Assembly: GCF_016458825.1 (NCBI RefSeq) | Contig: NZ_CP066744.1 | Coordinates: forward strand, 2,105,868 to 2,169,867 | Direction of reading: 5' to 3' | Source of the DNA: Miniphocaeibacter halophilus | GTDB lineage: Bacteria > Bacillota > Clostridia > Tissierellales > Peptoniphilaceae | DNA: 64,000 nt | Shown: positions 1-64,000 of the stretch, in pieces | How positions within the stretch are numbered: position 1 is the first letter of the stretch | Layout of the letters: every line of letters begins with the position of its first letter | The notes under the pieces: generated by a model | Seen by the model: only the letters and a program-made list of their open reading frames with translations | What the model was told of the DNA's origin: nothing | Database searches by the model: none | Position numbers and translations under genes: made by a program

Positions 1-232
1 GATCAACACCATCGGAAGTAGTAATAATAGCTCCATTCATTGAACCAACTAATCCATTTAATCCAATTTGGTCAGATAAAGAAACTATGGATTTAGGTTC
101 TCTACCTGATATAATAGTAACTTTTATTCCTTTATTTATTAAAAATTTTATATGTTTTTTTGTTTCTGAATCAATAATATGTTTACTTGTTAAGGTTGTG
201 CCGTCCAAATCTAATGCTAATAATTTATACAT
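1..232 (-). CDS. HAD-superfamily (Cof-type) phosphatase, N-terminal part
   Basis: The fragment translates to a start MYKLLALDLDGTTL, which is HAD motif I (DxDGT) with the nucleophile Asp, followed by ISGREP, the Cof-family motif II region with its Ser, and by NGAII. This is the Cof/YidA subfamily of cytoplasmic sugar-phosphate or flavin-nucleotide phosphatases. The substrate cannot be told from 77 residues. The gene runs off the left edge of the window, so the catalytic Lys and the C-terminal motif IV are not visible. The start at 232 is preceded by an AGGAG ribosome site. It lies downstream of proA in the same direction, with a 35-base gap. Confidence 0.85.
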   Translation of the reverse strand, partial: MYKLLALDLDGTTLTSKHIIDSETKKHIKFLINKGIKVTIISGREPKSIVSLSDQIGLNGLVGSMNGAIITTSDGVD

Positions 233-267
233 CCATTTCTCCTAAATATCCAGATAGAAAATATCTT

Positions 268-1506
268 CTACCTAACCTGTCCATTTCCTAATATAATATA
301 TTTTTCTGATGTTAGTTCTTCAAGACCAACAGGTCCTCTTGCGTGTAATTTTTGTGTTGAAATACCCATTTCAGCACCTAAACCAAATTCAAAACCATCT
401 GTAAATCTACTTGATGCATTTACATATACACAAGCACTGTCTACTAAATTCAAAAATTTATTACTATTATCATAATCTTTTGTTACTATAACTTCAGAAT
501 GATTTGTACTAAATTTTCTTATATGCAAAATTGCTTCGTCTATGGAATCAACTACCTTCAAAGAAAATGCATAATCTAAATATTCCCTTGCATATTCCTC
601 ATCAGTAGCATCTTCAATATCTCCTAATTTAAATTTAGATATTTCATCTCCATATACTGTAATACTGTATTTATCAATAATCTTTTTTAATTTTGAATAA
701 AAATCATCGCTTACGTTTTTATGCACAAGAAGTGATTCCATAGCATTACAAACGCTTATTCTTTGAGTTTTAGCATTTTCAATAATATCTATTGCCATAT
801 CAATATCTGCATACTCATCTACATATACATGACAATTTCCATCTCCTGTTTTTAAAACAGGAACTGTAGAATTTTGTACAACGGATTTTATTAGTCCTGC
901 ACTTCCTCTTGGTATTAATAAATCTACACATTTATCTAATTTCATCAATGCATTAGCACTTTCTCTTGTAGTATCTTCAATTAATTGAACAAAATTTTCA
1001 TTAAAACCCAATTCTTTAATAGATTCTCTTATTATTTTCACTATAGCTTTATTTGATTCAATTGCCTCTTTACCACCTCTAAGAATTAAGCTATTTGATG
1101 ATTTTAAACATAAAATACTACATTCTAATGTTACATTTGGTCTTGATTCATAAATTATACCTATTACTCCCATTGGAATTCTTTTTTTACCAATTTGAAG
1201 TCCATTAGGCAACACTTCCATATGGTTAATAGCTCCTATAGGATCTTTTAAATCCCTAACCTTATTTGCAGAGTCAACCATTCCTAAAATACGTTCCTTA
1301 TTTAGTAAAAGCCTATCTATTAAACCTTCACTTAGTCCATTTTTTCTTCCATTTTCTATATCGATTTTGTTTGCACTTATAATATCTTCCTCATATTTTA
1401 TTAAATTATCGGAAATTTTATTTATAATATTATTTTTATCTATTGTCGATAATAGACTTAAATCAAAAGAAGATTCTTTTGATTTTCTACCAATTTCATT
1501 AATCAT
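268..1506 (-). CDS. proA: Gamma-glutamyl phosphate reductase (ProA)
   Basis: This is the second enzyme of proline synthesis, which reduces gamma-glutamyl phosphate with NADPH to glutamate semialdehyde. At 412 residues it has the usual family length. The aldehyde-dehydrogenase-like fold is recognised from GVIGIIYESRPNVT near residue 115, the catalytic Cys in SVCNAMESLLVH (Cys253), and the C-terminal FGLGAEMGISTQKLHARGP signature. The start ATG has an AGGAG site. It overlaps the proB stop by 8 bases, so the two are co-transcribed and probably translationally coupled. No frameshift or missing motif is seen. Confidence 0.97.
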   Translation of the reverse strand: MINEIGRKSKESSFDLSLLSTIDKNNIINKISDNLIKYEEDIISANKIDIENGRKNGLSEGLIDRLLLNKERILGMVDSANKVRDLKDPIGAINHMEVLPNGLQIGKKRIPMGVIGIIYESRPNVTLECSILCLKSSNSLILRGGKEAIESNKAIVKIIRESIKELGFNENFVQLIEDTTRESANALMKLDKCVDLLIPRGSAGLIKSVVQNSTVPVLKTGDGNCHVYVDEYADIDMAIDIIENAKTQRISVCNAMESLLVHKNVSDDFYSKLKKIIDKYSITVYGDEISKFKLGDIEDATDEEYAREYLDYAFSLKVVDSIDEAILHIRKFSTNHSEVIVTKDYDNSNKFLNLVDSACVYVNASSRFTDGFEFGLGAEMGISTQKLHARGPVGLEELTSEKYIILGNGQVR

Positions 1507-2296
1507 TTTTTTTACTCCTAAAATATGTTCCTATTTCTTTTCCTTCAAGGATATCCTTGATTATTTTCATATCTTTTCCATTTGCTAAAACTACATCTAT
1601 CCCTTTTTCCATACACAAATTTGCTGCACTAATTTTTGTAACCATTCCACCTGTTCCAACTTTAGAATTAGTTCCTTGAGCACAACTTTTTATTTCTTCT
1701 GTAATAGTATCTACATTTTTAATTAATTCTGCATCACTATTTTCTCTAGGGTCACAAGTGTATAATCCGTCAATATCAGATAAAAGAACCAATAAGTCCG
1801 CATCTATAATTCTAGATACTATTGCAGATAAAGTATCGTTATCTCCAAATTTAATTTCAAAGGTTGAAATAGTATCATTTTCATTTATTATTGGAATAAC
1901 ATTTAGATTAAAAAGTTCTTTAAAAGCATTTTTAGCATTTGTAAGCATTAACTCATCTGTTTCAATATGTTTAGTCAATAGAATTTGAGCACCATGATAG
2001 CTAAATTCGCCTAGAATCCTATTATAGGTGTTCATTAGTGCAACTTGTCCTACTGCTGAAGCAGCTTGTTTAAGTGCAGTTGTATTAGGACGATCTTTTA
2101 AGTTCAATCTCTTAGAACCAGCAGCAATTGCTCCTGATGATACCAATACAACTTCATATCCATGATTTTTAGCATCACTTAATTGCCAACATAAATCAAA
2201 TATCTTTCTTAAGTTTATATCACCATTTTCATGGGTAATTGAGGACGATCCAACTTTTATTACTACTCTTTTTAAATTTTTAGCAAACTCTCTCAT
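1499..2296 (-). CDS. proB: Glutamate 5-kinase (ProB), short form without PUA domain
   Basis: This enzyme phosphorylates L-glutamate with ATP, the first step of proline synthesis. The amino-acid-kinase domain shows VVIKVGSSS at the start, VSSGAIAAG, INENDTIS and SDIDGLYTCDPR, and GTGGMVTKISAA near the end. The protein is only 265 residues. Enzymes such as that of E. coli have about 100 more residues forming a C-terminal PUA domain, which is absent here. Short ProBs of this kind are known in other Firmicutes. The start follows a TAGGAG site. It is the first gene of the proBA pair. The PUA loss may change oligomerisation or feedback inhibition (inference). Confidence 0.95.
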   Translation of the reverse strand: MREFAKNLKRVVIKVGSSSITHENGDINLRKIFDLCWQLSDAKNHGYEVVLVSSGAIAAGSKRLNLKDRPNTTALKQAASAVGQVALMNTYNRILGEFSYHGAQILLTKHIETDELMLTNAKNAFKELFNLNVIPIINENDTISTFEIKFGDNDTLSAIVSRIIDADLLVLLSDIDGLYTCDPRENSDAELIKNVDTITEEIKSCAQGTNSKVGTGGMVTKISAANLCMEKGIDVVLANGKDMKIIKDILEGKEIGTYFRSKKND

Positions 2297-2355
2297 AGCA
2301 TCTCCTACCTTATGTCAATTATATTTATTATAGCAAAGTAATAAAATAAAAAAAA

Positions 2356-2372
2356 GAGAGCTTTTAGCTATC
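2356..2372 (-). terminator. Putative terminator after the CYTH gene
   Basis: Read on the minus strand, a short imperfect stem (AGCT pairing with AGCT, extended by AGA/TCT) overlaps the 3' end of the CYTH gene and is followed by eight T residues. It probably ends the nagB-CYTH transcript before proB. Confidence 0.5.
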
Positions 2373-2907
2373 TTCTTAATTCTTCTTGTAATTGTGTTAT
2401 TGATTTAAGAGAAATATGTTTTTTATCTATATTTAGTTCATTTAATAATTCATATAATTCTTCATTTGTATTTGCTTCTATTTCAATATAGGGGTAAGGA
2501 TAAGTATCCTTATCCCATATATCAAAATCAATTCTTAAATTTTTATATTTATATGAAGTTCTTTCCTTTGTTCCAACAATATATTTGTCTAATTTTAAAT
2601 TTTTCAATATTTCAATTAAATTTTCTTTATTATCAAATTCAATAGTATATTCTAAGTTTTCTCTAGCATATTGATTTCTAATTTTCTTCTTAAAGGTAAG
2701 CTCATTTTTTGACAAGTTATTTAATAGATTTTTAGTTTCCCTAATTCTTAAATAACAATCTTCATCAATTAATGGAAAATTTGTTGAATCAATAACAGTA
2801 TTTGTTTGAAATTCATGTGCAATTAAAGTTGCACCTTTTTCTTTTAACAATTCTTCATAGTAATTAAAGTCAAGTCCTAATAATTTAAACTCTAATTCCC
2901 TCTCCAC
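2368..2907 (-). CDS. CYTH-domain (triphosphate tunnel) protein
   Basis: The N-terminus reads ERELEFKLLG, which carries the ExExK signature of CYTH or triphosphate-tunnel metalloenzymes. Alternating basic and acidic strands follow (YLRIRE, ELTFKKKIR, RTSYKYKNLRIDFD, PYIEIEAN), as expected for the eight-stranded tunnel that binds triphosphate and metal. At 179 residues it is a single-domain form like Bacillus YjbK. The likely activity is a cytoplasmic inorganic triphosphatase or adenylate-cyclase-like hydrolase; the substrate is not known. Translation starts at a GTG that overlaps the nagB stop by one base (TAGTG), with GGAG inside the end of nagB, so the two are coupled. Confidence 0.85.
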   Translation of the reverse strand: MERELEFKLLGLDFNYYEELLKEKGATLIAHEFQTNTVIDSTNFPLIDEDCYLRIRETKNLLNNLSKNELTFKKKIRNQYARENLEYTIEFDNKENLIEILKNLKLDKYIVGTKERTSYKYKNLRIDFDIWDKDTYPYPYIEIEANTNEELYELLNELNIDKKHISLKSITQLQEELRR

Positions 2908-3629
2908 TATTTTACTCCAACTGAACTTTCATCGATTATAACAGTAGTATCTTGATGTAATTGTAATAAGGAAACCGGCCAATTGGTACTTATTTTATTA
3001 CTATTAAGCAAATAGTCAGTTGCTTGTTCTTTATTTTTACCACTAATTAATATAATAATTTTTTTTGCAGTAAATATTGTTCCAATCCCCATAGAAATTG
3101 CCTTTGTTGGAACGTCTGATTCCTTTTCAAAAAATCTTGAATTGGCTTTAATTGTACTTTCAGTTAATTCTACTATACTTGTTTTTGCATTAAGTTCTTC
3201 ACTTGGCTCATTAAAAGCAATATGGCCATTTGAACCTAAACCAAGAATTTGTAAATCAACACCACCAATATCTCTTATTTTATTTTCATAGTCATCAATT
3301 TCTTTTTCAGGATTATTTATACCACTAGGAATATTTATATTTTCCTTATTTACATTAATATGTTTAAATAAATTTTCATTCATAAAATAATTATAGGATT
3401 GGTCATTATCTTCACTTAAGCCAATGTATTCGTCTAAATTATATGTTGAAATTTCAGAAAAATCTAATCCATTCTTATACTCTTTTATTAACTTTTCATA
3501 TAGTCCTAACGGAGTAGAGCCGGTTGCTAAACCTAGTATGGAATTCTTTTTCTCATTAATTTGCTTTACAACTAATTCACAAGCTTTTTTACTCATTTCA
3601 TCATAGTTTTTTGTGTATATTATTTTCAT
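2907..3629 (-). CDS. nagB: Glucosamine-6-phosphate deaminase (NagB)
   Basis: This enzyme converts glucosamine 6-phosphate to fructose 6-phosphate and ammonia and links amino-sugar use to glycolysis. Family motifs are LGLATGSTPLGLYEKL near residue 33, YNLDEYIGL with the catalytic Asp, and LGLGSNGHIAFNEPS holding the catalytic His. The length (240 residues) matches the short Firmicute NagB. It lies downstream of a metallophosphoesterase with a 41-base gap and is coupled to the CYTH gene. No nagA or amino-sugar transporter lies nearby in this window. Confidence 0.95.
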   Translation of the reverse strand: MKIIYTKNYDEMSKKACELVVKQINEKKNSILGLATGSTPLGLYEKLIKEYKNGLDFSEISTYNLDEYIGLSEDNDQSYNYFMNENLFKHINVNKENINIPSGINNPEKEIDDYENKIRDIGGVDLQILGLGSNGHIAFNEPSEELNAKTSIVELTESTIKANSRFFEKESDVPTKAISMGIGTIFTAKKIIILISGKNKEQATDYLLNSNKISTNWPVSLLQLHQDTTVIIDESSVGVK

Positions 3630-3670
3630 GTTTTTAGTCTCCTTATTAAATTTTATATATTAAAAATAAG

Positions 3671-4342
3671 TTAATATATTAATTTAGGAATAAAATTTAA
3701 GTAGTCACTAGAAGTACAAAAATACTTTATTCCATCTACTGTACCCTCAATTATATTACTTAGTCCTGGACCATGCAAATGTCCATATATGCAAATTTCA
3801 ATATTATATTTTTTTAATATTGAATGGAAGTCATTAGGAATGCCTTTTTTATCAAATGGAGGATAATGTAACATTGCAATTTTTTTATTACATGTCTTTG
3901 CTGTTTTTATACTCATTTCAAGTCTTAATAATTCTCTTTTAAAAACATTAAACTCATCCGAATCCTCATTACAATCTTCCCATCCTCTAGTTCCAACAAT
4001 AGAAATTCCATTAAAATCATAGGAGTTGTTTTGTAAAAAAAACATATTATTTAAATTCAAATCATTAATTTTTTTTAATGAACTCCACCAATAGTCATGA
4101 TTTCCCTTAATTAACACTTTTTTTCCAGGAAGATTCTCTATTCTAATTAAATCATTATAGGCTTCGTTAATAGTCATTGCCCAAGAAATATCACCTGCTA
4201 TTAAAACTATATCATTATCTTTAACTACTTCTTTCCAATTTTGAAATATTCTATTTTCATAATTATCCCAATTTTCACCAAATAATTCCATAGTTTTATT
4301 ACCGGTATAATCTAAATGTAAATCTGAAATGCTATATATCAT
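3671..4342 (-). CDS. Calcineurin-like metallophosphoesterase
   Basis: The two-metal phosphoesterase motifs are all present: SDLHLD at residue 5, AGDISWAM, KGNHDYWW, HYPPFD and YGHLHG. This family hydrolyses phosphomono- or diesters in the cytoplasm; the substrate is not predicted. The start was placed at 4342, where ATG follows AGGAG with good spacing and the protein begins directly with MIYSISDLHLD. An upstream in-frame ATG would add 11 residues and overlap the YhaN-like gene. The protein is 223 residues. It follows the YhaO/YhaN pair and may be co-transcribed with it. Confidence 0.85.
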   Translation of the reverse strand: MIYSISDLHLDYTGNKTMELFGENWDNYENRIFQNWKEVVKDNDIVLIAGDISWAMTINEAYNDLIRIENLPGKKVLIKGNHDYWWSSLKKINDLNLNNMFFLQNNSYDFNGISIVGTRGWEDCNEDSDEFNVFKRELLRLEMSIKTAKTCNKKIAMLHYPPFDKKGIPNDFHSILKKYNIEICIYGHLHGPGLSNIIEGTVDGIKYFCTSSDYLNFIPKLIY

Positions 4343-4349
4343 ATTTCTC

Positions 4350-6572
4350 CTATAAATAAATAACCTCTTTTTCAAGAAGATTATTTAATAAATTTTTTTC
4401 TCTTTCTTGACAAGTAAAAATAATAATTTGTCTATTCTCACTAATATTCTTTAAATATTTTAAAGTTTTTAGTAGTCTATAATCATCAAAATTATTAAAA
4501 GCATCGTCAAAAATTATAAATTCCTCCTCATTGAAGATTTCATTTGACAAGGCTATCCTTAAACCTAAATATAATTGATCCATAGTTCCCCTACTTAAAG
4601 AATTCACATCTTTAAATTCACCGATTTTATCATTACTAAAATTTATATTTAAATCTTCATCGATTTTAATTGTCATATTATAATCGGAGATTAAATCAAA
4701 ATAATTTTTTAAAAAGCTTACCATACGAGGTAAATAATTTGTTTTAATTTCATTATGAGCTTTTTCAATTTCTTTAATAGCGATATCCAAAGACTTTAAA
4801 TAGTCGTTTGTTTGTCTAATTTCATCTTCTGTTTGACTTAATTCTTCAATTAATTCAGGTAATCTTTTTACATCATTTTCTAGAAAATTTTTCTTTTCTT
4901 CTAAAGATGCAATTTCTTTAATTAAAAAATCAGAATTGCTTTTTGCATTATTAAGATTAAAATGTTTTATATTTTCAAATCCTTTTTCATATTTTATAAT
5001 ATTGTTTAAGGATCTAGTGTCATAATTGTTATTAATTGTACCTAGCTCTTTAATTTTATTGTTTAAATCCTTTTCTAACTCAATGAAGGTATTTCTATTT
5101 TTTAAATGATTACTTAAATCAAATCCAGTTTTGTTTCTTATTCTAATAGATATTTCTTTTAATTCTTCGTTTTTAAAATCTTCATCATTTAAAAGAATTT
5201 CTATATCCCTATCTTTTTCATCTAATTCTTTTTTAATTTTTTCAAATTTTTCATAAATATATTTATCGGTTTCTAAAACATCTGAATTTAAAATGTTTTT
5301 TTTATTTAGCTTTATATTGAAATTATTATTAATTTCCTCAATAATATTAATTTCTTTATTATTTAAAAAAAGTATTATACCAATAGAAATTCCAAATATT
5401 ATTAAAAAGAAAAATAATATAAAAACAAGTATATTTTGGAAATTAGATATAAATAAGAAAATCAAAGTTAAAAACGAAAAAAGTCCTGAAGCTAGTACAA
5501 GGTAAAATACATTTTTCTTATTTTTCGATAATTTGTTTAATTCGTTTTTATAAAAGGCTTTTTTATCTTCATAAATAATTTTATCTTCAATTTCTTTATA
5601 CTCAGTATAAATATATTTTTTATCCTTTGATAATTCATTGAATTCACGTTGAATATATTTTATTTCTTCTAGAATTTCTTCAGATTTTTCAATATCGTCA
5701 TTTGCCATTAGTTTTAATCTATTATATTCTTCTAATTGTTTTTTTAAATCTGAAATCTCTTTTTCTAAACTTTTTTTCTGTTCTACTACTTTTAGTAATT
5801 TTTGTTGTCTATTATATTCTTCTAATTTATTATATAAATCTATATCATTTCGTAGTTTTTTAAACTCTTTGATTTTTTTATCCAACTCAAATAAATAATC
5901 GTCATATTGATTTTTTTTATTCTTTATACTTATAATTTCTTCATTTAATTCCTTTTCCCTACTTTTTAATATTCCATATGGTTTTTTTAAAGATTTTTCA
6001 GTTCCTATATTATTTTTAAATGTATTTAATTTATTTAGCCCCTTTACAACAGAAAATACTTCATTATTTTCACTAAATGTATCGGCTATTTTTTCTGAAA
6101 TATATTTTGTTGAATTAGAAGAAATTTCTATATTATCTTGACCAACTAATATTGTATTTATAAAAATATCACTACTGCATTTAAAGAAATATTCTCCCGG
6201 AAAACTTAAGTTGCTTTCTTCATATTCTTCAAATTCCCTTGTTATATCTAATCCTGTTTTTTCATCAAAGATTTTATAGATCTTATTAATAAAATCTCTA
6301 TATAATCTATATTTTTTTGACTTATAAATAAAAATAATACTACCTTCATATTTTTCACTAGTCCAAGGTTTATATTTGTAGTAATCATCTGTAAATCTTA
6401 AAGTTTTTAAATGAGGTTTAACAAATCCATAAAACATACCTTCAATAAATTTTACTACAGTTGTTTTCCCGGATTCATTTTTACCTTGTAGAATTGTAAA
6501 ATTATTTTTAAATACAATATTTTTATTTTTAAACTGTCCAAAATTTATTATATTTAATTCAATTATTTTCAT
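4350..6572 (-). CDS. yhaN: YhaN-like SMC/Rad50-type ATPase with a membrane hairpin
   Basis: The N-terminus carries a Rad50/SbcC-type Walker A (LQGKNESGKTTVV, about residues 28-40). The C-terminus carries the signature SLSRGTMDQLYLGLR and the Walker B IIFDDAFNNFD. Between them are long coiled coils (about residues 200-340 and 430-620), interrupted by two adjacent hydrophobic segments at about 355-400 that look like a transmembrane hairpin. YhaN of Bacillus has this same design. The length (740 residues) is shorter than SbcC. The gene overlaps the upstream nuclease gene by 4 bases, the classic arrangement for a Rad50/Mre11-like pair. It probably acts in DNA-end processing at the membrane (inference). 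Confidence 0.88.
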   Translation of the reverse strand: MKIIELNIINFGQFKNKNIVFKNNFTILQGKNESGKTTVVKFIEGMFYGFVKPHLKTLRFTDDYYKYKPWTSEKYEGSIIFIYKSKKYRLYRDFINKIYKIFDEKTGLDITREFEEYEESNLSFPGEYFFKCSSDIFINTILVGQDNIEISSNSTKYISEKIADTFSENNEVFSVVKGLNKLNTFKNNIGTEKSLKKPYGILKSREKELNEEIISIKNKKNQYDDYLFELDKKIKEFKKLRNDIDLYNKLEEYNRQQKLLKVVEQKKSLEKEISDLKKQLEEYNRLKLMANDDIEKSEEILEEIKYIQREFNELSKDKKYIYTEYKEIEDKIIYEDKKAFYKNELNKLSKNKKNVFYLVLASGLFSFLTLIFLFISNFQNILVFILFFFLIIFGISIGIILFLNNKEINIIEEINNNFNIKLNKKNILNSDVLETDKYIYEKFEKIKKELDEKDRDIEILLNDEDFKNEELKEISIRIRNKTGFDLSNHLKNRNTFIELEKDLNNKIKELGTINNNYDTRSLNNIIKYEKGFENIKHFNLNNAKSNSDFLIKEIASLEEKKNFLENDVKRLPELIEELSQTEDEIRQTNDYLKSLDIAIKEIEKAHNEIKTNYLPRMVSFLKNYFDLISDYNMTIKIDEDLNINFSNDKIGEFKDVNSLSRGTMDQLYLGLRIALSNEIFNEEEFIIFDDAFNNFDDYRLLKTLKYLKNISENRQIIIFTCQEREKNLLNNLLEKEVIYL

Positions 6573-7651
6573 TTATCTTCCTTTAAAAGAGCTTTTAAAC
6601 CTAAATTTAAAGCTTCTACATTTATAGAATCATCCATATCATATTCTGACATATTCTTTATAAAAACACCTATTATATTGTTTTCATTTAATTTTTGAAG
6701 CTTATCTAAATCTAGATTATTATCGAGTTTATTTATAATTTCTAAATATTTTACATGATCCTTTAGTTCATTTTCAATAGCATCTATGTCAATATCATAT
6801 TCTTCAGGTAAATTTCCAATTAAATTTATTCTAATATAATTTTTTTTATCAGGATAAATCCAATCATTTAAAAGTAAATCCTTTAATTCATAAAAATTAA
6901 ATTCTCCATTTATTTTATATTCTACTTCACTAAAAACAGATTGAGAAATATCTAAAAATTCAATTAAAAGTTCTTTTTCTTTAAATTCCCCTAAAACAGC
7001 ACCATGTAAACCCTGTTCTTTAAAACTTAAAGGTTCTATTGAACCAGGATATACAATGTTTTCAGCAATTGCACCTGGTTTATGTAAATGTCCTAAAGCA
7101 ATATAATCAAAACCGATGCTCTTTAATTCATTAATATCAACTGGTTGATATTTAAAATTTGTATTAACTATATCTGTATGAATAAGTAAAAAGTTTTTTT
7201 TAGATTTATTTAAAGTTATATTTTCAAAAATATTATCCCTATTTAAAATATTGTCTATGTAGCTAATACCATAAACATCATATTCCTCAAATTCAAATTT
7301 AGTTATTTTATCCTCTCTAAACAAATATACATTACTTGGTAAATCAATTAGTTTCCATTTTGAAGTATTTCTATAAGGATCATGATTTCCAAATATAATA
7401 AATATATTCGTAGATGGTATTTTTCTAAAAAGATCATTTAATCTTTTTAAATCTGATAAAGTCACGTATTCTTCATTATATAAATCACCTGAAAGCAGTA
7501 GTATATCCACTTTTTTATTATTAACTATATCAATGAGATTATCAACACTTCGCCATATGTCATTTCTTCTTTCAATGGCCAGTTCTTTTGGGAAAGAAGA
7601 GTATTCAAAACTAGATGCTATATGAAAATCTCCACTGTGTAAAAATTTCAT
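6569..7651 (-). CDS. yhaO: YhaO-like DNA repair exonuclease (Mre11/SbcD family)
   Basis: This is the nuclease partner of the YhaN-like ATPase. Metal-binding motifs are HSGDFHIAS at residue 4, LLSGDLYNEE, FGNHDPYR, LIHTDI and LGHLHKPG, followed by a C-terminal capping region as in SbcD/YhaO. The start was set at 7651, where a full AGGAGG precedes ATG; an upstream in-frame start would add 8 residues with no such site. It overlaps the start of the YhaN-like gene by 4 bases. The two proteins are expected to form an ATP-driven nuclease complex (family knowledge). It follows the SeqA-like gene with a 7-base gap, so all three form one operon. Confidence 0.88.
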   Translation of the reverse strand: MKFLHSGDFHIASSFEYSSFPKELAIERRNDIWRSVDNLIDIVNNKKVDILLLSGDLYNEEYVTLSDLKRLNDLFRKIPSTNIFIIFGNHDPYRNTSKWKLIDLPSNVYLFREDKITKFEFEEYDVYGISYIDNILNRDNIFENITLNKSKKNFLLIHTDIVNTNFKYQPVDINELKSIGFDYIALGHLHKPGAIAENIVYPGSIEPLSFKEQGLHGAVLGEFKEKELLIEFLDISQSVFSEVEYKINGEFNFYELKDLLLNDWIYPDKKNYIRINLIGNLPEEYDIDIDAIENELKDHVKYLEIINKLDNNLDLDKLQKLNENNIIGVFIKNMSEYDMDDSINVEALNLGLKALLKEDK

Positions 7652-7658
7652 AGTCCTC

Positions 7659-8282
7659 CTATTTATAATAACCATATTTATCTTTTTTATCTTGCTTTAT
7701 ATATATTCTTAAATTATTAATATCTATATTATATAAGTTGAAAATTTTAATTAACATATCCCTAAATCTATTTGAACTAAAATGAGTTTCAGCATATAAA
7801 TTATGTGAGATTTTTATTGGATTAATCATATTTTTAGGTTCTTTATCAAAATATGGTCTTGTTCTACCATTGTACTTAGTTTTATTTATAAGTGAATATA
7901 GTTTACTTTGATCAATTTTAAATAAATAAAATAAAATTTGCTCATATAATTCTTTAAAAGATGAGACCTCAATATTTTTTCCCCTATAAATCGAATAGGA
8001 TTTTGGTTTGGTATAGGAAAAATCATGAAATAAATTTACAGATTTAGAAAATACCTTTTCATTAGATAATATTTCCAATGAAAGTTGTATTCCCTCAATG
8101 GGTATTAACGATTTAATATTAATAATACTATCATAAAACTCTTTAATTTCCTTATGATTTTTTAAGTCTAAATCATAAGTTTGAGCCATGTTAAAACTCT
8201 TTTCTAATTTTTCTAAAGAGTCATAGATTGTAAGAATTAACTGAGGATTTTCATCCTTTAATATTTCAAAAAACCTGTCCAT
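7659..8282 (-). CDS. Hypothetical protein with SeqA-like C-terminal motif
   Basis: I do not know a named family for this 207-residue protein. Residues about 110-195 resemble the C-terminal domain of E. coli SeqA, which binds hemimethylated GATC. Both have a helix with LF-ID spacing, then a GRTR-x-YF motif (here GRTRPYF at 139-145, in SeqA GRTRVYF), then a conserved Y...T...M-[LI] pattern. The two SeqA contact Asn residues align with His167 and Ser169 here, so base recognition may differ. The N-terminal 105 residues are a separate, mostly helical part. It starts the operon with the YhaO/YhaN genes, which suggests a DNA role. The ribosome site is weak (GGTGAT). Confidence 0.55.
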   Translation of the reverse strand: MDRFFEILKDENPQLILTIYDSLEKLEKSFNMAQTYDLDLKNHKEIKEFYDSIINIKSLIPIEGIQLSLEILSNEKVFSKSVNLFHDFSYTKPKSYSIYRGKNIEVSSFKELYEQILFYLFKIDQSKLYSLINKTKYNGRTRPYFDKEPKNMINPIKISHNLYAETHFSSNRFRDMLIKIFNLYNIDINNLRIYIKQDKKDKYGYYK

Positions 8283-8317
8283 TTAATCACCAACTAAATT
8301 ATACCAAATAAAATTGC

Positions 8318-8336
8318 CCTAAACTAATTGTTTAGG
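8318..8336 (-). terminator. Weak terminator after the mobA-mobB gene
   Basis: A perfect 7-bp stem (CCTAAAC / GTTTAGG, 5-base loop) overlaps the end of the mobAB gene. On the minus strand it is followed by a T-rich tract (AATTTTATTT). This is a plausible but weak intrinsic terminator. Confidence 0.4.
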
Positions 8337-9371
8337 ACTAATATAGTGTTCAATTATATAATTTGCAAAGTTATCTATATCCGACAATTTAAATACATTT
8401 TCATATTTATTTGAAAAATCTTCAATATCGGTAACAATTCCCTTTAAAGGTTTTCTTGTAATTATTTCTGTGGAGTTTTTAAAGCGAACTATTTCATATT
8501 TATCAAAGTCACTATCTTTTAAACCCTCAATAACAATTAAATCAAACTCCTTTAGTCTGTTAAGTAAAAATTCAATATTTATTTTCTTGTTTTCAATCAT
8601 CATATATTTTCTATTTGAAAAAATAGCCACACTATCTGCACCTGCATTAAAAAATTTACCGGTATCGGTTTTATTATCTATATTAAAATCGTGGCCATCA
8701 TGTTTAATAGCACATACTTTATATCCTTTTTCTTTTAGTATATAGATTAGTTTTTCAATGAAAGTAGTTTTTCCAGAGTTTTTTCTACCACAAATAGAAA
8801 TTATATTGTTATTAATTAGTTTATAGTATTCTTCTTTAGTATTAACATTATACAATATATTATCATTAAATATACTATATTTTAAATCTATTATTTTACT
8901 AAAAGGTTCTTTTAGAAGTTCTTTTAATTTATAATTTTCATCATGAATATATTTTTCTAAAGTTGGAACCATTTTTTTTGAATAAATTGCTCCAATAGGA
9001 TGTATATTATTATTTGATTTAACAGAAAAAATATAGTAGTCGCTAGAAATATAGGATTTAAGATAATTAACAAAATCCAAGTTTATATTTTGCATATCTA
9101 CTCCGGTTATAAAATTATATTCATATTTACTTGCCTTCAATATTTCTAAAATCCCACTAATTGGACCTATGTTTTTATATAAATCTTCAGTATATCTTAC
9201 TTTATCTATTTTTTTAAAATCTTTATCATTAGAAGAAACAATAATATCATAACCTTTAAATAAATGAATTAAATTTTCTAAAAAAGTATTTCCTTTATAA
9301 ATTAACTCTGATTTGTTTTCTCCCATTCGAGAACTTTTCCCACCGGCTAAAATTCCTATTCCAATATTCAT
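8319..9371 (-). CDS. MobA-MobB fusion, molybdenum cofactor guanylylation
   Basis: Two domains are joined in one 350-residue protein. Residues 1 to about 185 are MobA, with the nucleotidyltransferase signature GILAGGKSSRMGENKSEL and the GVDMQ metal site, which attaches GMP to molybdopterin. From about 190 on it is MobB, a P-loop GTP-binding protein with ICGRKNSGKTTFIEKL, AIKHDGHDF and VIEGLKDS. Fusions of these two are known in anaerobes. The gene follows moeA with only one base between stop and start and no clear ribosome site, so it depends on coupling to moeA. It implies that the cell makes at least one molybdo- or tungstoenzyme. Confidence 0.92.
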   Translation of the reverse strand: MNIGIGILAGGKSSRMGENKSELIYKGNTFLENLIHLFKGYDIIVSSNDKDFKKIDKVRYTEDLYKNIGPISGILEILKASKYEYNFITGVDMQNINLDFVNYLKSYISSDYYIFSVKSNNNIHPIGAIYSKKMVPTLEKYIHDENYKLKELLKEPFSKIIDLKYSIFNDNILYNVNTKEEYYKLINNNIISICGRKNSGKTTFIEKLIYILKEKGYKVCAIKHDGHDFNIDNKTDTGKFFNAGADSVAIFSNRKYMMIENKKINIEFLLNRLKEFDLIVIEGLKDSDFDKYEIVRFKNSTEIITRKPLKGIVTDIEDFSNKYENVFKLSDIDNFANYIIEHYISPKQLV

Positions 9372-9372
9372 A

Positions 9373-10554
9373 TTATGGTAAGTAAATAACTTTTACTTTA
9401 TCTCCTTCTTTAATTTCTGTATCTGGCTTTTGTACTATTAAGCAATTACAATTTAATAAATTGGAAATTACTGATGATGAATGGATATCTTCTAATTCAA
9501 CATATTCATTATAGTACCTTGCTCTTACATACCTTTGTAATTTACTAGGTTTTAAATAACCCTTTTTTACAATTTTTTCATGTTCAATATTATTAAACTC
9601 CTCAGAATTATAATATTTAGATGCAATTGGCCAAAATAGTACTTGAAAATTGGCTAAGGCTGCAAAGGGATTTCCTGAAAGACTTATTATAATAGAATCA
9701 TTTATTAAAGCAGCTGAAACAGGAGTGCCTGGTTTCATAGCAACTTTTTTAAACAAAATATTATTTGAGATTTTATTATATAATTCTGGAATTAAATCAT
9801 ATTTTCCTACTGATACTCCTCCGGTTGTTATTATTATATCCGATTCTTGAGAGGCTTTCTCAACACTTTCTGAAATATCAAAAAGATTGTCTTTTACAAT
9901 TTTAATATTATTAACTTTAATATTAAATTTTTTTAAATATGAATTTATTGTAAATAAAGTACTACAGTATATTTTACCATTTTCAAGTTTTTCTCCAGGA
10001 TATAATAATTCACTACCTGTAGAAATTAAAGAAACCGAAAGTGGCTTTACAACCTTTATCATATTTAGCCCTAAACTAGCAAAAACACCTAAATGAATTG
10101 TACTAATAATTGTTCCGGCCTTTAATATAAGGTCTCCCTTCTTTATATCTTCACCAATATGGCAATAATTCGAGTATTCTTTTTCTTTTTTATTAATACT
10201 TACATATTCTACTCCATAATCTGTATCTTCTTGTTTAACAACGCAATTATAGCCTTTTGGAATAAAACTCCCAGTCATTACTCTAATAGCTGTATTTGGT
10301 TTATACTCTATATCTTTAAATTGACCGGCATATATTTCATCTATTACTTTAAATTTTCTTGTATTCTCCAAATCCTTATAATTTACAGCATAACCATCCA
10401 TAGCAGATTTTGGAAATTCCGGAACATTTATTTCTGAATATAAATCTTTAGCTAAAACATATCCTTCAGAATTTAAGAGGCTAACATCTAAAAATTCTGT
10501 TTGTGTTTTTATATTATCTTTTAATATTTTTATTGCTTCTATTACATTTATCAT
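9373..10554 (-). CDS. moeA: Molybdopterin molybdotransferase (MoeA)
   Basis: MoeA inserts molybdate into adenylated molybdopterin. Motifs are PEFPKSAMDGYAV near residue 45, RVMTGSFIPKG, the MoaB/Mog-like TTGGVSVGKYD (residues about 240-250), KKVAMKPGTPVSAAL and SLSGNPFAAL. At 393 residues it has the usual length, with the C-terminal domain IV present. It is the first gene of a two-gene operon with the mobA-mobB fusion, starting after an AGGATG ribosome site. Other cofactor genes (moaA, moaC, mogA, moaE) are not in this window. Confidence 0.95.
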   Translation of the reverse strand: MINVIEAIKILKDNIKTQTEFLDVSLLNSEGYVLAKDLYSEINVPEFPKSAMDGYAVNYKDLENTRKFKVIDEIYAGQFKDIEYKPNTAIRVMTGSFIPKGYNCVVKQEDTDYGVEYVSINKKEKEYSNYCHIGEDIKKGDLILKAGTIISTIHLGVFASLGLNMIKVVKPLSVSLISTGSELLYPGEKLENGKIYCSTLFTINSYLKKFNIKVNNIKIVKDNLFDISESVEKASQESDIIITTGGVSVGKYDLIPELYNKISNNILFKKVAMKPGTPVSAALINDSIIISLSGNPFAALANFQVLFWPIASKYYNSEEFNNIEHEKIVKKGYLKPSKLQRYVRARYYNEYVELEDIHSSSVISNLLNCNCLIVQKPDTEIKEGDKVKVIYLP

Positions 10555-10601
10555 ATTATCATCCTAAAATTAAAAATTATACTATTAATTATACTATAAA
10601 A

Positions 10602-10623
10602 AAAGAAGTGATATCACTTCTTT
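10602..10623 (-). terminator. Intrinsic terminator of the ArsC/Spx-like gene
   Basis: This is a perfect 22-bp palindrome (11-bp arms, AAAGAAGTGAT / ATCACTTCTTT). On the minus strand it is directly followed by a run of T. The TGA stop of the upstream gene lies inside the hairpin. It separates that gene from moeA. Confidence 0.8.
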
Positions 10624-10964
10624 AATTCTTTGTATTCCGATTCTTTAAAACCTACTAAAATTACATCGTCATTAATTAGCAATGGTCTTTTAATTAACAT
10701 TCCATTAGAAGAAAGAAGAGTAATTTTTTCTTCTTGTGTCATATCCGCCAATTTGTCCTTTACATTTTTCTCTCTATAGAGTTTTCCACTTGTATTAAAA
10801 AATTTCTTTATATCTAATCCACTCTTATTTATTATTTCTTCTAGCTCTTTATAAGAAGGGGGTTCTTTAGAAATATCTAACAATTCAAAATTATAATTAT
10901 TATTTTCTAAAAATTTTAATGCCTTTTTACATGTACTACATTTAGGATAACAATATACTTTCAT
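10614..10964 (-). CDS. ArsC/Spx-family thioredoxin-fold protein
   Basis: This 116-residue protein starts MKVYCYPKCSTCKKAL, giving a CxxC pair at residues 9-12, and ends with the RPLLI-x-GFKE region typical of the ArsC/Spx/YffB group. Members are arsenate reductases or, as Spx and MgsR, regulators that bind RNA polymerase under oxidative stress. The KxxNV-K pattern and a terminal GFKESEYKEL are closer to the YffB/Spx-like uncharacterised branch than to detoxifying ArsC. No ars genes are adjacent. It lies upstream of moeA with its own terminator and downstream of the amino-acid ABC operon with a 9-base gap, so it may be the last gene of that transcript. Confidence 0.8.
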   Translation of the reverse strand: MKVYCYPKCSTCKKALKFLENNNYNFELLDISKEPPSYKELEEIINKSGLDIKKFFNTSGKLYREKNVKDKLADMTQEEKITLLSSNGMLIKRPLLINDDVILVGFKESEYKELKK

Positions 10965-10973
10965 ACTACCTCA

Positions 10974-11726
10974 CTATTTTAAATTTAAAAAATTCTTTGT
11001 TCTTTCATTTTTGGGATTAACCAAAACTTCTTCAGGTGCTCCCTCTTCAACAATATACCCATTATCCATAAATATAACTCTATCAGCAATTTCTTTAGCA
11101 AATTCCATTTCATGTGTTACTATAACCATAGTGGTATTTTCTTTAGCTAAAGCTTTTATTGCTTTTAGCACCTCTTGAGTTAATTCCGGATCTAGGGCAG
11201 AAGTTGGTTCATCAAAAAAAATAATTTCCGGATTCATTGCAAGTGTTCTTGCAATTGATACTCTTTGTTTTTGTCCTCCTGACAAGCTATATGGGTACGC
11301 TTTCTCTTTTCCTTGTAAATTCATTTTTTCGATTAAATTTTCTACAATATTATCAATTTCTTTTTTATCTTTTTTCTGTACTAATTTTAATGCTAAAGAA
11401 ATATTTTCATATACACTTAAATTTGGAAATAGGTTAAAGTTTTGAAACACCATACCATATTTATTATTAATTAATTTATAATTTTCTGCTTTTGCATATA
11501 TAACTTCATCGTTTCTTGTTTCAGCTAAAATCAAATCATCATATTTTATTTCACCAAAATCTATTTTTTCCAAATTAACTGCACATCTTATTAAAGTTGA
11601 TTTCCCAGAGCCTGAAGAACCTATAATAGCCACAACTTCCCCTTTGTTTACAGACAAAGAAATATCTTTTAAAACATCATCACTACCAAAGCTCTTCCTA
11701 ATATTTTTCATTTCTAATACTTTCAT
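10974..11726 (-). CDS. Polar amino-acid ABC transporter, ATP-binding protein
   Basis: This is the ATPase of an uptake system of the GlnQ/HisP type. It shows Walker [14 protein letters not shown] (about residues 36-44), the Q-loop [11 protein letters not shown], the ABC signature [13 protein letters not shown], Walker [15 protein letters not shown] and the H-loop VIVTHEM. The 250-residue length is normal. It follows the permease gene with an 8-base gap in the order binding protein, permease, ATPase. The amino acid carried is not predicted from sequence. Confidence 0.93.
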
Positions 11727-11734
11727 ATTATAAC

Positions 11735-12379
11735 CTACCTATAATAATTATATCTATTTTCTATTTTATTCATAATTTTTTCTACTAAATAATTAAAAAC
11801 AAAATAAAATATTCCTACTGCAAGAAAAGCTAGCATATTTGAATCTCTATTAGCTATTGATTTTGCTAAGGTAAAGGTTTCTGTTACAGAAATTGCAAAA
11901 GCTAAAGATGTATCCTTTACTAAAGTTATTATTTCATTGGTCATTGCAGGTAAAGAATTTTTAAAAACTTGAGGTATTACAATGTTTTTATATGTTTGCC
12001 ATTTCGTTAAGCCTAAAATATTTGCAGCTTCATATTGTCCTTTATCTATTGATTTAAATCCACCTCTGTATATTTCTGCAAAATAAGCTGCATAATTTAA
12101 AACAAAAGCCACTATTACAGCAAAAAATCTATCTGGTGACCTCATCCCAAATATATAAAAAGGTCCATAAAATACAAACATAAGCTGTAACATTAAAGGA
12201 GTTCCTCTCATAACAGTAATATAAATTTTAGTAATACTAGATATTATCTTGTTTTTACTATGTTTTAAAAAATATATTATCATACCAAGAGGAATTGATA
12301 AGATTAATGTTAGTAAAAATATTAAAAATGTTGTTGAAAATCCTTTAGAAAGTTCTTTAAAAATATTTAATATATACAT
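11735..12379 (-). CDS. Polar amino-acid ABC transporter, permease
   Basis: This 214-residue protein has about five hydrophobic segments and the HisM/GlnP-type membrane domain. [18 protein letters not shown] is near residue 55, and the EAA loop [21 protein letters not shown] is near residue 118. It forms the membrane channel with the ATPase encoded just downstream. A single permease gene is present, so the channel is presumably a homodimer (inference). It starts after an AGGTGA site. Confidence 0.92.
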
Positions 12380-12404
12380 ATATCACCTAATACTTAAAAT
12401 ATTT

Positions 12405-12430
12405 ACAGATATGATAATTATCATATCTGT
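12405..12430 (-). terminator. Intercistronic stem-loop between binding-protein and permease genes
   Basis: This is a perfect 26-bp palindrome with 13-bp arms (ACAGATATGATAA). It lies in the 65-base gap between the binding-protein gene and the permease gene. On the minus strand no strong T run follows, so it looks more like a partial terminator or 3'-end stabiliser. Such an element would let the binding protein be made in excess, as is common in ABC operons. Confidence 0.55.
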
Positions 12431-12444
12431 ATTTTTATTTCTAT

Positions 12445-13248
12445 TTATTTAATTAAAGTTTTATCTTCGCCTATCCACTTAATTGACAATTCTTTTAATA
12501 CACCTTCTGAGGCTAATTCTTTAACTACTTTGTCAACTTTATCTCTTAATTCTTCATTTCCTAATTTAAAAGCAATTGCATATTCTTCGTCTTTTAAAGA
12601 TTCTTCTAAAACTCTAAACTTTCTTCCTTTATTAATATTGTATTTGGCCACTACTTCGTCCATTAAAACTGCATCTGTTGAACCTTGTTCTAAATCGTTT
12701 AAAGCCGTTAAATTATCAGGAACTTTTATAACTTCACCAAGGCTTTCTTTAAATTCTGCTGAATCTTCTAAAGCGTATTCAGCTGTTGATCTATCTTGTA
12801 ATTCAAGGTTTTTACCTTTTAAATCCTCTAATTCATTAAATTCTGAATCTTCATTTACGACTATAAGTTGTCTATTTTCCATATATGGTTCAGAAAAAGT
12901 ATATTTTTCTTCTCTTCCTGTTTTAGTAAATCCATTCCAAATTACATTTATATTTCCACTATCTAATTCTGCATCCTTAGAAGCCCAATCAATAGGTTGT
13001 AGTACTAACTCCATTTCTAATTTGTCAGCTACTAACTTAGCTAATTCTAAATCAAATCCGGTATAGCTACCATCTGTTTCCTTAAAACCCATTGGTGGGA
13101 AATTCGCATCAAATCCAACAATTAAAGTATTAGAAGATGTGTTATTATCTGTTGTTACATCATCCTTACCTTCATTTTTATTTGAACAACTAACTAAAAA
13201 CAATGACAATGTTAATACTATTACCATAATTAAATTTCTTTTTTTCAT
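12445..13248 (-). CDS. Amino-acid ABC transporter substrate-binding lipoprotein
   Basis: This is an extracellular receptor of the SBP_bac_3 family. The N-terminus MKKRNLIMVIVLTLSLFLVSC is a lipoprotein signal with lipobox LVSC, so the mature protein is anchored through Cys21. Family motifs follow: LIVGFDANFPPMGF, GFDLELAKLVADKL, WNGFTKT-REEKYTFS and the late SIKWIGEDKT. The start was placed at 13248, where AGGAG precedes ATG; a longer frame upstream adds 27 residues that would destroy the signal peptide. It is the first gene of the transporter operon. The ligand is unknown, a polar or cationic amino acid being likely. Confidence 0.93.
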   Translation of the reverse strand: MKKRNLIMVIVLTLSLFLVSCSNKNEGKDDVTTDNNTSSNTLIVGFDANFPPMGFKETDGSYTGFDLELAKLVADKLEMELVLQPIDWASKDAELDSGNINVIWNGFTKTGREEKYTFSEPYMENRQLIVVNEDSEFNELEDLKGKNLELQDRSTAEYALEDSAEFKESLGEVIKVPDNLTALNDLEQGSTDAVLMDEVVAKYNINKGRKFRVLEESLKDEEYAIAFKLGNEELRDKVDKVVKELASEGVLKELSIKWIGEDKTLIK

Positions 13249-13322
13249 TTTTCTCTCCTCAATTAATTTATCATTATACTTTATTATGGTATCATAGTAA
13301 AATAATTGTGTAAAGGTAATAA

Positions 13323-13358
13323 AAAACACCTATTAATCCAAAAAAGATTAAAGGTGTT
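13323..13358 (-). terminator. Intrinsic terminator of thrS
   Basis: On the minus strand AAACACCTTTAATC pairs with GATTAATAGGTGTTT across a short loop and is followed by TTTTT. It lies directly behind the thrS stop codon. Confidence 0.8.
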
Positions 13359-13365
13359 TAAAAGA

Positions 13366-15273
13366 CTATATTCTTTTAGTTTTAATTTCTTCCACTATAT
13401 TTTTAATAAATTCATCTGTATCTATTGAACCTTGATCTCCTAGGTCTCTTTTTCTAACAGAGACTTTATTTTCATTAATTTCCTTTTCACCTAAAATTAA
13501 ACTATAAGGAATTTTCAATAACTGAGCTTCCCTAATTTTAAAACCTATTTTTTCAGATCTGTTATCAACCTGTGCTCTAATGCCATTTTCCATTAATTTT
13601 TCTTTTAATTCGTAAGCTTTTTCGTTAAATTTATCGGAAATTGGTAATATTTTTGCTTGTACAGGAGCTAACCAAGTTGGGAACTTTCCTGCAAAATGTT
13701 CAATTAAAATACCAATAAATCTTTCCATAGAACCTAAAATTGCCCTATGAACCATTACAGGTCTTTTTTTCTCACCATCTGAATCAATATAAGTCAATTC
13801 AAATCTTTCTGGCATTTGGAAATCTAACTGTATAGTTCCACATTGCCAAGTTCTACCAATTGCATCTTCTAAATGGAAGTCTATTTTAGGACCATAAAAT
13901 GCTCCGTCGCCTTCGTTAATTGTATAGTCAAAATCTTTACTGTCCAGAGCATCTTTTAAACTTTGAATTGCAATTTCCCAATCTTCATCACTTCCCATAG
14001 AATCCTCTGGTCTAGTTGATAATTCTACACTATATTTAAATCCAAATACAGAATAAATATAATCACATAAATCTATTACTTTAGAAATTTCGTCCTTAAT
14101 TTGACTTTTTAACATAAATATATGAGCATCGTCTTGAGTAAAAGACCTTACCCTAAATAGTCCATGTAATGCTCCTGACAATTCATGTCTATGAACTAAA
14201 CCCATTTCTCCTAACTTTAATGGAAAATCTCTATAGCTGTGCATATTGCTCTTATACACTAAAATAGATCCAGGACAGTTCATTGGCTTTATAGCATAAT
14301 CTTCATCATCTATTTTTGTAAAATACATATTTTCTTTGTAGTGGTCCCAATGACCTGATTGATGCCATAGACTTTCACTTAAAATAATTGGTGTATTTAT
14401 TTCTCCATAACCTTCCTTAATATGCAAATCTTTCCAGAAATTCTGTAATTCATTTCTTAAAATCATACCATTTGGATGGAAAAATGGAAAACCAGGACCT
14501 TCTTCGTGGAAACTAAATAAATCTAGTTCTTTTCCTAATTTTCTGTGATCTCTTTTTTTAGCTTCTTCTAAAAAATCAAGATATTCTGTTAATTGTTTTT
14601 GTTTTTCAAAAGTTATACCGTAAATTCTTTGAAGCATCTTGTTGTTTTCATCACCACGCCAATATGCTCCTGCAATACTTAATAATTTAATTGCCTTAAC
14701 TTTTTTTATTTCATATAGATGAGGTCCCCTACAAAGATCTGTAAATTCACCTAGTTTATAAAATGAAATAGTTTCATCCTCTGGTAAATTTTCAATTAGG
14801 TCAACTTTATAAATTTCTCCCTTTTCTTTAAAATAAGCCAAAGCCTCATCTCTTGACATTTCATATCTTTCCATTTTAAGGCCTTCTTTAGTAATTTTTT
14901 TCATTTCCGCCTCAATTAATGGTAAATCCTCGTCTGTAAAGCGATGTTCTGTATCGAAATCATAATAGAAACCATTGTCTATTGCTGGGCCAATTCCAAA
15001 TTTAACATCTTTAAATAGTCTTTGTACGGCTAATGCCATAATATGTGCTGAGGTATGCCAAAATATTTCTTTTCCTTCAGGATCTTCTATTTTAACAAAT
15101 CTAATATTGGAATCCTCTTTAACTGGCTCTTGCATTCCCATAATTCTATCATTAACAACAGCACCTAATACAACTCTTGCCAAACCTTCAGAAATATCTT
15201 TTGCAATATCCCCTACTAAAACTCCTTCATTGTATTCTCTAACAGAATTATCTGGTAAAGTTATTTTTATCAT
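13366..15273 (-). CDS. thrS: Threonyl-tRNA synthetase
   Basis: This class II synthetase charges tRNA-Thr. The 635 residues run in the usual order. An N-terminal TGS domain ([14 protein letters not shown]...) comes first, then the editing domain with [11 protein letters not shown] and the later CRGPHLYEI Cys/His site. The catalytic core follows with [36 protein letters not shown] and [19 protein letters not shown], then the anticodon-binding domain. The start was set at 15273, where ATG follows GGAGGT; a TTG four codons upstream is the ribosome site itself. A T-box leader precedes the gene. Confidence 0.97.
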   Translation of the reverse strand: [635 protein letters not shown]

Positions 15274-15307
15274 AATTACCTCCAAGTTTAATATTAAATA
15301 AAGTAAT

Positions 15308-15492
15308 AAAAAAATCTTCCATCTCTACTATAATAAATAGTAGGGACGAAAGATTCGTGGTTCCACCCTAATTGCTTCTCAATTAAATAATTAGCTCCAG
15401 ATTAGTATTCATAAATTCATTTACTTAAAATAGATTTCAGCCATGTCTATTTCTCTCTTAAAGTTTAAATTTACTACTTGGATCCTTCACAG
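15308..15492 (-). promoter_or_regulatory. T-box leader of thrS
   Basis: The minus strand holds the canonical T-box sequence AGGGTGGAACCACG at 15356-15369. It is followed by a long terminator stem (AATCTTTC pairing with GGAAGATT) ending in a run of T at about 15307-15313. Upstream is a Stem I with the AGAGAG element near 15455. The likely specifier is ACU (Thr) at 15404-15406, in the context GAATACTAATC. Uncharged tRNA-Thr should stabilise the antiterminator and allow thrS expression. Confidence 0.88.
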
Positions 15493-15494
15493 CT

Positions 15495-16796
15495 TTATAT
15501 ATTATTTACAAGGTATTCAAAATCAACAGTTTTTTGTTCCCCTGTTTTCATATTACGTAAAGTATAAAAATTATTTTTAACTTCATCTTCGCCTATAACA
15601 ATAACATAAGGAATATTTAACTTATCTGCATAATTAAATTGCTTTTTAAGTTTTCCACCTTCCATATAGGCTTGAACTATTTTATCATTTTTTCTTAATC
15701 TAGTCAATAATTCAATAGACTCGCCTTCGTAACCTTTCATTGGTAAGATTATTGCATCAAAAGGCATTTTCACATCTAAGTTTAATAAATTGGCTTCTTT
15801 TAATTGGAAGTATAATCTTGTTAAACCTATACTAAGGCCTACTCCCGGAAGTTTTTGTTTAGTATAATTTCCAGCTAAATCATCATATCTTCCACCTGAA
15901 CAAATTGAACCTAGACTTTCATAACCAGGAATAATCGTTTCATAAACAGAACCGGTGTAGTAATCTAAACCACGAGTAATACTGAGTTTAATTTCTATAT
16001 TCTCCTCATTAACACCGTAGGCTATCATATTATAATAAACTAATTCCAGTTCCTCAAGTCCTTCTTTAAATAGATCATTGTCCATATTCAAATTTTTTAA
16101 ATATTCTAATATTTCTTCATTACTACCTTTAAAATATAGAAAATCTAACAATTTATCTATTGTTTCTTCAGAAATATTATTCTCTAGCAGCTCTTTTTTT
16201 ACATTATCTACTCCGATTTTCTCTATTTTATCAATAGTCCTTAATGCAAAAACAAAATCTTCAATACCTAAAAACTCAAAATAACCATTTAAAACTTTTC
16301 TATTATTAAATAAATATTTAAAGTTTTTTAATCCTAATTTATAGAATATTTCTGACATAACAGATGGAATCTCTGCATCATTATATATGGAAATACTATT
16401 GTTTCCAATAATATCTACATCGCATTGGTAAAATTCTCTGTATCTACCTCTTTGATTTCTTTCTCCCCTATAAACTTTTCCAATATGATATCTTCTAAAA
16501 GGAAAAGTTAAATCATTAAAATGTTGGGCAACATATCGTGCTAAAGGAACGGTTAAATCAAATCTTAATCCTATGTCTGTATCACCCTTTTTTAAAGTAT
16601 AAACCTGTTTAGTTGTTTCTCCTCCACCTTTAGCTAGTAAAATTTCCAATTTTTCCATAACCGGAGTGTCAATTGGTAAAAATGCATATTTCTTAAAAGT
16701 ATCTTCAATAATATTTTTCATTTTATTAAATACTACCTGATCTTCGGGTAATAATTCCATCATTCCCGGTAAAACACTTGGTTGAATTATACTCAT
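15495..16796 (-). CDS. hisS: Histidyl-tRNA synthetase
   Basis: This class II synthetase charges tRNA-His. Visible motifs are the motif-2 loop FRRYHIGKVYRGERNQRGR, YREFYQCDVDIIG, the histidine-binding TRGLDYYTGSVYET and GGRYDDLAG, then GVGLSIGLTRL. A C-terminal anticodon-binding domain is present, which argues for HisS and against the regulatory paralogue HisZ. The length of 433 residues is normal. It starts after AGGAGG and lies upstream of the thrS T-box, so thrS can be controlled separately from hisS. Confidence 0.95.
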   Translation of the reverse strand: MSIIQPSVLPGMMELLPEDQVVFNKMKNIIEDTFKKYAFLPIDTPVMEKLEILLAKGGGETTKQVYTLKKGDTDIGLRFDLTVPLARYVAQHFNDLTFPFRRYHIGKVYRGERNQRGRYREFYQCDVDIIGNNSISIYNDAEIPSVMSEIFYKLGLKNFKYLFNNRKVLNGYFEFLGIEDFVFALRTIDKIEKIGVDNVKKELLENNISEETIDKLLDFLYFKGSNEEILEYLKNLNMDNDLFKEGLEELELVYYNMIAYGVNEENIEIKLSITRGLDYYTGSVYETIIPGYESLGSICSGGRYDDLAGNYTKQKLPGVGLSIGLTRLYFQLKEANLLNLDVKMPFDAIILPMKGYEGESIELLTRLRKNDKIVQAYMEGGKLKKQFNYADKLNIPYVIVIGEDEVKNNFYTLRNMKTGEQKTVDFEYLVNNI

Positions 16797-16797
16797 A

Positions 16798-17535
16798 TTA
16801 ACCTCCTAAAATTCCTATAATTGAACCTCTATCTATAAAAGTATCAACATTGGGATAATAATAATCAATTTTTTCTCTTTCTAAAATTTTTCTTAACTCT
16901 TCATAATACTTATATTTTTTTAAATTCCCATAAAAAATTACTTCATCTTTTCCTATATTACCACAAGTTCCTCCAATAAAACCAGTATTATATCCTGATA
17001 AATCTATAAAATTAGGATTTAGCAAATAGGATTTAAGTCCAAGGTTTAAAAAGATTTTGTGAAGTTTTAAATCAGTTGTTATAACCGTATTTTCTTTAAT
17101 AATCATCGATGAACATTTAGCATATCCTTGATTAACCGTAATCCCGGTATTTTCTTTATCCAGTAAATATTGTAAATTTTCATCAATAAAATCCTTTTTA
17201 TAAAAATAATAATTATTTAATCTTGAAATATTTAATAAAATATCCTTAGGATACTTTGGATTTAACTTTTCTTTAGATTTAATAATATTAATATTATATT
17301 TTTTTGTTTTATCTAAATAATAATCAAAATGTTCATTATAAACGACAAAAGTACTATAATTTACTGGATGAATAACCATATCCGGATGATCATCAACAGG
17401 AAGGTCTAAATCTTTACATTTAATTGTTTCAATATAATCTATTTTCAAATCATTAAGTAAGTTTTTAAACTGTTTAGATGATTTATAACTTATAATTACA
17501 GCCCTTACTCTCCTGTTAAATGCGAAGGGATTCAT
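16798..17535 (-). CDS. DUF6873-type (GME-fold) protein of unknown role
   Basis: This 245-residue protein resembles the uncharacterised Clostridia family annotated as DUF6873/GME fold (recognised from memory). It has VDDHPDMVIHPV near residue 47, NQGYAKCSSMII near 138, and FIGGTCGNIGKDEVIFYGN near 187. The GME fold is shared with amidinotransferases and deiminases; the HPDM and C-containing motifs could be an active site, but no reaction is known. It overlaps the PP2C gene by 20 bases, starts after AGGAGG and is followed 1 base later by hisS, so it is part of an operon with both. Confidence 0.6.
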   Translation of the reverse strand: MNPFAFNRRVRAVIISYKSSKQFKNLLNDLKIDYIETIKCKDLDLPVDDHPDMVIHPVNYSTFVVYNEHFDYYLDKTKKYNINIIKSKEKLNPKYPKDILLNISRLNNYYFYKKDFIDENLQYLLDKENTGITVNQGYAKCSSMIIKENTVITTDLKLHKIFLNLGLKSYLLNPNFIDLSGYNTGFIGGTCGNIGKDEVIFYGNLKKYKYYEELRKILEREKIDYYYPNVDTFIDRGSIIGILGG

Positions 17536-18364
17536 TCATTCCTCCTATATAAACAGCTGTTATATCATCTGTTTTAAAAAATCTTGGAAATTCATTTAAA
17601 AGCTTATCATTATTTTGTTTTTCTAAAATAGTAAATAAAACCTTATTAATTGAAAATATTTTTAAATCTAAAAACAACTTATTTAAATCAGAATAAATAT
17701 TTAAAGTATCATAGACTTGACTAAAACCATCACTGCAAATTAGAAACCCCTTAACTTCATCTTTTTCTATTCTTGTATAGAATCCATTTTTTATACCTAT
17801 ACCAGTAGTGTCTAATATCCAATAACCATTTTCCTTATTTTTTAATAACCTATTATTTTTAAGATGATTAATAACAATATCATGTTTTCTACTTTCAAGA
17901 ATACTAATATTTTCCTTAATAGAAATATTTTTCATTTTATCAATTACTTTTTTATCGAGTAATTCAATATCTTTTGACTTAAAAGTTTTAATAGTATTAT
18001 CTAGTTCTAACAAGACACTACAATCACCTAAAGTATAAACTTCACAATAATCATCTATGAATCTTACAATGGAAATCGCTGCAGAAACATCATTGAAAGT
18101 ATATTCATCTTTAAGTTTTGAATTTAAAGTGTTTTCCAATGCTAATTCTAAAGCCTTAACAATTGAAATTTCCTTATTAAAAAGTTCCTTAGAAAGATTT
18201 TTTTTGAAATTATTAACAAAACTATGGACAATATAATTACTATTATCTTTATTGGTAATTGCAGAAGCTCCATCTATAACAAATGCAAAATCATTTGAAA
18301 CAAAGTATGTATCTTCATTAAAATTTTTTTCGGTATAGTTTACAATTTGTAAAAAATTAAACAT
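17516..18364 (-). CDS. PP2C-family protein phosphatase
   Basis: The metal-binding motifs of PP2C/PPM phosphatases are present in order: NEDTYFVSNDFAFVIDGAS (residues about 16-34), TLGDCS near 126, FLICSDGF near 215 and a terminal DDITAV. At 282 residues it is longer and more diverged than the second PP2C in this window, the PrpC orthologue at 54-55 kb. Its substrate is unknown. It is the first gene of a short operon with the DUF6873-type gene, starting after GGAG. Divergent from it lies the tRNA cluster. Confidence 0.8.
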   Translation of the reverse strand: MFNFLQIVNYTEKNFNEDTYFVSNDFAFVIDGASAITNKDNSNYIVHSFVNNFKKNLSKELFNKEISIVKALELALENTLNSKLKDEYTFNDVSAAISIVRFIDDYCEVYTLGDCSVLLELDNTIKTFKSKDIELLDKKVIDKMKNISIKENISILESRKHDIVINHLKNNRLLKNKENGYWILDTTGIGIKNGFYTRIEKDEVKGFLICSDGFSQVYDTLNIYSDLNKLFLDLKIFSINKVLFTILEKQNNDKLLNEFPRFFKTDDITAVYIGGMNESLRI

Positions 18365-18385
18365 TTAACATCTCCAAAATTATAT

Positions 18386-18414
18386 TTGACATTATTTAAA
18401 AGTTATTGTATCAT
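18386..18414 (+). promoter_or_regulatory. Promoter of the tRNA cluster
   Basis: A consensus -35 TTGACA (18386-18391) and -10 TATCAT (18409-18414) are 17 bases apart. They end 25 bases before the first tRNA. Confidence 0.75.
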
Positions 18415-18439
18415 AAATTGGTAGTCAAATGTACTATTC

Positions 18440-18515
<76 letters not shown>

Positions 18516-18522
18516 ACACAAT

Positions 18523-18597
18523 GCGGAAGTGGCTCAGTGGTAGAGCATCGCCTTGCCAAGGCGAGGGTCGCGAGTTCGAATCTCGTCTTCCGCTCCA
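18523..18597 (+). tRNA. tRNA-Gly (GCC)
   Basis: A 75-base cloverleaf with a GCGGAAG/CTTCCGC acceptor stem, anticodon loop TTGCCAA (GCC), GAGTTCGAATCTC T-arm and encoded CCA. GGC, the codon read by this tRNA, is also the proposed specifier in the glyS T-box. Confidence 0.95.
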
Positions 18598-18600
18598 TAT

Positions 18601-18674
18601 GGCGGCATAGCCAAGTGGTAAGGCAAAGGTCTGCAACACCTCTATCCCCAGTTCAAATCTGGGTGCCGCCTCCA
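18601..18674 (+). tRNA. tRNA-Cys (GCA)
   Basis: A 74-base cloverleaf with a GGCGGCA/TGCCGCC acceptor stem, anticodon loop CTGCAAC (GCA) and encoded CCA. It is the last backbone gene before the accessory island. Confidence 0.95.
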
Positions 18675-18683
18675 TAAGAAAAA

Positions 18684-18716
18684 CAACCCCTTAAACTATA
18701 ATGTTTGAGGGGTTTT
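18684..18716 (+). terminator. Terminator of the tRNA cluster
   Basis: AACCCCT...AAAC pairs with GTTT...GAGGGGTT and is followed by TTTAGTTT, 10 bases after tRNA-Cys. Confidence 0.75.
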
Positions 18717-18768
18717 AGTTTGCATAAGTGTGCTACCTGCTGAAAATTAATTTTGGTTCTATAATTTA

Positions 18769-18817
18769 TGGTGTTGGTGAAGAAAAAAGAAAATCTTCTC
18801 CAGCACCATTTTTTTAT
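18769..18817 (+). terminator. Hairpin at the IS left end, terminator-like
   Basis: TGGTGTTGGTGAAGA pairs with TCTTCTCCAGCACCA (13 of 15) around an A-rich loop and is followed by seven T. It lies between the left inverted repeat and the transposase start and could block read-through from outside promoters. That would be an anti-activation device of the kind known in other insertion sequences. Confidence 0.5.
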
Positions 18818-18887
18818 AAAAAAAGAGACATAACAACCATTTTTCCGATACAATAAATTCACTACAAAATACCAATCGGAGGTCATT

Positions 18888-20187
18888 ATGTCTACTAGTA
18901 ATTATATCTTAGATTTCTTAGGAATAAAAGATAAGAATATTAAATTTATTAAATTCAGCAATAATATGAGAAAGAACAATGTAATATATAAAGTTATAGA
19001 CGCTAAACTTTCTTATACTCCTAATATTTGTCCAATTTGTGGGAATATGGACAAGAATGCAATTATTAAGCACGGAAATAAAATATCAAATATTAAACTT
19101 CTTCCACTAAATGGAGATCCTACTATTTTAAAATTAAGAAAACAAAGATTTTTTTGTAAAGAATGTTCTCATACTTTTACAGCAAAAACCAATATTGTAG
19201 AGAAAAATTGTTTTATTTCAAATAGGGTAAAATTACATATAACTGAAAATCTAACTATGAAAATAAGTCAAAAGGATATTGCTAGGTTAAATTACGTATC
19301 TTCTAATACCGTTAGTCGTTCTTTAGAGGCTAATTATAAGGCTTTTAGAGTTAACAAGTCATATCTGCCTGAAACTTTGTGTTTTGATGAATTCAAATCC
19401 ACTAAAGATGCTAAGGGCAGTATGAGCTTTATCTTTTGTAATGGTGATAGGAAGAATTTTAATATTATGGATATTGTTGAAAATCGTACTCTCCCTTATT
19501 TAACTAAATATTTTAGAAAGTTTACCTGTAAAGCTAGAGCAAATGTTAAATATATTTGTATAGATATATATAAACCTTATATGTCATTAATTAAGGATGT
19601 TTTTCCTAATGCTCAAATAGTTTTAGATAAGTTTCATATTGTAAATCTTATTGGCAGAGCTTTGTTAAAAACAAGGATTGAAATAATGAAAAACTTTTAC
19701 TTCCTCTATTGAATATAAAAGACTAAAAAGATATTGGAAGCTAATTCAAAAGGATTCTTCTAAACTTGATATAATCCACTTTAGTAAATGGACACATTTT
19801 AATAAGTGGAAAAGCACATCTGATGTAGTAAATGAAACTATTGCTGTTGATGATAATTTAAAGAAAACATATGAAGTTTATCAAATTCTTTTATCTGATA
19901 TTAGATGTGAAAATTCTAAAGGATTAAGGGAACATTTAACTTTATTTAAGGACACAGTAAGTGAACAAATGAAAGTAGCTATAAACACTTTGTTAGAATA
20001 TTTTGAATATGTGAAAAACACCTTAAGTACGGACATTACAAATGGACCCTTGGAAGGTACTAATAATCTTATTAAAAGTATAAAAAGAATAGCTTTTGGA
20101 TATAGGTCATTTTATAATTTTAGAAATAGAGTTTTTATAATTAAAAATTTAATGAAGCCAATAGAAAATTATCAGGCAGCTATATAG
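18888..20187 (+). pseudogene. ISL3-family transposase, one frameshift
   Basis: The first 274 residues contain two CxxC zinc-finger pairs (CPICG and CKECSHTFTAK), the helix-turn-helix region and the start of the DDE domain (CFDEFKST, DIYKPYMSLIKDVFPNAQIVLDKFH split here). After MKNF the frame is lost at a TTTT run (19695-19698). Removing one T restores TSSIEYKRLKRYWK, and the frame then continues unbroken to NGPLEGTNNLIKSIKR-AFGYRSFYNFRNR and stops at 20187. A single-base insertion therefore disables an otherwise complete transposase of about 430 residues. A sequencing error at the homopolymer is the main alternative. Confidence 0.85.
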
Positions 20188-20342
20188 CTGCCTAATATAA
20201 AAGTAGTTTGTTATTTTATTGTATACCAACACCATTTGACAAAGAACCGTTATTTTTTAAACTAATTTAATTTAATTTTTTGTTATTTTAATTCATTTTA
20301 ATATAATTCCAATAATTGTATAAATATTAATTCGTTATTAAT

Positions 20343-20436
20343 AGATGCTGCTTAACCATTCTATGAATTCTGTTTTCTGATTTTATGTTTTTCTAACTTG
20401 ATATTAATTTATAAGTTCTTGAATATTTTTAATCAT
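20343..20436 (-). pseudogene. Short degraded gene remnant
   Basis: On the minus strand a GGAGAT site precedes ATG at 20436. The reading frame, crossed by two in-frame TAA codons, gives MIKNIQELIN-YQVRKT-NQKTEFIEWL. This looks like the N-terminus of a metal-dependent peptidase-type gene, but the family is uncertain. Nothing else recognisable lies between the ISL3 end and the next gene. Confidence 0.25.
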
Positions 20437-20516
20437 ACATATCTCCAATGCTAATTATCCATATTGTAATATAATTTACTAAAAAATTACATGCAACTAC
20501 ATTAGCACCAATAATA

Positions 20517-21617
20517 TTAATTTTTTTCAGAATGGTACTTTTGTTGAAGAGCATCAGTTACTGTTTCAATAATTGAAAAGTCAAAATCCTTTTTTGAAAT
20601 TTCTACTAGTTTCAAAAACTCCTTATTTCTTTTGAAAGACTTCCATAATAATGTTTTGTCTTTATCATCAAGGGTTATCTTATACAAAAGATTGGCAAGG
20701 TAAATTATTAAAGACCTAAGCCTATCATCAACTTTGTTTTTATCAAAAGAATTGTATGTCTTAAAATCATCTTCGGTATATTTTGACTGTAGTCCAAGTA
20801 TAGGATTAATTAGCAATTGAGTAGAAGAATTCATTAAATTTACATAAGAACCTAACTCGTACTGAATATCCTCCGGCATTAAGTTATAATCAAGTCCAAA
20901 TTCTTTTATTCTTTCTATTGCGTTATTAAGTTTTTGAACTTCATCTTTAATGCGAGTTATACGCTCATTTATTTCTACAATAGCCAGTTCAAATGATTTA
21001 ACATCACGTTTACTAATAAGAATGAAGATATTCTCTAAGCGATTCCTATCATTTTTACCTTTCCATAGAAGAAATCCACTGCTTGCAAGTGCAGTTCCAG
21101 AAATCATCCAACCAATGGGGCTAAAAAGATTCATTATTATGCTTCCAGCGGTAATTCCCCCACCACCAGCTGCAAGTGCACCTCCACCCAACCAAGCTAA
21201 TGCTGCATTAGTAGCTGCTGCACCACTTAATGTAGATATAGCTGTTCCTGTTGATGCAATTCCAAACGTTGTTGCAATTCCCATTGCAGCTGTAGGTCCT
21301 AAAGCTGCAAAAGCAACTCCTATCCCTACACCTGCTGCACCTTTTCCTGCATTCTTTGCTACAGTATTTTTGTAATCTGTTTCAATTTTTTCTGCCTGTT
21401 GTTTCCAGTTTAAACGAATTTTTTTAAGCTCCTCATATTTCAACCATTCTTCACTAGGGACATTTCTGATATCATCAAAGATTTTTTGTATAGTATTTAA
21501 TTCATCATATATTTGACTTGTGTAAAAACCTAGCTCATCTATTTTTTTATTCGTTTTTTTAATAGCTAATTCCGTCAATTCTTGGGTACGTTCTAATTTT
21601 GATTTTTTCTTACTCAT
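20517..21617 (-). CDS. Membrane-embedded Gly/Ala-rich coiled-coil protein, unknown function
   Basis: I do not recognise a characterised family. The 366 residues fall into three parts. The first is a basic, helical coiled-coil N-terminus (1-88). The second is a Gly/Ala-rich hydrophobic stretch (about 90-186, with GVGIGVAFAALGP and LGGGALAAGGGG) that could form two to four membrane helices of glycine-zipper type. The third is a charged helical C-terminus (190-366). No signal peptide is seen. It overlaps the upstream 488-residue gene by 4 bases (ATGA), so the two are translationally coupled and probably act together. Base composition is richer in G+C than the backbone, which fits recent transfer. 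Confidence 0.7.
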   Translation of the reverse strand: MSKKKSKLERTQELTELAIKKTNKKIDELGFYTSQIYDELNTIQKIFDDIRNVPSEEWLKYEELKKIRLNWKQQAEKIETDYKNTVAKNAGKGAAGVGIGVAFAALGPTAAMGIATTFGIASTGTAISTLSGAAATNAALAWLGGGALAAGGGGITAGSIIMNLFSPIGWMISGTALASSGFLLWKGKNDRNRLENIFILISKRDVKSFELAIVEINERITRIKDEVQKLNNAIERIKEFGLDYNLMPEDIQYELGSYVNLMNSSTQLLINPILGLQSKYTEDDFKTYNSFDKNKVDDRLRSLIIYLANLLYKITLDDKDKTLLWKSFKRNKEFLKLVEISKKDFDFSIIETVTDALQQKYHSEKN

Positions 21618-23080
21618 TGTCTATCTCCCTCCCTAAAATATGAATCTATATCAGATTTTGTCCTAAGTATCTTATTATCAGAAACCTTCCTAAGTTCTGC
21701 CAACTTGACAGATTTTTGAAATGCCTGGACATACATATCACTATTCTTAAAGTCATCAACAAAATCTACAAGATTTTCATCGTCATATATCTTAGACAAG
21801 ATTGAAAGTCCGCTCAGATAATTTTCTACGATGGCTATTTCTCTTCTTGCAAATTGAGCTTCGGATACAGCTTTTCCTATTGAAACAGCTCGCTTTACTT
21901 CTCCATACAAAGAAATGGTGAAGCGTCCCACTCCTGCTATATTAAGTCTAAGCGCAAACTCTTTCATATTGAAAGCACCACTACTTTTTGAAAATGCACG
22001 TATGGTTGCATCGCTAAGATCTATCATACAAAATACACCGTGTCCCACTGTAAGCATTCTTTTTACTGTGGCATTTGAGAACGGTTCGCAAGCTTTCCAC
22101 ATATCAGATGCTGAAATTTCTGTTTTATCTGTTGTTGCTAAATACTTTATCAATCGTCGTATAGCATACATAAATCTAGTAATGATTTCATTAATAAAAA
22201 CTGGAATAGCCTGAGTAGCTTGAAATCGGATATCGAATCCTTCTGTATAAATACTCAGAGCCAATTCATTTATTATGCTATCAAACTGTGAAGGAGGTAT
22301 ATTCAAATATCTTTTTATTACAATAAGATCATTAGTCCAAGACCAAAATGGAGAAGGTATTCCCATGCCCCGACCCTTACTACTTGATGAACCAGATACA
22401 TCGGAAATCAAATGTCCAAACCAATTGACAAATCCAGAAAATAATTTTGCAGGAACACTTTTACCATTAAGTTTAGATTTTCCATCAGCATTCTGTAACG
22501 ATATTACATCCCCTCCAGATACAAAGTGTGATTGGTTTGTAAACTGATCTAATATTGAAAAAAATAAACCAAGCAAAGTTGGATTATGTCCAAGCGATTT
22601 AAAATGATGATTACTAGGAGTCAATCCGAATATGTCACTACCTGAATCTCCAGCTCCGCGCTGATCATATGGAATTTCGAATTTTTCCTCAAGAAAGGTG
22701 ATTGCTGTTGAAAGTGAATCATCTTTTTTGCTATCCCATCCACAAAGTTTTGCAAAATCAAATATTCGTTTTTCAAACCACCTATCAACAACATCAGCAG
22801 CTGGTGAATTCATTTTATCTGTTTTTTGTGACTTATTGGGTTTTCCAACCAAAAAAATATCAATAATACCACATAAAACTCCTGAGCTAGCAGCCAATGC
22901 ATAATCCAATTTATCACAGTTAGGTCTGAGACTTTCAACTGACGTAATTGTCTCTTTCAGACTCTGTATTTCACTTTCAGCTGATATTAATGCAGTTTCA
23001 ATTGAAGATGTAAAACTAAACTCATTGTCGCCAATATCCATTCCAAAAATTAATTTATTTGTTTCTACTACTTGACTCAT
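21614..23080 (-). CDS. Unknown protein, partner of the downstream membrane protein
   Basis: This 488-residue protein has no family I can name. It has one clear hydrophobic segment (about 58-79, LDYALAASSGVLCGIIDIFL). It then has a central part rich in aromatic residues and Ser/Gly (GHNPTLLGLFFSILDQF, a SGSSSSKGRG loop and SPFWSWTNDLIVIKRYLNIP), and helical C-terminal sequence. No catalytic motif is evident. ATG at 23080 follows GAGGAG, and a good promoter lies upstream, so it heads a two-gene operon. The operon lies between an ISL3 element and a prophage lysis remnant, a position where phage-borne accessory genes such as defence or toxin modules are often found (inference). Confidence 0.7.
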   Translation of the reverse strand: MSQVVETNKLIFGMDIGDNEFSFTSSIETALISAESEIQSLKETITSVESLRPNCDKLDYALAASSGVLCGIIDIFLVGKPNKSQKTDKMNSPAADVVDRWFEKRIFDFAKLCGWDSKKDDSLSTAITFLEEKFEIPYDQRGAGDSGSDIFGLTPSNHHFKSLGHNPTLLGLFFSILDQFTNQSHFVSGGDVISLQNADGKSKLNGKSVPAKLFSGFVNWFGHLISDVSGSSSSKGRGMGIPSPFWSWTNDLIVIKRYLNIPPSQFDSIINELALSIYTEGFDIRFQATQAIPVFINEIITRFMYAIRRLIKYLATTDKTEISASDMWKACEPFSNATVKRMLTVGHGVFCMIDLSDATIRAFSKSSGAFNMKEFALRLNIAGVGRFTISLYGEVKRAVSIGKAVSEAQFARREIAIVENYLSGLSILSKIYDDENLVDFVDDFKNSDMYVQAFQKSVKLAELRKVSDNKILRTKSDIDSYFREGDRQ

Positions 23081-23103
23081 ACATTTTTACTCCTCTATTA
23101 ATG

Positions 23104-23131
23104 ATTATAATATACTCATGATATCTATCAA
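23104..23131 (-). promoter_or_regulatory. Promoter of the two-gene membrane module
   Basis: On the minus strand TTGATA (23126-23131) and a perfect TATAAT (23104-23109) are separated by 16 bases. They lie 24 bases before the start codon. Confidence 0.65.
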
Positions 23132-23217
23132 AATATCTCATGTTGTAAATTGACTATTGTATAACCTAAACTCAACATCATAATATATAATAACCTATAT
23201 TTTTATACAAAAAAAGA

Positions 23218-23235
23218 GGTGGAACTTAATCCACC
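23218..23235 (-). terminator. Terminator of the phage lysis remnant
   Basis: GGTGGA and TCCACC form a stem around a 5-6 base loop. On the minus strand they are followed by TCTTTTTTT. The stop codon of the lysin-region remnant lies in the loop. Confidence 0.75.
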
Positions 23236-23719
23236 CCATCCTCATCTACTTCCCTTTTAGCTAATTCCAATATTTTATTTATACCTACACCCTCTACTTC
23301 ATTAGCTTTTGTTTCGTATACTATTGACTCTATTAATGAAGTTAAGTATATATCTACATCAGCGACCTTCTCATTTAATAATTCTAAACCTTCTTTTCCT
23401 AATTGAAACTTTACTTCAGTTAATGCTTGGTTAAATACATCCTCTGCTGTTTATTTATCCCGTTTTTCTGATTCTTTTAATCTTGAAACAAATATATTAG
23501 CTTCATTTCTAGCTTGTTGCACATTTAATGCATAAAGATACCAATATGCTCTCACAGGCATTCCTATTGCTTTACATTGACTATATACATCATTAAATTT
23601 ACTATCTAATGTATAACACCACTTCCTGCTCTTGCAATAACAAATCCTAATCCTGCTTTCTTTGCTTGAGCAATATTACTTTTACTATTCCATTGAGATA
23701 AATCAACTCCTATTGTCAA
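23226..23719 (-). pseudogene. Degraded phage lysozyme (GH25) joined to a second phage gene tail
   Basis: From a TTG at 23719 behind GGGAGGTGAT the frame reads TIGVDLSQWNSKSN and GLGFVIARAGSG, the start of a GH25 lysozyme. A frameshift near 23613 breaks it. The shifted frame continues LDSKFNDVYSQCKA and MPVRAYWYLYALN (GH25 core) and meets an in-frame TAA near 23457. The same frame then runs on as AEDVFNQALTEVKFQLGKEG to a stop at 23226. Only about half of a GH25 domain is left. The tail is not lysozyme and may be from a holin-type gene, which suggests an internal deletion. Confidence 0.75.
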
Positions 23720-23723
23720 ATTA

Positions 23724-23942
23724 TCACCTCCCAATCTTAGTTATTTCATCATAAATCCTATCCGATTTCTTATGAAGTTCCCTATTATAGAAATCTATCT
23801 TATTTAAAGTATCAGCCATAATTCTATTAGTAGTGACTACTTCTTTTACAGCATCTGTTAAGCTTTCTATTACTTCTTCAAATCTATTATCGTTATTTTC
23901 AAGAGAAACTATTTTATCTACCACTTTATCTATTTGTTTCAT
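23724..23942 (-). CDS. Small phage protein next to the lysin, possibly XhlA-like
   Basis: This 72-residue helical protein (MKQIDKVVDKIVSLE...) ends 4 bases before the lysin start, and its last codons form the lysin ribosome site. The position and size resemble the small cytoplasmic or membrane-associated lysis proteins (XhlA-like) found before phage endolysins. However, no transmembrane segment is seen at the C-terminus, so the assignment is tentative. Its upstream region is interrupted by the IS3 element at 23959, so its native promoter is lost. Confidence 0.45.
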   Translation of the reverse strand: MKQIDKVVDKIVSLENNDNRFEEVIESLTDAVKEVVTTNRIMADTLNKIDFYNRELHKKSDRIYDEITKIGR

Positions 23943-24160
23943 AATTTTTGAGTTGTTTTGGATAGGCTACACTAAATAAAGCAGTTTTATACCAAACATG
24001 ATAGAATCTAAATAATAAAAACAAGAAGTGAAATCATGATCGGTAAGGGTAAAAAGATACGATGATAAATTTAAAGAATAAAGATCTGATTTAATCTTTG
24101 TTTGACTTAGCTTTGGAATGGCAACCTTTTTTTAGACAGTTTTATACCGAACACAAATAA

Positions 24161-24981
24161 CTATGCAGCTATCCATACTTCCATATTCAAATTCCTATAC
24201 TCAATTGGCGTCATATAGCCTAGAGAGCCGTGTATTCTAACATTGTTATACCAATAGACATATTCTGCCAACCCCATTTGTAACTCTTCAAATTTTCAAA
24301 TCTATTTTGATATTTAAACTCAATTTTTAATACCTTGTTAAGTGCCTCACACACTGCATTATCATAGGGATTACCCCTACTACTAAGTGAGCGCTCAATT
24401 TTAAAAGCATCCAGTATTTCATCAATGCTTATATTGTCATATTCTTTTCCTTTATCGGAATGGAATATTTTCATTTTATCTAATGGATATTTACAAGTGA
24501 AAATTGCCTTTTCAACTAGACCTGCATCCTTCTTTTTACCCGCAGAATACCCAACTATTTCTCTATTATGAAGATCTTCTAGGAGGCATACATAGTTCCA
24601 GGATTTGCCTACTCTCACATATGTTAAATCACTTACTATTACTTCTAAAGAGTCTCTGTCATTGAAATCCCTATCTACTATATTCTCTATTTTAGCCTCG
24701 TTACAAGTGCTCTTGTAGACTTTGTATTGAGCTACTGTGTAATTAGAAACAAGTCCATTTGTTTTCATAATTCTGGAGATTACTTTTCTAGATACACAAA
24801 AACCTAGTTTTTCTAACTCATTTTTTATTTTCCTAGTTCCAAAGTTATTTCTGCTATCTTTGAAAATTCCCTTCACAAGATTTACTAATTCGATATCTTT
24901 ATTTTTTGTCTTTTTAAGGGATAATTCATTATTTATATGATGATATACCAAACTTCTATTGACCTTTAAAAATTTGCACAT
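24161..24981 (-). pseudogene. IS3-family transposase OrfB, frameshifted near its end
   Basis: The integrase-type catalytic domain is complete. It has the first Asp in VSDLTYVRVGKSWNYVCL, the second in IFHSDKGKEYDN, and the Glu in SSRGNPYDNAVCEALNK. Near 24285-24290 one base is missing (AATTTGAAGAG where AATTTGAAAGAG is expected). The native C-terminus (LQMGLAEYVYWYNNVRIHGSLGY) then continues in another frame to a TAG at 24161. The in-frame start MCKFLKV is probably internal, since the OrfB frame extends upstream to the orfA slip site for an OrfAB fusion. Confidence 0.8.
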
Positions 24982-25022
24982 GGCACTAATACTGTATTTC
25001 TCCTTGTTAGAAATAATTAGGT

Positions 25023-25304
25023 CTATCTTTTGCCCAGTAGTAGTGCTGCCTGCTTTAAAATATCATTTTCCATTTCAAGTTGTTTTAGCCTTTTCTCCAA
25101 TTCTATTACTCTGTTTTCTTCGTCCGTCCTATTGTCCTTAGCATTAAAAGATTGCGTGTTATTGTATTTTACAACCCATTGCCTAATGGTAGACGTAGAG
25201 ATTCTATACCGCTCACTTAACTCTCTGTAGGTATGATTTCCTTGATTATATATATTTACTATTTGCTTTTTAAAATTCTCTTCATAGTATTTTCTCTTAG
25301 ACAT
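25023..25304 (-). CDS. IS3-family transposase OrfA
   Basis: This 93-residue protein starts [16 protein letters not shown]. It has a helix-turn-helix ([19 protein letters not shown], about residues 25-45) and then a leucine-zipper-like coiled coil ([21 protein letters not shown]), as in IS150-type OrfA. The start was placed at 25304 because GGGAGG lies 7 bases before it. It binds the inverted repeats and, through a frameshift, provides the N-terminus of the OrfAB transposase. Confidence 0.85.
25027..25031 (-). promoter_or_regulatory. Programmed -1 frameshift site of the IS3 element
   Basis: An A-AAA-G slippery run lies four bases before the orfA stop. Shifting back one base joins orfA to a frame reading [16 protein letters not shown], which leads without a stop into OrfB. 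This is the standard IS3-family device for making OrfAB. Confidence 0.65.
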
Positions 25305-25377
25305 TTCAATTCCTCCCATTTCTTTTAATATATCATGTTCGGAATGAAATTGTCCTATTTAGTATAGCCTATCCACA

Positions 25378-25754
25378 AAATTAATCGAACAAGCTCTTCT
25401 TAGTTCTAAATACTCATTAAGTAAAATACAGTTATTTCATTCAGATAGAGGGAGTGAATATGATAATAAAATAATAGATGACCTTTTAAAAATCTTTAAG
25501 ATACAAAGATCTTTAAGTAGAAAAGGTAATCCTCATGAGGGTCTACCCCAGCATAGCGAGGGTACAATGCAATAAGTGAAGCAACTAATAAAATTTTAAA
25601 AACCGAATTAATTTATCAACACAAATTCAAGAATCTAGAACAATTAAAATATGAACTGGAAAAATATATTTATTGGTATAACAATGATAGAATACACGGT
25701 TCTTTGGGATATCTAAGTCCTCTAGAATACAAAAAATTAAATATGACAAGTTGA
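25378..25754 (+). pseudogene. C-terminal fragment of an IS3-family OrfB
   Basis: The plus strand reads ALLSSKYSLSKIQLFHSDRG, then RKGNPH, and after an interruption SEATNKILKTELIYQHKFKN and YIYWYNNDRIHGSLGYLSPLEY. This is the end of an IS150-like transposase with its second Asp (HSDRG). A 26-base G+C-rich insert at 25539-25564 breaks the frame exactly in the GNPxDNA motif. The N-terminal half was separated by the inserted element. Confidence 0.8.
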
Positions 25755-25829
25755 ATTTCTATAAATAGATAAAAATATTTTCAAGGTTTAGGCTATGGCA
25801 AATTACGTTTTTTAATTTGGGCAACACCT

Positions 25830-26261
25830 TTACCTTAGACTAGTTCTTGGAAATATTTTATAGTTGTTAAGAAATTCAAGGAAGTGTTTGACATGAAATT
25901 GTCTAAAAAAGGGTTGCCATACCACCCTAAATATAAATCTCTCACCATATTTAAATAAAAACATCTTTCTTTTAATTTTATATACATCTGTTTTAAATCC
26001 TTTAGTATCTTCCACTATTTCATAACCATCTTTTGTAATATATTGAAAATCAGCCACATAATAAATTGCTTTTTCCTTTTTTCCTTCATATTCAAAACCA
26101 TCTAGTATTAAAAACCTAGGCTGTAATTCTAGCTTATATATTTCCTTAGCTCTTTCTAAAAGTTTTAATTCTTTGTATCTATTTATTTCTTTTAAGCTAT
26201 CAAACTTAATACCATCACATTCACATCTAATAGCCCTATATTTGTTCCAGTTTCTTCTCAA
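25830..26261 (-). pseudogene. DUF1064 phage protein, 3' end replaced by IS sequence
   Basis: Residues 1 to about 114 match the phage DUF1064 family (RecU/Holliday-junction-resolvase-like nuclease fold). They show KYRAIRCECDGIKFDSLKE, LELQPRFLI, YYVADFQYITKDGYEIVEDTKG and KTDVYKIKRKMFLFKYGE, including the D...E-x-K catalytic pattern. The last 28 codons (from WQPFF) are read from the right end of the IS3 element, which starts at 25919. The phage gene thus lost its natural end by insertion or deletion. The nuclease core is nearly complete and might still be made. Confidence 0.75.
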
Positions 26262-26359
26262 CTTATTTACCTCTTTGTTTAATTAATCGTTTAATAGATT
26301 CCATTTCAGCACTGTTATTTTCATTACCTCTTTGTAGTACAATTATGTGTTGCATTAAT

Positions 26360-26452
26360 ATACTTCAAGTATTAATCGTGGCTTGAAATATTTTCAGGTA
26401 AATTGGTTTTCTTTGAAATATACTTGAATTATTTTCTAGCGTATATTAACAT
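26360..26452 (+). promoter_or_regulatory. Operator/promoter region of the cI-like repressor
   Basis: A perfect 13-bp palindrome ATACTTCAAGTAT (26360-26372) is repeated as a half-conserved copy ATACTTGAATTAT at 26420-26432. The second copy overlaps a -35 box TTGAAT (26424-26429), followed 17 bases later by -10 TAACAT (26447-26452). The layout fits autoregulation of the repressor and control of the divergent lytic operon. Confidence 0.6.
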
Positions 26453-26472
26453 ATATGAAAAGGAGACAAATT

Positions 26473-27132
26473 ATGACATTAGCTGATAATATAAGATTTT
26501 TAAGGAAAAAAAAGAATATGTCTCAAGATTATATAGCCGAAAAACTTGGATATAAATCATATACCACTATTCAAAAGTGGGAGTCTGGAATTTCTGAACC
26601 TTCCTTAGAAAAACTGCATGAATTATCGAAAATTTTTAATGTTGATATAGACTATCTAATATCTAAAGACTTAACAAAACCAGAGAATGAAATAATTGGA
26701 AAAGTAGAAACAATTAATTCATATAAATACATACCAGATCCTGTTTCTGCAGGAAATCTAGAAAATATGGAAGGACAAAAATACAGTAGCATATCTATTC
26801 CTAATAATTTTCTAGGAAAATATGCAAACAATCCAGACATTATTATTATGAAAGTTAACGGAGATTCTATGAATAAAATTATTCCAAATGAAAGTCTTAT
26901 TGGAATACTGGAAAACTTTCCTTTATGTGATTTAAAAAATGGAGATATTGTTGTATTTAATGATAACTATAATTGTTTTGTTAAAAGATTCTACAAAACC
27001 GATACTAAAATTATATTTAGACCTGAATCAACAGATGAATCATTTACCGATATAACTTTTGATATAACAGAAGATATTTTTACTACAGTTAAAATAGTCG
27101 GAAAAGTAGTTATGTATAATGTTATTTTGTAA
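26473..27132 (+). CDS. cI/LexA-like phage repressor (HTH plus S24 peptidase)
   Basis: The 219 residues contain an XRE-type helix-turn-helix (NIRFLRKKKNMSQDYIAEKLG through residue 60) and a C-terminal LexA-like protease domain. There, KVNGDSMNKIIP gives nucleophile Ser132 and CFVKRFY gives Lys171. A likely self-cleavage bond is Ala93-Gly94 (VSAGN). Such repressors hold a prophage silent and are cleaved after DNA damage when RecA is active. The start is set at 26473 behind AAAGGAGA; an upstream ATG is part of that site. It lies divergent from the DUF1064 gene, as in intact phages. It seems fully functional although the prophage is not. Confidence 0.9.
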   Translation: MTLADNIRFLRKKKNMSQDYIAEKLGYKSYTTIQKWESGISEPSLEKLHELSKIFNVDIDYLISKDLTKPENEIIGKVETINSYKYIPDPVSAGNLENMEGQKYSSISIPNNFLGKYANNPDIIIMKVNGDSMNKIIPNESLIGILENFPLCDLKNGDIVVFNDNYNCFVKRFYKTDTKIIFRPESTDESFTDITFDITEDIFTTVKIVGKVVMYNVIL

Positions 27133-27178
27133 TAAACATACTTAGTGTGTTTAAATAAATTTATTTAGGAGGATTTGT

Positions 27179-27685
27179 ATGTCAAGAAGTAAAGTAAAGA
27201 AGCCATTCTATAAAAGATGGTGGTTCATATTAATTGTAATAATAGTTGCAATTGGAGTTTATGGAGAAATAACTGGTTCAGAAAATACAGGAGTTAAAAT
27301 ATCCGTAAATAATGAAGATGTTACTGAAGAAAATACAAAAGAGCAAGGAAATGAGGAAACAGAAGCACCAACTGAAGCTATACCAACAGAATATAAGTCT
27401 GCTCTAAAGAAAGCAAAATCATATTCTGATACAATGCATATGTCAAAACAAGGTATCTATGATCAATTAGTATCAGAACATGGTGAAAAATTCCCTGCTG
27501 AAGCTGCAACCTATGCTATTGATAATTTAGAAACTAATTATAAAGAAAACGCACTCAAAAAAGCAGAAAGTTATCAAGAGACTATGTCAATGTCCAAACA
27601 AGCCATATATGATCAATTAGTATCAGAACATGGTGAAAAATTTACAGCTGAAGAAGCTCAATATGCTATTGATAATTTAGAATAA
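27179..27685 (+). CDS. Membrane-anchored Ltp-type protein (two repeats), possible superinfection exclusion
   Basis: One hydrophobic segment near the N-terminus (WWFILIVIIVAIGVYGEI, residues 14-31) anchors the protein with the rest outside. An acidic linker follows, then two nearly identical 44-residue Ltp repeats (about 77-120 and 124-168). Each has ALKKA-SY--TM-MSKQ-IYDQLVSEHGEKF and AIDNLE. The same domain occurs in the Ltp lipoprotein of Streptococcus thermophilus phage TP-J34, which blocks DNA entry of other phages. Here the anchor is a membrane helix, not a lipobox. The position directly after the repressor, inside the prophage, supports a lysogenic-conversion role. Confidence 0.82.
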   Translation: MSRSKVKKPFYKRWWFILIVIIVAIGVYGEITGSENTGVKISVNNEDVTEENTKEQGNEETEAPTEAIPTEYKSALKKAKSYSDTMHMSKQGIYDQLVSEHGEKFPAEAATYAIDNLETNYKENALKKAESYQETMSMSKQAIYDQLVSEHGEKFTAEEAQYAIDNLE

Positions 27686-27713
27686 TAATTATATTTAAAT
27701 AAAGGAGAATTAT

Positions 27714-29108
27714 ATGAAAAAGAAAATTTTAAGTTTAGTATTAGCGGTAACATTAAGTATTACTACTCTATTATCTAATCTATCATTAGCAGATAGTAGA
27801 GAACTAAATGTAACAAGAATTGCAGGTTCAGGAAGATATGAAACAGCAGTAGAAGCAAGCAAGGCAACATTTAAAACATCTAAATATGCAGTAGTTGCAA
27901 GTGGAGAAGGCTTTGCTGATGCATTAGTAGGTGGAACTTTGGCAACTCAAATAGAAGCCCCTATTTTATTAGTTGGTAAAAACTCTGTTCCTAATGCAGT
28001 TTTTAATGAAATAAAGAGACTTGGAGTAGAAAAGGTATATTTATTGGGTGGTACAAATACTATCTCTAAGTCTGTCGAATCTACATTAAATACCGGAATA
28101 ACAAATGTTGAAAGATTAGCAGGAAAAGACAGATTAGAAACAGCTAAAAAAATCGGTGAATTAAAACAAGAATTTGAAAAAATGCCAGGACTTATTGAAG
28201 ATAATCCTTTGATAGCAATGGTTAACGGAAATAATTTTGCAGATGCATTAGCTGCTGCTCCTTTTGTAGGATCTATGAAAAAAACTCATATGATTCCTTA
28301 TATCGGTCAAGATTTAAGTAAATCAGTGAATGAATATGTATTTGGTGGAACAAATTCAGTACCTAAAACAGCTTCAGAAGCATATAGATTAGCAGGTTCC
28401 AATAGAGAAGAAACTGCTATTAAAATTGCTGAATCCTACGATGGTAGACTAAATATAAAATTAGATACCATAGTATTAGTTGATGGATATAATTACCCAG
28501 ATGCTTTAGCTTCAGCTCCAGTAGCAAGTATGAATAACGGAGCAATATTATTAACTCATCCAACTAATTTTAGCAAAGCTACAAAAGATTATATAAATAA
28601 TAATGACAATATAAAAAATGTAATTATAGTAGGTGGAGAAAATTCAGTATCAGCTAATATTGAAAGGGAATTAAGAGGAGAAGTTACACCACCTGTAGTA
28701 GAAGAAAATAATTTTGATAAGTTAGATAAAGGATTACAGGCATATGTTGCCACTAGTATTACTGGTGACTGGAGACTAGAAGAACTAAAAGAGTTGCCAT
28801 TTGGTATGGCTTTTCATTACCATTATGATGGAAATACATTATATACTCAAATACATGGTGGAGCTGGACTCGCTCACCCAATCTACAAGTTTACTGTTGG
28901 AAAAGACAGCATAACATATTTAGACGGAGTAGTGCATTCTAGTTGGTATGAATGGAGCCAATTAGATATTCCATCTAAAACAGTGACTAAAGAAAATTTG
29001 TATAATGAATATTTAGCACATAAAGAAGAATATGATAAGGCAACTGCAAATGAGCATTTTGGTTCAGCAGAATATTTAATGGAAGATTATATTGAAAATC
29101 ACAAGTAA
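27714..29108 (+). CDS. Secreted cell-wall-binding (CWB2) surface protein A
   Basis: A signal peptide (MKKKILSLVLAVTLSITTLL..., cleavage near LSLADS) leads three cell-wall-binding-repeat-2 units (about 32-125, 130-220, 222-325). They are marked by RIAGSGRYETAVEAS, GFADALVGG, VYLLGGTNT, RLAGKDRLETA, YPDALASAPVAS and VIIVGGENSVS. In Clostridia such triplets hold proteins to the anionic wall polymer. A C-terminal 130-residue domain (about 335-464) shows no known motif and is probably the functional part. It lies between the Ltp-like gene and the integrase. A paralogue is at 30.9 kb, and the two share the ribosome site and leader sequence. Confidence 0.9.
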   Translation: MKKKILSLVLAVTLSITTLLSNLSLADSRELNVTRIAGSGRYETAVEASKATFKTSKYAVVASGEGFADALVGGTLATQIEAPILLVGKNSVPNAVFNEIKRLGVEKVYLLGGTNTISKSVESTLNTGITNVERLAGKDRLETAKKIGELKQEFEKMPGLIEDNPLIAMVNGNNFADALAAAPFVGSMKKTHMIPYIGQDLSKSVNEYVFGGTNSVPKTASEAYRLAGSNREETAIKIAESYDGRLNIKLDTIVLVDGYNYPDALASAPVASMNNGAILLTHPTNFSKATKDYINNNDNIKNVIIVGGENSVSANIERELRGEVTPPVVEENNFDKLDKGLQAYVATSITGDWRLEELKELPFGMAFHYHYDGNTLYTQIHGGAGLAHPIYKFTVGKDSITYLDGVVHSSWYEWSQLDIPSKTVTKENLYNEYLAHKEEYDKATANEHFGSAEYLMEDYIENHK

Positions 29109-29121
29109 GATATAAATTAAA

Positions 29122-29152
29122 AAGCCCCTCATGCGGTAACATGAAGGACTTT
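29122..29152 (+). terminator. Stem-loop after CWB2 protein A
   Basis: AAGCCCCTCATG and CATGAAGGACTT pair at 10 of 12 positions around a 7-base loop, 14 bases after the stop. No T run follows on the plus strand, so termination may be weak. Confidence 0.4.
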
Positions 29153-29236
29153 ATAATATAAGGATATATAGATATACATCCCAATACCACAATAGGATTA
29201 TATCATATATCCCCTATTTTTATGAAGGAGGATATT

Positions 29237-30399
29237 ATGGCTAAGAAAAGAAGTAAAGCTAATGCTGATGGAACTATCTTTGTCGAATTAAGAAATAATA
29301 AGAAGTATTATAAGGCACAGTTAATTATAGGAACCAATGAAGATGGCAGTCCTAAAAGAAAATCATTTTGTAGTTATAATTGAGATAATGTTGTTAAGAG
29401 AATGGAAGAATATAAATACAAATTAAATTTAGGCTTAATTTCTGCAGATAGTGAAACCACATTAGAAAAATATTGTTATACCTGGTTATATCAATATAAA
29501 AAAATTGAATGGAAACCATCCACCTTTGCAAGAAACGAAGGTATCTATAGAAACTATATTCAAGGATCCCCTATTGCAAAATTTAAATTATTAGACTTAA
29601 AAACAATTCATTTTCAAAAGTATATAAATAAAATAGTGAAAGAAAAAACTATAGCTACAAGAAAATAATTGTATCATGTTTAAATTATGCTATAAAAGAA
29701 GATTTAGTAGTAAAAAATTATTGTTCCTTTGTTACCATACCCAAAGCTCCACCTGTAAAAAATACCCTGTATTTACCTTAGAACAGCAAAAAACCATTTT
29801 AGAAAATTTAGACAACTCTACCTATGGATTAGCAGTTAAAATTGCATTTGGTACAGGATTAAGGCTAGGAGAACTAACTGCACTTAAATGGACTGATATA
29901 GATTTTGAAGAAGGAACTTTAAACGTAAATAAAGTATTAAAACAAGTTAATGTAGTAGATAATGATGGAACAAGACATGCTGAACTGTTAATGCAAACAC
30001 CTAAAACAGAAAGTAGTAATAGAATAGTTCCTATCCCCTCTGTTTTAATGAAAGAACTTAAAAAGCATAAAAGTGAACAAGCTATAAGAATTATGAGATA
30101 TAGAAAAACTTATAAAGATGAAAAGTTTATTTTCGAAAACGGATTAGGTGAACCATTAGAACCAAGAAGGCTTCCAAGATTTTTTGCTAAAAAATTAAAA
30201 GAATTAGAAATACCTATGTGAAATTTCATGGAATAAGACATACTTATGCTACAAGGCTATTGAAAATAAGGTTGAACCAAAAGTAGTTCAAACATTAATG
30301 GGCCATTCTGACATAGCAACTACATTGAATATATATACTCATGCAATGCCAAAAGAAAAATCAGATGCTGCAGAATCATTAAATGAACTATTTGGTTAA
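29237..30399 (+). pseudogene. Phage tyrosine integrase, multiply disrupted
   Basis: From ATG at 29237 (behind GAAGGAGG) the frame reads an AP2-like arm-binding domain (GTIFVELRNNKKYYKAQLI) and a SAM-like core-binding domain. It then has a catalytic domain with TGLRLGELTALKWTDID (first Arg), FHGIRHTYATRL (HxxR) and LMGHSDIATTLNIYTH, stopping at 30399. It is broken by an in-frame TGA at 29381 and by frameshifts near 29662, 29765, 30219 and 30266. So many separate lesions point to genuine decay and not to a single sequencing error. The enzyme would have been about 385 residues, of the Tn916/Siphoviridae integrase type. Confidence 0.9.
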
Positions 30400-30407
30400 A
30401 TTTTAAA

Positions 30408-30450
30408 AATACAGTAATACTTGTTATATTTAAAAGAGTATTACTGTATT
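30408..30450 (+). terminator. Terminator after the integrase
   Basis: A perfect 14-bp stem (AATACAGTAATACT / AGTATTACTGTATT) with a 15-base loop lies 8 bases behind the integrase stop and is followed by TTCTTATTTT. It could serve both strands. Confidence 0.75.
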
Positions 30451-30886
30451 TTCTTATTTTAATCTTTATCTCCAAATACTAAATTAAGTAAAATTATACA
30501 ACTTACCATGGATAAAAAAAAGTTAATCTATGAATAATGTAACATAAGGTAATTTCTCCATTATATTATTCAATTATAAAAAAGATAATATCTAGAATAA
30601 TTATAATTAACGCTGTTAAAAAAATGTTTCTTTTAATTTTTTTAGAAAACATTGTTTTTTCCATATCAATTAAACTTTTAATCCTTCTCTTGTAATAAAG
30701 TTACATGTATATTTAATTTTCATTCTTTAATAATAAGAAAATATTTTAAGCATTTATCATGTTTACTATAATTAAATACATAAATATTCTAATTAATAAT
30801 TTTATTTTAATTTGGGTATGTATTAAACATTGGGATTAAATAATTAATTTTCTAATAACAATTATATTTAAGTAAAGGAGAATGAT
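30451..30886. other. Gene-poor stretch between integrase and CWB2 protein B
   Basis: About 435 very AT-rich bases. The only coding candidate is a 32-codon minus-strand frame at 30566-30664 (MEKTMFSKKIKRNIFLTALI...). It is strongly hydrophobic and would be a single membrane helix, but it has no clear ribosome site. No direct repeat matching the left island edge was found here, although the phage attachment site is expected in this area. Confidence 0.4.
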
Positions 30887-32251
30887 ATGAAAAAGAAAGT
30901 TTTAAGTTTAATGCTTGCATTAACATTTACATTTAGTTCTTTGTTACCAGCTACATCGCTTGCTGACAATAAAAAATTAAATGTAAAAAGAATAGCTGGC
31001 AGTGGTAGATATGAAACAGCCGTAGAAGCTAGTAAGAAAACATTTGAAAGAAGTAAATATGCAGTAGTTGCAAGCGGAGAAAAGTTTGCTGACGCTCTTG
31101 TCGGAGGAACTTTAGCAACTCAGATTGAAGCACCGGTACTATTGGTAAATAAAAATTCAGTTCCTAGCGTTGTAACAACTGAAATTAAAAGACTAGAAGT
31201 TGAAAAAGTATATTTGTTAGGTGGAACTTCTACAGTGGAAAATTCTCTGAAACAACTAGGTGTTTCTGTAGAAAGATTAGCTGGTAGAAATAAGGCTTAT
31301 ACAGCTCAAGAAATTGCAAAAGCAAGAGCAAAACATTTAGGGATTGATACAAACTGGACTGAATTTGCAGCTATAGATGCAAATAATTATGCAGATGCAT
31401 TAAGTGCAGCTCCTTTTGTTTCTCAGCTTAATTATTTTATTCCTTTGATACCAATTGAAAAAGGCAATACTAGTTCAGCTCATACAGTAGCTTTGGGTGG
31501 TACTAATAGCGTTACAAAGTCAACTACAGAAAAGAAAAGGTACGCAGGTTCTAATAGAGAAGGAACAGCTGTTGAAATAGCTAAAGCATATGAAGAGGAA
31601 TTAAACAAAGAAATTAATACTGTAGTCCTAGTTCATGGATATGATTATCCGGATGCACTAGCTTCTGCACCAGTGGCTAGTATGAACAATGGCGTAATAT
31701 TATTAACAAATTCTAAAACATTATCTAAAGAAACAAAATCATTTATAGACAATAACGATAATATTAAAAATGTAATTATTGTTGGTGGAGAAAATTCAGT
31801 ATCTAAAAACATTGAAAGAGAATTAAGAGGAGAGGTTATAACCCCAATAGAAAATAACTTTGATAAATTAGATATAAAGTTACAGGCATTCTTGATTACA
31901 AGTATTGCAGATGAAAGAGTCTTCGAATTTCGAAATTTAGATTACATGGAGTTTTATTTTGATATAAAAGGTAATAATATATACACTTATTTAACCAGTG
32001 GTGTTGGTTCTGGTCATCCTATTAATAAATTTACAATAAATATAGATACTATAATATATAAAAACAGCATTGTAGCTAGAATTGAAGAAACAAAAGTCTA
32101 TGATGGTAAAAATAAAACCGTTACAAAAAAAGAATTATATGATGAATACTTAAAATATAAAAATGATTATGATGTAGCGGCTACCAAAATAAAATTTTCA
32201 AAAGAAATAGATGTGGATTTAATAAGAATTGTAGAAGATTCTATTAAATAA
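30887..32251 (+). CDS. Secreted cell-wall-binding (CWB2) surface protein B
   Basis: This 454-residue paralogue of the protein at 27.7 kb has the same plan. A signal peptide (MKKKVLSLMLALTFTFSSLLP, cleavage near SLADN) is followed by three CWB2 repeats (KRIAGSGRYETAVEAS, VYLLGGTST, AVALGGTNSV, RYAGSNREGTAVEIA, YPDALASAPVAS, VIIVGGENSVS). A C-terminal domain of about 125 residues starts NNFDKLDIKLQAF. Repeats one and three are very close to the paralogue, whereas repeat two and the C-terminal domain have diverged. The ribosome site and upstream bases are also shared, so this looks like a tandem duplication. It lies just outside the integrase terminator. Confidence 0.9.
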   Translation: MKKKVLSLMLALTFTFSSLLPATSLADNKKLNVKRIAGSGRYETAVEASKKTFERSKYAVVASGEKFADALVGGTLATQIEAPVLLVNKNSVPSVVTTEIKRLEVEKVYLLGGTSTVENSLKQLGVSVERLAGRNKAYTAQEIAKARAKHLGIDTNWTEFAAIDANNYADALSAAPFVSQLNYFIPLIPIEKGNTSSAHTVALGGTNSVTKSTTEKKRYAGSNREGTAVEIAKAYEEELNKEINTVVLVHGYDYPDALASAPVASMNNGVILLTNSKTLSKETKSFIDNNDNIKNVIIVGGENSVSKNIERELRGEVITPIENNFDKLDIKLQAFLITSIADERVFEFRNLDYMEFYFDIKGNNIYTYLTSGVGSGHPINKFTINIDTIIYKNSIVARIEETKVYDGKNKTVTKKELYDEYLKYKNDYDVAATKIKFSKEIDVDLIRIVEDSIK

Positions 32252-32293
32252 TTAATAATAAAATATTCTTATTATTAATTGAGTATAAAATAA

Positions 32294-32332
32294 AAACCGG
32301 CATAAATCCTATATTGGATACTATGCTGGTTT
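32294..32332. terminator. Bidirectional terminator between converging genes
   Basis: AAACCGGCATA and TATGCTGGTTT form an outer stem with an inner AATCC/GGAT stem. T-rich tracts lie on both outer sides, so it can end both CWB2 protein B and the opposing small gene. Confidence 0.7.
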
Positions 32333-32344
32333 AGTTTGCTATTA

Positions 32345-32569
32345 TTACTTATTATTTAAATCCTCATCTATTAATTTACTAATTAATTTGTCTAATTCCT
32401 CAGGTTCTAGTCCAGTAAAATCTTCAATGCTCAATCCTTTTTTCTTTAAATACATTTTTCCAAAAGTCATTAAAATATCTTCTTCAAATTTTCTTTTATC
32501 AGCACGAAGTTGTTCTAATCTTAATTTTAATTCCTCTTCCTGAATAACAATTTCTCTATATTCTGACAT
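32345..32569 (-). CDS. Small coiled-coil hypothetical protein
   Basis: A 74-residue, highly charged protein, predicted helical from the start (MSEYREIVIQEEELKLRLEQLRADKRKFEEDI) with heptad spacing, then a short second helix region. It has no membrane segment, no Cys and no known motif. A strong GGAGG site precedes the start at 32569, which supports that it is expressed. It converges on the CWB2 gene and marks the right edge of the accessory island. Function unknown. Confidence 0.6.
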   Translation of the reverse strand: MSEYREIVIQEEELKLRLEQLRADKRKFEEDILMTFGKMYLKKKGLSIEDFTGLEPEELDKLISKLIDEDLNNK

Positions 32570-32814
32570 TTCAATACCTCCTTGAAATTTTAAGAAATAG
32601 AATCATTTAGTTTATAATAATATACCCATTATTATTTCATTATAAAGATTTATTTTTTAACAACACCTGAAAAAACTGGTAATTTCTATTTGATAATCCA
32701 AACCAACTTCTTTTCATTATTTCTTTTTTTAACTATCCTAAAATCTAATATATCTAAAGCTATTTAACATGAAAGACCTTGTAGTTATTAAAACAAGCTG
32801 TTAATAATCTTCAA

Positions 32815-33672
32815 TTATTTTTCTGTACTAATAAGTATTTCTTCTCCGTCGCTTATTATAATTATGTCTCCCGATATATCTGTTCTATAAGTTTTAATAT
32901 TATGTTTTTCCAGTCTATTTAAGGCTTCTTTATGAGGATGTCCATACATATTATCCTTTCCAACGGATATTATTCCATATTCAGGATTAACTTCTTTTAA
33001 AAACTCTTCTGATGATGCTTTCCTACTACCATGATGTCCTATATGAAGAATTTTTGCGTCTATTTCTTCTCCTGTATACATTAATGTAGATTCTTCCAGT
33101 TTCTCTGCATCACCGGTAAAAAGAAAGGAATTTTCCCCATGATTGACCTTTACAGCTAATGAGTTGTTGTTAGTATCAAAATTGTATGCAGTTGGTCCTA
33201 AAATTTCAAAATTTGCTTCACCGAATTTAAAACTATCTCCTACTTTTGGTATAATCGTATTAATATTTTTACTTTCATATGCATTTACAAAGCTATCATA
33301 AATTTTACTATCTACTTCTTCTTCATTTCTTATTATATTTTTTACTTCATATTTATTTATCACACCTATAAGACCACTAATATGATCACTATGGGGATGA
33401 GTTGCAATAACATAATCAATTTTATTTATACCTAATTTTTCTATATAACTTACTACTTTAGAAGATGCATGCCTTTCCCCGCCATCAATTAATATAGATT
33501 CTCCTTTTGATATTAACAAGGTACTATCTCCTTGTCCTACATCAATAAAATGTACTTCTAAATCTGAATTTACATTATCAGCTAGATTTTCAGTTACTGT
33601 TATTCCACCAAAAGCCGTAATTAATAAGGCTATTATTAAGGATATAATTTTTTTCTTAGTTATTTTTTTCAT
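32815..33672 (-). CDS. Secreted/membrane-anchored ComEC-like metallo-beta-lactamase-fold hydrolase
   Basis: An N-terminal hydrophobic segment (residues 8-24) suggests secretion or anchoring. It is followed by the ComEC C-terminal-type MBL domain with VHFIDVGQGDSTLL, the metal motif ATHPHSDHISG, FTGDAE, LHIGHHGS and ISVGKDNMYGHPHKEAL. Stand-alone proteins of this type are thought to be extracellular nucleases or phosphodiesterases that help use DNA or competence substrates; the role here is inferred. At 285 residues it is complete. A 245-base AT-rich gap lies downstream, holding no gene I can support. Confidence 0.85.
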   Translation of the reverse strand: MKKITKKKIISLIIALLITAFGGITVTENLADNVNSDLEVHFIDVGQGDSTLLISKGESILIDGGERHASSKVVSYIEKLGINKIDYVIATHPHSDHISGLIGVINKYEVKNIIRNEEEVDSKIYDSFVNAYESKNINTIIPKVGDSFKFGEANFEILGPTAYNFDTNNNSLAVKVNHGENSFLFTGDAEKLEESTLMYTGEEIDAKILHIGHHGSRKASSEEFLKEVNPEYGIISVGKDNMYGHPHKEALNRLEKHNIKTYRTDISGDIIIISDGEEILISTEK

Positions 33673-33713
33673 ATTATCACCTTAAAGAAGTATAGCATAT
33701 TTTTAGTAAAAAA

Positions 33714-33735
33714 AATAAAGCCTGTTGGCTTTATT
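33714..33735 (-). terminator. Terminator of the folD operon
   Basis: AATAAAGCC and GGCTTTATT form a 9-bp stem with a 4-base loop. On the minus strand eight T follow. Confidence 0.8.
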
Positions 33736-34582
33736 TTAAACTATTTTCTTTTGCTGTAACTAACTGTTCCATTAATAATGTTGAAGTTATTTTACCAACT
33801 CCACCTAATCTTGGTGTAATGCCTTTAACGTAACCTTTTAAATCTTCAAAATCTGCATCACCTGATAATTTTCCATTTTCATCTAAGGAAACTCCAACAT
33901 CAATTACTATTGAATCTTCAGTTAATGAATCTCTTTTTAAGCTTTTTGCTCTTCCTGTTGCTGTAACTACTACATCTGCCTCTTTTAATATTTTTTTAAG
34001 GTCTTTTGTTTTAGAATGACAGATTATTGGAGTTCCGTTTTTACCTAACACCATCATAGCTAAAGGTTTTCCCAATACCATTGACCTATTTATTATTGCT
34101 ACTGTTTTTCCAGTTAAATCTATATTATAGTATTCTAAAATTTTCATTGAAGCAAAAGGTGTTGCAGGTTGAAAACTGGTAAAATCTCCTTGGAATATTT
34201 TTGCTAAATTTAATGGTGACATACAATCAACATCTTTTTTCCATGATATTGTTTCTTGAATTAATTCCTCATCAATATGCTTTGGTAAAGGTCTAAATAA
34301 AATGATTCCTGTAACAGACTCATCAACATTAAGTTTTTCCATTTCACTTTTTAATTCTTCTGTTGAAATGTTTTCTTCTAAAACAACTTGTTGGATATCT
34401 ATTCCATATCCATCACCTTTTTTTAATAAACTTTTTTCATAAGAAATATCATTAGGATTTTCACCTACTCTAACTATTGCAAGTTTAGGTGTAGCACCTT
34501 TTTCAGATAAAACCTTTACTCTAGATATAATATTTTCCTCTAGTTCTTTTGCCAGCTCATTCGAGCTTAATATAGCTTCCAT
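33731..34582 (-). CDS. folD: FolD-family methylenetetrahydrofolate dehydrogenase, catalytic residues altered
   Basis: FolD normally oxidises 5,10-methylene-THF and hydrolyses methenyl-THF to formyl-THF. The 283 residues align over the full length, with the NAD(P) region KTVAIINRSMVLGKPLAMMVL, ICHSKT, TATGRAKS and a terminal PRLGGVGKITSTLL. In the N-terminal active site Tyr48 and Lys54 remain. The position equal to E. coli Lys54 is Leu52 (SYEKSLLKKG), and that equal to Gln98 is Phe96 (GIILFRPLP). Asp119 (DVDCM) is kept. Loss of the Lys/Gln pair predicts weak or absent cyclohydrolase activity and perhaps a dehydrogenase-only enzyme (inference). The gene overlaps the YfcE-like gene by 16 bases. 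Confidence 0.85.
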   Translation of the reverse strand: MEAILSSNELAKELEENIISRVKVLSEKGATPKLAIVRVGENPNDISYEKSLLKKGDGYGIDIQQVVLEENISTEELKSEMEKLNVDESVTGIILFRPLPKHIDEELIQETISWKKDVDCMSPLNLAKIFQGDFTSFQPATPFASMKILEYYNIDLTGKTVAIINRSMVLGKPLAMMVLGKNGTPIICHSKTKDLKKILKEADVVVTATGRAKSLKRDSLTEDSIVIDVGVSLDENGKLSGDADFEDLKGYVKGITPRLGGVGKITSTLLMEQLVTAKENSLK

Positions 34583-35058
34583 TTTGACCTCCTAAATTTT
34601 ATTCTTTCTAATTCCATTGTATCTAAATCCAAAATAACAAAACTTTTATCATCTCCATATCTTGGATAACTTGGACTTCCAGGATTTATTACCCATACAC
34701 CATCAACAACCTCATTAAAATATACATGTGTATGACCATAAAGCGCTATTTTTGCATTAGCTTTTTTTGCTCTTTTTACAAGATTACCAACGCCTCTATA
34801 AACATTATAACGATGACCATGAGTAATAAAAAAATCTATGCCATTAAGATTAATAAACAGATCTTCTAATTCATTATTAGCTAAATAGTCGTTGTTGCCT
34901 TTTACTACATAGGAAATTTTATTTGTAATTAGTCCAATGTCTCTACCATCATCAGAAAAATCTCCTAAATGAATAATTAAATCAATATTATGTTTTTCAA
35001 TTTCTTCAATTACATTATCGAAGCTCCCATGAGTATCACTAATTATAGCTACTTTCAT
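34567..35058 (-). CDS. YfcE/MJ0936-family metallophosphodiesterase
   Basis: A 163-residue single-domain phosphoesterase with IISDTHGSFDN at the start, HLGDFSDD, VKGNNDY, ITHGHRYN and LYGHTHV. Family members hydrolyse small phosphodiesters with Mn2+ in the cytoplasm; the natural substrate is unknown. In many Firmicutes this gene is adjacent to rdgB, as here, where the two overlap by 20 bases. That arrangement hints at a shared role in nucleotide quality control. Confidence 0.88.
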   Translation of the reverse strand: MKVAIISDTHGSFDNVIEEIEKHNIDLIIHLGDFSDDGRDIGLITNKISYVVKGNNDYLANNELEDLFINLNGIDFFITHGHRYNVYRGVGNLVKRAKKANAKIALYGHTHVYFNEVVDGVWVINPGSPSYPRYGDDKSFVILDLDTMELERIKFRRSKWKLY

Positions 35059-35644
35059 TTAACACATCCACCAATAATATTTTTAACTTGTCTAAAGCTT
35101 TTGCCCTATGACTTAATTTATTTTTTTCATCTAAACCTAATTGAGCAAATGTTTTTGTATAGCCTTTTGGAATGAAAATTTTGTCATATCCAAAACCACC
35201 TTCACCTGTTTCTTTAAAAGCTATACTACCTTCACAAATACCTTCAACAATATGTTCTTTGCCTTTGTCATCTATTAAAACTAAAACAGTTTTAAAATAA
35301 GCTGTTCTATCTTCAATATTTTCTAAAGATTTTAGCATTTTTAATCTATTATCTTTTTCAGAACAATTTTCTCCTGCATACCTTGCTGTATGAACTCCCG
35401 GTTCTCCATTTAAAGCATTGACAAAAAGTCCTGTATCATCAGCAAGAGTATATCCACCAATTTTTTGATGAATATACTCAGCTTTAATTTTAGCATTACC
35501 CTCTAATGTATCAGCATTTTCTTCTATATCCTCAATTGATATAATATCAGATATACTTAAAACTTCAATATTTAGTTCTTTTAATATAGTTTTTATCTCT
35601 TTTACTTTTCCTTTATTGTGAGTTGCCAATACTAATCTTTTCAT
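35039..35644 (-). CDS. rdgB: XTP/dITP pyrophosphatase (RdgB/HAM1)
   Basis: This enzyme removes non-canonical purine triphosphates (dITP, XTP) to protect DNA. Motifs are LVLATHNKGKVKEIK at the start, ADDTGLFVNALNGEPGV with the metal-binding Asp near residue 70, ARYAGE, and FGYDKIFIPKG then LSHRAKAL near the end. At 201 residues it has the family length. It lies between gatB (3-base gap) and the phosphodiesterase gene in one operon. Confidence 0.93.
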   Translation of the reverse strand: MKRLVLATHNKGKVKEIKTILKELNIEVLSISDIISIEDIEENADTLEGNAKIKAEYIHQKIGGYTLADDTGLFVNALNGEPGVHTARYAGENCSEKDNRLKMLKSLENIEDRTAYFKTVLVLIDDKGKEHIVEGICEGSIAFKETGEGGFGYDKIFIPKGYTKTFAQLGLDEKNKLSHRAKALDKLKILLVDVLNESSYN

Positions 35645-35647
35645 TTT

Positions 35648-37075
35648 TCACCTAACTAATTTTTTCAAAATCATTTCATTGAATTTTTGAGGATTTCCCT
35701 TGCCTTTTGAAGCCTTCATACATTGTCCTACTAAAAATCCTAAAGCTCTGTCCTTACCATTTTTATAGTCATTAATAGATTCTTGATTATTTGCTAAAAC
35801 TTCATCTACTATTTTTTCTAATACAGAATCATCATTTACTTGGATAAGTCCTTTTTCTTTTACATATTCTTCCGGATCAAAATTATCTTCAAATAATTTT
35901 CTTAAAACTTTTTTACCAGTATTATTGTTTATATCTTTATTTTTTATTAAATTTAATAGTTTAGCGAAATTTTTGCTTTCCATTTTTATTTCTTCAAATT
36001 CAATTTCTGCTTCATTTACCCTACGTAAAACATCAGATAATAACCAATTACTAACTAATTGAGGATCTTTTACCTCTTTTGTAACAATTTCAAAGTATTT
36101 GGAAAGATATTTATTTCTTGATAATATATCTGCATCATATTCTGATATATTATATTCTTTTATAAATCTTTTCATTAACTGTGAAGGAAGTTCCGGTAAG
36201 TTATTTTTTATTTCTTCTATAAATTCATCTTCTACAATAGTTACAGGAATATCCCCTTCTACTGAAAATCTGTAATCACTACCTTCTTCTTTTCTTCTCA
36301 TTACAACTGTAGAATTACTAGCGTCATCCCATCTTCTTGTTTCTTTGAATCCTTCATCTTTGTTTTCTAACATTTCAAGATGTCTTTTTTCTTCATAGTT
36401 TATTGCTTTATAAACCGCTTTAAAGGAATTCAAATTCTTTACTTCCGTAATTCTAGTTTTAAAATTACTATCTTCATCTATAACATTTATGTTAACATCA
36501 CATCTTAATGAACCTTGTTCCATTTTAACATCTGAAATACCAATGAATTTAAGGGTTTCTTTTAAGTTTTCTAAAAATTCTTTAGCTTCATCAGCATTTG
36601 ACATTTCAGGCTCAGAAACTATTTCAATTAGGGGAACTCCTGCCCTATTATAGTCCAATAAAGTATTACCCTCTTCGTTATGAATTGATTTTCCGGTATC
36701 CTCTTCTATGTGAATTCTAATAAGTCCAATTTTTTTTATACCATCTTTTGTATGAACTTCTATATAACCATTTTCGCATAAAGGCATGTCTTGTTGTGTA
36801 ATTTGGTATCCTTTTGTTAAATCCGGATAAAAGTATTTTTTTCTATCCATTTTAAAACTATTTCTTATATTACAATTAAAAGATAGTCCTGCCATTATAG
36901 CATATTCTAATGCCTTTTTGTTCATAACAGGCAATGCACCTGGATGTCCTAAACAAATTGGACAAACATTTGTATTAGGAGCAGAACCAAATTCATTTTT
37001 ACAGCCACAGAACATTTTACTATTTGTTGAAAGTTCTACGTGAATTTCTAGGCCAATTAAAGTTTTATAATTCAT
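35648..37075 (-). CDS. gatB: Asp/Glu-tRNA amidotransferase subunit B
   Basis: GatB is the kinase and tRNA-binding subunit of the amidotransferase that turns Glu-tRNA(Gln) and Asp-tRNA(Asn) into Gln- and Asn-tRNA. The 475 residues show LIGLEIHVELST-SKMFCGC, CPICLGHPGALP, KYFYPDLTKGYQITQQ, LDYNRAGVPLIEIVSEP and the C-terminal YqeY-like tail (ALGFLVGQCMKASKGKGNP). It follows gatA with a 1-base stop/start overlap. The window contains no glutaminyl-tRNA synthetase. Confidence 0.97.
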   Translation of the reverse strand: MNYKTLIGLEIHVELSTNSKMFCGCKNEFGSAPNTNVCPICLGHPGALPVMNKKALEYAIMAGLSFNCNIRNSFKMDRKKYFYPDLTKGYQITQQDMPLCENGYIEVHTKDGIKKIGLIRIHIEEDTGKSIHNEEGNTLLDYNRAGVPLIEIVSEPEMSNADEAKEFLENLKETLKFIGISDVKMEQGSLRCDVNINVIDEDSNFKTRITEVKNLNSFKAVYKAINYEEKRHLEMLENKDEGFKETRRWDDASNSTVVMRRKEEGSDYRFSVEGDIPVTIVEDEFIEEIKNNLPELPSQLMKRFIKEYNISEYDADILSRNKYLSKYFEIVTKEVKDPQLVSNWLLSDVLRRVNEAEIEFEEIKMESKNFAKLLNLIKNKDINNNTGKKVLRKLFEDNFDPEEYVKEKGLIQVNDDSVLEKIVDEVLANNQESINDYKNGKDRALGFLVGQCMKASKGKGNPQKFNEMILKKLVR

Positions 37076-38475
37076 TAATTGTTACTCCTTTCATAATAAT
37101 ACGCTGCATTTAGTATTTCTTCATCTTCATATCTTTTTCCAATAAATTGAATTGAACCGGAAATACCTTTTCTAACAGGTATAGAAATACAACATAGACC
37201 ACAAAGATTTACTGGAACATTAAAAGTGCCACTATCATAAACTGATAGAGGATCTTCTGTTCTAGAGCCTATTTCATAAGGTAAATTAGTTGTTGTAGGA
37301 GTTAAAATAATATCAACTTTTTCAAAATGAGCATCAAACTCATCAGACATTAACTTTCTAACTTTTTGACCTTGTTTATATAATTCTTGATTATTCTCAG
37401 CAGCTAAAAACAATGTTCCCATGGCAATTCTTCTTTTAGTTTCTTCACCAAAGCCTTCGCTTCTTGTATTAATATATAAATCATCAGTTGTTTCATATTC
37501 ATCTGTTAAACATCCATATCTTATACCATCAAATCTGGACATATTACTACTTACTTCTGAAGACATCACTACAGAATATACAGCTGTAGAATACTTTAAA
37601 TATTTAAAATCCAGTTCTACAATTTCTGCACCTAAAGATTTTATTTTATCTACTGCTAATTCATAATCTTTTTTAACTGCTTCCTCTATTTCAAATTTAT
37701 CTAAATTAATAATACCAATTTTCTTATTTTTAAAATTATAATTATCTTCTATTTGGAAATTTATACTTTCTTTTAAAGTTGAATTCATATCTTTACTGTC
37801 ATTTCCACCAATAACATTTGTAGTTGTAACAATATCTTCAACACAGTTTGAAAGAATTCCTATTTGGTCTAGAGTATTTGCCATTGAAACTACACCGGCT
37901 CTTGAAATAGTACCATAACTTGGCATATAGCCATATATATTACAATACGAAGCTGGTTGCCTTACAGAACCACCACTGTCTGACCCTAAAGAAATCATAG
38001 CTAAATCTGCTGCGACTGAAGCAGCCGAACCTGAAGAAGAACCTCCCGGAATTAGTTTATTGTCAATAGGATTTTTTGTTGGACCAAAATATGATGTTTC
38101 AGATGAACTTCCCATAGCAAATTCGTCCATATTAACTTTCCCTATTATTACAGCATCTTCTTCAATTAATTTATCCACTACAGTAGCATTAAAAATAGGC
38201 TCAAAATTTTCTAGCATTTTTGAACCACAAGTCATTTTTAATTTATCGTAAGAAATATTATCTTTTAAAGTAACGGGAATTCCAAAAAGAATACCACAAT
38301 TACTATTTTGTTTTTCTTCTAATTTTTCAATTTGCCTAAAGATATCTTCCTTGTTAAAAGAAATAAAAATATTTAAATCCTTTTTTGTTTCAATCTTTTC
38401 TATTAATTTAGTATAATATGATCTTAAATCAATCTCACCTGAGACAAAACTATTTCTTAATTCTTTTATATTCAT
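37075..38475 (-). CDS. gatA: Asp/Glu-tRNA amidotransferase subunit A
   Basis: GatA is the glutaminase subunit that supplies ammonia. It belongs to the amidase-signature family, with catalytic Lys in GIPVTLKDNI (about residue 73) and the Ser-cis-Ser region PGGSSSGSAASVAADLAMISLGSDSGGSVRQPA. At 466 residues it is slightly shorter than the usual 480-490 but has all motifs. It overlaps gatC and gatB by single bases, giving a tightly coupled gatC-gatA-gatB operon. Confidence 0.97.
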   Translation of the reverse strand: MNIKELRNSFVSGEIDLRSYYTKLIEKIETKKDLNIFISFNKEDIFRQIEKLEEKQNSNCGILFGIPVTLKDNISYDKLKMTCGSKMLENFEPIFNATVVDKLIEEDAVIIGKVNMDEFAMGSSSETSYFGPTKNPIDNKLIPGGSSSGSAASVAADLAMISLGSDSGGSVRQPASYCNIYGYMPSYGTISRAGVVSMANTLDQIGILSNCVEDIVTTTNVIGGNDSKDMNSTLKESINFQIEDNYNFKNKKIGIINLDKFEIEEAVKKDYELAVDKIKSLGAEIVELDFKYLKYSTAVYSVVMSSEVSSNMSRFDGIRYGCLTDEYETTDDLYINTRSEGFGEETKRRIAMGTLFLAAENNQELYKQGQKVRKLMSDEFDAHFEKVDIILTPTTTNLPYEIGSRTEDPLSVYDSGTFNVPVNLCGLCCISIPVRKGISGSIQFIGKRYEDEEILNAAYYYERSNN

Positions 38476-38759
38476 TATTCAACAACCTTTTTTAATCTAA
38501 AATATCCATATTCCCTATCTGTAGAATTTTTTAAAGCCATTTCCCTATCTACGCTTTTTTCTACATTGTCCTCTCTTAAAACAGATTTGTGATTTGATAC
38601 CATTTCTAACATATCAACTTCTTCTGTATCTACTTCCATAATACTATTTGCAAATTCTAATACAGTATTAAATTTATTTTTCATTATTTCAAGTTCATCT
38701 TCTCTAATATTTAATTTAGCTAAAGAATAAACTCTTTTTACTTCATTTATATCAATCAT
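38475..38759 (-). CDS. gatC: Asp/Glu-tRNA amidotransferase subunit C
   Basis: The small subunit stabilises GatA and joins it to GatB. The 94 residues show INEVKRVYSLAKLNIREDELE at the start and the typical LEMVSNHKSVLREDNVE with Arg-Glu-Asp. It is the first gene of the gatCAB-rdgB-phosphodiesterase-folD series. Confidence 0.94.
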   Translation of the reverse strand: MIDINEVKRVYSLAKLNIREDELEIMKNKFNTVLEFANSIMEVDTEEVDMLEMVSNHKSVLREDNVEKSVDREMALKNSTDREYGYFRLKKVVE

Positions 38760-38855
38760 AAGTTCTCCTAATTATAATAATATCTAATTAATTTTATCAT
38801 ATTTTTATTTGCTTTTCATTAAATTATTAATAGTAGCTATCATTAATTATATTTA

Positions 38856-39734
38856 TTAAAGCTTTCCAATAGCATTTTCTCTGCCATAATAGAATAAATA
38901 TTGTTGTGCATATCCTGCTAAATCGCCAAATATTTCACTTGCATATTTACCAATTAGTTTTATATTTGTTTCCTTCTTAATATATAATTCTTCCATTACT
39001 CTTTTAATCCATACATCTACTGGAAAAGTTTCACTTCTGCCATAGGAAAAAAGCATAATACAAGATGCAACCTTAGGTCCTACTCCCGGAAGTCTTTCTA
39101 ATTCCTTTCTTAATTCCTCACTATTTAAATTAACTGATTCTTTAATAGAAAAATCATTATTTGCTATTAGTTTAGAAGTTTCAATTATTCTTTTATCTCT
39201 AAAACCAACTCTAGCAACTTCTCGTAATTCTTCTACTGAAACTTTAGATAAATTTTCTGCACTAGGAAAGGAAAAATAATCCTGACCTCTAAAGTTTTCT
39301 ATGAATTCACCATAATTTTTAGAAATAATTTCAATGGATTTTTTAATTCTAGGTATTTGATTATTTGCAGAAATAATAAAAGAAATTATTGTTTCAAATT
39401 TTTCTTGATTTAATATTCTTATACCATACCCATAATCAACTGCATCTTTTATGGTTTTTTCTAATGATAATTCTTTTTTTATATTATTATAGTCTGTTTT
39501 TAAATCAAAATAATCAATCCATATATTATTAAAATCTTCTTCATTTGTATTGCTAAATACTATTTCATCATTACTTTGAAAAATATTTATAACTCTACCT
39601 TTTGCAACACAGGTATAGGAATTATCTTCTTCTCTTTTCCATCTAAAAGCCTGTCCGCATTCAAAAATATGTTTTGGATTGAAATCATTATTACTTTTTA
39701 TTATTATATTTTTATTTTTTATTTTATATTTCAT
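38856..39734 (-). CDS. 8-oxoguanine DNA glycosylase/AP lyase (OGG1 type)
   Basis: Base-excision repair enzyme. The N-terminal OGG-type domain contains FECGQAFRWKRE, which is followed by the HhH-GPD domain with RDKRIIE and LPGVGPKVASCIMLFSYGR, giving the catalytic Lys in GPKVASC, and FPVDVWIKRV with the catalytic Asp. This arrangement matches clostridial OGG1-like glycosylases that cleave 8-oxoG opposite C. The start was moved to 39734, where AGGTGA precedes ATG and the frame begins MKYKIKN; a longer frame starts inside the preceding terminator. The protein is 292 residues. Confidence 0.9.
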   Translation of the reverse strand: MKYKIKNKNIIIKSNNDFNPKHIFECGQAFRWKREEDNSYTCVAKGRVINIFQSNDEIVFSNTNEEDFNNIWIDYFDLKTDYNNIKKELSLEKTIKDAVDYGYGIRILNQEKFETIISFIISANNQIPRIKKSIEIISKNYGEFIENFRGQDYFSFPSAENLSKVSVEELREVARVGFRDKRIIETSKLIANNDFSIKESVNLNSEELRKELERLPGVGPKVASCIMLFSYGRSETFPVDVWIKRVMEELYIKKETNIKLIGKYASEIFGDLAGYAQQYLFYYGRENAIGKL

Positions 39735-39750
39735 ATCTTCACCTAAAAAA

Positions 39751-39780
39751 GTCATAATATGAATTATATCACATTATGAC
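39751..39780 (-). terminator. Terminator of the glutamate dehydrogenase gene
   Basis: AAAGTCATAATGTG and CATATTATGAC form a stem with an 8-base loop. On the minus strand TTTTTTA follows, 9 bases after the gene end. Confidence 0.75.
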
Positions 39781-39788
39781 TTTCATTT

Positions 39789-41054
39789 TTAATACCAGCC
39801 TCTAAATTTCATTACTTCGGCAACTTTTTTAACAGAGAACATATATGAAGCCTCTCTAAAAGATACCTTGTAATCTTCTTTAATTTCTAAGATATTTTCA
39901 AAAGCAGTTACCATGGCATTTTCTTGTTTATCAGCAACTTCTTTTTCTTCCCAATAATATCCGTAAAGGTTTTGAACCCATTCAAAGTATGAAACAGTTA
40001 CCCCTCCGGAATTAGCTAAAATATCCGGAATTACAACTATGTTTTTATTGTTTAAAATTTCATCGGCCTCCAGGGTTATAGGTCCATTTGCAGCCTCTAC
40101 AATCATATCTGATTTAATTAATTTTGCTTCATTAGTTGAAATCGCATTTTCTAAAGCAGCTGGAACTATTAAGTCTATATCCAAACTCCAAAAATCATCC
40201 ATGGATATTTCTTTAGCATCATCAATATTTTGCAGTATTTTATATTCATTCATACTGGAATTTAATTCTTCATATGATAAGCCTGAATCTTTGTATATTG
40301 CATAAGTTCCTTTTGATGGATGATACTCAGATACAGCAACTACTTTAGCGCCTAGCTCTTCTAAATATTTTACAACAAAACTTCCTACATTACCAAACCC
40401 TTGTACAGCTACTTTAGAACCTACAATATTTTTACCAATACTTTTGAAAGTTTCTCTAGATATTATTGCAACACCTAGACCTGTTGCTTCAGTTCTACCT
40501 TTTGAGCCACCAAATACAATTGGTTTTCCGGTTATAACACCGTTTAAATGTTCACCTTTTATTGTAATATACTCATCTATCATCCAACTCATTATTTGTG
40601 CATTAGTTCCAACATCCGGAGCTGGAATATCTATGTTTTCACCTAAATATTTATAAGTTTTTCTAATAAAACCTCTTGCTAGTCTTTCTAATTCTCCCTG
40701 TGAAAGTTTTGAAGGATCAACTGCAATGCCTCCTTTTCCACCGCCATAAGGAATTCCCGTAACGCAGCACTTAAAAGTCATCCACATTGACAAGGCCTTT
40801 ACTTCATCTAAATTAACTTGAGGATGAAACCTTATTCCACCTTTACTAGGTCCAACAGCTGTACTATGTGCCGATCTATAGCCCTTAAATACTTGAACCG
40901 TTCCATCATCCATTTTTACAGGAATTGAAACTTCTATAACTCTTTCAGGTTCTTTTAATAATTCATATATGGCAGAATCTAAATTTAATTTATCACATGC
41001 AGTTTTTAATTGTGTCTGAGCACTTATTAAGGGGTTTAACACCTCATTACTCAT
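39789..41054 (-). CDS. gdhA: Glutamate dehydrogenase
   Basis: Converts glutamate to 2-oxoglutarate and ammonia with NAD(P); in amino-acid-fermenting anaerobes it opens the glutamate pathway. The 421 residues show KGYRSAHSTAVGPSKGGIRFH, GIPYGGGKGGIAVDPSKLS with the catalytic Lys, PAPDVGTNAQIMSWM, VAVQGFGNVGSFV for the Rossmann fold, and NSGGVTVSYFEWVQNLYG. It is the short hexameric (RocG/GluD) type. The start was set at 41054, where AGAGGGA precedes ATG; another ATG eight codons upstream lacks a site. The gene stands alone between two terminators or gaps. Confidence 0.95.
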   Translation of the reverse strand: MSNEVLNPLISAQTQLKTACDKLNLDSAIYELLKEPERVIEVSIPVKMDDGTVQVFKGYRSAHSTAVGPSKGGIRFHPQVNLDEVKALSMWMTFKCCVTGIPYGGGKGGIAVDPSKLSQGELERLARGFIRKTYKYLGENIDIPAPDVGTNAQIMSWMIDEYITIKGEHLNGVITGKPIVFGGSKGRTEATGLGVAIISRETFKSIGKNIVGSKVAVQGFGNVGSFVVKYLEELGAKVVAVSEYHPSKGTYAIYKDSGLSYEELNSSMNEYKILQNIDDAKEISMDDFWSLDIDLIVPAALENAISTNEAKLIKSDMIVEAANGPITLEADEILNNKNIVVIPDILANSGGVTVSYFEWVQNLYGYYWEEKEVADKQENAMVTAFENILEIKEDYKVSFREASYMFSVKKVAEVMKFRGWY

Positions 41055-41126
41055 TATATCCCTCTTTCCTTTATTCATCCTTTTGTTAAACTATTTTACT
41101 ACATTAAACTAATCTAATCAATGTTT

Positions 41127-41375
41127 TTATAAAATTTCTTCAATGTTAAAGAATACATCTCCATCTTTATAGAAGCATGGAATACCTACAGAGCCGTTAT
41201 TTTTAATTTTTTCAAATTTAGTATTACTATCTCTAATTATTAAAAATCTTTTTAGATTAGGAATTGAATCAGTTATATTAACAAATTCATAAGAAATATT
41301 TTTTCTATCTAACTCTTCTAATGCAGGTGGACAATCCGGACATTTATCTGATCCAAAAACTATTAATTTTTCCAT
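41127..41375 (-). CDS. Glutaredoxin-like protein
   Basis: An 82-residue thioredoxin-fold protein with active-site CPDC (residues 13-16) in KLIVFGSDKCPDCPPALEEL and a cis-Pro region VGIPCFYKDG that carries an extra Cys. It resembles the small glutaredoxin-related proteins of Clostridia, thought to handle thiol exchange. Its start ATG overlaps the glyS stop by one base, so it is translated from the glyS messenger and falls under T-box control. Confidence 0.8.
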   Translation of the reverse strand: MEKLIVFGSDKCPDCPPALEELDRKNISYEFVNITDSIPNLKRFLIIRDSNTKFEKIKNNGSVGIPCFYKDGDVFFNIEEIL

Positions 41376-42769
41376 TAAAACATAGTCCTTTCATTAATAT
41401 AATCAATAAGTTCATCTATTTTTATACGATCTTGTTTCATTGTGTCCCTATCTCTTATAGTGACAGAATTATCCTCTAAGGTATCAAAATCTACTGTAAT
41501 ACAGAAAGGAGTTCCTGCTTCATCCTGTCTTCTGTACCTTTTTCCAATTGAGCCAGAAACGTCAGTGTCTACATTAAATTCTTTTGATAATAATTCATAA
41601 ACTTCATCACTTTTGTCAGAAAGTTTTTTTGTTAAAGGTAGAACAGCTGCTTTATATGGTGCAAGAGCTGGATGTAGGTGAAGAACATTTCTTGTAGTTC
41701 CGTCTTCCAATTCCTCTTCTTCATAAGCATTGCATAAAAACATTAAGAACATTCTGTCTACTCCTACTGACGGTTCAACACAATAAGGTATATATTTTTC
41801 ATTTGTTTGTGGATCTGTGTAAGTAAAGTCAATTCCTGAACCTTCAATATGTTGTTTTAAATCATAGTCGGTTCTGTCTGCAATCCCCCATAGTTCTCCC
41901 CATCCAAAAGGATACAAATATTCTATATCAGTTGTAGCTACACTGTAAAAAGAAAGTTCTTCTTCACCATGATCTCTCATTCTAAGTCTTTCTTCCTTAA
42001 TTCCTAAATTTAACAAGAAGTTCTTACAGTAGGTTCTCCAATAATTAAACCATTCTAGGTCCTCGCCAGGTTTACAGAAAAATTCTAATTCCATTTGTTC
42101 AAATTCTCTAGTTCTAAAAATAAAATTACCTGGTGTAATTTCATTTCTAAAAGATTTTCCTATTTGTCCTATTCCAAAAGGAATTTTCTTTCTAGAAGTT
42201 CTTTGAACATTTTTAAAATTAACAAAGATTCCCTGTGCTGTTTCCGGTCTTAAGTATAATTCTGAGGTACTATCTTCAGTAACACCTTGGAAAGTTTTAA
42301 ACATTAAATTGAACTTTCTTATATCTGTAAAATTATGTTTTCCGCATTTTGGACAACTAATATTCTCTTCTTCAATAATATTTCTCAATTCCTCGCTTGT
42401 ATATCCATCTAAGCCAACAACTTCTTCATTTTTTTCATTTAAAAAATAATCTTCCACTAAATTATCTGCTCTAAATCTAGACTTACATTCTTTACAATCA
42501 ATTAGTGGATCTGAAAAACCTCCAACATGGCCTGATGCAACCCAAACTGATGGATTCATAAGAATTGCTGCATCAACTCCCACATTATATTTACTTTCTT
42601 GTATAAATTTTTTCCACCATGCCTTTTTAATATTATTTTTTAATTCCACTCCTAAAGGACCATAGTCCCATGTATTTGACAATCCTCCATATATTTCAGA
42701 GCCTGGATAAACAAATCCTCTCATTTTAGCAAGACTAACAATATTTTCCATTTTAATTTCTTTGGCCAT
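41375..42769 (-). CDS. glyS: Glycyl-tRNA synthetase, single-chain type
   Basis: Charges tRNA-Gly. This is the homodimeric (alpha2) form used by Gram-positive bacteria, archaea and eukaryotes, not the GlyQ/GlyS tetramer. The 464 residues show [26 protein letters not shown] at the start (motif 1 region), two CxxC pairs in CKECKSRF and [19 protein letters not shown], the motif 2 [33 protein letters not shown] (motif 3), and an anticodon-binding C-terminus with [10 protein letters not shown]. It starts after TAGGAGGA and is preceded by a T-box leader. Confidence 0.96.
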
Positions 42770-42791
42770 AACTTCCTCCTAAACTTTATTA

Positions 42792-43000
42792 AAAAATAAA
42801 AAAACTCCCATACCACTAGCTTACGCTAGGGACGAAAGTTTTCCGCGGTTCCACCCTATTTACGACTTATGTCGTCACTTGATTAACGAACTCAGAGTTG
42901 CCCAATATAAAATATTTACTAATTTCCACCAACTATTAGCTCTCTATAAAATATATTTATAAATATTTCTCATCATAGTTCTATTAAAATTTTATCTTAA
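42792..43000 (-). promoter_or_regulatory. T-box leader of glyS
   Basis: The minus strand contains the T-box AGGGTGGAACCGCGG (42843-42857). It is followed by a terminator stem (AACTTTC...CCTAGC / GCTAG...GGGAGTT) and a T run at about 42794-42803. The proposed specifier is GGC (Gly) at 42900-42902 in the context TTGGGCAACTC, matching the tRNA-Gly(GCC) encoded at 18.5 kb. The leader also shares the GGACGAAAG-complement block with the thrS leader. Confidence 0.9.
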
Positions 43001-43046
43001 ACAATTAAAGGCATTCGATATGAATTATTCAAATATTAATAAAAAT

Positions 43047-43517
43047 TTATCTTAATTCTTTCCTATCTTCTTCTAAATCATTTAAGATTTCTTTCAATCT
43101 GTCTTGAGTTGCTTGAAGCATTTCATCAACATATGTTAGTGATTGAGTTTTTAATACTCTTGCATTTTCTTCTGCCTTAGAAACAATATCTTCTGCAAAT
43201 TCATTTGCACTTTTAGTAATTTCGTGTTCACTTATCATATTATTAAATGTTTCTTTAGCATCGTTAATTATTTTGTCTGCTTCTTTGTTTGCTTCATCTT
43301 TTATTGCAGATGCATCTCTTTCAGCTTCTGCCAAAATTCTATCCTTTTCTTCGTTTACCCATTGAGCCTGTTTTATCTCTCCAGGTAGTCCTTGTCTTAT
43401 TTGTTGTAAAAGATGAAATACTTCGTCTGTATCCACCATAACTTTTTTCGAAAATGGTACTGTAGAAGCTTCGTCTAGTAAATCTTCTATTTCTTCAATA
43501 ATTTGAAGTACATCCAT
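43047..43517 (-). CDS. Coiled-coil protein of DivIVA / ATP-synthase-b-like type
   Basis: The 156 residues are almost wholly helical. An N-terminal MDVLQIIEEIEDLLDEASTVPFSKKVMVD segment is followed by a long Ala/Glu/Lys-rich coiled coil (about residues 45-150), with AEAERDASAIKDEANKEADK resembling F0 subunit b. There is no membrane segment. Such proteins are commonly annotated as ATPase-like in Clostridia and lie near coaD; their function is not known, cell-envelope or division scaffolding being one idea. The start at 43517 follows GGGAGGT. Confidence 0.7.
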   Translation of the reverse strand: MDVLQIIEEIEDLLDEASTVPFSKKVMVDTDEVFHLLQQIRQGLPGEIKQAQWVNEEKDRILAEAERDASAIKDEANKEADKIINDAKETFNNMISEHEITKSANEFAEDIVSKAEENARVLKTQSLTYVDEMLQATQDRLKEILNDLEEDRKELR

Positions 43518-43583
43518 ACAAATACCTCCCAAATTTATAATTCTCTAAATATTATATATTAAATATCAAGAACTTACAAGAAT

Positions 43584-44063
43584 TTACTTATGTAAATACT
43601 TACTTTTTAACATTTTATACGCTAATTCTGGTACAAAGTTCTCGACATTACCACCAAAGGAAATTATTTCCTTTATAATAGAAGAACTTACAAAGGAATA
43701 TTTTGCATTGGAAACTAAGAATAATGTTTCCATATCGTTATATAGCTCTCTGTTCATAAGAGCCATTTGAACTTCTTTTTCATAATCGGACACTTCCCGT
43801 AAGCCTCTGACAATTAATTTACAGTCTATGCTTTTAGCAAAATCTACAAGAAGTCCTGAAAAAGCTACAACCTTTATATTTTTAAAGGATTTACACGCAT
43901 CCTTTATAATTTCTATTCTTTCCTCTACTGTAAAAAGAGATTTTTTTTGGTTATTATTTAATATAGCTATATAAACTTCATCAAATTTTTTTGAAACTCT
44001 TTCAATTATATCTAAATGTCCCAAAGTAATAGGATCAAAACTACCTGGATATATTATTTTCAT
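43584..44063 (-). CDS. coaD: Phosphopantetheine adenylyltransferase
   Basis: Fourth step of coenzyme A synthesis: adenylates 4'-phosphopantetheine. The nucleotidyltransferase motif YPGSFDPITLGHLDIIERV is at residue 5, with GLREVSDYEKEVQMALMNREL and the C-terminal YSFVSSSIIKEI. The length of 159 residues is typical. It overlaps rsmD by 23 bases, the standard rsmD-coaD pair of Firmicutes. Confidence 0.96.
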   Translation of the reverse strand: MKIIYPGSFDPITLGHLDIIERVSKKFDEVYIAILNNNQKKSLFTVEERIEIIKDACKSFKNIKVVAFSGLLVDFAKSIDCKLIVRGLREVSDYEKEVQMALMNRELYNDMETLFLVSNAKYSFVSSSIIKEIISFGGNVENFVPELAYKMLKSKYLHK

Positions 44064-44610
44064 AATTAACTCCTAAATCTATAAAATAAATTAATTTTTT
44101 GCCGTATTTCTTTTCTTTAATTATATTATATTTTTTTAAATCCAACTCTATATTACTTTCTAAAATTATTATTCCTTCAAAATTTAAAAGTTTTAAACGA
44201 TAGATTAAATTCAAAGAATTATAATACATTTTAGCTTCATCATAAGGAGGGTCTATAAAAATATAATCAAATCCTGTAAAATCTTTAGCTATATTTTTCA
44301 AATTATCAACATAGTCCCCAAAATATATCTTACTTTTCTTTGTATAATTTGTATGGTTAAGATTATCTCTTATACATTTTATATTCGTTTTACTTTTTTC
44401 GCTAAAAACGGCAAATTTAGCTCCTCTACTCAAAAACTCAATACCTACACTGCCTGTGCCTGCAAACAGGTCTAAAACCATAGAATTATCATCTATATCG
44501 GTTAAAATATTAAATAAGGCTTCTTTAATTCTATCTTCTGTTGGCCTAGTATTTTTATCTTTAGTAGAAAATAATCTCATACCTTTTTTTTCACCGGAAA
44601 TAACTCTCAT
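44041..44610 (-). CDS. rsmD: 16S rRNA (guanine-966 N2)-methyltransferase RsmD
   Basis: Modifies G966 of 16S rRNA during 30S assembly. The 189 residues show MRVISGEKKGMRLFSTKDKNTRPTEDRIKEALFN at the N-terminus, the SAM site LDLFAGTGSVGIEFLSRGA and the catalytic DPPY (FIDPPYDEAK). It sits between recG and coaD, with a 7-base gap to recG. Confidence 0.95.
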   Translation of the reverse strand: MRVISGEKKGMRLFSTKDKNTRPTEDRIKEALFNILTDIDDNSMVLDLFAGTGSVGIEFLSRGAKFAVFSEKSKTNIKCIRDNLNHTNYTKKSKIYFGDYVDNLKNIAKDFTGFDYIFIDPPYDEAKMYYNSLNLIYRLKLLNFEGIIILESNIELDLKKYNIIKEKKYGKKLIYFIDLGVNYENNISR

Positions 44611-44617
44611 AATCCTC

Positions 44618-46642
44618 CTAGTTAAATATAATATTCTCTTTTAATTTATCTGAAAATTCTAAAATACTTTTTTTCAGATTAAAATATTCTTTTTCATCTA
44701 ATTTTCTTTCAACTACAATTTTTTTAGCAATAGGTTGGATTATATTTAAAAGATTCATATCGTCAAAAATATTAGCAATTTTTAAACTTGCTAATCCAGA
44801 TTGCTTAGTTCCTAATATATCACCGCTACCTCTTAATTCTAAATCTTTTTTTGATATTTCAAAACCATCATTGGAATTTTGCATAATTCTCATTCTTTCT
44901 CTGGCAATTTTACTATTTGAGTTGTTGATTAAAATACAATAGGATTGATATTGTCCTCTACCTACCCTTCCTCTTAGCTGATGTAATTGAGAAAGGCCAA
45001 ATCTTTCAGCATTATAAATAATCATAATATTAGCATTAGGTACATTTATACCTACTTCAATTACAGTTGTAGAAAACAAAATCTTTATATTATTATTAAT
45101 AAATTCATCCATAATACTTTCTTTTTCATCATTTTTCATTTTTCCATGAATAAATGCGATTTTAGTAGCTTGAAAATATTCTTGTTTTAATCTTTCATAT
45201 AATTCAATTACAGAATTTAATTCTAACTTATCGGACTCTTCAATTAATGGACAAACTATATAGCCCTGCCTACCATCTTTAATTTGTTTTTTTAAAAAAT
45301 TTATAACTCTTTTTTCATAATTCATATTAACTGCAAAAGTATCAATATTCTTTCTACCAGGTGGTAATGAATCTATTATTGAAATATCTAAATCCCCATA
45401 CATAGCTAAGGTTAAAGTTCTAGGTATTGGTGTAGCTGTCATAATTAAAGTATCAACATTGCCTTTTTTAGAAATTTCAGCCCTTTGCTTAACACCAAAT
45501 CTATGTTGCTCATCGGTAATTACTAAACCTATTTTAGAAAATTCTACCTTATCCTCTATTATTGCATGAGTTCCTATTAAAATATCAATTTCATGATTAT
45601 ATATTCTTTCATACACACTATCTTTTTCTTGTTTTGACATACTACCCTTTAATAATTCAACTTTAAGGTCTACGTTTTTAAATAATTCCTTTAATGAATT
45701 ATAATGTTGAGTTGCTAAAATTTCTGTAGGTGCCATCATAGCTGATTGATAACCATTGTAAAACGCCTTTAACATTGCTATAGCCGCAACAATTGTTTTA
45801 CCTGAACCAACATCTCCTTGGACAAGTCTGTTCATAGATTTGTTTTCATTCATATCTTTAAATATTTCATTTACTACTTTTCTTTGAGCATTTGTTAATT
45901 TAAATGGAAGTCCTTTTATAAAATCATCTACTTCCTTAAAATCTTTAAATCGAATACCTTCTTTTTTTATATTAATTGTATCTAAATTAATGGCTGTTTG
46001 TAAAACCAGTAATTCTTCAAATTTTAATGTTTTACGAGCAAGAATAAGTAGTTTTTCATTTTCAGGAAAGTGAATGTTTCTAATTGCTAATTTTCTATTT
46101 AATAAACTAAATTTCTCTAAGATAACCTTTGGTAAAATATCTTTGATTTCTAATTTTTTTAAGGCGTCCAGTACAAATTTATTCATATCGTTATTAGATA
46201 GCCCCTTTGTTAAAGAGTAAATTGGATAAATTTTTCCTAGACTGCCACCCAAGGTTTTATTAACAACCGGGGAATCAATTTCGATATATTTATTCGTCCG
46301 TGTTACTTTACCATAAATATAATAGGTATTATTTAACCTTATAGAATTTTTTATAAAGTGATTATTAAACCATTTAATATTTATTATATTAGTACCATCT
46401 GTTGCCTTGCATTTAGTAATCGACATATTTCTTCTAGGATAGGAAACTATACACGGGGAAATAATTTTCAAATAGAATAATCCCATTTCGCCATTTGGTA
46501 CATCATTTATGTTTACAACTTTACTTCTATCTTCATATTTTCTAGGGTAATATTCTATTAGGTCCTTAACAGTAAAAATTCCTAGATTATTTAATAATTT
46601 TTCTTTTTTAGGACCAATTCCTTTAATTTCTTTTAACTTCAT
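44618..46642 (-). CDS. recG: ATP-dependent DNA helicase RecG
   Basis: Branch-migrating helicase that rescues stalled replication forks. The 674 residues have an N-terminal wedge/OB domain (about 1-200) and superfamily-2 motifs: GDVGSGKTIVA (Walker A), MAPTEILA, ITDEQHRFG (DEQH box), TATPIPRTL, and QLHQLRGRVGRG (motif VI). It is in the usual fakA-recG order, separated from fakA by a terminator hairpin. Confidence 0.96.
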   Translation of the reverse strand: MKLKEIKGIGPKKEKLLNNLGIFTVKDLIEYYPRKYEDRSKVVNINDVPNGEMGLFYLKIISPCIVSYPRRNMSITKCKATDGTNIINIKWFNNHFIKNSIRLNNTYYIYGKVTRTNKYIEIDSPVVNKTLGGSLGKIYPIYSLTKGLSNNDMNKFVLDALKKLEIKDILPKVILEKFSLLNRKLAIRNIHFPENEKLLILARKTLKFEELLVLQTAINLDTINIKKEGIRFKDFKEVDDFIKGLPFKLTNAQRKVVNEIFKDMNENKSMNRLVQGDVGSGKTIVAAIAMLKAFYNGYQSAMMAPTEILATQHYNSLKELFKNVDLKVELLKGSMSKQEKDSVYERIYNHEIDILIGTHAIIEDKVEFSKIGLVITDEQHRFGVKQRAEISKKGNVDTLIMTATPIPRTLTLAMYGDLDISIIDSLPPGRKNIDTFAVNMNYEKRVINFLKKQIKDGRQGYIVCPLIEESDKLELNSVIELYERLKQEYFQATKIAFIHGKMKNDEKESIMDEFINNNIKILFSTTVIEVGINVPNANIMIIYNAERFGLSQLHQLRGRVGRGQYQSYCILINNSNSKIARERMRIMQNSNDGFEISKKDLELRGSGDILGTKQSGLASLKIANIFDDMNLLNIIQPIAKKIVVERKLDEKEYFNLKKSILEFSDKLKENIIFN

Positions 46643-46654
46643 ATTAATAATAAA

Positions 46655-46676
46655 AAGCCTTACTTATGTAAGGCTT
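46655..46676 (-). terminator. Terminator between fakA and recG
   Basis: AAGCCTTAC and GTAAGGCTT form a perfect 9-bp stem with a 4-base loop and are followed on the minus strand by TTTTATTATT. The hairpin overlaps the fakA stop and may only partly reduce recG transcription, since no separate recG promoter is obvious in the 32-base gap. Confidence 0.65.
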
Positions 46677-48312
46677 ACTCCACTGAAATAATATAATAAT
46701 ATAATGGCTGACCACCATTTACAAATTCTATATCTAGATCTTGATAAATTCTAGTTAACTTTCTTTCCAGGTCATTTACATATTTATCTTCTGTGTCTTC
46801 CCCGTAATAAACAGTAATTAAACTTGAGTCTTCATCAATAATCTTATTTAATAAATCCAAGGTGACTTTATTAAGTTTTTTCCCTGTTGAAAGTATTTCT
46901 CCACCTTCTAAACCTATAATATCATCTTTTTTTATTTTTAGTCCATTAATTTCCGTATCCCTAATTGAAAATGTTAGTTGAGCTGTTTTAACAGTACTTA
47001 AAACTTCATTCATTTCTTTTTCATTTTCTTCTGGACTTAGTTCTTCATCAAAGGATAATAAAGATGTAATTCCTTGAGGTATGGTTTTGGATTTAATAAC
47101 AATAATATTCTTTTCCGACAGAGATTTAGCCTGTTCAGCAGCCAATATAATATTTCCATTATTAGGAAAAACGAATATATTATCAGAATTTATTTTATCT
47201 ATGGCTTCTAAAATAGTTTCTGTGGACGGATTCATTGTTTGTCCACCGGATATTATTTCATTTACCCCTAATTCTTTAAACAGCTTAGAAAATCCATCTC
47301 CACTAGAAACAGATATGAATCCATATTTGGTTTTTTTATCCGGATTTATAGCAGGATCTAAATATTTATCAGCTTCTTCTCCTGCAATAATATGATTATG
47401 TTGAATTCTCATATTATCTATTTTAACATCCTTTAGTTGCCCTAACTGTAGAGCTTTTTCTAAAACCACTCCAGGATTATTGGTGTGAATATGGGTTTTA
47501 ATTAAACCATCGCCTTTAACAACTAAAATACTGTCACCAAATTTAGAAATATCATTTCTGAATTTTAAATAATCACCATAGTCAGTTTCAATCATAAATT
47601 CTGTACAGTAGCCATATTTAATATCTTCTCCTGTATCTTGAGCTATAGGAAAGCTTGTAGAATTAACCTTTACAGTTTCCACAGAAATCGAGTCGCTGGA
47701 ATCTATATTTTCGTAATTCAATATTCCATCTAAAATAACAATAAGTCCCATTCCACCAGCATCAACTACACCTGCTTGTTTTAAAACAGGTAGCATTTCA
47801 GGAGTCGAATCCAATACTTTTTTACCTTCTTTGATTAAATCGTCAAAGAAAACTTTAACATCAACATAATTTTTATAATTTTTTTCAGCAAATTCACCTA
47901 TACCTCTAATAACTGTTAAAATTGTTCCTTCGGTAGGTTTCATAACTGCTTTATAAGCAACTTTATATGCTTGGACTAAGCCATTTTTTAAGGTTTCAAC
48001 ATCAATAATTTCCGAATCTTCTATTCCTTGAGCAAAACCCCTTAAAATTTGAGAAGTTATAACTCCAGAATTTCCTCTTGCTCCCATTAGGGATCCTGTA
48101 CTAAAGGCCTTTGCAATTTTAGAAATATTTTCATTATTTTCTGATTCCATATTCTTAATTGCAGATTTTAAGGTTAGTGACATATTTGTTCCCGTATCTC
48201 CATCTGGAACAGGAAAAACATTTAACCTATTAACTTCTTCTTTATTTTTTTCTAAATTTAGATAAGCCGCCCTAAGCATAGTTGTAAACAACTTACCATC
48301 TGTTATGTTCAT
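46675..48312 (-). CDS. fakA: Fatty-acid kinase FakA (YloV, DAK2/DhaL domain)
   Basis: FakA phosphorylates fatty acids presented by a FakB (DegV) partner for incorporation into phospholipid. The 545 residues begin with a DhaL/DAK2 ATP-binding domain (LNVFPVPDGDTGTNMSLTL, GARGNSGVITSQILRGF, PTEGTILTV). A central domain and a C-terminal DegV-related domain follow (SGGQTMNPSTETILEAI, NNGNIILAAEQA). It starts at the stop of the YloU gene and matches the Bacillus yloU-yloV pair. No fakB is seen in this window. Confidence 0.93.
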   Translation of the reverse strand: MNITDGKLFTTMLRAAYLNLEKNKEEVNRLNVFPVPDGDTGTNMSLTLKSAIKNMESENNENISKIAKAFSTGSLMGARGNSGVITSQILRGFAQGIEDSEIIDVETLKNGLVQAYKVAYKAVMKPTEGTILTVIRGIGEFAEKNYKNYVDVKVFFDDLIKEGKKVLDSTPEMLPVLKQAGVVDAGGMGLIVILDGILNYENIDSSDSISVETVKVNSTSFPIAQDTGEDIKYGYCTEFMIETDYGDYLKFRNDISKFGDSILVVKGDGLIKTHIHTNNPGVVLEKALQLGQLKDVKIDNMRIQHNHIIAGEEADKYLDPAINPDKKTKYGFISVSSGDGFSKLFKELGVNEIISGGQTMNPSTETILEAIDKINSDNIFVFPNNGNIILAAEQAKSLSEKNIIVIKSKTIPQGITSLLSFDEELSPEENEKEMNEVLSTVKTAQLTFSIRDTEINGLKIKKDDIIGLEGGEILSTGKKLNKVTLDLLNKIIDEDSSLITVYYGEDTEDKYVNDLERKLTRIYQDLDIEFVNGGQPLYYYIISVE

Positions 48313-48680
48313 TATATTTCCTCCTGATTTTGGAGTCTAATATCTCTTACTATTATATTAACCTTTTCAACTTCTATACCGGTATGTTCTTCTACATGAA
48401 ATTTAATTGCATCAATTAAATTTTCAGTAACAACTGAAATTTTTACTCCATATTCTAATATTACATGTAAATCTATAGTCATTTTATTATTTTTTATATT
48501 TAATACAACGCCTTTAGTTATATTGTCTTTTCCTAACAAAGTCAATAAACTATCAGTAGCGCTTGCGCTAACTAATCCTACAACGCCATATGATTGCATT
48601 GCAACATCACTTATAGCCTTTGAGATAACATTATCGCTAATTTGTATTACTCCTAATTCATTTATTATATGAGCTGACAT
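48312..48680 (-). CDS. yloU: Asp23/YloU-family protein
   Basis: A 122-residue member of the Asp23 (alkaline-shock-like) family, with GVIQISDNVISKAISDVAMQSYGVVGL at the N-terminus and LHVILEYGVKISVVTENLIDAIKFHVEEHTG near the C-terminus. In Staphylococcus a relative coats the membrane and affects the envelope stress response. YloU is conserved next to fakA, which suggests a link with lipid or envelope status. It begins the fakA transcript, with a promoter 32 bases upstream. Confidence 0.9.
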   Translation of the reverse strand: MSAHIINELGVIQISDNVISKAISDVAMQSYGVVGLVSASATDSLLTLLGKDNITKGVVLNIKNNKMTIDLHVILEYGVKISVVTENLIDAIKFHVEEHTGIEVEKVNIIVRDIRLQNQEEI

Positions 48681-48711
48681 ATTGCCTCCTTATATTTATA
48701 CATATACATTT

Positions 48712-48740
48712 ATTCTAATGTAAAAAACTAATAATGTAAA
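48712..48740 (-). promoter_or_regulatory. Promoter of yloU-fakA
   Basis: On the minus strand TTTACA (48735-48740) and TAGAAT (48712-48717) are 17 bases apart. They lie divergent from the rpmB promoter. Confidence 0.55.
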
Positions 48741-48778
48741 TATAATTTACCCAAAGTATCATATATATTAACTATTTG

Positions 48779-48807
48779 TTGCATAAAAAAACTTTGTTTG
48801 CTATAAT
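48779..48807 (+). promoter_or_regulatory. Promoter of rpmB
   Basis: TTGCAT (48779-48784) and a perfect TATAAT (48802-48807) are 17 bases apart, 49 bases before the rpmB start. Confidence 0.7.
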
Positions 48808-48856
48808 ATTACTGTTCTAAACAAGAATATTGATATTATTGACAGGAGGTGTAACT

Positions 48857-49048
48857 ATGTCAAAAAAATGTGAAATCTGTGGTAAATCCAGAGTATTTGG
48901 ACACGACATTACTTTCTCACATAAAAAGAATAATAGAAGTTGGGCGCCAAATATTAGAAAAGTAAAAGCAGTTGTTGACGGAAAAACAAAAAGAATTAAT
49001 GTGTGTACTAGATGTTTAAGATCTGGTAAAGTTGTTAGACCTCAATAA
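48857..49048 (+). CDS. rpmB: Ribosomal protein L28
   Basis: Large-subunit protein of 63 residues with MSKKCEICGKSRVFGHDITFSHKKNNRSW and a second Cys pair in NVCTRCLRSGKV. The two CxxC sets indicate the zinc-binding form of L28. The start was placed at 48857 because GGAGGTG precedes it; a longer frame begins inside the promoter leader. It is the only plus-strand gene in the right half of the window and stands alone between its own promoter and a terminator, opposite to yloU as in Bacillus. Confidence 0.96.
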   Translation: MSKKCEICGKSRVFGHDITFSHKKNNRSWAPNIRKVKAVVDGKTKRINVCTRCLRSGKVVRPQ

Positions 49049-49072
49049 TTATATAATATATTTAAATATAAA

Positions 49073-49097
49073 AAATACCTCTTTTGAGGTATTTTTT
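49073..49097. terminator. Bidirectional terminator between rpmB and thiN
   Basis: AAATACCTC and GAGGTATTT form a 9-bp stem with a TTTT loop, flanked by A and T runs on either side. It serves both converging genes. Confidence 0.85.
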
Positions 49098-49729
49098 TAG
49101 TCGTTAGATTCTATTATTATTGCTAATCCTGAATTTATAAAAATATTTCCAAAGTCCTTTATTAAAAAATTACTTAAGCATCTACTACTACCATATTCGA
49201 TATTTTCATTAAATAATTTGTAATAAAATCCTTCTAGAGTAACATTAATACCCTCTAAGGTCAAAGGAATTATTGAAATATTATCATATTCTTTTTCTAT
49301 TTTAACCTTGGAATTAGTAATAGTTATCCTGTTATTATTATCTATTAAATATCCTTTAATATTATTGTCTAATAATTTTTTCAATAAAAGAACATTTGAA
49401 AAAGTATGATCCAATCTACTTCCTGTACAATTTAACATAAATATTTTTGAAAATTTTTTCTTTATTAAATAATTTAAAGCAGCTTCTGTATCAGAGTCAT
49501 CCTTCTCTATTTCTAATTTTATTATAGATGTTTTCTTTTCTTCTAAAATATTTAAATACTTTTTATTAATGGAATCAAAATCCCCAACTAATAAATCTAT
49601 TTTTATATTGTTTTCAATTAATGATTCAGCACCTTTATCAACAGCAATAATAAAATCTGCTTTCTTGGAATATTTTTTTAATATGTCATCATTTACTTTG
49701 TTTCCACCGGAAACTATTAAACCTATCAT
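49097..49729 (-). CDS. thiN: Thiamine pyrophosphokinase
   Basis: Transfers pyrophosphate from ATP to thiamine to make TPP. The 210 residues show IGLIVSGGN, AVDKGAESL, LLVGDFDSI, KLEIEKDDSDTEAALNYL (the DSDTE substrate motif) and CTGSRLDHTFSN. It lies between the transporter thiT and rpmB, in the position thiN has in Bacillus. With thiT it is controlled by the upstream TPP riboswitch, so import and activation of thiamine are regulated together. Confidence 0.95.
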   Translation of the reverse strand: MIGLIVSGGNKVNDDILKKYSKKADFIIAVDKGAESLIENNIKIDLLVGDFDSINKKYLNILEEKKTSIIKLEIEKDDSDTEAALNYLIKKKFSKIFMLNCTGSRLDHTFSNVLLLKKLLDNNIKGYLIDNNNRITITNSKVKIEKEYDNISIIPLTLEGINVTLEGFYYKLFNENIEYGSSRCLSNFLIKDFGNIFINSGLAIIIESND

Positions 49730-49738
49730 TTCTCCACC

Positions 49739-50302
49739 TTATTTATTAAGTTTTATCAATCTAGGATATATTATAAATATTAATATTATACATATAATTG
49801 TATTAGGAAGTACATAGGATATATTATAAATAAATGATCCTAGTACATATGGAATATTTGTTGGTAAAAATTTTTTAAAGAAAATTATTCCAGACAATAT
49901 TGCAATAACCATTCTCATAAAATTTGCAAAAACAACAGATAAAGTTAGTTTTATTTTTCCCTTAACACTATTAAAATTCAAATTTTTACTAGCTAAACCA
50001 GCCAAACCTAACATTCCATAAGCTAAAGGATAATCCAACAAAAATTGTAATGGATGAATAATATATGGATCTATTAAACAATCAATTAGGCCATATATTA
50101 TTCCAACAGTTACTCCCTTAGTTGGTCCCCATTTTAAGGCAAATAATAACAACGGAACATAACCTCCAGGAGTTATTGAACCACCTTGTGGCAATTTATA
50201 TAATTTAATCATATTTAATACTATGGACAAAGCTATCATAATTCCTGCTTCTGCCAACATTTTAACATTAACTTTTCTCATATTCATTTTCTTTGTATTC
50301 AT
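49739..50302 (-). CDS. thiT: Thiamine transporter ThiT (ECF S component)
   Basis: Substrate-binding membrane subunit for thiamine that works with the shared ECF ATPase module, which is not in this window. The 187 residues have about six hydrophobic segments, LAEAGIMIALSIVLNMIKLYKLPQGGSIT near the start, the ThiT/S-component motif GGYVPLLLFALKWGPTKGV, and DPYIIHPLQFLLDYPLAYG, whose aromatic residues bind thiamine in homologues. It starts after AGGAGG and is preceded by a TPP riboswitch. Confidence 0.93.
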   Translation of the reverse strand: MNTKKMNMRKVNVKMLAEAGIMIALSIVLNMIKLYKLPQGGSITPGGYVPLLLFALKWGPTKGVTVGIIYGLIDCLIDPYIIHPLQFLLDYPLAYGMLGLAGLASKNLNFNSVKGKIKLTLSVVFANFMRMVIAILSGIIFFKKFLPTNIPYVLGSFIYNISYVLPNTIICIILIFIIYPRLIKLNK

Positions 50303-50408
50303 TTTTTCCTCCTAAAATATAAAATGTTTGTAATTTTACTTTATTTAGAAATAATTTATACAAAACTTGTTGAGCTTATTCAATTATTTTTATTTATAAA
50401 AATAAAAA

Positions 50409-50554
50409 AATCCACTTACCAACAAGGTAAATGGATTAAAATAATATTGTCTATAAATAAATATAATATTATAAAATTCACTTCCCTACGCTAGTATTAT
50501 CTAGATCAGGTAAAAGGGTCATGTATAACATTCTCAGCTTAAGCTCCCCTAGTG
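50409..50554 (-). promoter_or_regulatory. TPP riboswitch with terminator, controlling thiT-thiN
   Basis: The minus strand from 50554 reads CACTAGGGGAGC, then CTGAGA, GACCC, ACCTGATC and the closing GCGTAGGGAAGTG (to 50478). These are the conserved THI-box elements. About 40 bases later a strong terminator hairpin (AATCCACTTACC / GGTAAATGGATT, 50409-50436) with a following T run is seen. TPP binding should favour the terminator and switch off thiamine uptake. Confidence 0.93.
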
Positions 50555-50559
50555 ATAAA

Positions 50560-51216
50560 TTAGATTCTTTCTAAATAATATTCAATTTTTTCTTTCATAA
50601 GATTTAAATCTTTATTGAAGATGTCAGAGCCTGAAACAAATATGTCAACCCCTAAATCTAACAGGGATTCTAAATTAGTTGTTTTAACTCCTCCATCAAT
50701 CTCTAATAATATATCATCTTTATTCTGATTAATCAACTTCCTGGTTTCTTTTATTTTATCTATGCTACTTGGTATAAAACTCTGTCCACCAAATCCCGGG
50801 TTAACGGTCATTATTAAAATTAAGTCGAGTTCATCCCATAAATAGTCTAGTACCGATAAAGATGTACCAGGATTTAATGAGATACCTGCCTTTATTCCAT
50901 GTTCTTTTATTTGTTGTAAAACCCTTAAAGGATGTTTAGTAGCTTCTTGGTGTATAGTTATTATATCTGCACCTGCTTTTGCAAAATCATCAATATAGTT
51001 TTCAGGTTTTTCAATCATTAAATGAACATCAAATACAAGATTGGTATTTTCTCTTAAACTCTTTATTATTCCTGCTCCATAGGATATGTTAGGAACAAAG
51101 TTTCCGTCCATAACATCCAAATGTAAATATTTAACATTATTTTCTTCTAAAACTTTAATTTGTCTTTCTAAATTATAAAAATCTGCTGCCAATAACGATG
51201 GTGATAAAAACGCCAT
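50560..51216 (-). CDS. rpe: Ribulose-phosphate 3-epimerase
   Basis: Interconverts ribulose 5-phosphate and xylulose 5-phosphate in the pentose phosphate pathway. The TIM-barrel sequence (218 residues) shows SLLAADFYNLE with the first Ser/Asp, LHLDVMDGNFVPNIS, VHLMIEKPE, MTVNPGFGGQSFI and LEIDGGV, which hold the metal and catalytic residues. It follows rsgA with a one-base overlap, as in many Firmicutes. The TPP riboswitch lies directly downstream. Confidence 0.96.
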   Translation of the reverse strand: MAFLSPSLLAADFYNLERQIKVLEENNVKYLHLDVMDGNFVPNISYGAGIIKSLRENTNLVFDVHLMIEKPENYIDDFAKAGADIITIHQEATKHPLRVLQQIKEHGIKAGISLNPGTSLSVLDYLWDELDLILIMTVNPGFGGQSFIPSSIDKIKETRKLINQNKDDILLEIDGGVKTTNLESLLDLGVDIFVSGSDIFNKDLNLMKEKIEYYLERI

Positions 51217-52085
51217 TAATATCTCCTTATACTATCATATTCTTCTAAAATCAATTTGTAGTTATTATATCTATAGTCTGAAATATCTCCAAGCTTAACT
51301 GCTTCTTTTATACCACAGGACGGTTCATTTATATGAAAACAATTATGAAATTTACAATTTGCAGAAAACTCTTTAAACTCTACAAAATTATCTTTAATTT
51401 CCGACCTATCTTCAATAAAGGTTAAATCCAAGGAACTAAATCCTGGAGTATCTATTATATAGGTAGTTTCATTTATTTTAAGCATTTTTACAGTTCTTGT
51501 AGTATGTTTACCTCTTTGTGTTTTTTTACTAATCAAACCAGTATCTAAATCTAAATCTTCAAAAATACTATTTAAAGTTGTAGATTTTCCTACACCTGAA
51601 GGTCCTGCTACTGCAGTGATTTTATTATTAAATATTTCTTTTAAATATTCCTTACTCTTAGAATCCTTATTTGAATTTAAGAAGATATCATATCCAATAT
51701 TTCTATATATATCAAAAATATAATTAAAATCATCGTTGACTAACAAATCAATTTTATTAAATATTATTTTAATATCTATCTTTGATTTTTCTAACATAAG
51801 TAAATATCTATCTAAAAGATTTAAATTTATATTAGGAGATACAATACTCATTACAACTACAACCTGGTCTATGTTTGCAATAGGTGGTCGTATTAATTGG
51901 TTCTTTCTTTCATAGATTTCATCTATATAACCTGTACCATCATCATTTATGAATAATTTTACATTGTCACCTACTACAGGTTTTATATTTTGATTTCTAA
52001 AAACCCCTCTTGCTTTTGATAAAACTATATCATTTTTATTTTCAACATAATAAATTCCTCTGTGTGATTTTATAATTTTATTCAT
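51216..52085 (-). CDS. rsgA: Ribosome small-subunit-dependent GTPase RsgA
   Basis: Circularly permuted GTPase that checks late 30S maturation. The 289 residues carry an N-terminal OB fold (GVFRNQNIKPVVGDNVKL), then G4 NKIDLL, G1 AGPSGVGKSTTLNSI, G3 DTPGF (order G4-G1-G3), and a C-terminal zinc site with C...CFHINEPSCGI. The gene overlaps the prkC stop and the rpe start by one base each. Confidence 0.95.
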   Translation of the reverse strand: MNKIIKSHRGIYYVENKNDIVLSKARGVFRNQNIKPVVGDNVKLFINDDGTGYIDEIYERKNQLIRPPIANIDQVVVVMSIVSPNINLNLLDRYLLMLEKSKIDIKIIFNKIDLLVNDDFNYIFDIYRNIGYDIFLNSNKDSKSKEYLKEIFNNKITAVAGPSGVGKSTTLNSIFEDLDLDTGLISKKTQRGKHTTRTVKMLKINETTYIIDTPGFSSLDLTFIEDRSEIKDNFVEFKEFSANCKFHNCFHINEPSCGIKEAVKLGDISDYRYNNYKLILEEYDSIRRY

Positions 52086-54055
52086 TACTGAACTGTCACC
52101 GTATTATAGTATTCACCAGCTATAAAAATATCATATTTCCCAACTGGAACATTTGATATATCAATATCTATGTTTTTCCCTTCATTTGTATTATGTCGTT
52201 TCTTATATATGGTGTTTCCATCTTTGCTAGTTATTCTAACATCAAAAGCACCTTCCATAATATCGGAAGTATTTATTGAAAATGTTGCATTTGTCGTTGA
52301 ATTGTTTTCTTCTGCTTCTGTTGGTGTTTCCTCTGGTCCAAGACTTACAGTTAAAACAACTTTTTGTCCCTGTTGAACCTCTGTGTCAGGGCTAATACTT
52401 TGCTTTATTACCCTGTCTACCTCTACATTGTCACTATATTCTTTATTGTAGCTTACAACTAATCCCAATTCATTTAATATACTGGTAGCTCTATCTACAG
52501 TAAAGCCTGTTACATCTTGCATTTTTGGATTCTTAGGTTTTACTCCCTTAGATACTACTATGGTTACAGTAGAGCCTGGTGCAACAACAGCCCCTTCTTC
52601 TGGCTCCTGACTTATTACAATACCATTAGGAACTGTATCACTATATTGATCTTGAACAGCACCTCTTTTTAATCCTAACCTATTAATTTCAGCAATAGCT
52701 GCTTCTCTAGTCAAATCTTTTAAATTAGTAACTGTTACTTCTTCTTCTCCTGAACTAATTGAAACTTTAATAGTTGTACCCTTCTTAATTTCAGTCCCTG
52801 CTGCAGGATCTTGATTTATTATTTTACCTTCTTCAGAATTATCTTCACCATCTGATTCTACTATTTCTAATCCTAAATCATATTCTTCATATTCTTCTTT
52901 TAAGAGCTCTTCAGCCTCACTATAAGTATAGTCTAGTAGATTTGGAGCTTTTACCTTATCTTTTCCAAATAATTTTAGCTCTCCATTAAAAGCTTTAACA
53001 GCAACTACTGCAACAACAATAACCAATAATGCTAGAATAATTGGTAAAATATAAGTTTTGAAAAATTTTCCTTTTTCCTTTTCTTTTTTCTTAGGATGTT
53101 TTTCTTCCTCATCCTCTTCTTTAGGCATATTGTAAATTGCTTTTGTGTCTTTTTTATCTTCAATATCTTCATCTTTAATTACGCCGATTCTTTCAGTTTT
53201 TTCTAAATCATCATTGTAATTTGCTTTGTAGTTCCTATAATTTAATAATGCAATTTTTATTTCTGTAGCATTTTCAAATCGGTCACCAGGATTTTTTTCC
53301 ATAGCCTTTATAATAATTTCATTTAAGCCATCAGGAATTGAATTGTTTATACTTTTTGGATCAATTAATGGATCTTGTATATGTTTTAAGGCTATTCCTA
53401 CTGCATTTTCTGCATCAAAAGGTACCTTTCCCGTAGCCATTTCATACAAGACCACTCCTAAAGAATAAATGTCTGATTTTTCATCAATAAATTTACCCTT
53501 TGCCTGTTCAGGTGAAATGTAATGTACAGTTCCCAAAACAGTTGAAGTATAAGTAATTGTAGCTGATGATGAAATTCTTGCAATACCAAAATCCGTAACT
53601 TTTGCTATATTATCACTATTTATTAATATATTGTGAGGCTTAATATCTCTATGGATAACACCATTTTTATGTGCTGCTTCAATTGCTGCAGCTATTTGGA
53701 AACCAATATTAGCAATATATTCAGGCTCTAATGCACCTTTTTCATTAATAATATCCTTAAGTGTTTTTCCATCTATATATTCCATTACAATATAGTTGTA
53801 TTTTTTATTGTCAATTGTTGAACTACCAACATCATATACAGAAACAATATTTTGATGAGATAAACTTGCAGCTGATTGTGCTTCCATTGCAAATTTTTTC
53901 AAAAACTCCTCATCATCCATAAATTCATTTTTTAATACTTTGACTGCAACATATCTATTAAGTAAAGTGTCCTTGGCTTTATAAACTATAGCCATTCCAC
54001 CTATTCCAACGTTTTCTTCAATTACATATCTATTTCCAAGAGTTAAGCCTATCAT
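52085..54055 (-). CDS. prkC: PASTA-domain Ser/Thr protein kinase (PrkC/Stk1)
   Basis: Membrane kinase that senses peptidoglycan fragments or lipid II and phosphorylates cell-wall and division proteins. The cytoplasmic kinase (about residues 10-270) shows GIGGMAIVYKA, AVKVLK, VIHRDIKPHNIL, VTDFGIARI and GTVHYISPEQA. An acidic/basic linker comes next, then one membrane helix (TYILPIILALLVIVVAVVAV, about 335-355). Three PASTA repeats follow (about 368-435, 436-503, 505-573), and after them a Thr/Asn-rich linker and a small C-terminal beta-rich domain of about 75 residues. It overlaps the phosphatase gene by 4 bases. Confidence 0.95.
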   Translation of the reverse strand: MIGLTLGNRYVIEENVGIGGMAIVYKAKDTLLNRYVAVKVLKNEFMDDEEFLKKFAMEAQSAASLSHQNIVSVYDVGSSTIDNKKYNYIVMEYIDGKTLKDIINEKGALEPEYIANIGFQIAAAIEAAHKNGVIHRDIKPHNILINSDNIAKVTDFGIARISSSATITYTSTVLGTVHYISPEQAKGKFIDEKSDIYSLGVVLYEMATGKVPFDAENAVGIALKHIQDPLIDPKSINNSIPDGLNEIIIKAMEKNPGDRFENATEIKIALLNYRNYKANYNDDLEKTERIGVIKDEDIEDKKDTKAIYNMPKEEDEEEKHPKKKEKEKGKFFKTYILPIILALLVIVVAVVAVKAFNGELKLFGKDKVKAPNLLDYTYSEAEELLKEEYEEYDLGLEIVESDGEDNSEEGKIINQDPAAGTEIKKGTTIKVSISSGEEEVTVTNLKDLTREAAIAEINRLGLKRGAVQDQYSDTVPNGIVISQEPEEGAVVAPGSTVTIVVSKGVKPKNPKMQDVTGFTVDRATSILNELGLVVSYNKEYSDNVEVDRVIKQSISPDTEVQQGQKVVLTVSLGPEETPTEAEENNSTTNATFSINTSDIMEGAFDVRITSKDGNTIYKKRHNTNEGKNIDIDISNVPVGKYDIFIAGEYYNTVTVQ

Positions 54056-54786
54056 TTAGCTACCTCCTCTTTTATAAATAAGGAAATAGTAATATTATCA
54101 TTTCCGCCATTTTTTAAACTTTCATCAATTAACTTATTGACCTTATCTTCTATTGTAATTTTTTCTTTTAAGATTTCTTCTATTTCATGATCTTCCAACA
54201 TGGTATTTAAACCGTCTGTACAAAGTAAAACCGCATCGTTTTCCTCTATATCAATTGCTATCATTTCAGGTTCAACACTTTCTTCAGATCCTAAACTTCT
54301 TGTAATTACATTTCTTTGAATATAAGTTCTGGCTTCTTCTTCAGTAATAGTTCCATTACTTAATAAATCATTTACTAAAGAATGATCTTTTGACAACTGT
54401 CTAAAACCATATTGATTTAAAAAATAAGCTCTACTATCTCCTACATTTAAAATATACAGAGAATTGTCTTTAATTAATGCTACTACAATGGTTGTTCCCA
54501 TATTTAACAATTCCTCATTATTATGAGATTCATCATATATAATACTATTTGAATAGGATACACAGTCTTTTAGTAAATCTAAATAATTATCATATTTTTC
54601 ATAATTTTCTTTAAAAAAATACACGAAGGATTTTACTGCAAGTTCTGATGCTATTTCGCCTGCATTATGTCCTCCCATTCCATCTGCAACAACCATAAGA
54701 GTCATATCATCAACTATATAGTTATCGTAATAATCTTCATTTAATTTCCGCTGCAGTCCTATATCTGTACTAGAGTATAATTGCAC
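54052..54786 (-). CDS. prpC: PP2C phosphatase PrpC/Stp1
   Basis: Removes phosphate from PrkC and its targets. The 244 residues show SDIGLQRKLNEDYYD, VVADGMGGHNAGE, LNVGDSRAYFL, SLGSEESVEPE, LLCTDGLNTML and GGNDNITISLF, the full set of PPM metal-binding motifs. It is translationally coupled to prkC (ATGA overlap), and the kinase/phosphatase pair is conserved across Gram-positive bacteria. A second, more diverged PP2C is present at 17.5-18.4 kb. Confidence 0.96.
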   Translation of the reverse strand: MQLYSSTDIGLQRKLNEDYYDNYIVDDMTLMVVADGMGGHNAGEIASELAVKSFVYFFKENYEKYDNYLDLLKDCVSYSNSIIYDESHNNEELLNMGTTIVVALIKDNSLYILNVGDSRAYFLNQYGFRQLSKDHSLVNDLLSNGTITEEEARTYIQRNVITRSLGSEESVEPEMIAIDIEENDAVLLCTDGLNTMLEDHEIEEILKEKITIEDKVNKLIDESLKNGGNDNITISLFIKEEVAK

Positions 54787-54798
54787 TTCATCACGTCC

Positions 54799-55833
54799 TT
54801 AATTAAAATTATGGGCTGCTCTTAATTGTCCACAAGCACCGTCTATATCTTGCCCTAAGCTAGTTCTTATAGTAGTGGTAATACCGAAGTCATCTAAATA
54901 TGATTTAAACTTATTTATTGACTCCTTGTTTGAACTATTTTTATTGAATTCCTTAATCTTATTTAAAGGTATTAAGTTTACATGACAGTTAAGTCCTCTT
55001 AAAATCCTTCTTAATTCTTTGGCATGGATATAACTATCATTTTCACCTTCAATTAAAGTATATTCAAAACTAATTCTTCTTCCAGTTTTTTGAAAATAAT
55101 ATTTTGTAGCCTTTATAATATCTCCTATAGAATATCTGTTACCTATTGGCATTATTTGTTTTCTCTCATTATCAAATGGATTATGTAGAGAAATAGTAAT
55201 ATTAATAGGTAAGTTTTCATCTGCAAGCTCATATATTTTAGGTACAATTCCACATGTTGACAAAGTAATGTTTCTTATACTAATATTGTATCCCTTCTTG
55301 TTTGAAATTAACCTAATAAATTTTATTACATTATCATAATTGTCAAGTGGCTCACCTATACCCATTAGAACAATATTGCTAATTCTTTTACCTACATCTT
55401 TTTGAATTAGGTAAATTTGATTTAGAAGTTCTGATGGTTCTAAATTTCTAACAAATTTTTGTTTTGTGGAAGCACAGAAAGTACATCCCATTTTACAGCC
55501 AACTTGTGAAGAAATACAAATTGTATTGTGAGAACTGTATTCCATATAAACTGATTCAATAATATTACCATCATTTAATTTTATTAAATATTTCCTTGTC
55601 TTGTCTAATTTAGATTTAAATACTTTAAAAATTTCACTTTTATTTATATTGCCATAATCTTCTAATTTAAGTTTTAATTCCTTTGAAATATTAGTAAATT
55701 CATCTAAATCAAAATAATTCTTATTATGCAGACCAACAAATAATTGTTCTGCTCTAAATTTTTTTTCATCTATGGATACAAAAAAATCTTCCAATTCCTT
55801 TAATTCCATATTATTATAACTAATTTTTTTCAT
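54799..55833 (-). CDS. rlmN: Dual-specificity RNA methyltransferase RlmN
   Basis: Radical-SAM enzyme that methylates C2 of adenine 2503 in 23S rRNA and A37 of some tRNAs. The 344 residues show the iron-sulfur site CKMGCTFCASTKQKFVRNL, ISSQVG before it, LMGIGEPLDNYDNV, STCGIVP, and the C-terminal Cys needed for the methyl transfer in DIDGACGQL. It is in the conserved order rsmB-rlmN-prpC. Confidence 0.96.
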   Translation of the reverse strand: MKKISYNNMELKELEDFFVSIDEKKFRAEQLFVGLHNKNYFDLDEFTNISKELKLKLEDYGNINKSEIFKVFKSKLDKTRKYLIKLNDGNIIESVYMEYSSHNTICISSQVGCKMGCTFCASTKQKFVRNLEPSELLNQIYLIQKDVGKRISNIVLMGIGEPLDNYDNVIKFIRLISNKKGYNISIRNITLSTCGIVPKIYELADENLPINITISLHNPFDNERKQIMPIGNRYSIGDIIKATKYYFQKTGRRISFEYTLIEGENDSYIHAKELRRILRGLNCHVNLIPLNKIKEFNKNSSNKESINKFKSYLDDFGITTTIRTSLGQDIDGACGQLRAAHNFN

Positions 55834-55864
55834 ATTAATCCTTACCTATTATACCATAATCTAC

Positions 55865-57166
55865 TTATCTTTTTATGAATTTACTCATAAAAAAGCCGTT
55901 ATTTCCAAATTCATAAGGCATAAGTTTAATATAGTCAAGTTCTTTATTTTTAAAATCAATTTTGGATATTTCAACATTTGAAATATTGTCCAAGATCCAT
56001 TTTATTTGGTTTTCATTTTCATCTTCAAAAATACTACATGTACTATAAACCAAGAATCCACCTTTTTTTAGGTACTTAAACCCATTTTCAACTATTTTCC
56101 TTTGAATATCAATTAATTCTCTAATCTGTTCTTTTGTTCTGTATAGTTTTATTTCTGGTTTTCTTGAAACTATACCGGAACCGGAACAAGGTGCATCTAT
56201 TAATATAAAGTCAAATTTTTCATAGTATTTTGAAATATATTTTGTAGCATCAAAACTAATCGTTTTTATGTTTTTACATCCTAATCTCTTTATGTTTTCA
56301 TGAATTTTTTCTAACTTTTTAGAATATAGATCGTTTGCTAAAATACTTCCTGTATTTTCCATGATTTCAGATAAATGGCAGGTTTTACTTCCCGGTGCTG
56401 CACATAAATCCAAAACTCGCGAATTTTTTTTAGGATTTAACACATCTGATACTAAAATACTTCCTCCATCTTGAACAGTAAATAAGCCATTTTTAAAATA
56501 ATCTGAATTTAAAATAGCTCCGGGGTTTTCAATTATTAAGGAATTATTTAAAAAAGGATGATCTTTATACAAAACTCCATTTTCATCAAATATTTTTTTA
56601 ACTTCAACTATATTGCTTTTCAATTTATTTATTCTAATAATAAATTCTTGTTTAGCATTATAGGACTTTAAAATTTTTATTAAAGTTTTTCTTGAATAAT
56701 CCTTACTTAAAATATCATAAAAATCTTTTGATAGGGAAAATTCCGTTTGAATTCGTAATTCCCTGTCCTTGATTTTTTTTAAATATTTTTCCTCGTCACC
56801 TTTTTCTATATCCCTTAGTATAGCATTTAACAAATTTTTATATCCATTTAATTTAAAATATTCTGCAGTTTCCAATGCTTCATTTACTATAGCATACTTA
56901 GGTATATTATCTAAAAAAAGAATTTGAAAAATACTTATTCTAAAAATTTCTTCTATTTTTGGTGGTAGTTTTCTATTTGGTTTATCCAGTTTAGAAAACA
57001 AGATATAATCCAATAGTATTTTATTTTCAACAACGCCATAAACTAATTCTCTAATAAAATTTGTATTTAAATTTTTATTTCTTATAGAATTAATTAATTC
57101 ATTTGAATAACCTGATTGTGTATTAACTTTTTCTAAAATTATAACTGATTCTATTCTTTCATTCAT
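55865..57166 (-). CDS. rsmB: 16S rRNA (cytosine-967 C5)-methyltransferase RsmB
   Basis: Modifies C967 of 16S rRNA. The 433 residues have a NusB-like N-terminal domain (about 1-140, LVYGVVENKILLDYIL) and a Rossmann methyltransferase domain with VLDLCAAPGSKTCHL, LIDAPCSGSGIV (one catalytic Cys) and YSTCSIFEDENENQI (the second). It follows fmt and the YugP gene and precedes rlmN, as in Bacillus apart from the inserted YugP gene. Confidence 0.95.
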   Translation of the reverse strand: MNERIESVIILEKVNTQSGYSNELINSIRNKNLNTNFIRELVYGVVENKILLDYILFSKLDKPNRKLPPKIEEIFRISIFQILFLDNIPKYAIVNEALETAEYFKLNGYKNLLNAILRDIEKGDEEKYLKKIKDRELRIQTEFSLSKDFYDILSKDYSRKTLIKILKSYNAKQEFIIRINKLKSNIVEVKKIFDENGVLYKDHPFLNNSLIIENPGAILNSDYFKNGLFTVQDGGSILVSDVLNPKKNSRVLDLCAAPGSKTCHLSEIMENTGSILANDLYSKKLEKIHENIKRLGCKNIKTISFDATKYISKYYEKFDFILIDAPCSGSGIVSRKPEIKLYRTKEQIRELIDIQRKIVENGFKYLKKGGFLVYSTCSIFEDENENQIKWILDNISNVEISKIDFKNKELDYIKLMPYEFGNNGFFMSKFIKR

Positions 57167-57174
57167 AATAAAAA

Positions 57175-57195
57175 AAGGGATTTAATCAATCCCTT
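57175..57195 (-). terminator. Terminator after the YugP gene
   Basis: AAGGGATT and AATCCCTT form a stem with a short loop. On the minus strand a run of seven T follows. It overlaps the YugP-type gene end and lies just before rsmB. Confidence 0.7.
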
Positions 57196-57892
57196 AATCT
57201 CTTCTCCTTGTATTTGAAATTAAACGTATTAATTGTGTTATTGCCACTAATGTTGATGCAATATATGTTAAAGCAGCGGCTTTTAAAACAGATTTTCCAT
57301 TATCTATTTCTCTTTCTTCCAATATTCCATAATCCTCTAATTGAATTAAGGCTCTTTTACTAGCATTTATTTCTACCGGTAATGTTACAATCTGAAATAA
57401 TACTGCTACCATGAAAACAGCAATTCCAATTTGCACCAGCATAAATAGATTTGCTAAAAATCCCACTAATATCAAAATAAAAACATACCTTGAAGCAAAA
57501 TTAACTGCTGGCACTAAAGCAGATCTAATTCTTAAAGGCATATATTCTTCCTTGTCTTGTATTGCATGACCAACTTCATGAGCTGCAACACTAATAGCAG
57601 CAATAGATGAATTATTGTAAACATTTTGTGATAATTTAATTACTTTTTTTGAAGGATCGTAATGATCTGTTAAATTACCTGAAACAGGTAAAACTTCAAC
57701 ATCATTTAATCCATTTCTATCTAGGATAAACCTCGCTACTTCTTTTCCGGTAAATCCCTTTTTGGAAGGAATTTTACTATTTTCTTTAAATGAACTATTT
57801 ATTTTATGTTGGGCATACATTGCTAATATAATTGCAAATAATACTAACAAATAACTCCAATCAAAATTATAATAAAAATTATATCCGTACAT
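57194..57892 (-). CDS. YugP-family zinc metallopeptidase (membrane)
   Basis: A 232-residue integral membrane protein of the Zn-peptidase family represented by Bacillus YugP. The N-terminal helix (SYLLVLFAIILAMYAQHKIN) is followed by the soluble region with DHYDPSKKVIKLSQNVYN and the zinc motif AAHEVGHAIQD, then three further hydrophobic segments. The exact substrate is unknown; membrane protein quality control is likely for this class. It is inserted between fmt and rsmB, with a 2-base gap to fmt, and has its own terminator. Confidence 0.88.
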   Translation of the reverse strand: MYGYNFYYNFDWSYLLVLFAIILAMYAQHKINSSFKENSKIPSKKGFTGKEVARFILDRNGLNDVEVLPVSGNLTDHYDPSKKVIKLSQNVYNNSSIAAISVAAHEVGHAIQDKEEYMPLRIRSALVPAVNFASRYVFILILVGFLANLFMLVQIGIAVFMVAVLFQIVTLPVEINASKRALIQLEDYGILEEREIDNGKSVLKAAALTYIASTLVAITQLIRLISNTRRRD

Positions 57893-57894
57893 AT

Positions 57895-58830
57895 CTATCC
57901 CTCTAATATAATATTAGTTTTAAATTCATTTCCCTTTAAAAAGTCTTTTACATACATAGCTTTTTTATTAGGAAATTGAATCTTATTTAAAACTACATAA
58001 CCACCATTTACAGCTATTTTAATGCCTTCATCGGCTACCTTTACCACCTTGCCAAATTCATTGTCATGATTTTCTTTAATTATATTCATTTCATGAATTT
58101 TGACAATTTTATTGTCATAGTTAAAATAAAATCCCGGCCATGGGTACATTCCTCTAAATTTATTGTATAAATCTTTAATATTATCAGCCCAATTAATCTT
58201 GCCCATTGACTTTTTTAGCATACCTCTGTATACAGCTATTTTTTCATTTTGTTTAACCCGATTATTATAATAATAGTCAAAATTATTAACTACTTCAACA
58301 AGGGATTTTGCCCCAATAATTTTTAATCTATCATGTAGTTGTTCAGCATTTTCATTTTCGTCTATAGGAGTATTTTCAATTTTTAAAATGTCTCCGGAAT
58401 CAAGTTCCTTCTCAACTAACATAATAGTTGTACCAGTTTCTTTTTCACCTTCAATTATAGCCCAATTTATAGGTGCAGCACCTCTGTATTTAGGAAGTAC
58501 GGAAGAATGTAGGTTTATAATCCTATCTTTAAATCGAGTTAATAATCTATCCCCTATTATTTGTCCATATGCAACAACTACTAATAAATCAGGGTTAAGT
58601 TCCTTTAAAGTCTCGTAAACCTCATCTGAATTAATATTTTCCGGTGTAATACATTCTAAATTGTTTTCTATTGCATATTGTTTTACCGGAGTAGGGGTAA
58701 ATTTTCCCCTACTCCTTTTTTTGTCCTTCTGACTAATTACTAAATCCACAGAAATATTTTTATCTTCATTTAATTTTCTTAATGATTCCACAGCAAAATC
58801 CGGTGTTCCTAAGAAAACTATTTTAATCAT
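57895..58830 (-). CDS. fmt: Methionyl-tRNA formyltransferase
   Basis: Formylates Met-tRNA(fMet) with 10-formyl-THF to make the initiator tRNA. The 311 residues show IVFLGTPDFAVESLRKL, YGQII, NLHSSVLPKYRGAAPINWAI with the catalytic Asn-His, EKELDSGDIL, and a C-terminal OB-fold tRNA-binding domain (MYPWPGFYF). It overlaps def by 4 bases. Its product is later deformylated by that enzyme. The cyclohydrolase question in FolD bears on its cofactor supply. Confidence 0.96.
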   Translation of the reverse strand: MIKIVFLGTPDFAVESLRKLNEDKNISVDLVISQKDKKRSRGKFTPTPVKQYAIENNLECITPENINSDEVYETLKELNPDLLVVVAYGQIIGDRLLTRFKDRIINLHSSVLPKYRGAAPINWAIIEGEKETGTTIMLVEKELDSGDILKIENTPIDENENAEQLHDRLKIIGAKSLVEVVNNFDYYYNNRVKQNEKIAVYRGMLKKSMGKINWADNIKDLYNKFRGMYPWPGFYFNYDNKIVKIHEMNIIKENHDNEFGKVVKVADEGIKIAVNGGYVVLNKIQFPNKKAMYVKDFLKGNEFKTNIILEG

Positions 58831-59351
58831 TCATTTTCACCATTTTCTTCTTCTAATATTTCTTCTTCTAACATTCCTTCTTTTTCTAGCATTTCTTCAT
58901 CTACTTCTATTTTCTTATCTATATAAAGTATTCCTTCTAAATGATCCAGTTCATGACTTATACAAACGGCCTTATATCCATCACATTTCATAGTGCGTTT
59001 TTCTCCTTTTTCATCAAGATACTCAACAGTTAATTCCTTTGGTCTTTGGACATAACCAGATTCATCTGGAACCGATAAACAACCTTCAATATTTATTTGT
59101 GTTTCATCGCTTTCTTCTATTATTTTAGGATTTATCATCATCAATAATCCTTCTTCATCTCTCATATCTACCACTACTACTCTTCTTAAGACACCTACTT
59201 GTGGAGCAGCCAATCCTAACCCCTCTGCTTCATATAAAGTATCTTTCATATCATCAAGAAGTTCCAATATTCTTTCATTAATTTCAGAAACTTCCCTAGA
59301 TTTTTTTCTTAGTAATGGATCTCCTTCTATTCTAATTTGTCTAATTGCCAT
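58827..59351 (-). CDS. def: Peptide deformylase
   Basis: Metalloenzyme that removes the N-formyl group from new proteins. The three motifs are GLGLAAPQVGV (about residue 43), EGCLSVPDE and HELDHLEG. The 174 residues include a Glu-rich tail (about the last 20), which goes beyond the usual C-terminus. It is followed by fmt with a 4-base overlap, preserving the def-fmt pair. Confidence 0.95.
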   Translation of the reverse strand: MAIRQIRIEGDPLLRKKSREVSEINERILELLDDMKDTLYEAEGLGLAAPQVGVLRRVVVVDMRDEEGLLMMINPKIIEESDETQINIEGCLSVPDESGYVQRPKELTVEYLDEKGEKRTMKCDGYKAVCISHELDHLEGILYIDKKIEVDEEMLEKEGMLEEEILEEENGENE

Positions 59352-59359
59352 ATTGCCTC

Positions 59360-61753
59360 CTAAAAAAATGATATAGGATTAACAGTTATACTTAATTTAA
59401 ATCCTGTTAAATTAATCTTATATTCATCTTCAATTAACACTCTTTTTATTATTTTTAGAAAATCCAAGTCATTTTTTTCAAATTTAAAATGAATATCAAA
59501 TCTAAAAAAATCATTAATTCTATTTACAGGACTAGGATTCGGTCCAATAATTTCTATATTCTTTAATTTTTCTTTCTTAATATTATTTTGAATATACCTA
59601 AGTATTTCAAAAAGCTTTAATCTTGTTTGCGTTCTATTTTTACCCGATACCTTTATATTTAATAATTTGTAAAAAGGAGGATATTTAAATCTTTTTCGAT
59701 ATTCTATTTCTAAATTATAAAATGATTCATAATCATGATTTTTACTTGCCATAATTGAATAATGGCCCGGTTTATATGTTTGTATAAACACATTACCAGT
59801 ACTTTCTCCTCTTCCTGCTCTTCCCGCTACTTGGGTTAGTAACTGAAATGTTTTTTCCGAGGATTTATAATCTCCAACATTTAAACTAATATCCGCTGCA
59901 ACTATTCCAACTAAGGTTACATCTTTAAAATCAAATCCCTTAGTTATCATTTGTGTTCCAATTAGAATATCAATCTCCTTGTTTTTCATTTTGTTATATA
60001 AATTAGTATAGGTGTTTTTACCTGTATTTGTATCTCCATCTATTCTGTATATATTTGCATCTGGAAATAATTTTCTACACTCTTCTTCCAGCTTTTCTGT
60101 ACCTGCTCCAAACTCTTTAATATACCTACTTCCACAATTAGGACAAATATTAGGTTTATATTTTGTTCTACCACAGTGATGACAGACTAGCCTATTACTT
60201 CTTTTATGATAAGTCATTGAAACATCACAATGTTGACACATTTCCACATAACCACATCTTCTACAAAAAATATAGGAAGTATGTCCTCTTTTATTCAAAA
60301 ATAAAATACTTTGATTACCTAAAGATAAATTCTCTTCAAGAGCTTCTTTAAGTTTGGAACTAAAAATTGAAGTATTGCCAGCTTTTAATTCCTCCCTCAT
60401 ATCTACTATATTTACTTTTGGTAAAGAAGAATTTGTTGCCCTATTCATTATTGTAAATAAATTATAGTAACCCTCTTTAGCTTTGTAATAGGATTCAATA
60501 CTGGGTGTAGCTGATCCTAGGACTAGTTTTGCATTATTTTGTCTAGTTCTATATTCAGCAACTTCAATAGTATTATATTTAGGATTTTTTTCACTATAAT
60601 AACTAGTGTCATGTTCCTCATCTATTATTAAAAGACCTAAGTTTTTTACTGGTGCAAAAACAGCTGACCTTGCACCAACTACAATCTTATAATCACCATT
60701 TTCAATTTGTTGCCATTGCTCTAATTTTTCTGTAGGTGTTAACTTAGAATGAAGTACAGCTACTTGATTTGGAAATCTACCAGAAAACCGTTCGATTGTC
60801 TGTGGTGTTAAGGAAATTTCCGGTACTAGGATTATTACAGACTTGTTTTCTTTTAAAATTTGTTCAGTTAAATGTAAATATATTTCCGTTTTCCCACTAC
60901 CTGTAACACCATGAATTAAATTAAAATTATTTTCACTTTTTAAAATCTTATTAAATATTTCTTTCTGCTCATTATTTAAGGTAATTTTTTTATAAATTTC
61001 ATTTTCTTCGATTACTTTACCATAACTAACTTCTTCTATTTTTATTATAGCCTCTTTTTTCTCTAAGGTTTTTAAAACACTAGATGATGTGGAGGTGTTC
61101 TTCAATAACTTTTTTATTTCTGTTTTTCCATTATTTTTTAAATAATCGATTATTTTAATTTGAGATTTTGCATTTTTTCTAATACTTTTTAACTTAAAAT
61201 TCTTATTATATTCATAAAAGTAAGTTTTCCTTTCTTTTATGGAATTTTTAATAATATATTTAGTTTTTAGAATATTATTTTCCAATAATTCAGTAATATT
61301 TAAATTAGGATATTTTTTTTGAATATCCTCATAGGATCTAGGTTTTATAAAAAAATTATAAGTTTCCCCATCTAAATCATTAATAGAATTTTCATTTACA
61401 AAATAAACTTCCTCCAAATCTTTCCAGTTTCCTGGAGGTAGAACCGTTTGAAAAGCAGAAGAAAAATCTGACAAATACCTATCTCTCATATAAAAAGCCA
61501 ATTCTATTAAATCAGTTGTAACTATTGGGTTTTTATCTACTATTTTATAAATATATTTTAATTCAAATTTAAAATTAACCTCATCTAAAATATTTACTAT
61601 AATACCCAGTCGTTTTTTATTACCTTTTCCAAAAGGAACAATTACTCTTTTTCCAATTTTCACATCATGTTTGTATTGCTCGTCAACTTTATAGGTGTAT
61701 ATTCTATCTGTTACTCTGGTCTTATTTTCAAGAACAATTTCTACATAAATCAT
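59360..61753 (-). CDS. priA: Primosomal helicase PriA
   Basis: Restarts stalled replication by loading the replicative helicase. The 797 residues have an N-terminal DNA-binding domain, then HGVTGSGKTEIYL (Walker A), IDEEHDTSYY, GSATPSIESY, an inserted zinc-binding block with eight Cys in CRRCGYVEMCQHCDVSMTYH and CHHCG...CPNCGS, and late helicase motifs (QMITKGFDF, QVAGRAGRG). The coaBC TAA stop is directly followed by the priA ATG, so translation is coupled. Confidence 0.96.
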   Translation of the reverse strand: MIYVEIVLENKTRVTDRIYTYKVDEQYKHDVKIGKRVIVPFGKGNKKRLGIIVNILDEVNFKFELKYIYKIVDKNPIVTTDLIELAFYMRDRYLSDFSSAFQTVLPPGNWKDLEEVYFVNENSINDLDGETYNFFIKPRSYEDIQKKYPNLNITELLENNILKTKYIIKNSIKERKTYFYEYNKNFKLKSIRKNAKSQIKIIDYLKNNGKTEIKKLLKNTSTSSSVLKTLEKKEAIIKIEEVSYGKVIEENEIYKKITLNNEQKEIFNKILKSENNFNLIHGVTGSGKTEIYLHLTEQILKENKSVIILVPEISLTPQTIERFSGRFPNQVAVLHSKLTPTEKLEQWQQIENGDYKIVVGARSAVFAPVKNLGLLIIDEEHDTSYYSEKNPKYNTIEVAEYRTRQNNAKLVLGSATPSIESYYKAKEGYYNLFTIMNRATNSSLPKVNIVDMREELKAGNTSIFSSKLKEALEENLSLGNQSILFLNKRGHTSYIFCRRCGYVEMCQHCDVSMTYHKRSNRLVCHHCGRTKYKPNICPNCGSRYIKEFGAGTEKLEEECRKLFPDANIYRIDGDTNTGKNTYTNLYNKMKNKEIDILIGTQMITKGFDFKDVTLVGIVAADISLNVGDYKSSEKTFQLLTQVAGRAGRGESTGNVFIQTYKPGHYSIMASKNHDYESFYNLEIEYRKRFKYPPFYKLLNIKVSGKNRTQTRLKLFEILRYIQNNIKKEKLKNIEIIGPNPSPVNRINDFFRFDIHFKFEKNDLDFLKIIKRVLIEDEYKINLTGFKLSITVNPISFF

Positions 61754-62923
61754 TTATATTAAATCCAATATTTTATTAGCTACTTCACTTTTTAACATTA
61801 ATGGTAAATCTATTATTTCATCTTTAGAAATAATTTTCACTTTATTTGTATCTACATTAAAACCGGCATCTTTTTCGGTTATGTTATTTGCTATAATGTA
61901 ATCTACATTTTTGTTTTCTAATTTTCTTTTACTATTTTCAATTAAGTTGTTAGATTCTGCCGCAAAGCCAATAACTAGTCTTTTACCTTTAATTTTACCA
62001 AAATAGGACAGTATATCCTCATTTGGAATTAGTTCTAAAAGAAGATTTTCTTCCTTCCTTTTGATTTTTTCCTTACTTTGTTCTTTTACCCTAAAATCAC
62101 AAGGTGCAGCAGCCATAATTAAAACATCTGCATTATTAAATTCATTTTCAATTGACTTTTTTAACTCATTATTTGTAGTTATATCTATTTTCTTTATTCC
62201 TTCGGAAATATTTAATTTACTAGGTCCGGAAACTAATACTACTTCTGCTCCTCTATTATAAGCTGATTCTGCAATAGCATAGCCCATTTTACCGCTTGAG
62301 TCATTGGTAATATATCTTACAGGGTCAATTCTTTCTATTGTAGGACCAGCTGTTACTATAACCTTTTTACCTATTAAATCTTTTTTTATAAAATACCTAT
62401 CTATCTCTTCAACAATTTCTATAGGTTCAGCTAATCTTCCGTCACCATAGGTATTACATGCTAAATAGCCAACGTTTGAATTAATAAATTTAAATCCTCT
62501 TTTTTTCAGTATATTAACATTATTAACTGTGGCAATATTGTTTAGCATATTGGTATTCATGGCTATTGCCACAAAAGTATCTTTTGTATATGCCAGCAAG
62601 GTTGATGTAAGTAAATTATCTGCTACGCCATTGGCTAATTTAGCAATAGTATTTGCCGTTGCAGGAGCTATTAAACATAAATCAGCTCTTTTAGCAATTT
62701 CAATATGCTCAACCTCATAATGGTGTCCATTATGAAACATATCAGTATGGACTAAACAATTACCCATAGTTTCAAATACTAAAGGAGAAATTAATTTAGT
62801 AGCAGCTTCTGTCATAATTATTTCCAATTCATAACCTTTTTTAACTAATCTAGATACAACATCTACAACTTTATAAATTGCTATTCCTGCCGTTACACAA
62901 ATTAAAATTCTTTTTTTACCCAT
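61754..62923 (-). CDS. coaBC: CoaBC, phosphopantothenoylcysteine synthetase/decarboxylase
   Basis: Bifunctional enzyme for two steps of coenzyme A synthesis. The N-terminal flavoprotein CoaC (about residues 1-185) shows GIAIYKVVDVVSRLVKKGYE, APATANTIAKLANGVADNLL, AMNTNM and the active-site Cys in GYLACNTYGDGRLAEP. The C-terminal CoaB (from about 190) shows VIVTAGPTIERIDPVRYITN, SSGKMGYAIAE and IGFAAES. It overlaps rpoZ by one base. With coaD at 44 kb, the window encodes three CoA steps. Confidence 0.96.
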   Translation of the reverse strand: MGKKRILICVTAGIAIYKVVDVVSRLVKKGYELEIIMTEAATKLISPLVFETMGNCLVHTDMFHNGHHYEVEHIEIAKRADLCLIAPATANTIAKLANGVADNLLTSTLLAYTKDTFVAIAMNTNMLNNIATVNNVNILKKRGFKFINSNVGYLACNTYGDGRLAEPIEIVEEIDRYFIKKDLIGKKVIVTAGPTIERIDPVRYITNDSSGKMGYAIAESAYNRGAEVVLVSGPSKLNISEGIKKIDITTNNELKKSIENEFNNADVLIMAAAPCDFRVKEQSKEKIKRKEENLLLELIPNEDILSYFGKIKGKRLVIGFAAESNNLIENSKRKLENKNVDYIIANNITEKDAGFNVDTNKVKIISKDEIIDLPLMLKSEVANKILDLI

Positions 62924-63117
62924 TATTCTCCCTTTACTTCTGTAACTTTACCTTCCATAATTTCTTCTATGGCTATAGTAACAGGATTCTTATCTTTTGT
63001 TTTTATTAATACTTCAGCACCATCTATTATTTTTCTAGCTCTCTTTGAAGCCATAACACAAATGGCATATCTACTATTACTAATTTTTTCTAATTCTTTA
63101 AATGATGGATTAATCAT
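62923..63117 (-). CDS. rpoZ: RNA polymerase omega subunit
   Basis: A 64-residue protein matching omega, with PSFKELEKISNSRYAICVMASKRARKI and AIEEIMEGKV. Omega helps assembly and stability of RNA polymerase. It overlaps gmk by 4 bases in the universally conserved gmk-rpoZ order. Confidence 0.94.
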   Translation of the reverse strand: MINPSFKELEKISNSRYAICVMASKRARKIIDGAEVLIKTKDKNPVTIAIEEIMEGKVTEVKGE

Positions 63118-63704
63118 AATTTCACCCCTTGTATATTTGTAACTTTCAATTTTTCAGCTTCAATAATACATTCTATTTTTTTCACAGTTTTTTCTATTTC
63201 ATCATTAATAACTGCATAATCATATTTATCTATAAATGATAATTCATTCTTAGCATTATTCATCCTAAGATTTATAGTTTCTTCATCTTCAGTTGCTCTT
63301 TTTTCAATTCTACTTCTCAATTCCTTCATATCCGGTGGTAATAAGAAAATATAAACAGCTCCCGGATAATTTTCTTTTACCTGTAAAGCACCTTGAACAT
63401 CAATTTCCAATATAACAATATCGCCTTCAGCAATTTTATCAACTACATAACTTTTTGGAGTACCATAATAATTTCCATGAACTTTAGCATATTCAATAAA
63501 TTCTCCATCGTCTATTTTGTCTTTAAATTCATCTAAGGATAAAAAATAATAGTTCTCACCATTTTTTTCTTGTGGCCTTTTTTTACGTGTTGTAGCTGAA
63601 ATCGAATATTTAATATCTTTTCTTTTATCTAATAATGCTTCACAAACAGTACCTTTTCCAACACCTGAAGGTCCTGATAATACTAATAAGAATCCATCTC
63701 TCAT
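63114..63704 (-). CDS. gmk: Guanylate kinase
   Basis: Phosphorylates GMP to GDP. The 196 residues show the P-loop LSGPSGVGKGTVCEAL, SATTRKKRPQEKNGENYYFL for GMP binding, EYAKVHGNYYGTP, and LEIDVQGALQV. The gap to yicC upstream is 11 bases. The small remA gene that lies between yicC and gmk in Bacillus is missing. Confidence 0.96.
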   Translation of the reverse strand: MRDGFLLVLSGPSGVGKGTVCEALLDKRKDIKYSISATTRKKRPQEKNGENYYFLSLDEFKDKIDDGEFIEYAKVHGNYYGTPKSYVVDKIAEGDIVILEIDVQGALQVKENYPGAVYIFLLPPDMKELRSRIEKRATEDEETINLRMNNAKNELSFIDKYDYAVINDEIEKTVKKIECIIEAEKLKVTNIQGVKL

Positions 63705-63715
63705 TTAATCCTCCA

Positions 63716-64000
63716 TTATTCAATATTTTGTATTTGTTCTCTAATTTTTTCTATTAAAGTCTTAAGCTCTATTGATTTTTCAGTAATAATTTTATCATTA
63801 GATTTTGAACTTATAGTATTTACTTCTCTATTCATTTCCTGAATAATAAAATCCAGTTTTCGTCCTATAGACGAATTTTCTTTCATAGTGTTTGTAAATT
63901 GGTCTATGTGGGATCTAAGCCTTACTATTTCTTCAGTAATATCGGATTTATCCGCATATAGGGCTATTTCTAAACTAATTCTATCCATGTCTAAAGATTC
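63716..64000 (-). CDS. YicC-family protein, C-terminal part
   Basis: The last 94 codons of a YicC/YloC-type gene run off the right edge of the window. ESLDMDRISLEIALYADKSDITEEIVRLRSHIDQF and GRKLDFIIQEMNREVNTISSKSND match the conserved C-terminal domain of the family. Some members are endoribonucleases. An in-frame Met at 63988 is internal and not the true start. It heads the yicC-gmk-rpoZ-coaBC series. Confidence 0.9.
   Translation of the reverse strand, partial: ESLDMDRISLEIALYADKSDITEEIVRLRSHIDQFTNTMKENSSIGRKLDFIIQEMNREVNTISSKSNDKIITEKSIELKTLIEKIREQIQNIE

Follow-up and report, generated by a model that had tools for sequence, protein, structure and literature searches.

What is a SeqA-like DNA-binding domain doing in a member of the Clostridia, directly in front of a pair of nuclease genes? 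SeqA is studied as a replication protein of gammaproteobacteria and we know of no other bacterial group to which it is assigned. The question is raised by a stretch of 64,000 nucleotides from Miniphocaeibacter halophilus (hereafter the window), in which an initial annotation had placed, at positions 7659-8282, an ORF with the sequence GRTRPYF at residues 139-145, situated 7 bases before an Mre11/Rad50-like gene pair. The ORF, here termed X, is real and intact, it encodes 207 amino acids, and its strand has to be corrected to minus (8282-7659 in the ORF list of the window). The motif is found in the translation at exactly those residues, and the spacing of 7 nt, counted from the X stop codon, holds if yhaO starts at its internal ATG (7651); read from 7675, which gives its longest ORF, yhaO shares 17 nt with X.

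The genes around X lie on the minus strand in the order moeA-like gene, mobA-mobB fusion, X, yhaO, yhaN and a second metallophosphoesterase gene. The moeA-like gene (9373-10554) is named by resemblance, without a family-library scan, and it is followed by the mobA-mobB fusion (8319-9371; ORF and Pfam) directly upstream of X; the fusion of MobA and MobB in one ORF is common to the X-bearing relatives and to the sister genus. The yhaO-like gene (6569-7675, likely start 7651) encodes an Mre11/SbcD-type nuclease with the phosphoesterase motifs GDFH, SGDL, GNHD, HTD and GHLH at residues 15, 62, 96, 166 and 195 (PF00149, 50.3 bits), and the yhaN-like gene (4350-6572) a Rad50/SMC-type ATPase with Pfam matches to AAA_27 (PF13514, 37.2 bits) and AAA_23, and with the Walker A motif GKNESGKT at residue 30. 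Judged by these features, the two look like ordinary members of YhaO/YhaN pairs. YhaN has two long hydrophobic stretches in residues 353-408 and lacks the zinc-hook CxxC. Four relatives that were checked show the same, and the combination suggests that this Rad50-like ATPase is tethered to the membrane. The second metallophosphoesterase gene (3671-4375; ORF and Pfam) follows yhaN in 6 of the 7 X loci described below, i.e. in those whose stretch reaches so far.

X is predicted to consist of two domains. The AlphaFold model, which was built from 11 sequences with no templates (pLDDT 83.8), has four helices over residues 2-74, and this N-terminal part (residues 1-75, 8058-8282) has no Pfam match at E<=1; its lack of a detectable relation to SeqA is as the initial annotation had it. 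The C-terminal part (residues 97-194, 7701-7994) is predicted to adopt the fold of the SeqA DNA-binding domain, and the last 128 residues of the window's X are basic (pI 9.7). The substitution pattern between the window and the nearest ortholog (dN/dS 0.05/0.62, about 0.08, NG86) resembles that of yhaO (0.076/0.75) and yhaN (0.118/1.02) in the same genome pair, so that purifying selection acts on X about as it does on its neighbours. Family libraries searched with X alone remain nearly silent: there is no match in Pfam at E<=1, PF03925 (SeqA) included, none in PADLOC and PHROGs at E<=0.1, none among PDB sequences at E<=10 (phmmer), and one match in NCBIfam, which is below threshold (E 0.039).

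The relation to SeqA becomes apparent when profiles and structures are compared. In hhalign, seven X orthologs aligned with six SeqA proteins reach a score of 38.4 (probability 73%), and 13 domains including those of GmrSD enzymes reach 60.0 (96.3%). The subsets also score by themselves: five GmrSD-fused rows give 47.3, the stand-alone rows give 44.3, and the score is still 37.8 when the GRTR-bearing genus is omitted. Because scores stayed at or below 22.5 in 600 column shuffles (200 for each of three alignments) and at 10-13 in reversed alignments, the resemblance between X and SeqA exceeds the short motif. The 13-domain profile searched against 177,635 PDB sequences found SeqA in 5 of its 8 matches, each of them weak (E 0.1-0.2). 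At the level of structure, the first five ranks of a Foldseek search with the X model are all SeqA chains (E 0.027-0.24, probability 0.98-1.00), and the superposition on SeqA that the initial annotation had named as a check gave, in VIA-align against four SeqA entries, Z scores of 10.1 (1lrr; rmsd 2.4, 96 residues), 9.8, 9.3 and 8.8, with rmsd values of 2.4-2.6 over 90-96 residues and residues 97-194 of X lying on residues 71-180 of SeqA. The next-best match involves the N-terminal helices only (Z 7.2). The similarity therefore extends beyond GRTR, and we predict that the C-terminal 100 or so residues of X have the SeqA DNA-binding fold.

A second model, that of a wider relative (L141; pLDDT 77.0, pTM 0.51), is likewise matched best by SeqA 1lrr in VIA-align (Z 10.9, rmsd 2.1, 96 residues). 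In Foldseek, SeqA appears only at rank 8 (E 1.1), and the helical N-terminus of this model matches unrelated folds up to Z 10.0, so that SeqA stands out less and the predicted fold is a weaker result here than for X. Among the best 50 matches listed in a BFVD search nothing was SeqA-like. Pfam gives traces of the relation at the edge of detection. SeqA is the best family for one relative (L096; E 0.0043, 17.6 bits, below the gathering cut-off of 25.5 bits), and PF03925 matches 2 of 11 members of one alignment (A7) at E<=1, the best at 0.0064. In 100 genomes of the family, 16 have a match at E<=1, none of them above the cut-off; the 18 rows concerned include 5 that lie on the domain (X of G089 and the GmrSD regions of G120, G110, G053 and G112). 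The other 13 rows fall off the domain and were taken as chance.

One may ask whether the GRTR likeness itself is a coincidence, X having no relation to SeqA. The motif is indeed not conserved among the orthologs and the Pfam SeqA model misses X at E<=1, but profile comparison, PDB search and predicted structure are concordant and the shuffled and reversed hhalign controls score lower. We have rejected this explanation, which we regard as hardly credible.

A SeqA-like fold need not imply a SeqA-like function, and the initial annotation had proposed that X senses DNA structure or methylation, pointing to the hemimethylated GATC known from SeqA. In the available text of PMC6225831, the GATC contacts of SeqA are Arg116, Thr117, Arg118, Asn150 and Asn152, and we read these positions on one alignment of 43 domains. 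They fall into two loops of X, namely residues 138-145 (NGRTRPYF; 7848-7871), equivalent to SeqA 114-121, and residues 162-172 (7767-7799), equivalent to SeqA 145-155. In the window's X the Arg, Thr and Arg contacts are kept and both Asn contacts are changed, Asn150 to His167 and Asn152 to Ser169, as had correctly been noted before. Across the seven orthologs GRTR is kept in two, the others having GTKK, GLRR, GWKR, GRKK and GIKK (i.e. RTR, RTR, TKK, LRR, WKR, RKK and IKK at the three contact positions); the position of Arg118 is basic in all seven, and N138, G139, Y144 and F145 do not vary. In place of Asn150 four orthologs have His and three have Lys, so that none keeps the Asn, and Asn152 is kept in one of seven. 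No D12/Dam-class methylase (PF02086) was found in the window's genome (G000); one or more are present in 3 of the 7 X genomes, and besides G000 three others gave no match (one of these is 81% complete). With the motif kept in 2/7, Asn150 replaced by His or Lys in 7/7 and no Dam-class methylase found, it is unlikely, judging from these residues, that X reads hemimethylated GATC, and this part of the earlier proposal is not supported. Since the host has other adenine-methylase families, X might read another modification or m6A context; GATC in the host could also be methylated by another methylase class, so that the missing Dam-class match is not an absolute argument.

The same observations bear on the reading of X as a true SeqA analogue, i.e. 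a protein that sequesters hemimethylated or methylated adenine sites independently of the nuclease. The SeqA fold of the X model, the presence of GRTR in the window and one relative, and the adenine-methylase families of the host speak for it; the loss of Asn150 in all seven X proteins (with Asn152 kept in one), the D12/Dam-class methylase not found in G000 and three further X genomes, and the failure of Pfam to detect the SeqA N-terminal domain in X speak against it, and we consider it quite improbable. The comparison with SeqA of Escherichia coli and its relatives (PF03925; 1lrr, 1iu3, 3fmt, 3sk7) illustrates both sides. The G-x-x-x-x-Y-F loop and the basic character are common to SeqA and X, and in both the DNA-binding domain lies behind a separate N-terminal domain. 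However, the N-terminus of X has no detected relation to that of SeqA, whose oligomerisation domain (residues 1-33) is attached by a linker, the two Asn contacts are lost, GRTR is unconserved among the X orthologs, and the genomic setting is a nuclease operon rather than seqA-pgm, in a host in which no Dam-class methylase was found.

How closely is X tied to the nuclease genes? X was searched against 130 genomes of the family, and 13 of them have a match (E<=0.001). Seven of these contain X in full length and belong to three genera (Miniphocaeibacter, including Miniphocaeibacter massiliensis; Lagierella/Mediannikoviicoccus; and a Gallicola MAG), and the weak matches in the six others lie inside open frames of 798-856 aa. 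Two peptide patterns searched against the genome contigs gave 6 loci, all among the relatives already found. In all seven loci X stands directly before yhaO, with mobAB on its other side at a distance of -4 to +142 nt, even though in the more distant genera X and YhaO have diverged to 39-50% identity with the window's proteins. The co-occurrence with yhaO/yhaN, another check that the initial annotation had named, is thus complete for full-length X and limited to one clade. Seen from the side of yhaO the picture is different. The gene was found in 119 of the 130 genomes (1e-10), and the gene upstream of it was read in 110 of these, one of which has no upstream gene within view; the nine omitted are the weakest. 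X precedes yhaO in seven of the 110, a PC4-like gene lies directly upstream in two and one gene further up in two more, and in the 103 loci that lack X or any such SeqA-like partner gene the preceding gene is mostly metabolic by sight. In a tree of YhaO (46 of the 110) the seven X-bearing rows are grouped (95/78), and their sister is formed by two PC4-bearing rows, the joint clade having support of 100/97. In this sister genus the PC4-like gene is 8 nt upstream of yhaO, in the slot taken by X (L048:2574-2825, minus strand; L050:1241-1492, plus strand). PC4 is a family of single-strand DNA-binding proteins, and what best supports the link with the nuclease is this exchange of DNA-binding genes, X and PC4, in the position before yhaO. 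A PC4-like gene also adjoins a SeqA-like gene in two other places, once together with hsdR (L148:4738-4971; PC4 confirmed by Pfam) and once at L140:295-519.

Two features of this distribution weaken the link. The X-yhaO association is limited to three genera of one family, therefore inherited gene order could explain it, and mobAB is as strictly linked to X as yhaO is, which weakens the claim that X is a partner of YhaO-YhaN. X might accordingly belong with the moeA-mobAB genes of molybdenum-cofactor synthesis, for instance as a DNA-binding regulator, its place before yhaO being incidental. The sister genus argues otherwise, since both of its genomes (G054, G055) carry moeA-mobAB elsewhere without X and have PC4 in the yhaO slot; moreover, the neighbours of distant relatives include restriction genes and, by sight, no molybdenum-cofactor genes, and we consider this explanation unlikely. 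X might also be an autoregulator of its own operon that controls the transcription of yhaON or mobAB, as its DNA-binding fold and its position within a tight operon would allow. Against this, the GmrSD-fused relatives described below are parts of nucleases and type I genes are found close to 11 of the 26 stand-alone ones, and we know of no SeqA-type domain that acts as a classical operator-binding repressor; we think this very improbable.

The larger finding is that X belongs to a family of SeqA-like domains in restriction loci, of both type IV and type I, which the initial annotation had missed. A search of the order matched 30 of 249 genomes at E<=0.01, and at 1e-6 there were matches in 23 of the 391 genomes sampled from the class, so that X is part of a wider family. 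Some of the relatives form the C-terminus or the middle of GmrSD-type enzymes; others stand alone and have their two domains arranged as in X. Three GmrSD-type proteins were scanned, and Pfam found GmrSD_N and GmrSD_C in each: L101 and L107, above the cut-offs, and L010, which is incomplete in the fetched stretch, has GmrSD_N just below the cut-off and contains DUF4268; the remaining ones were assigned by sequence likeness. The SeqA-like region follows GmrSD_C in L010, L029-L034, L101 and L104-L107, and precedes DUF4268 in L010; it aligns with roughly residues 82-200 of X, and in the three scanned proteins it is left uncovered by Pfam.

Stand-alone relatives other than X were counted at 26 loci (8 from the order search, 13 from the class search and 5 from viral contigs); rows within long frames were counted as GmrSD-type, and G146, G119, G470, G500 and the second row of G450 were left out as fragments, GmrSD pieces or repeats. 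A type I subunit was read within about three genes in 11 of the 26, as a raw count (G168, G130, G390, G515, G462, one of the two loci of G296, G426, G287 and the contigs of L141, L142 and L148), in which G168/G130/G390 and G515/G462 are near-identical copies. Pfam confirmed the type I neighbour in the six loci scanned (L103, L156, L158, L160, L165, L148). One more of the 26 (L163) adjoins an Eco57I-type methylase, and in the other 14 no neighbour of either kind was seen, some of the stretches being short.

The contact residues distinguish these groups from X. An Asn equivalent to Asn150 is present in 12 of 17 stand-alone rows, 12 of 13 GmrSD rows and all six SeqA proteins; for Asn152 the corresponding figures are 2/17, 4/13 and 6/6. 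One stand-alone relative of 336 aa (L163:6231-7241, plus strand) has all five SeqA GATC contacts and adjoins the Eco57I-type methylase; no other aligned row outside SeqA is as good a candidate for reading m6A.

The occurrence of the SeqA-like domain fused to GmrSD or near hsdR/hsdM supports the view that X is an accessory of a nuclease. Our preferred reading, on which we are evenly divided between belief and doubt, is that X, a protein of two domains, binds DNA as an accessory of the YhaO-YhaN nuclease, and that its diverged SeqA domain recognises a form of DNA other than hemimethylated GATC. In this reading the C-terminal domain probably grips duplex DNA via the loops 138-145 and 162-172, the helical N-terminal domain probably either forms oligomers or attaches to the nuclease, and X would bring or hold YhaO-YhaN, the ATPase subunit of which looks membrane-tethered, at particular DNA forms. 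What stands of the originally proposed sensing partner is the constant link with yhaO; a physical partnership with the nuclease, which we infer from it, is plausible. The loss of key SeqA DNA-contact residues in X argues against this reading.

It is instructive to set X beside the systems to which it is related. In the GmrSD (DUF262-DUF1524) type IV enzymes the region after GmrSD_C aligns with X and matches SeqA by profile; unlike in X, the domain and the nuclease are in one chain, and Asn150 is mostly kept while the full NGxxxxYF loop is not. The stand-alone proteins of Clostridia, mostly 185-363 aa long and without a family name that we could find, share with X the helical N-terminus and the SeqA-like C-terminus; their recognised nuclease neighbours are hsdR/hsdM or an HNH gene, not yhaON, and in the domain tree X forms a separate group (92/92). 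The YhaO/YhaN pairs of Firmicutes we take to be SbcE/SbcF, and X accompanies a minority of the yhaO loci read in the family. We tentatively suggest, with more doubt than confidence, that Clostridia use the SeqA DNA-binding fold as a general module for reading DNA, one that was reused in GmrSD enzymes, type I loci and one YhaO-YhaN clade, where the proteins that keep Asn150 would read N6-methyladenine states set by a neighbouring methylase, and the X clade, with His or Lys, would steer YhaO-YhaN to a different form of DNA.

If this is correct, the fold would be a candidate for the recognition module in protein regions that have no assignment, such as the Pfam-blank stretch after GmrSD_C, X offers a testable partner for YhaO/YhaN, and the family points to little-recognised DNA-reading modules beside or inside bacterial restriction enzymes. 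The role of SbcEF is described as poorly characterised in the available text of PMC6452273, which names SbcEF and not YhaO. The additional GmrSD domains listed by Machnicka et al. 2015, in the available text of PMC4619093, are DUF4268, DUF4357 and DNA_binding_1, and the word SeqA is absent from the main text of that paper. Among the matches listed in the open-access literature (including PMC4619093, PMC12707154, PMC6225831 and PMC6452273, as far as their available text goes; subscription papers lie outside this scope) no SeqA-like domain is mentioned in GmrSD enzymes, in type I loci or beside YhaON.

Among mobile elements, SeqA had no match in the 'phages' set at 0.01, one stand-alone relative (L140) had none in the 'plasmids' and 'phages' sets at 1e-5, and of the single-protein viral scans two were without matches and one matched only the contig of the query itself. 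One viral contig encodes a protein of 549 aa (L143:3827-5476) in which the first 235 or so residues are X-like and are followed by a long C-terminal extension.
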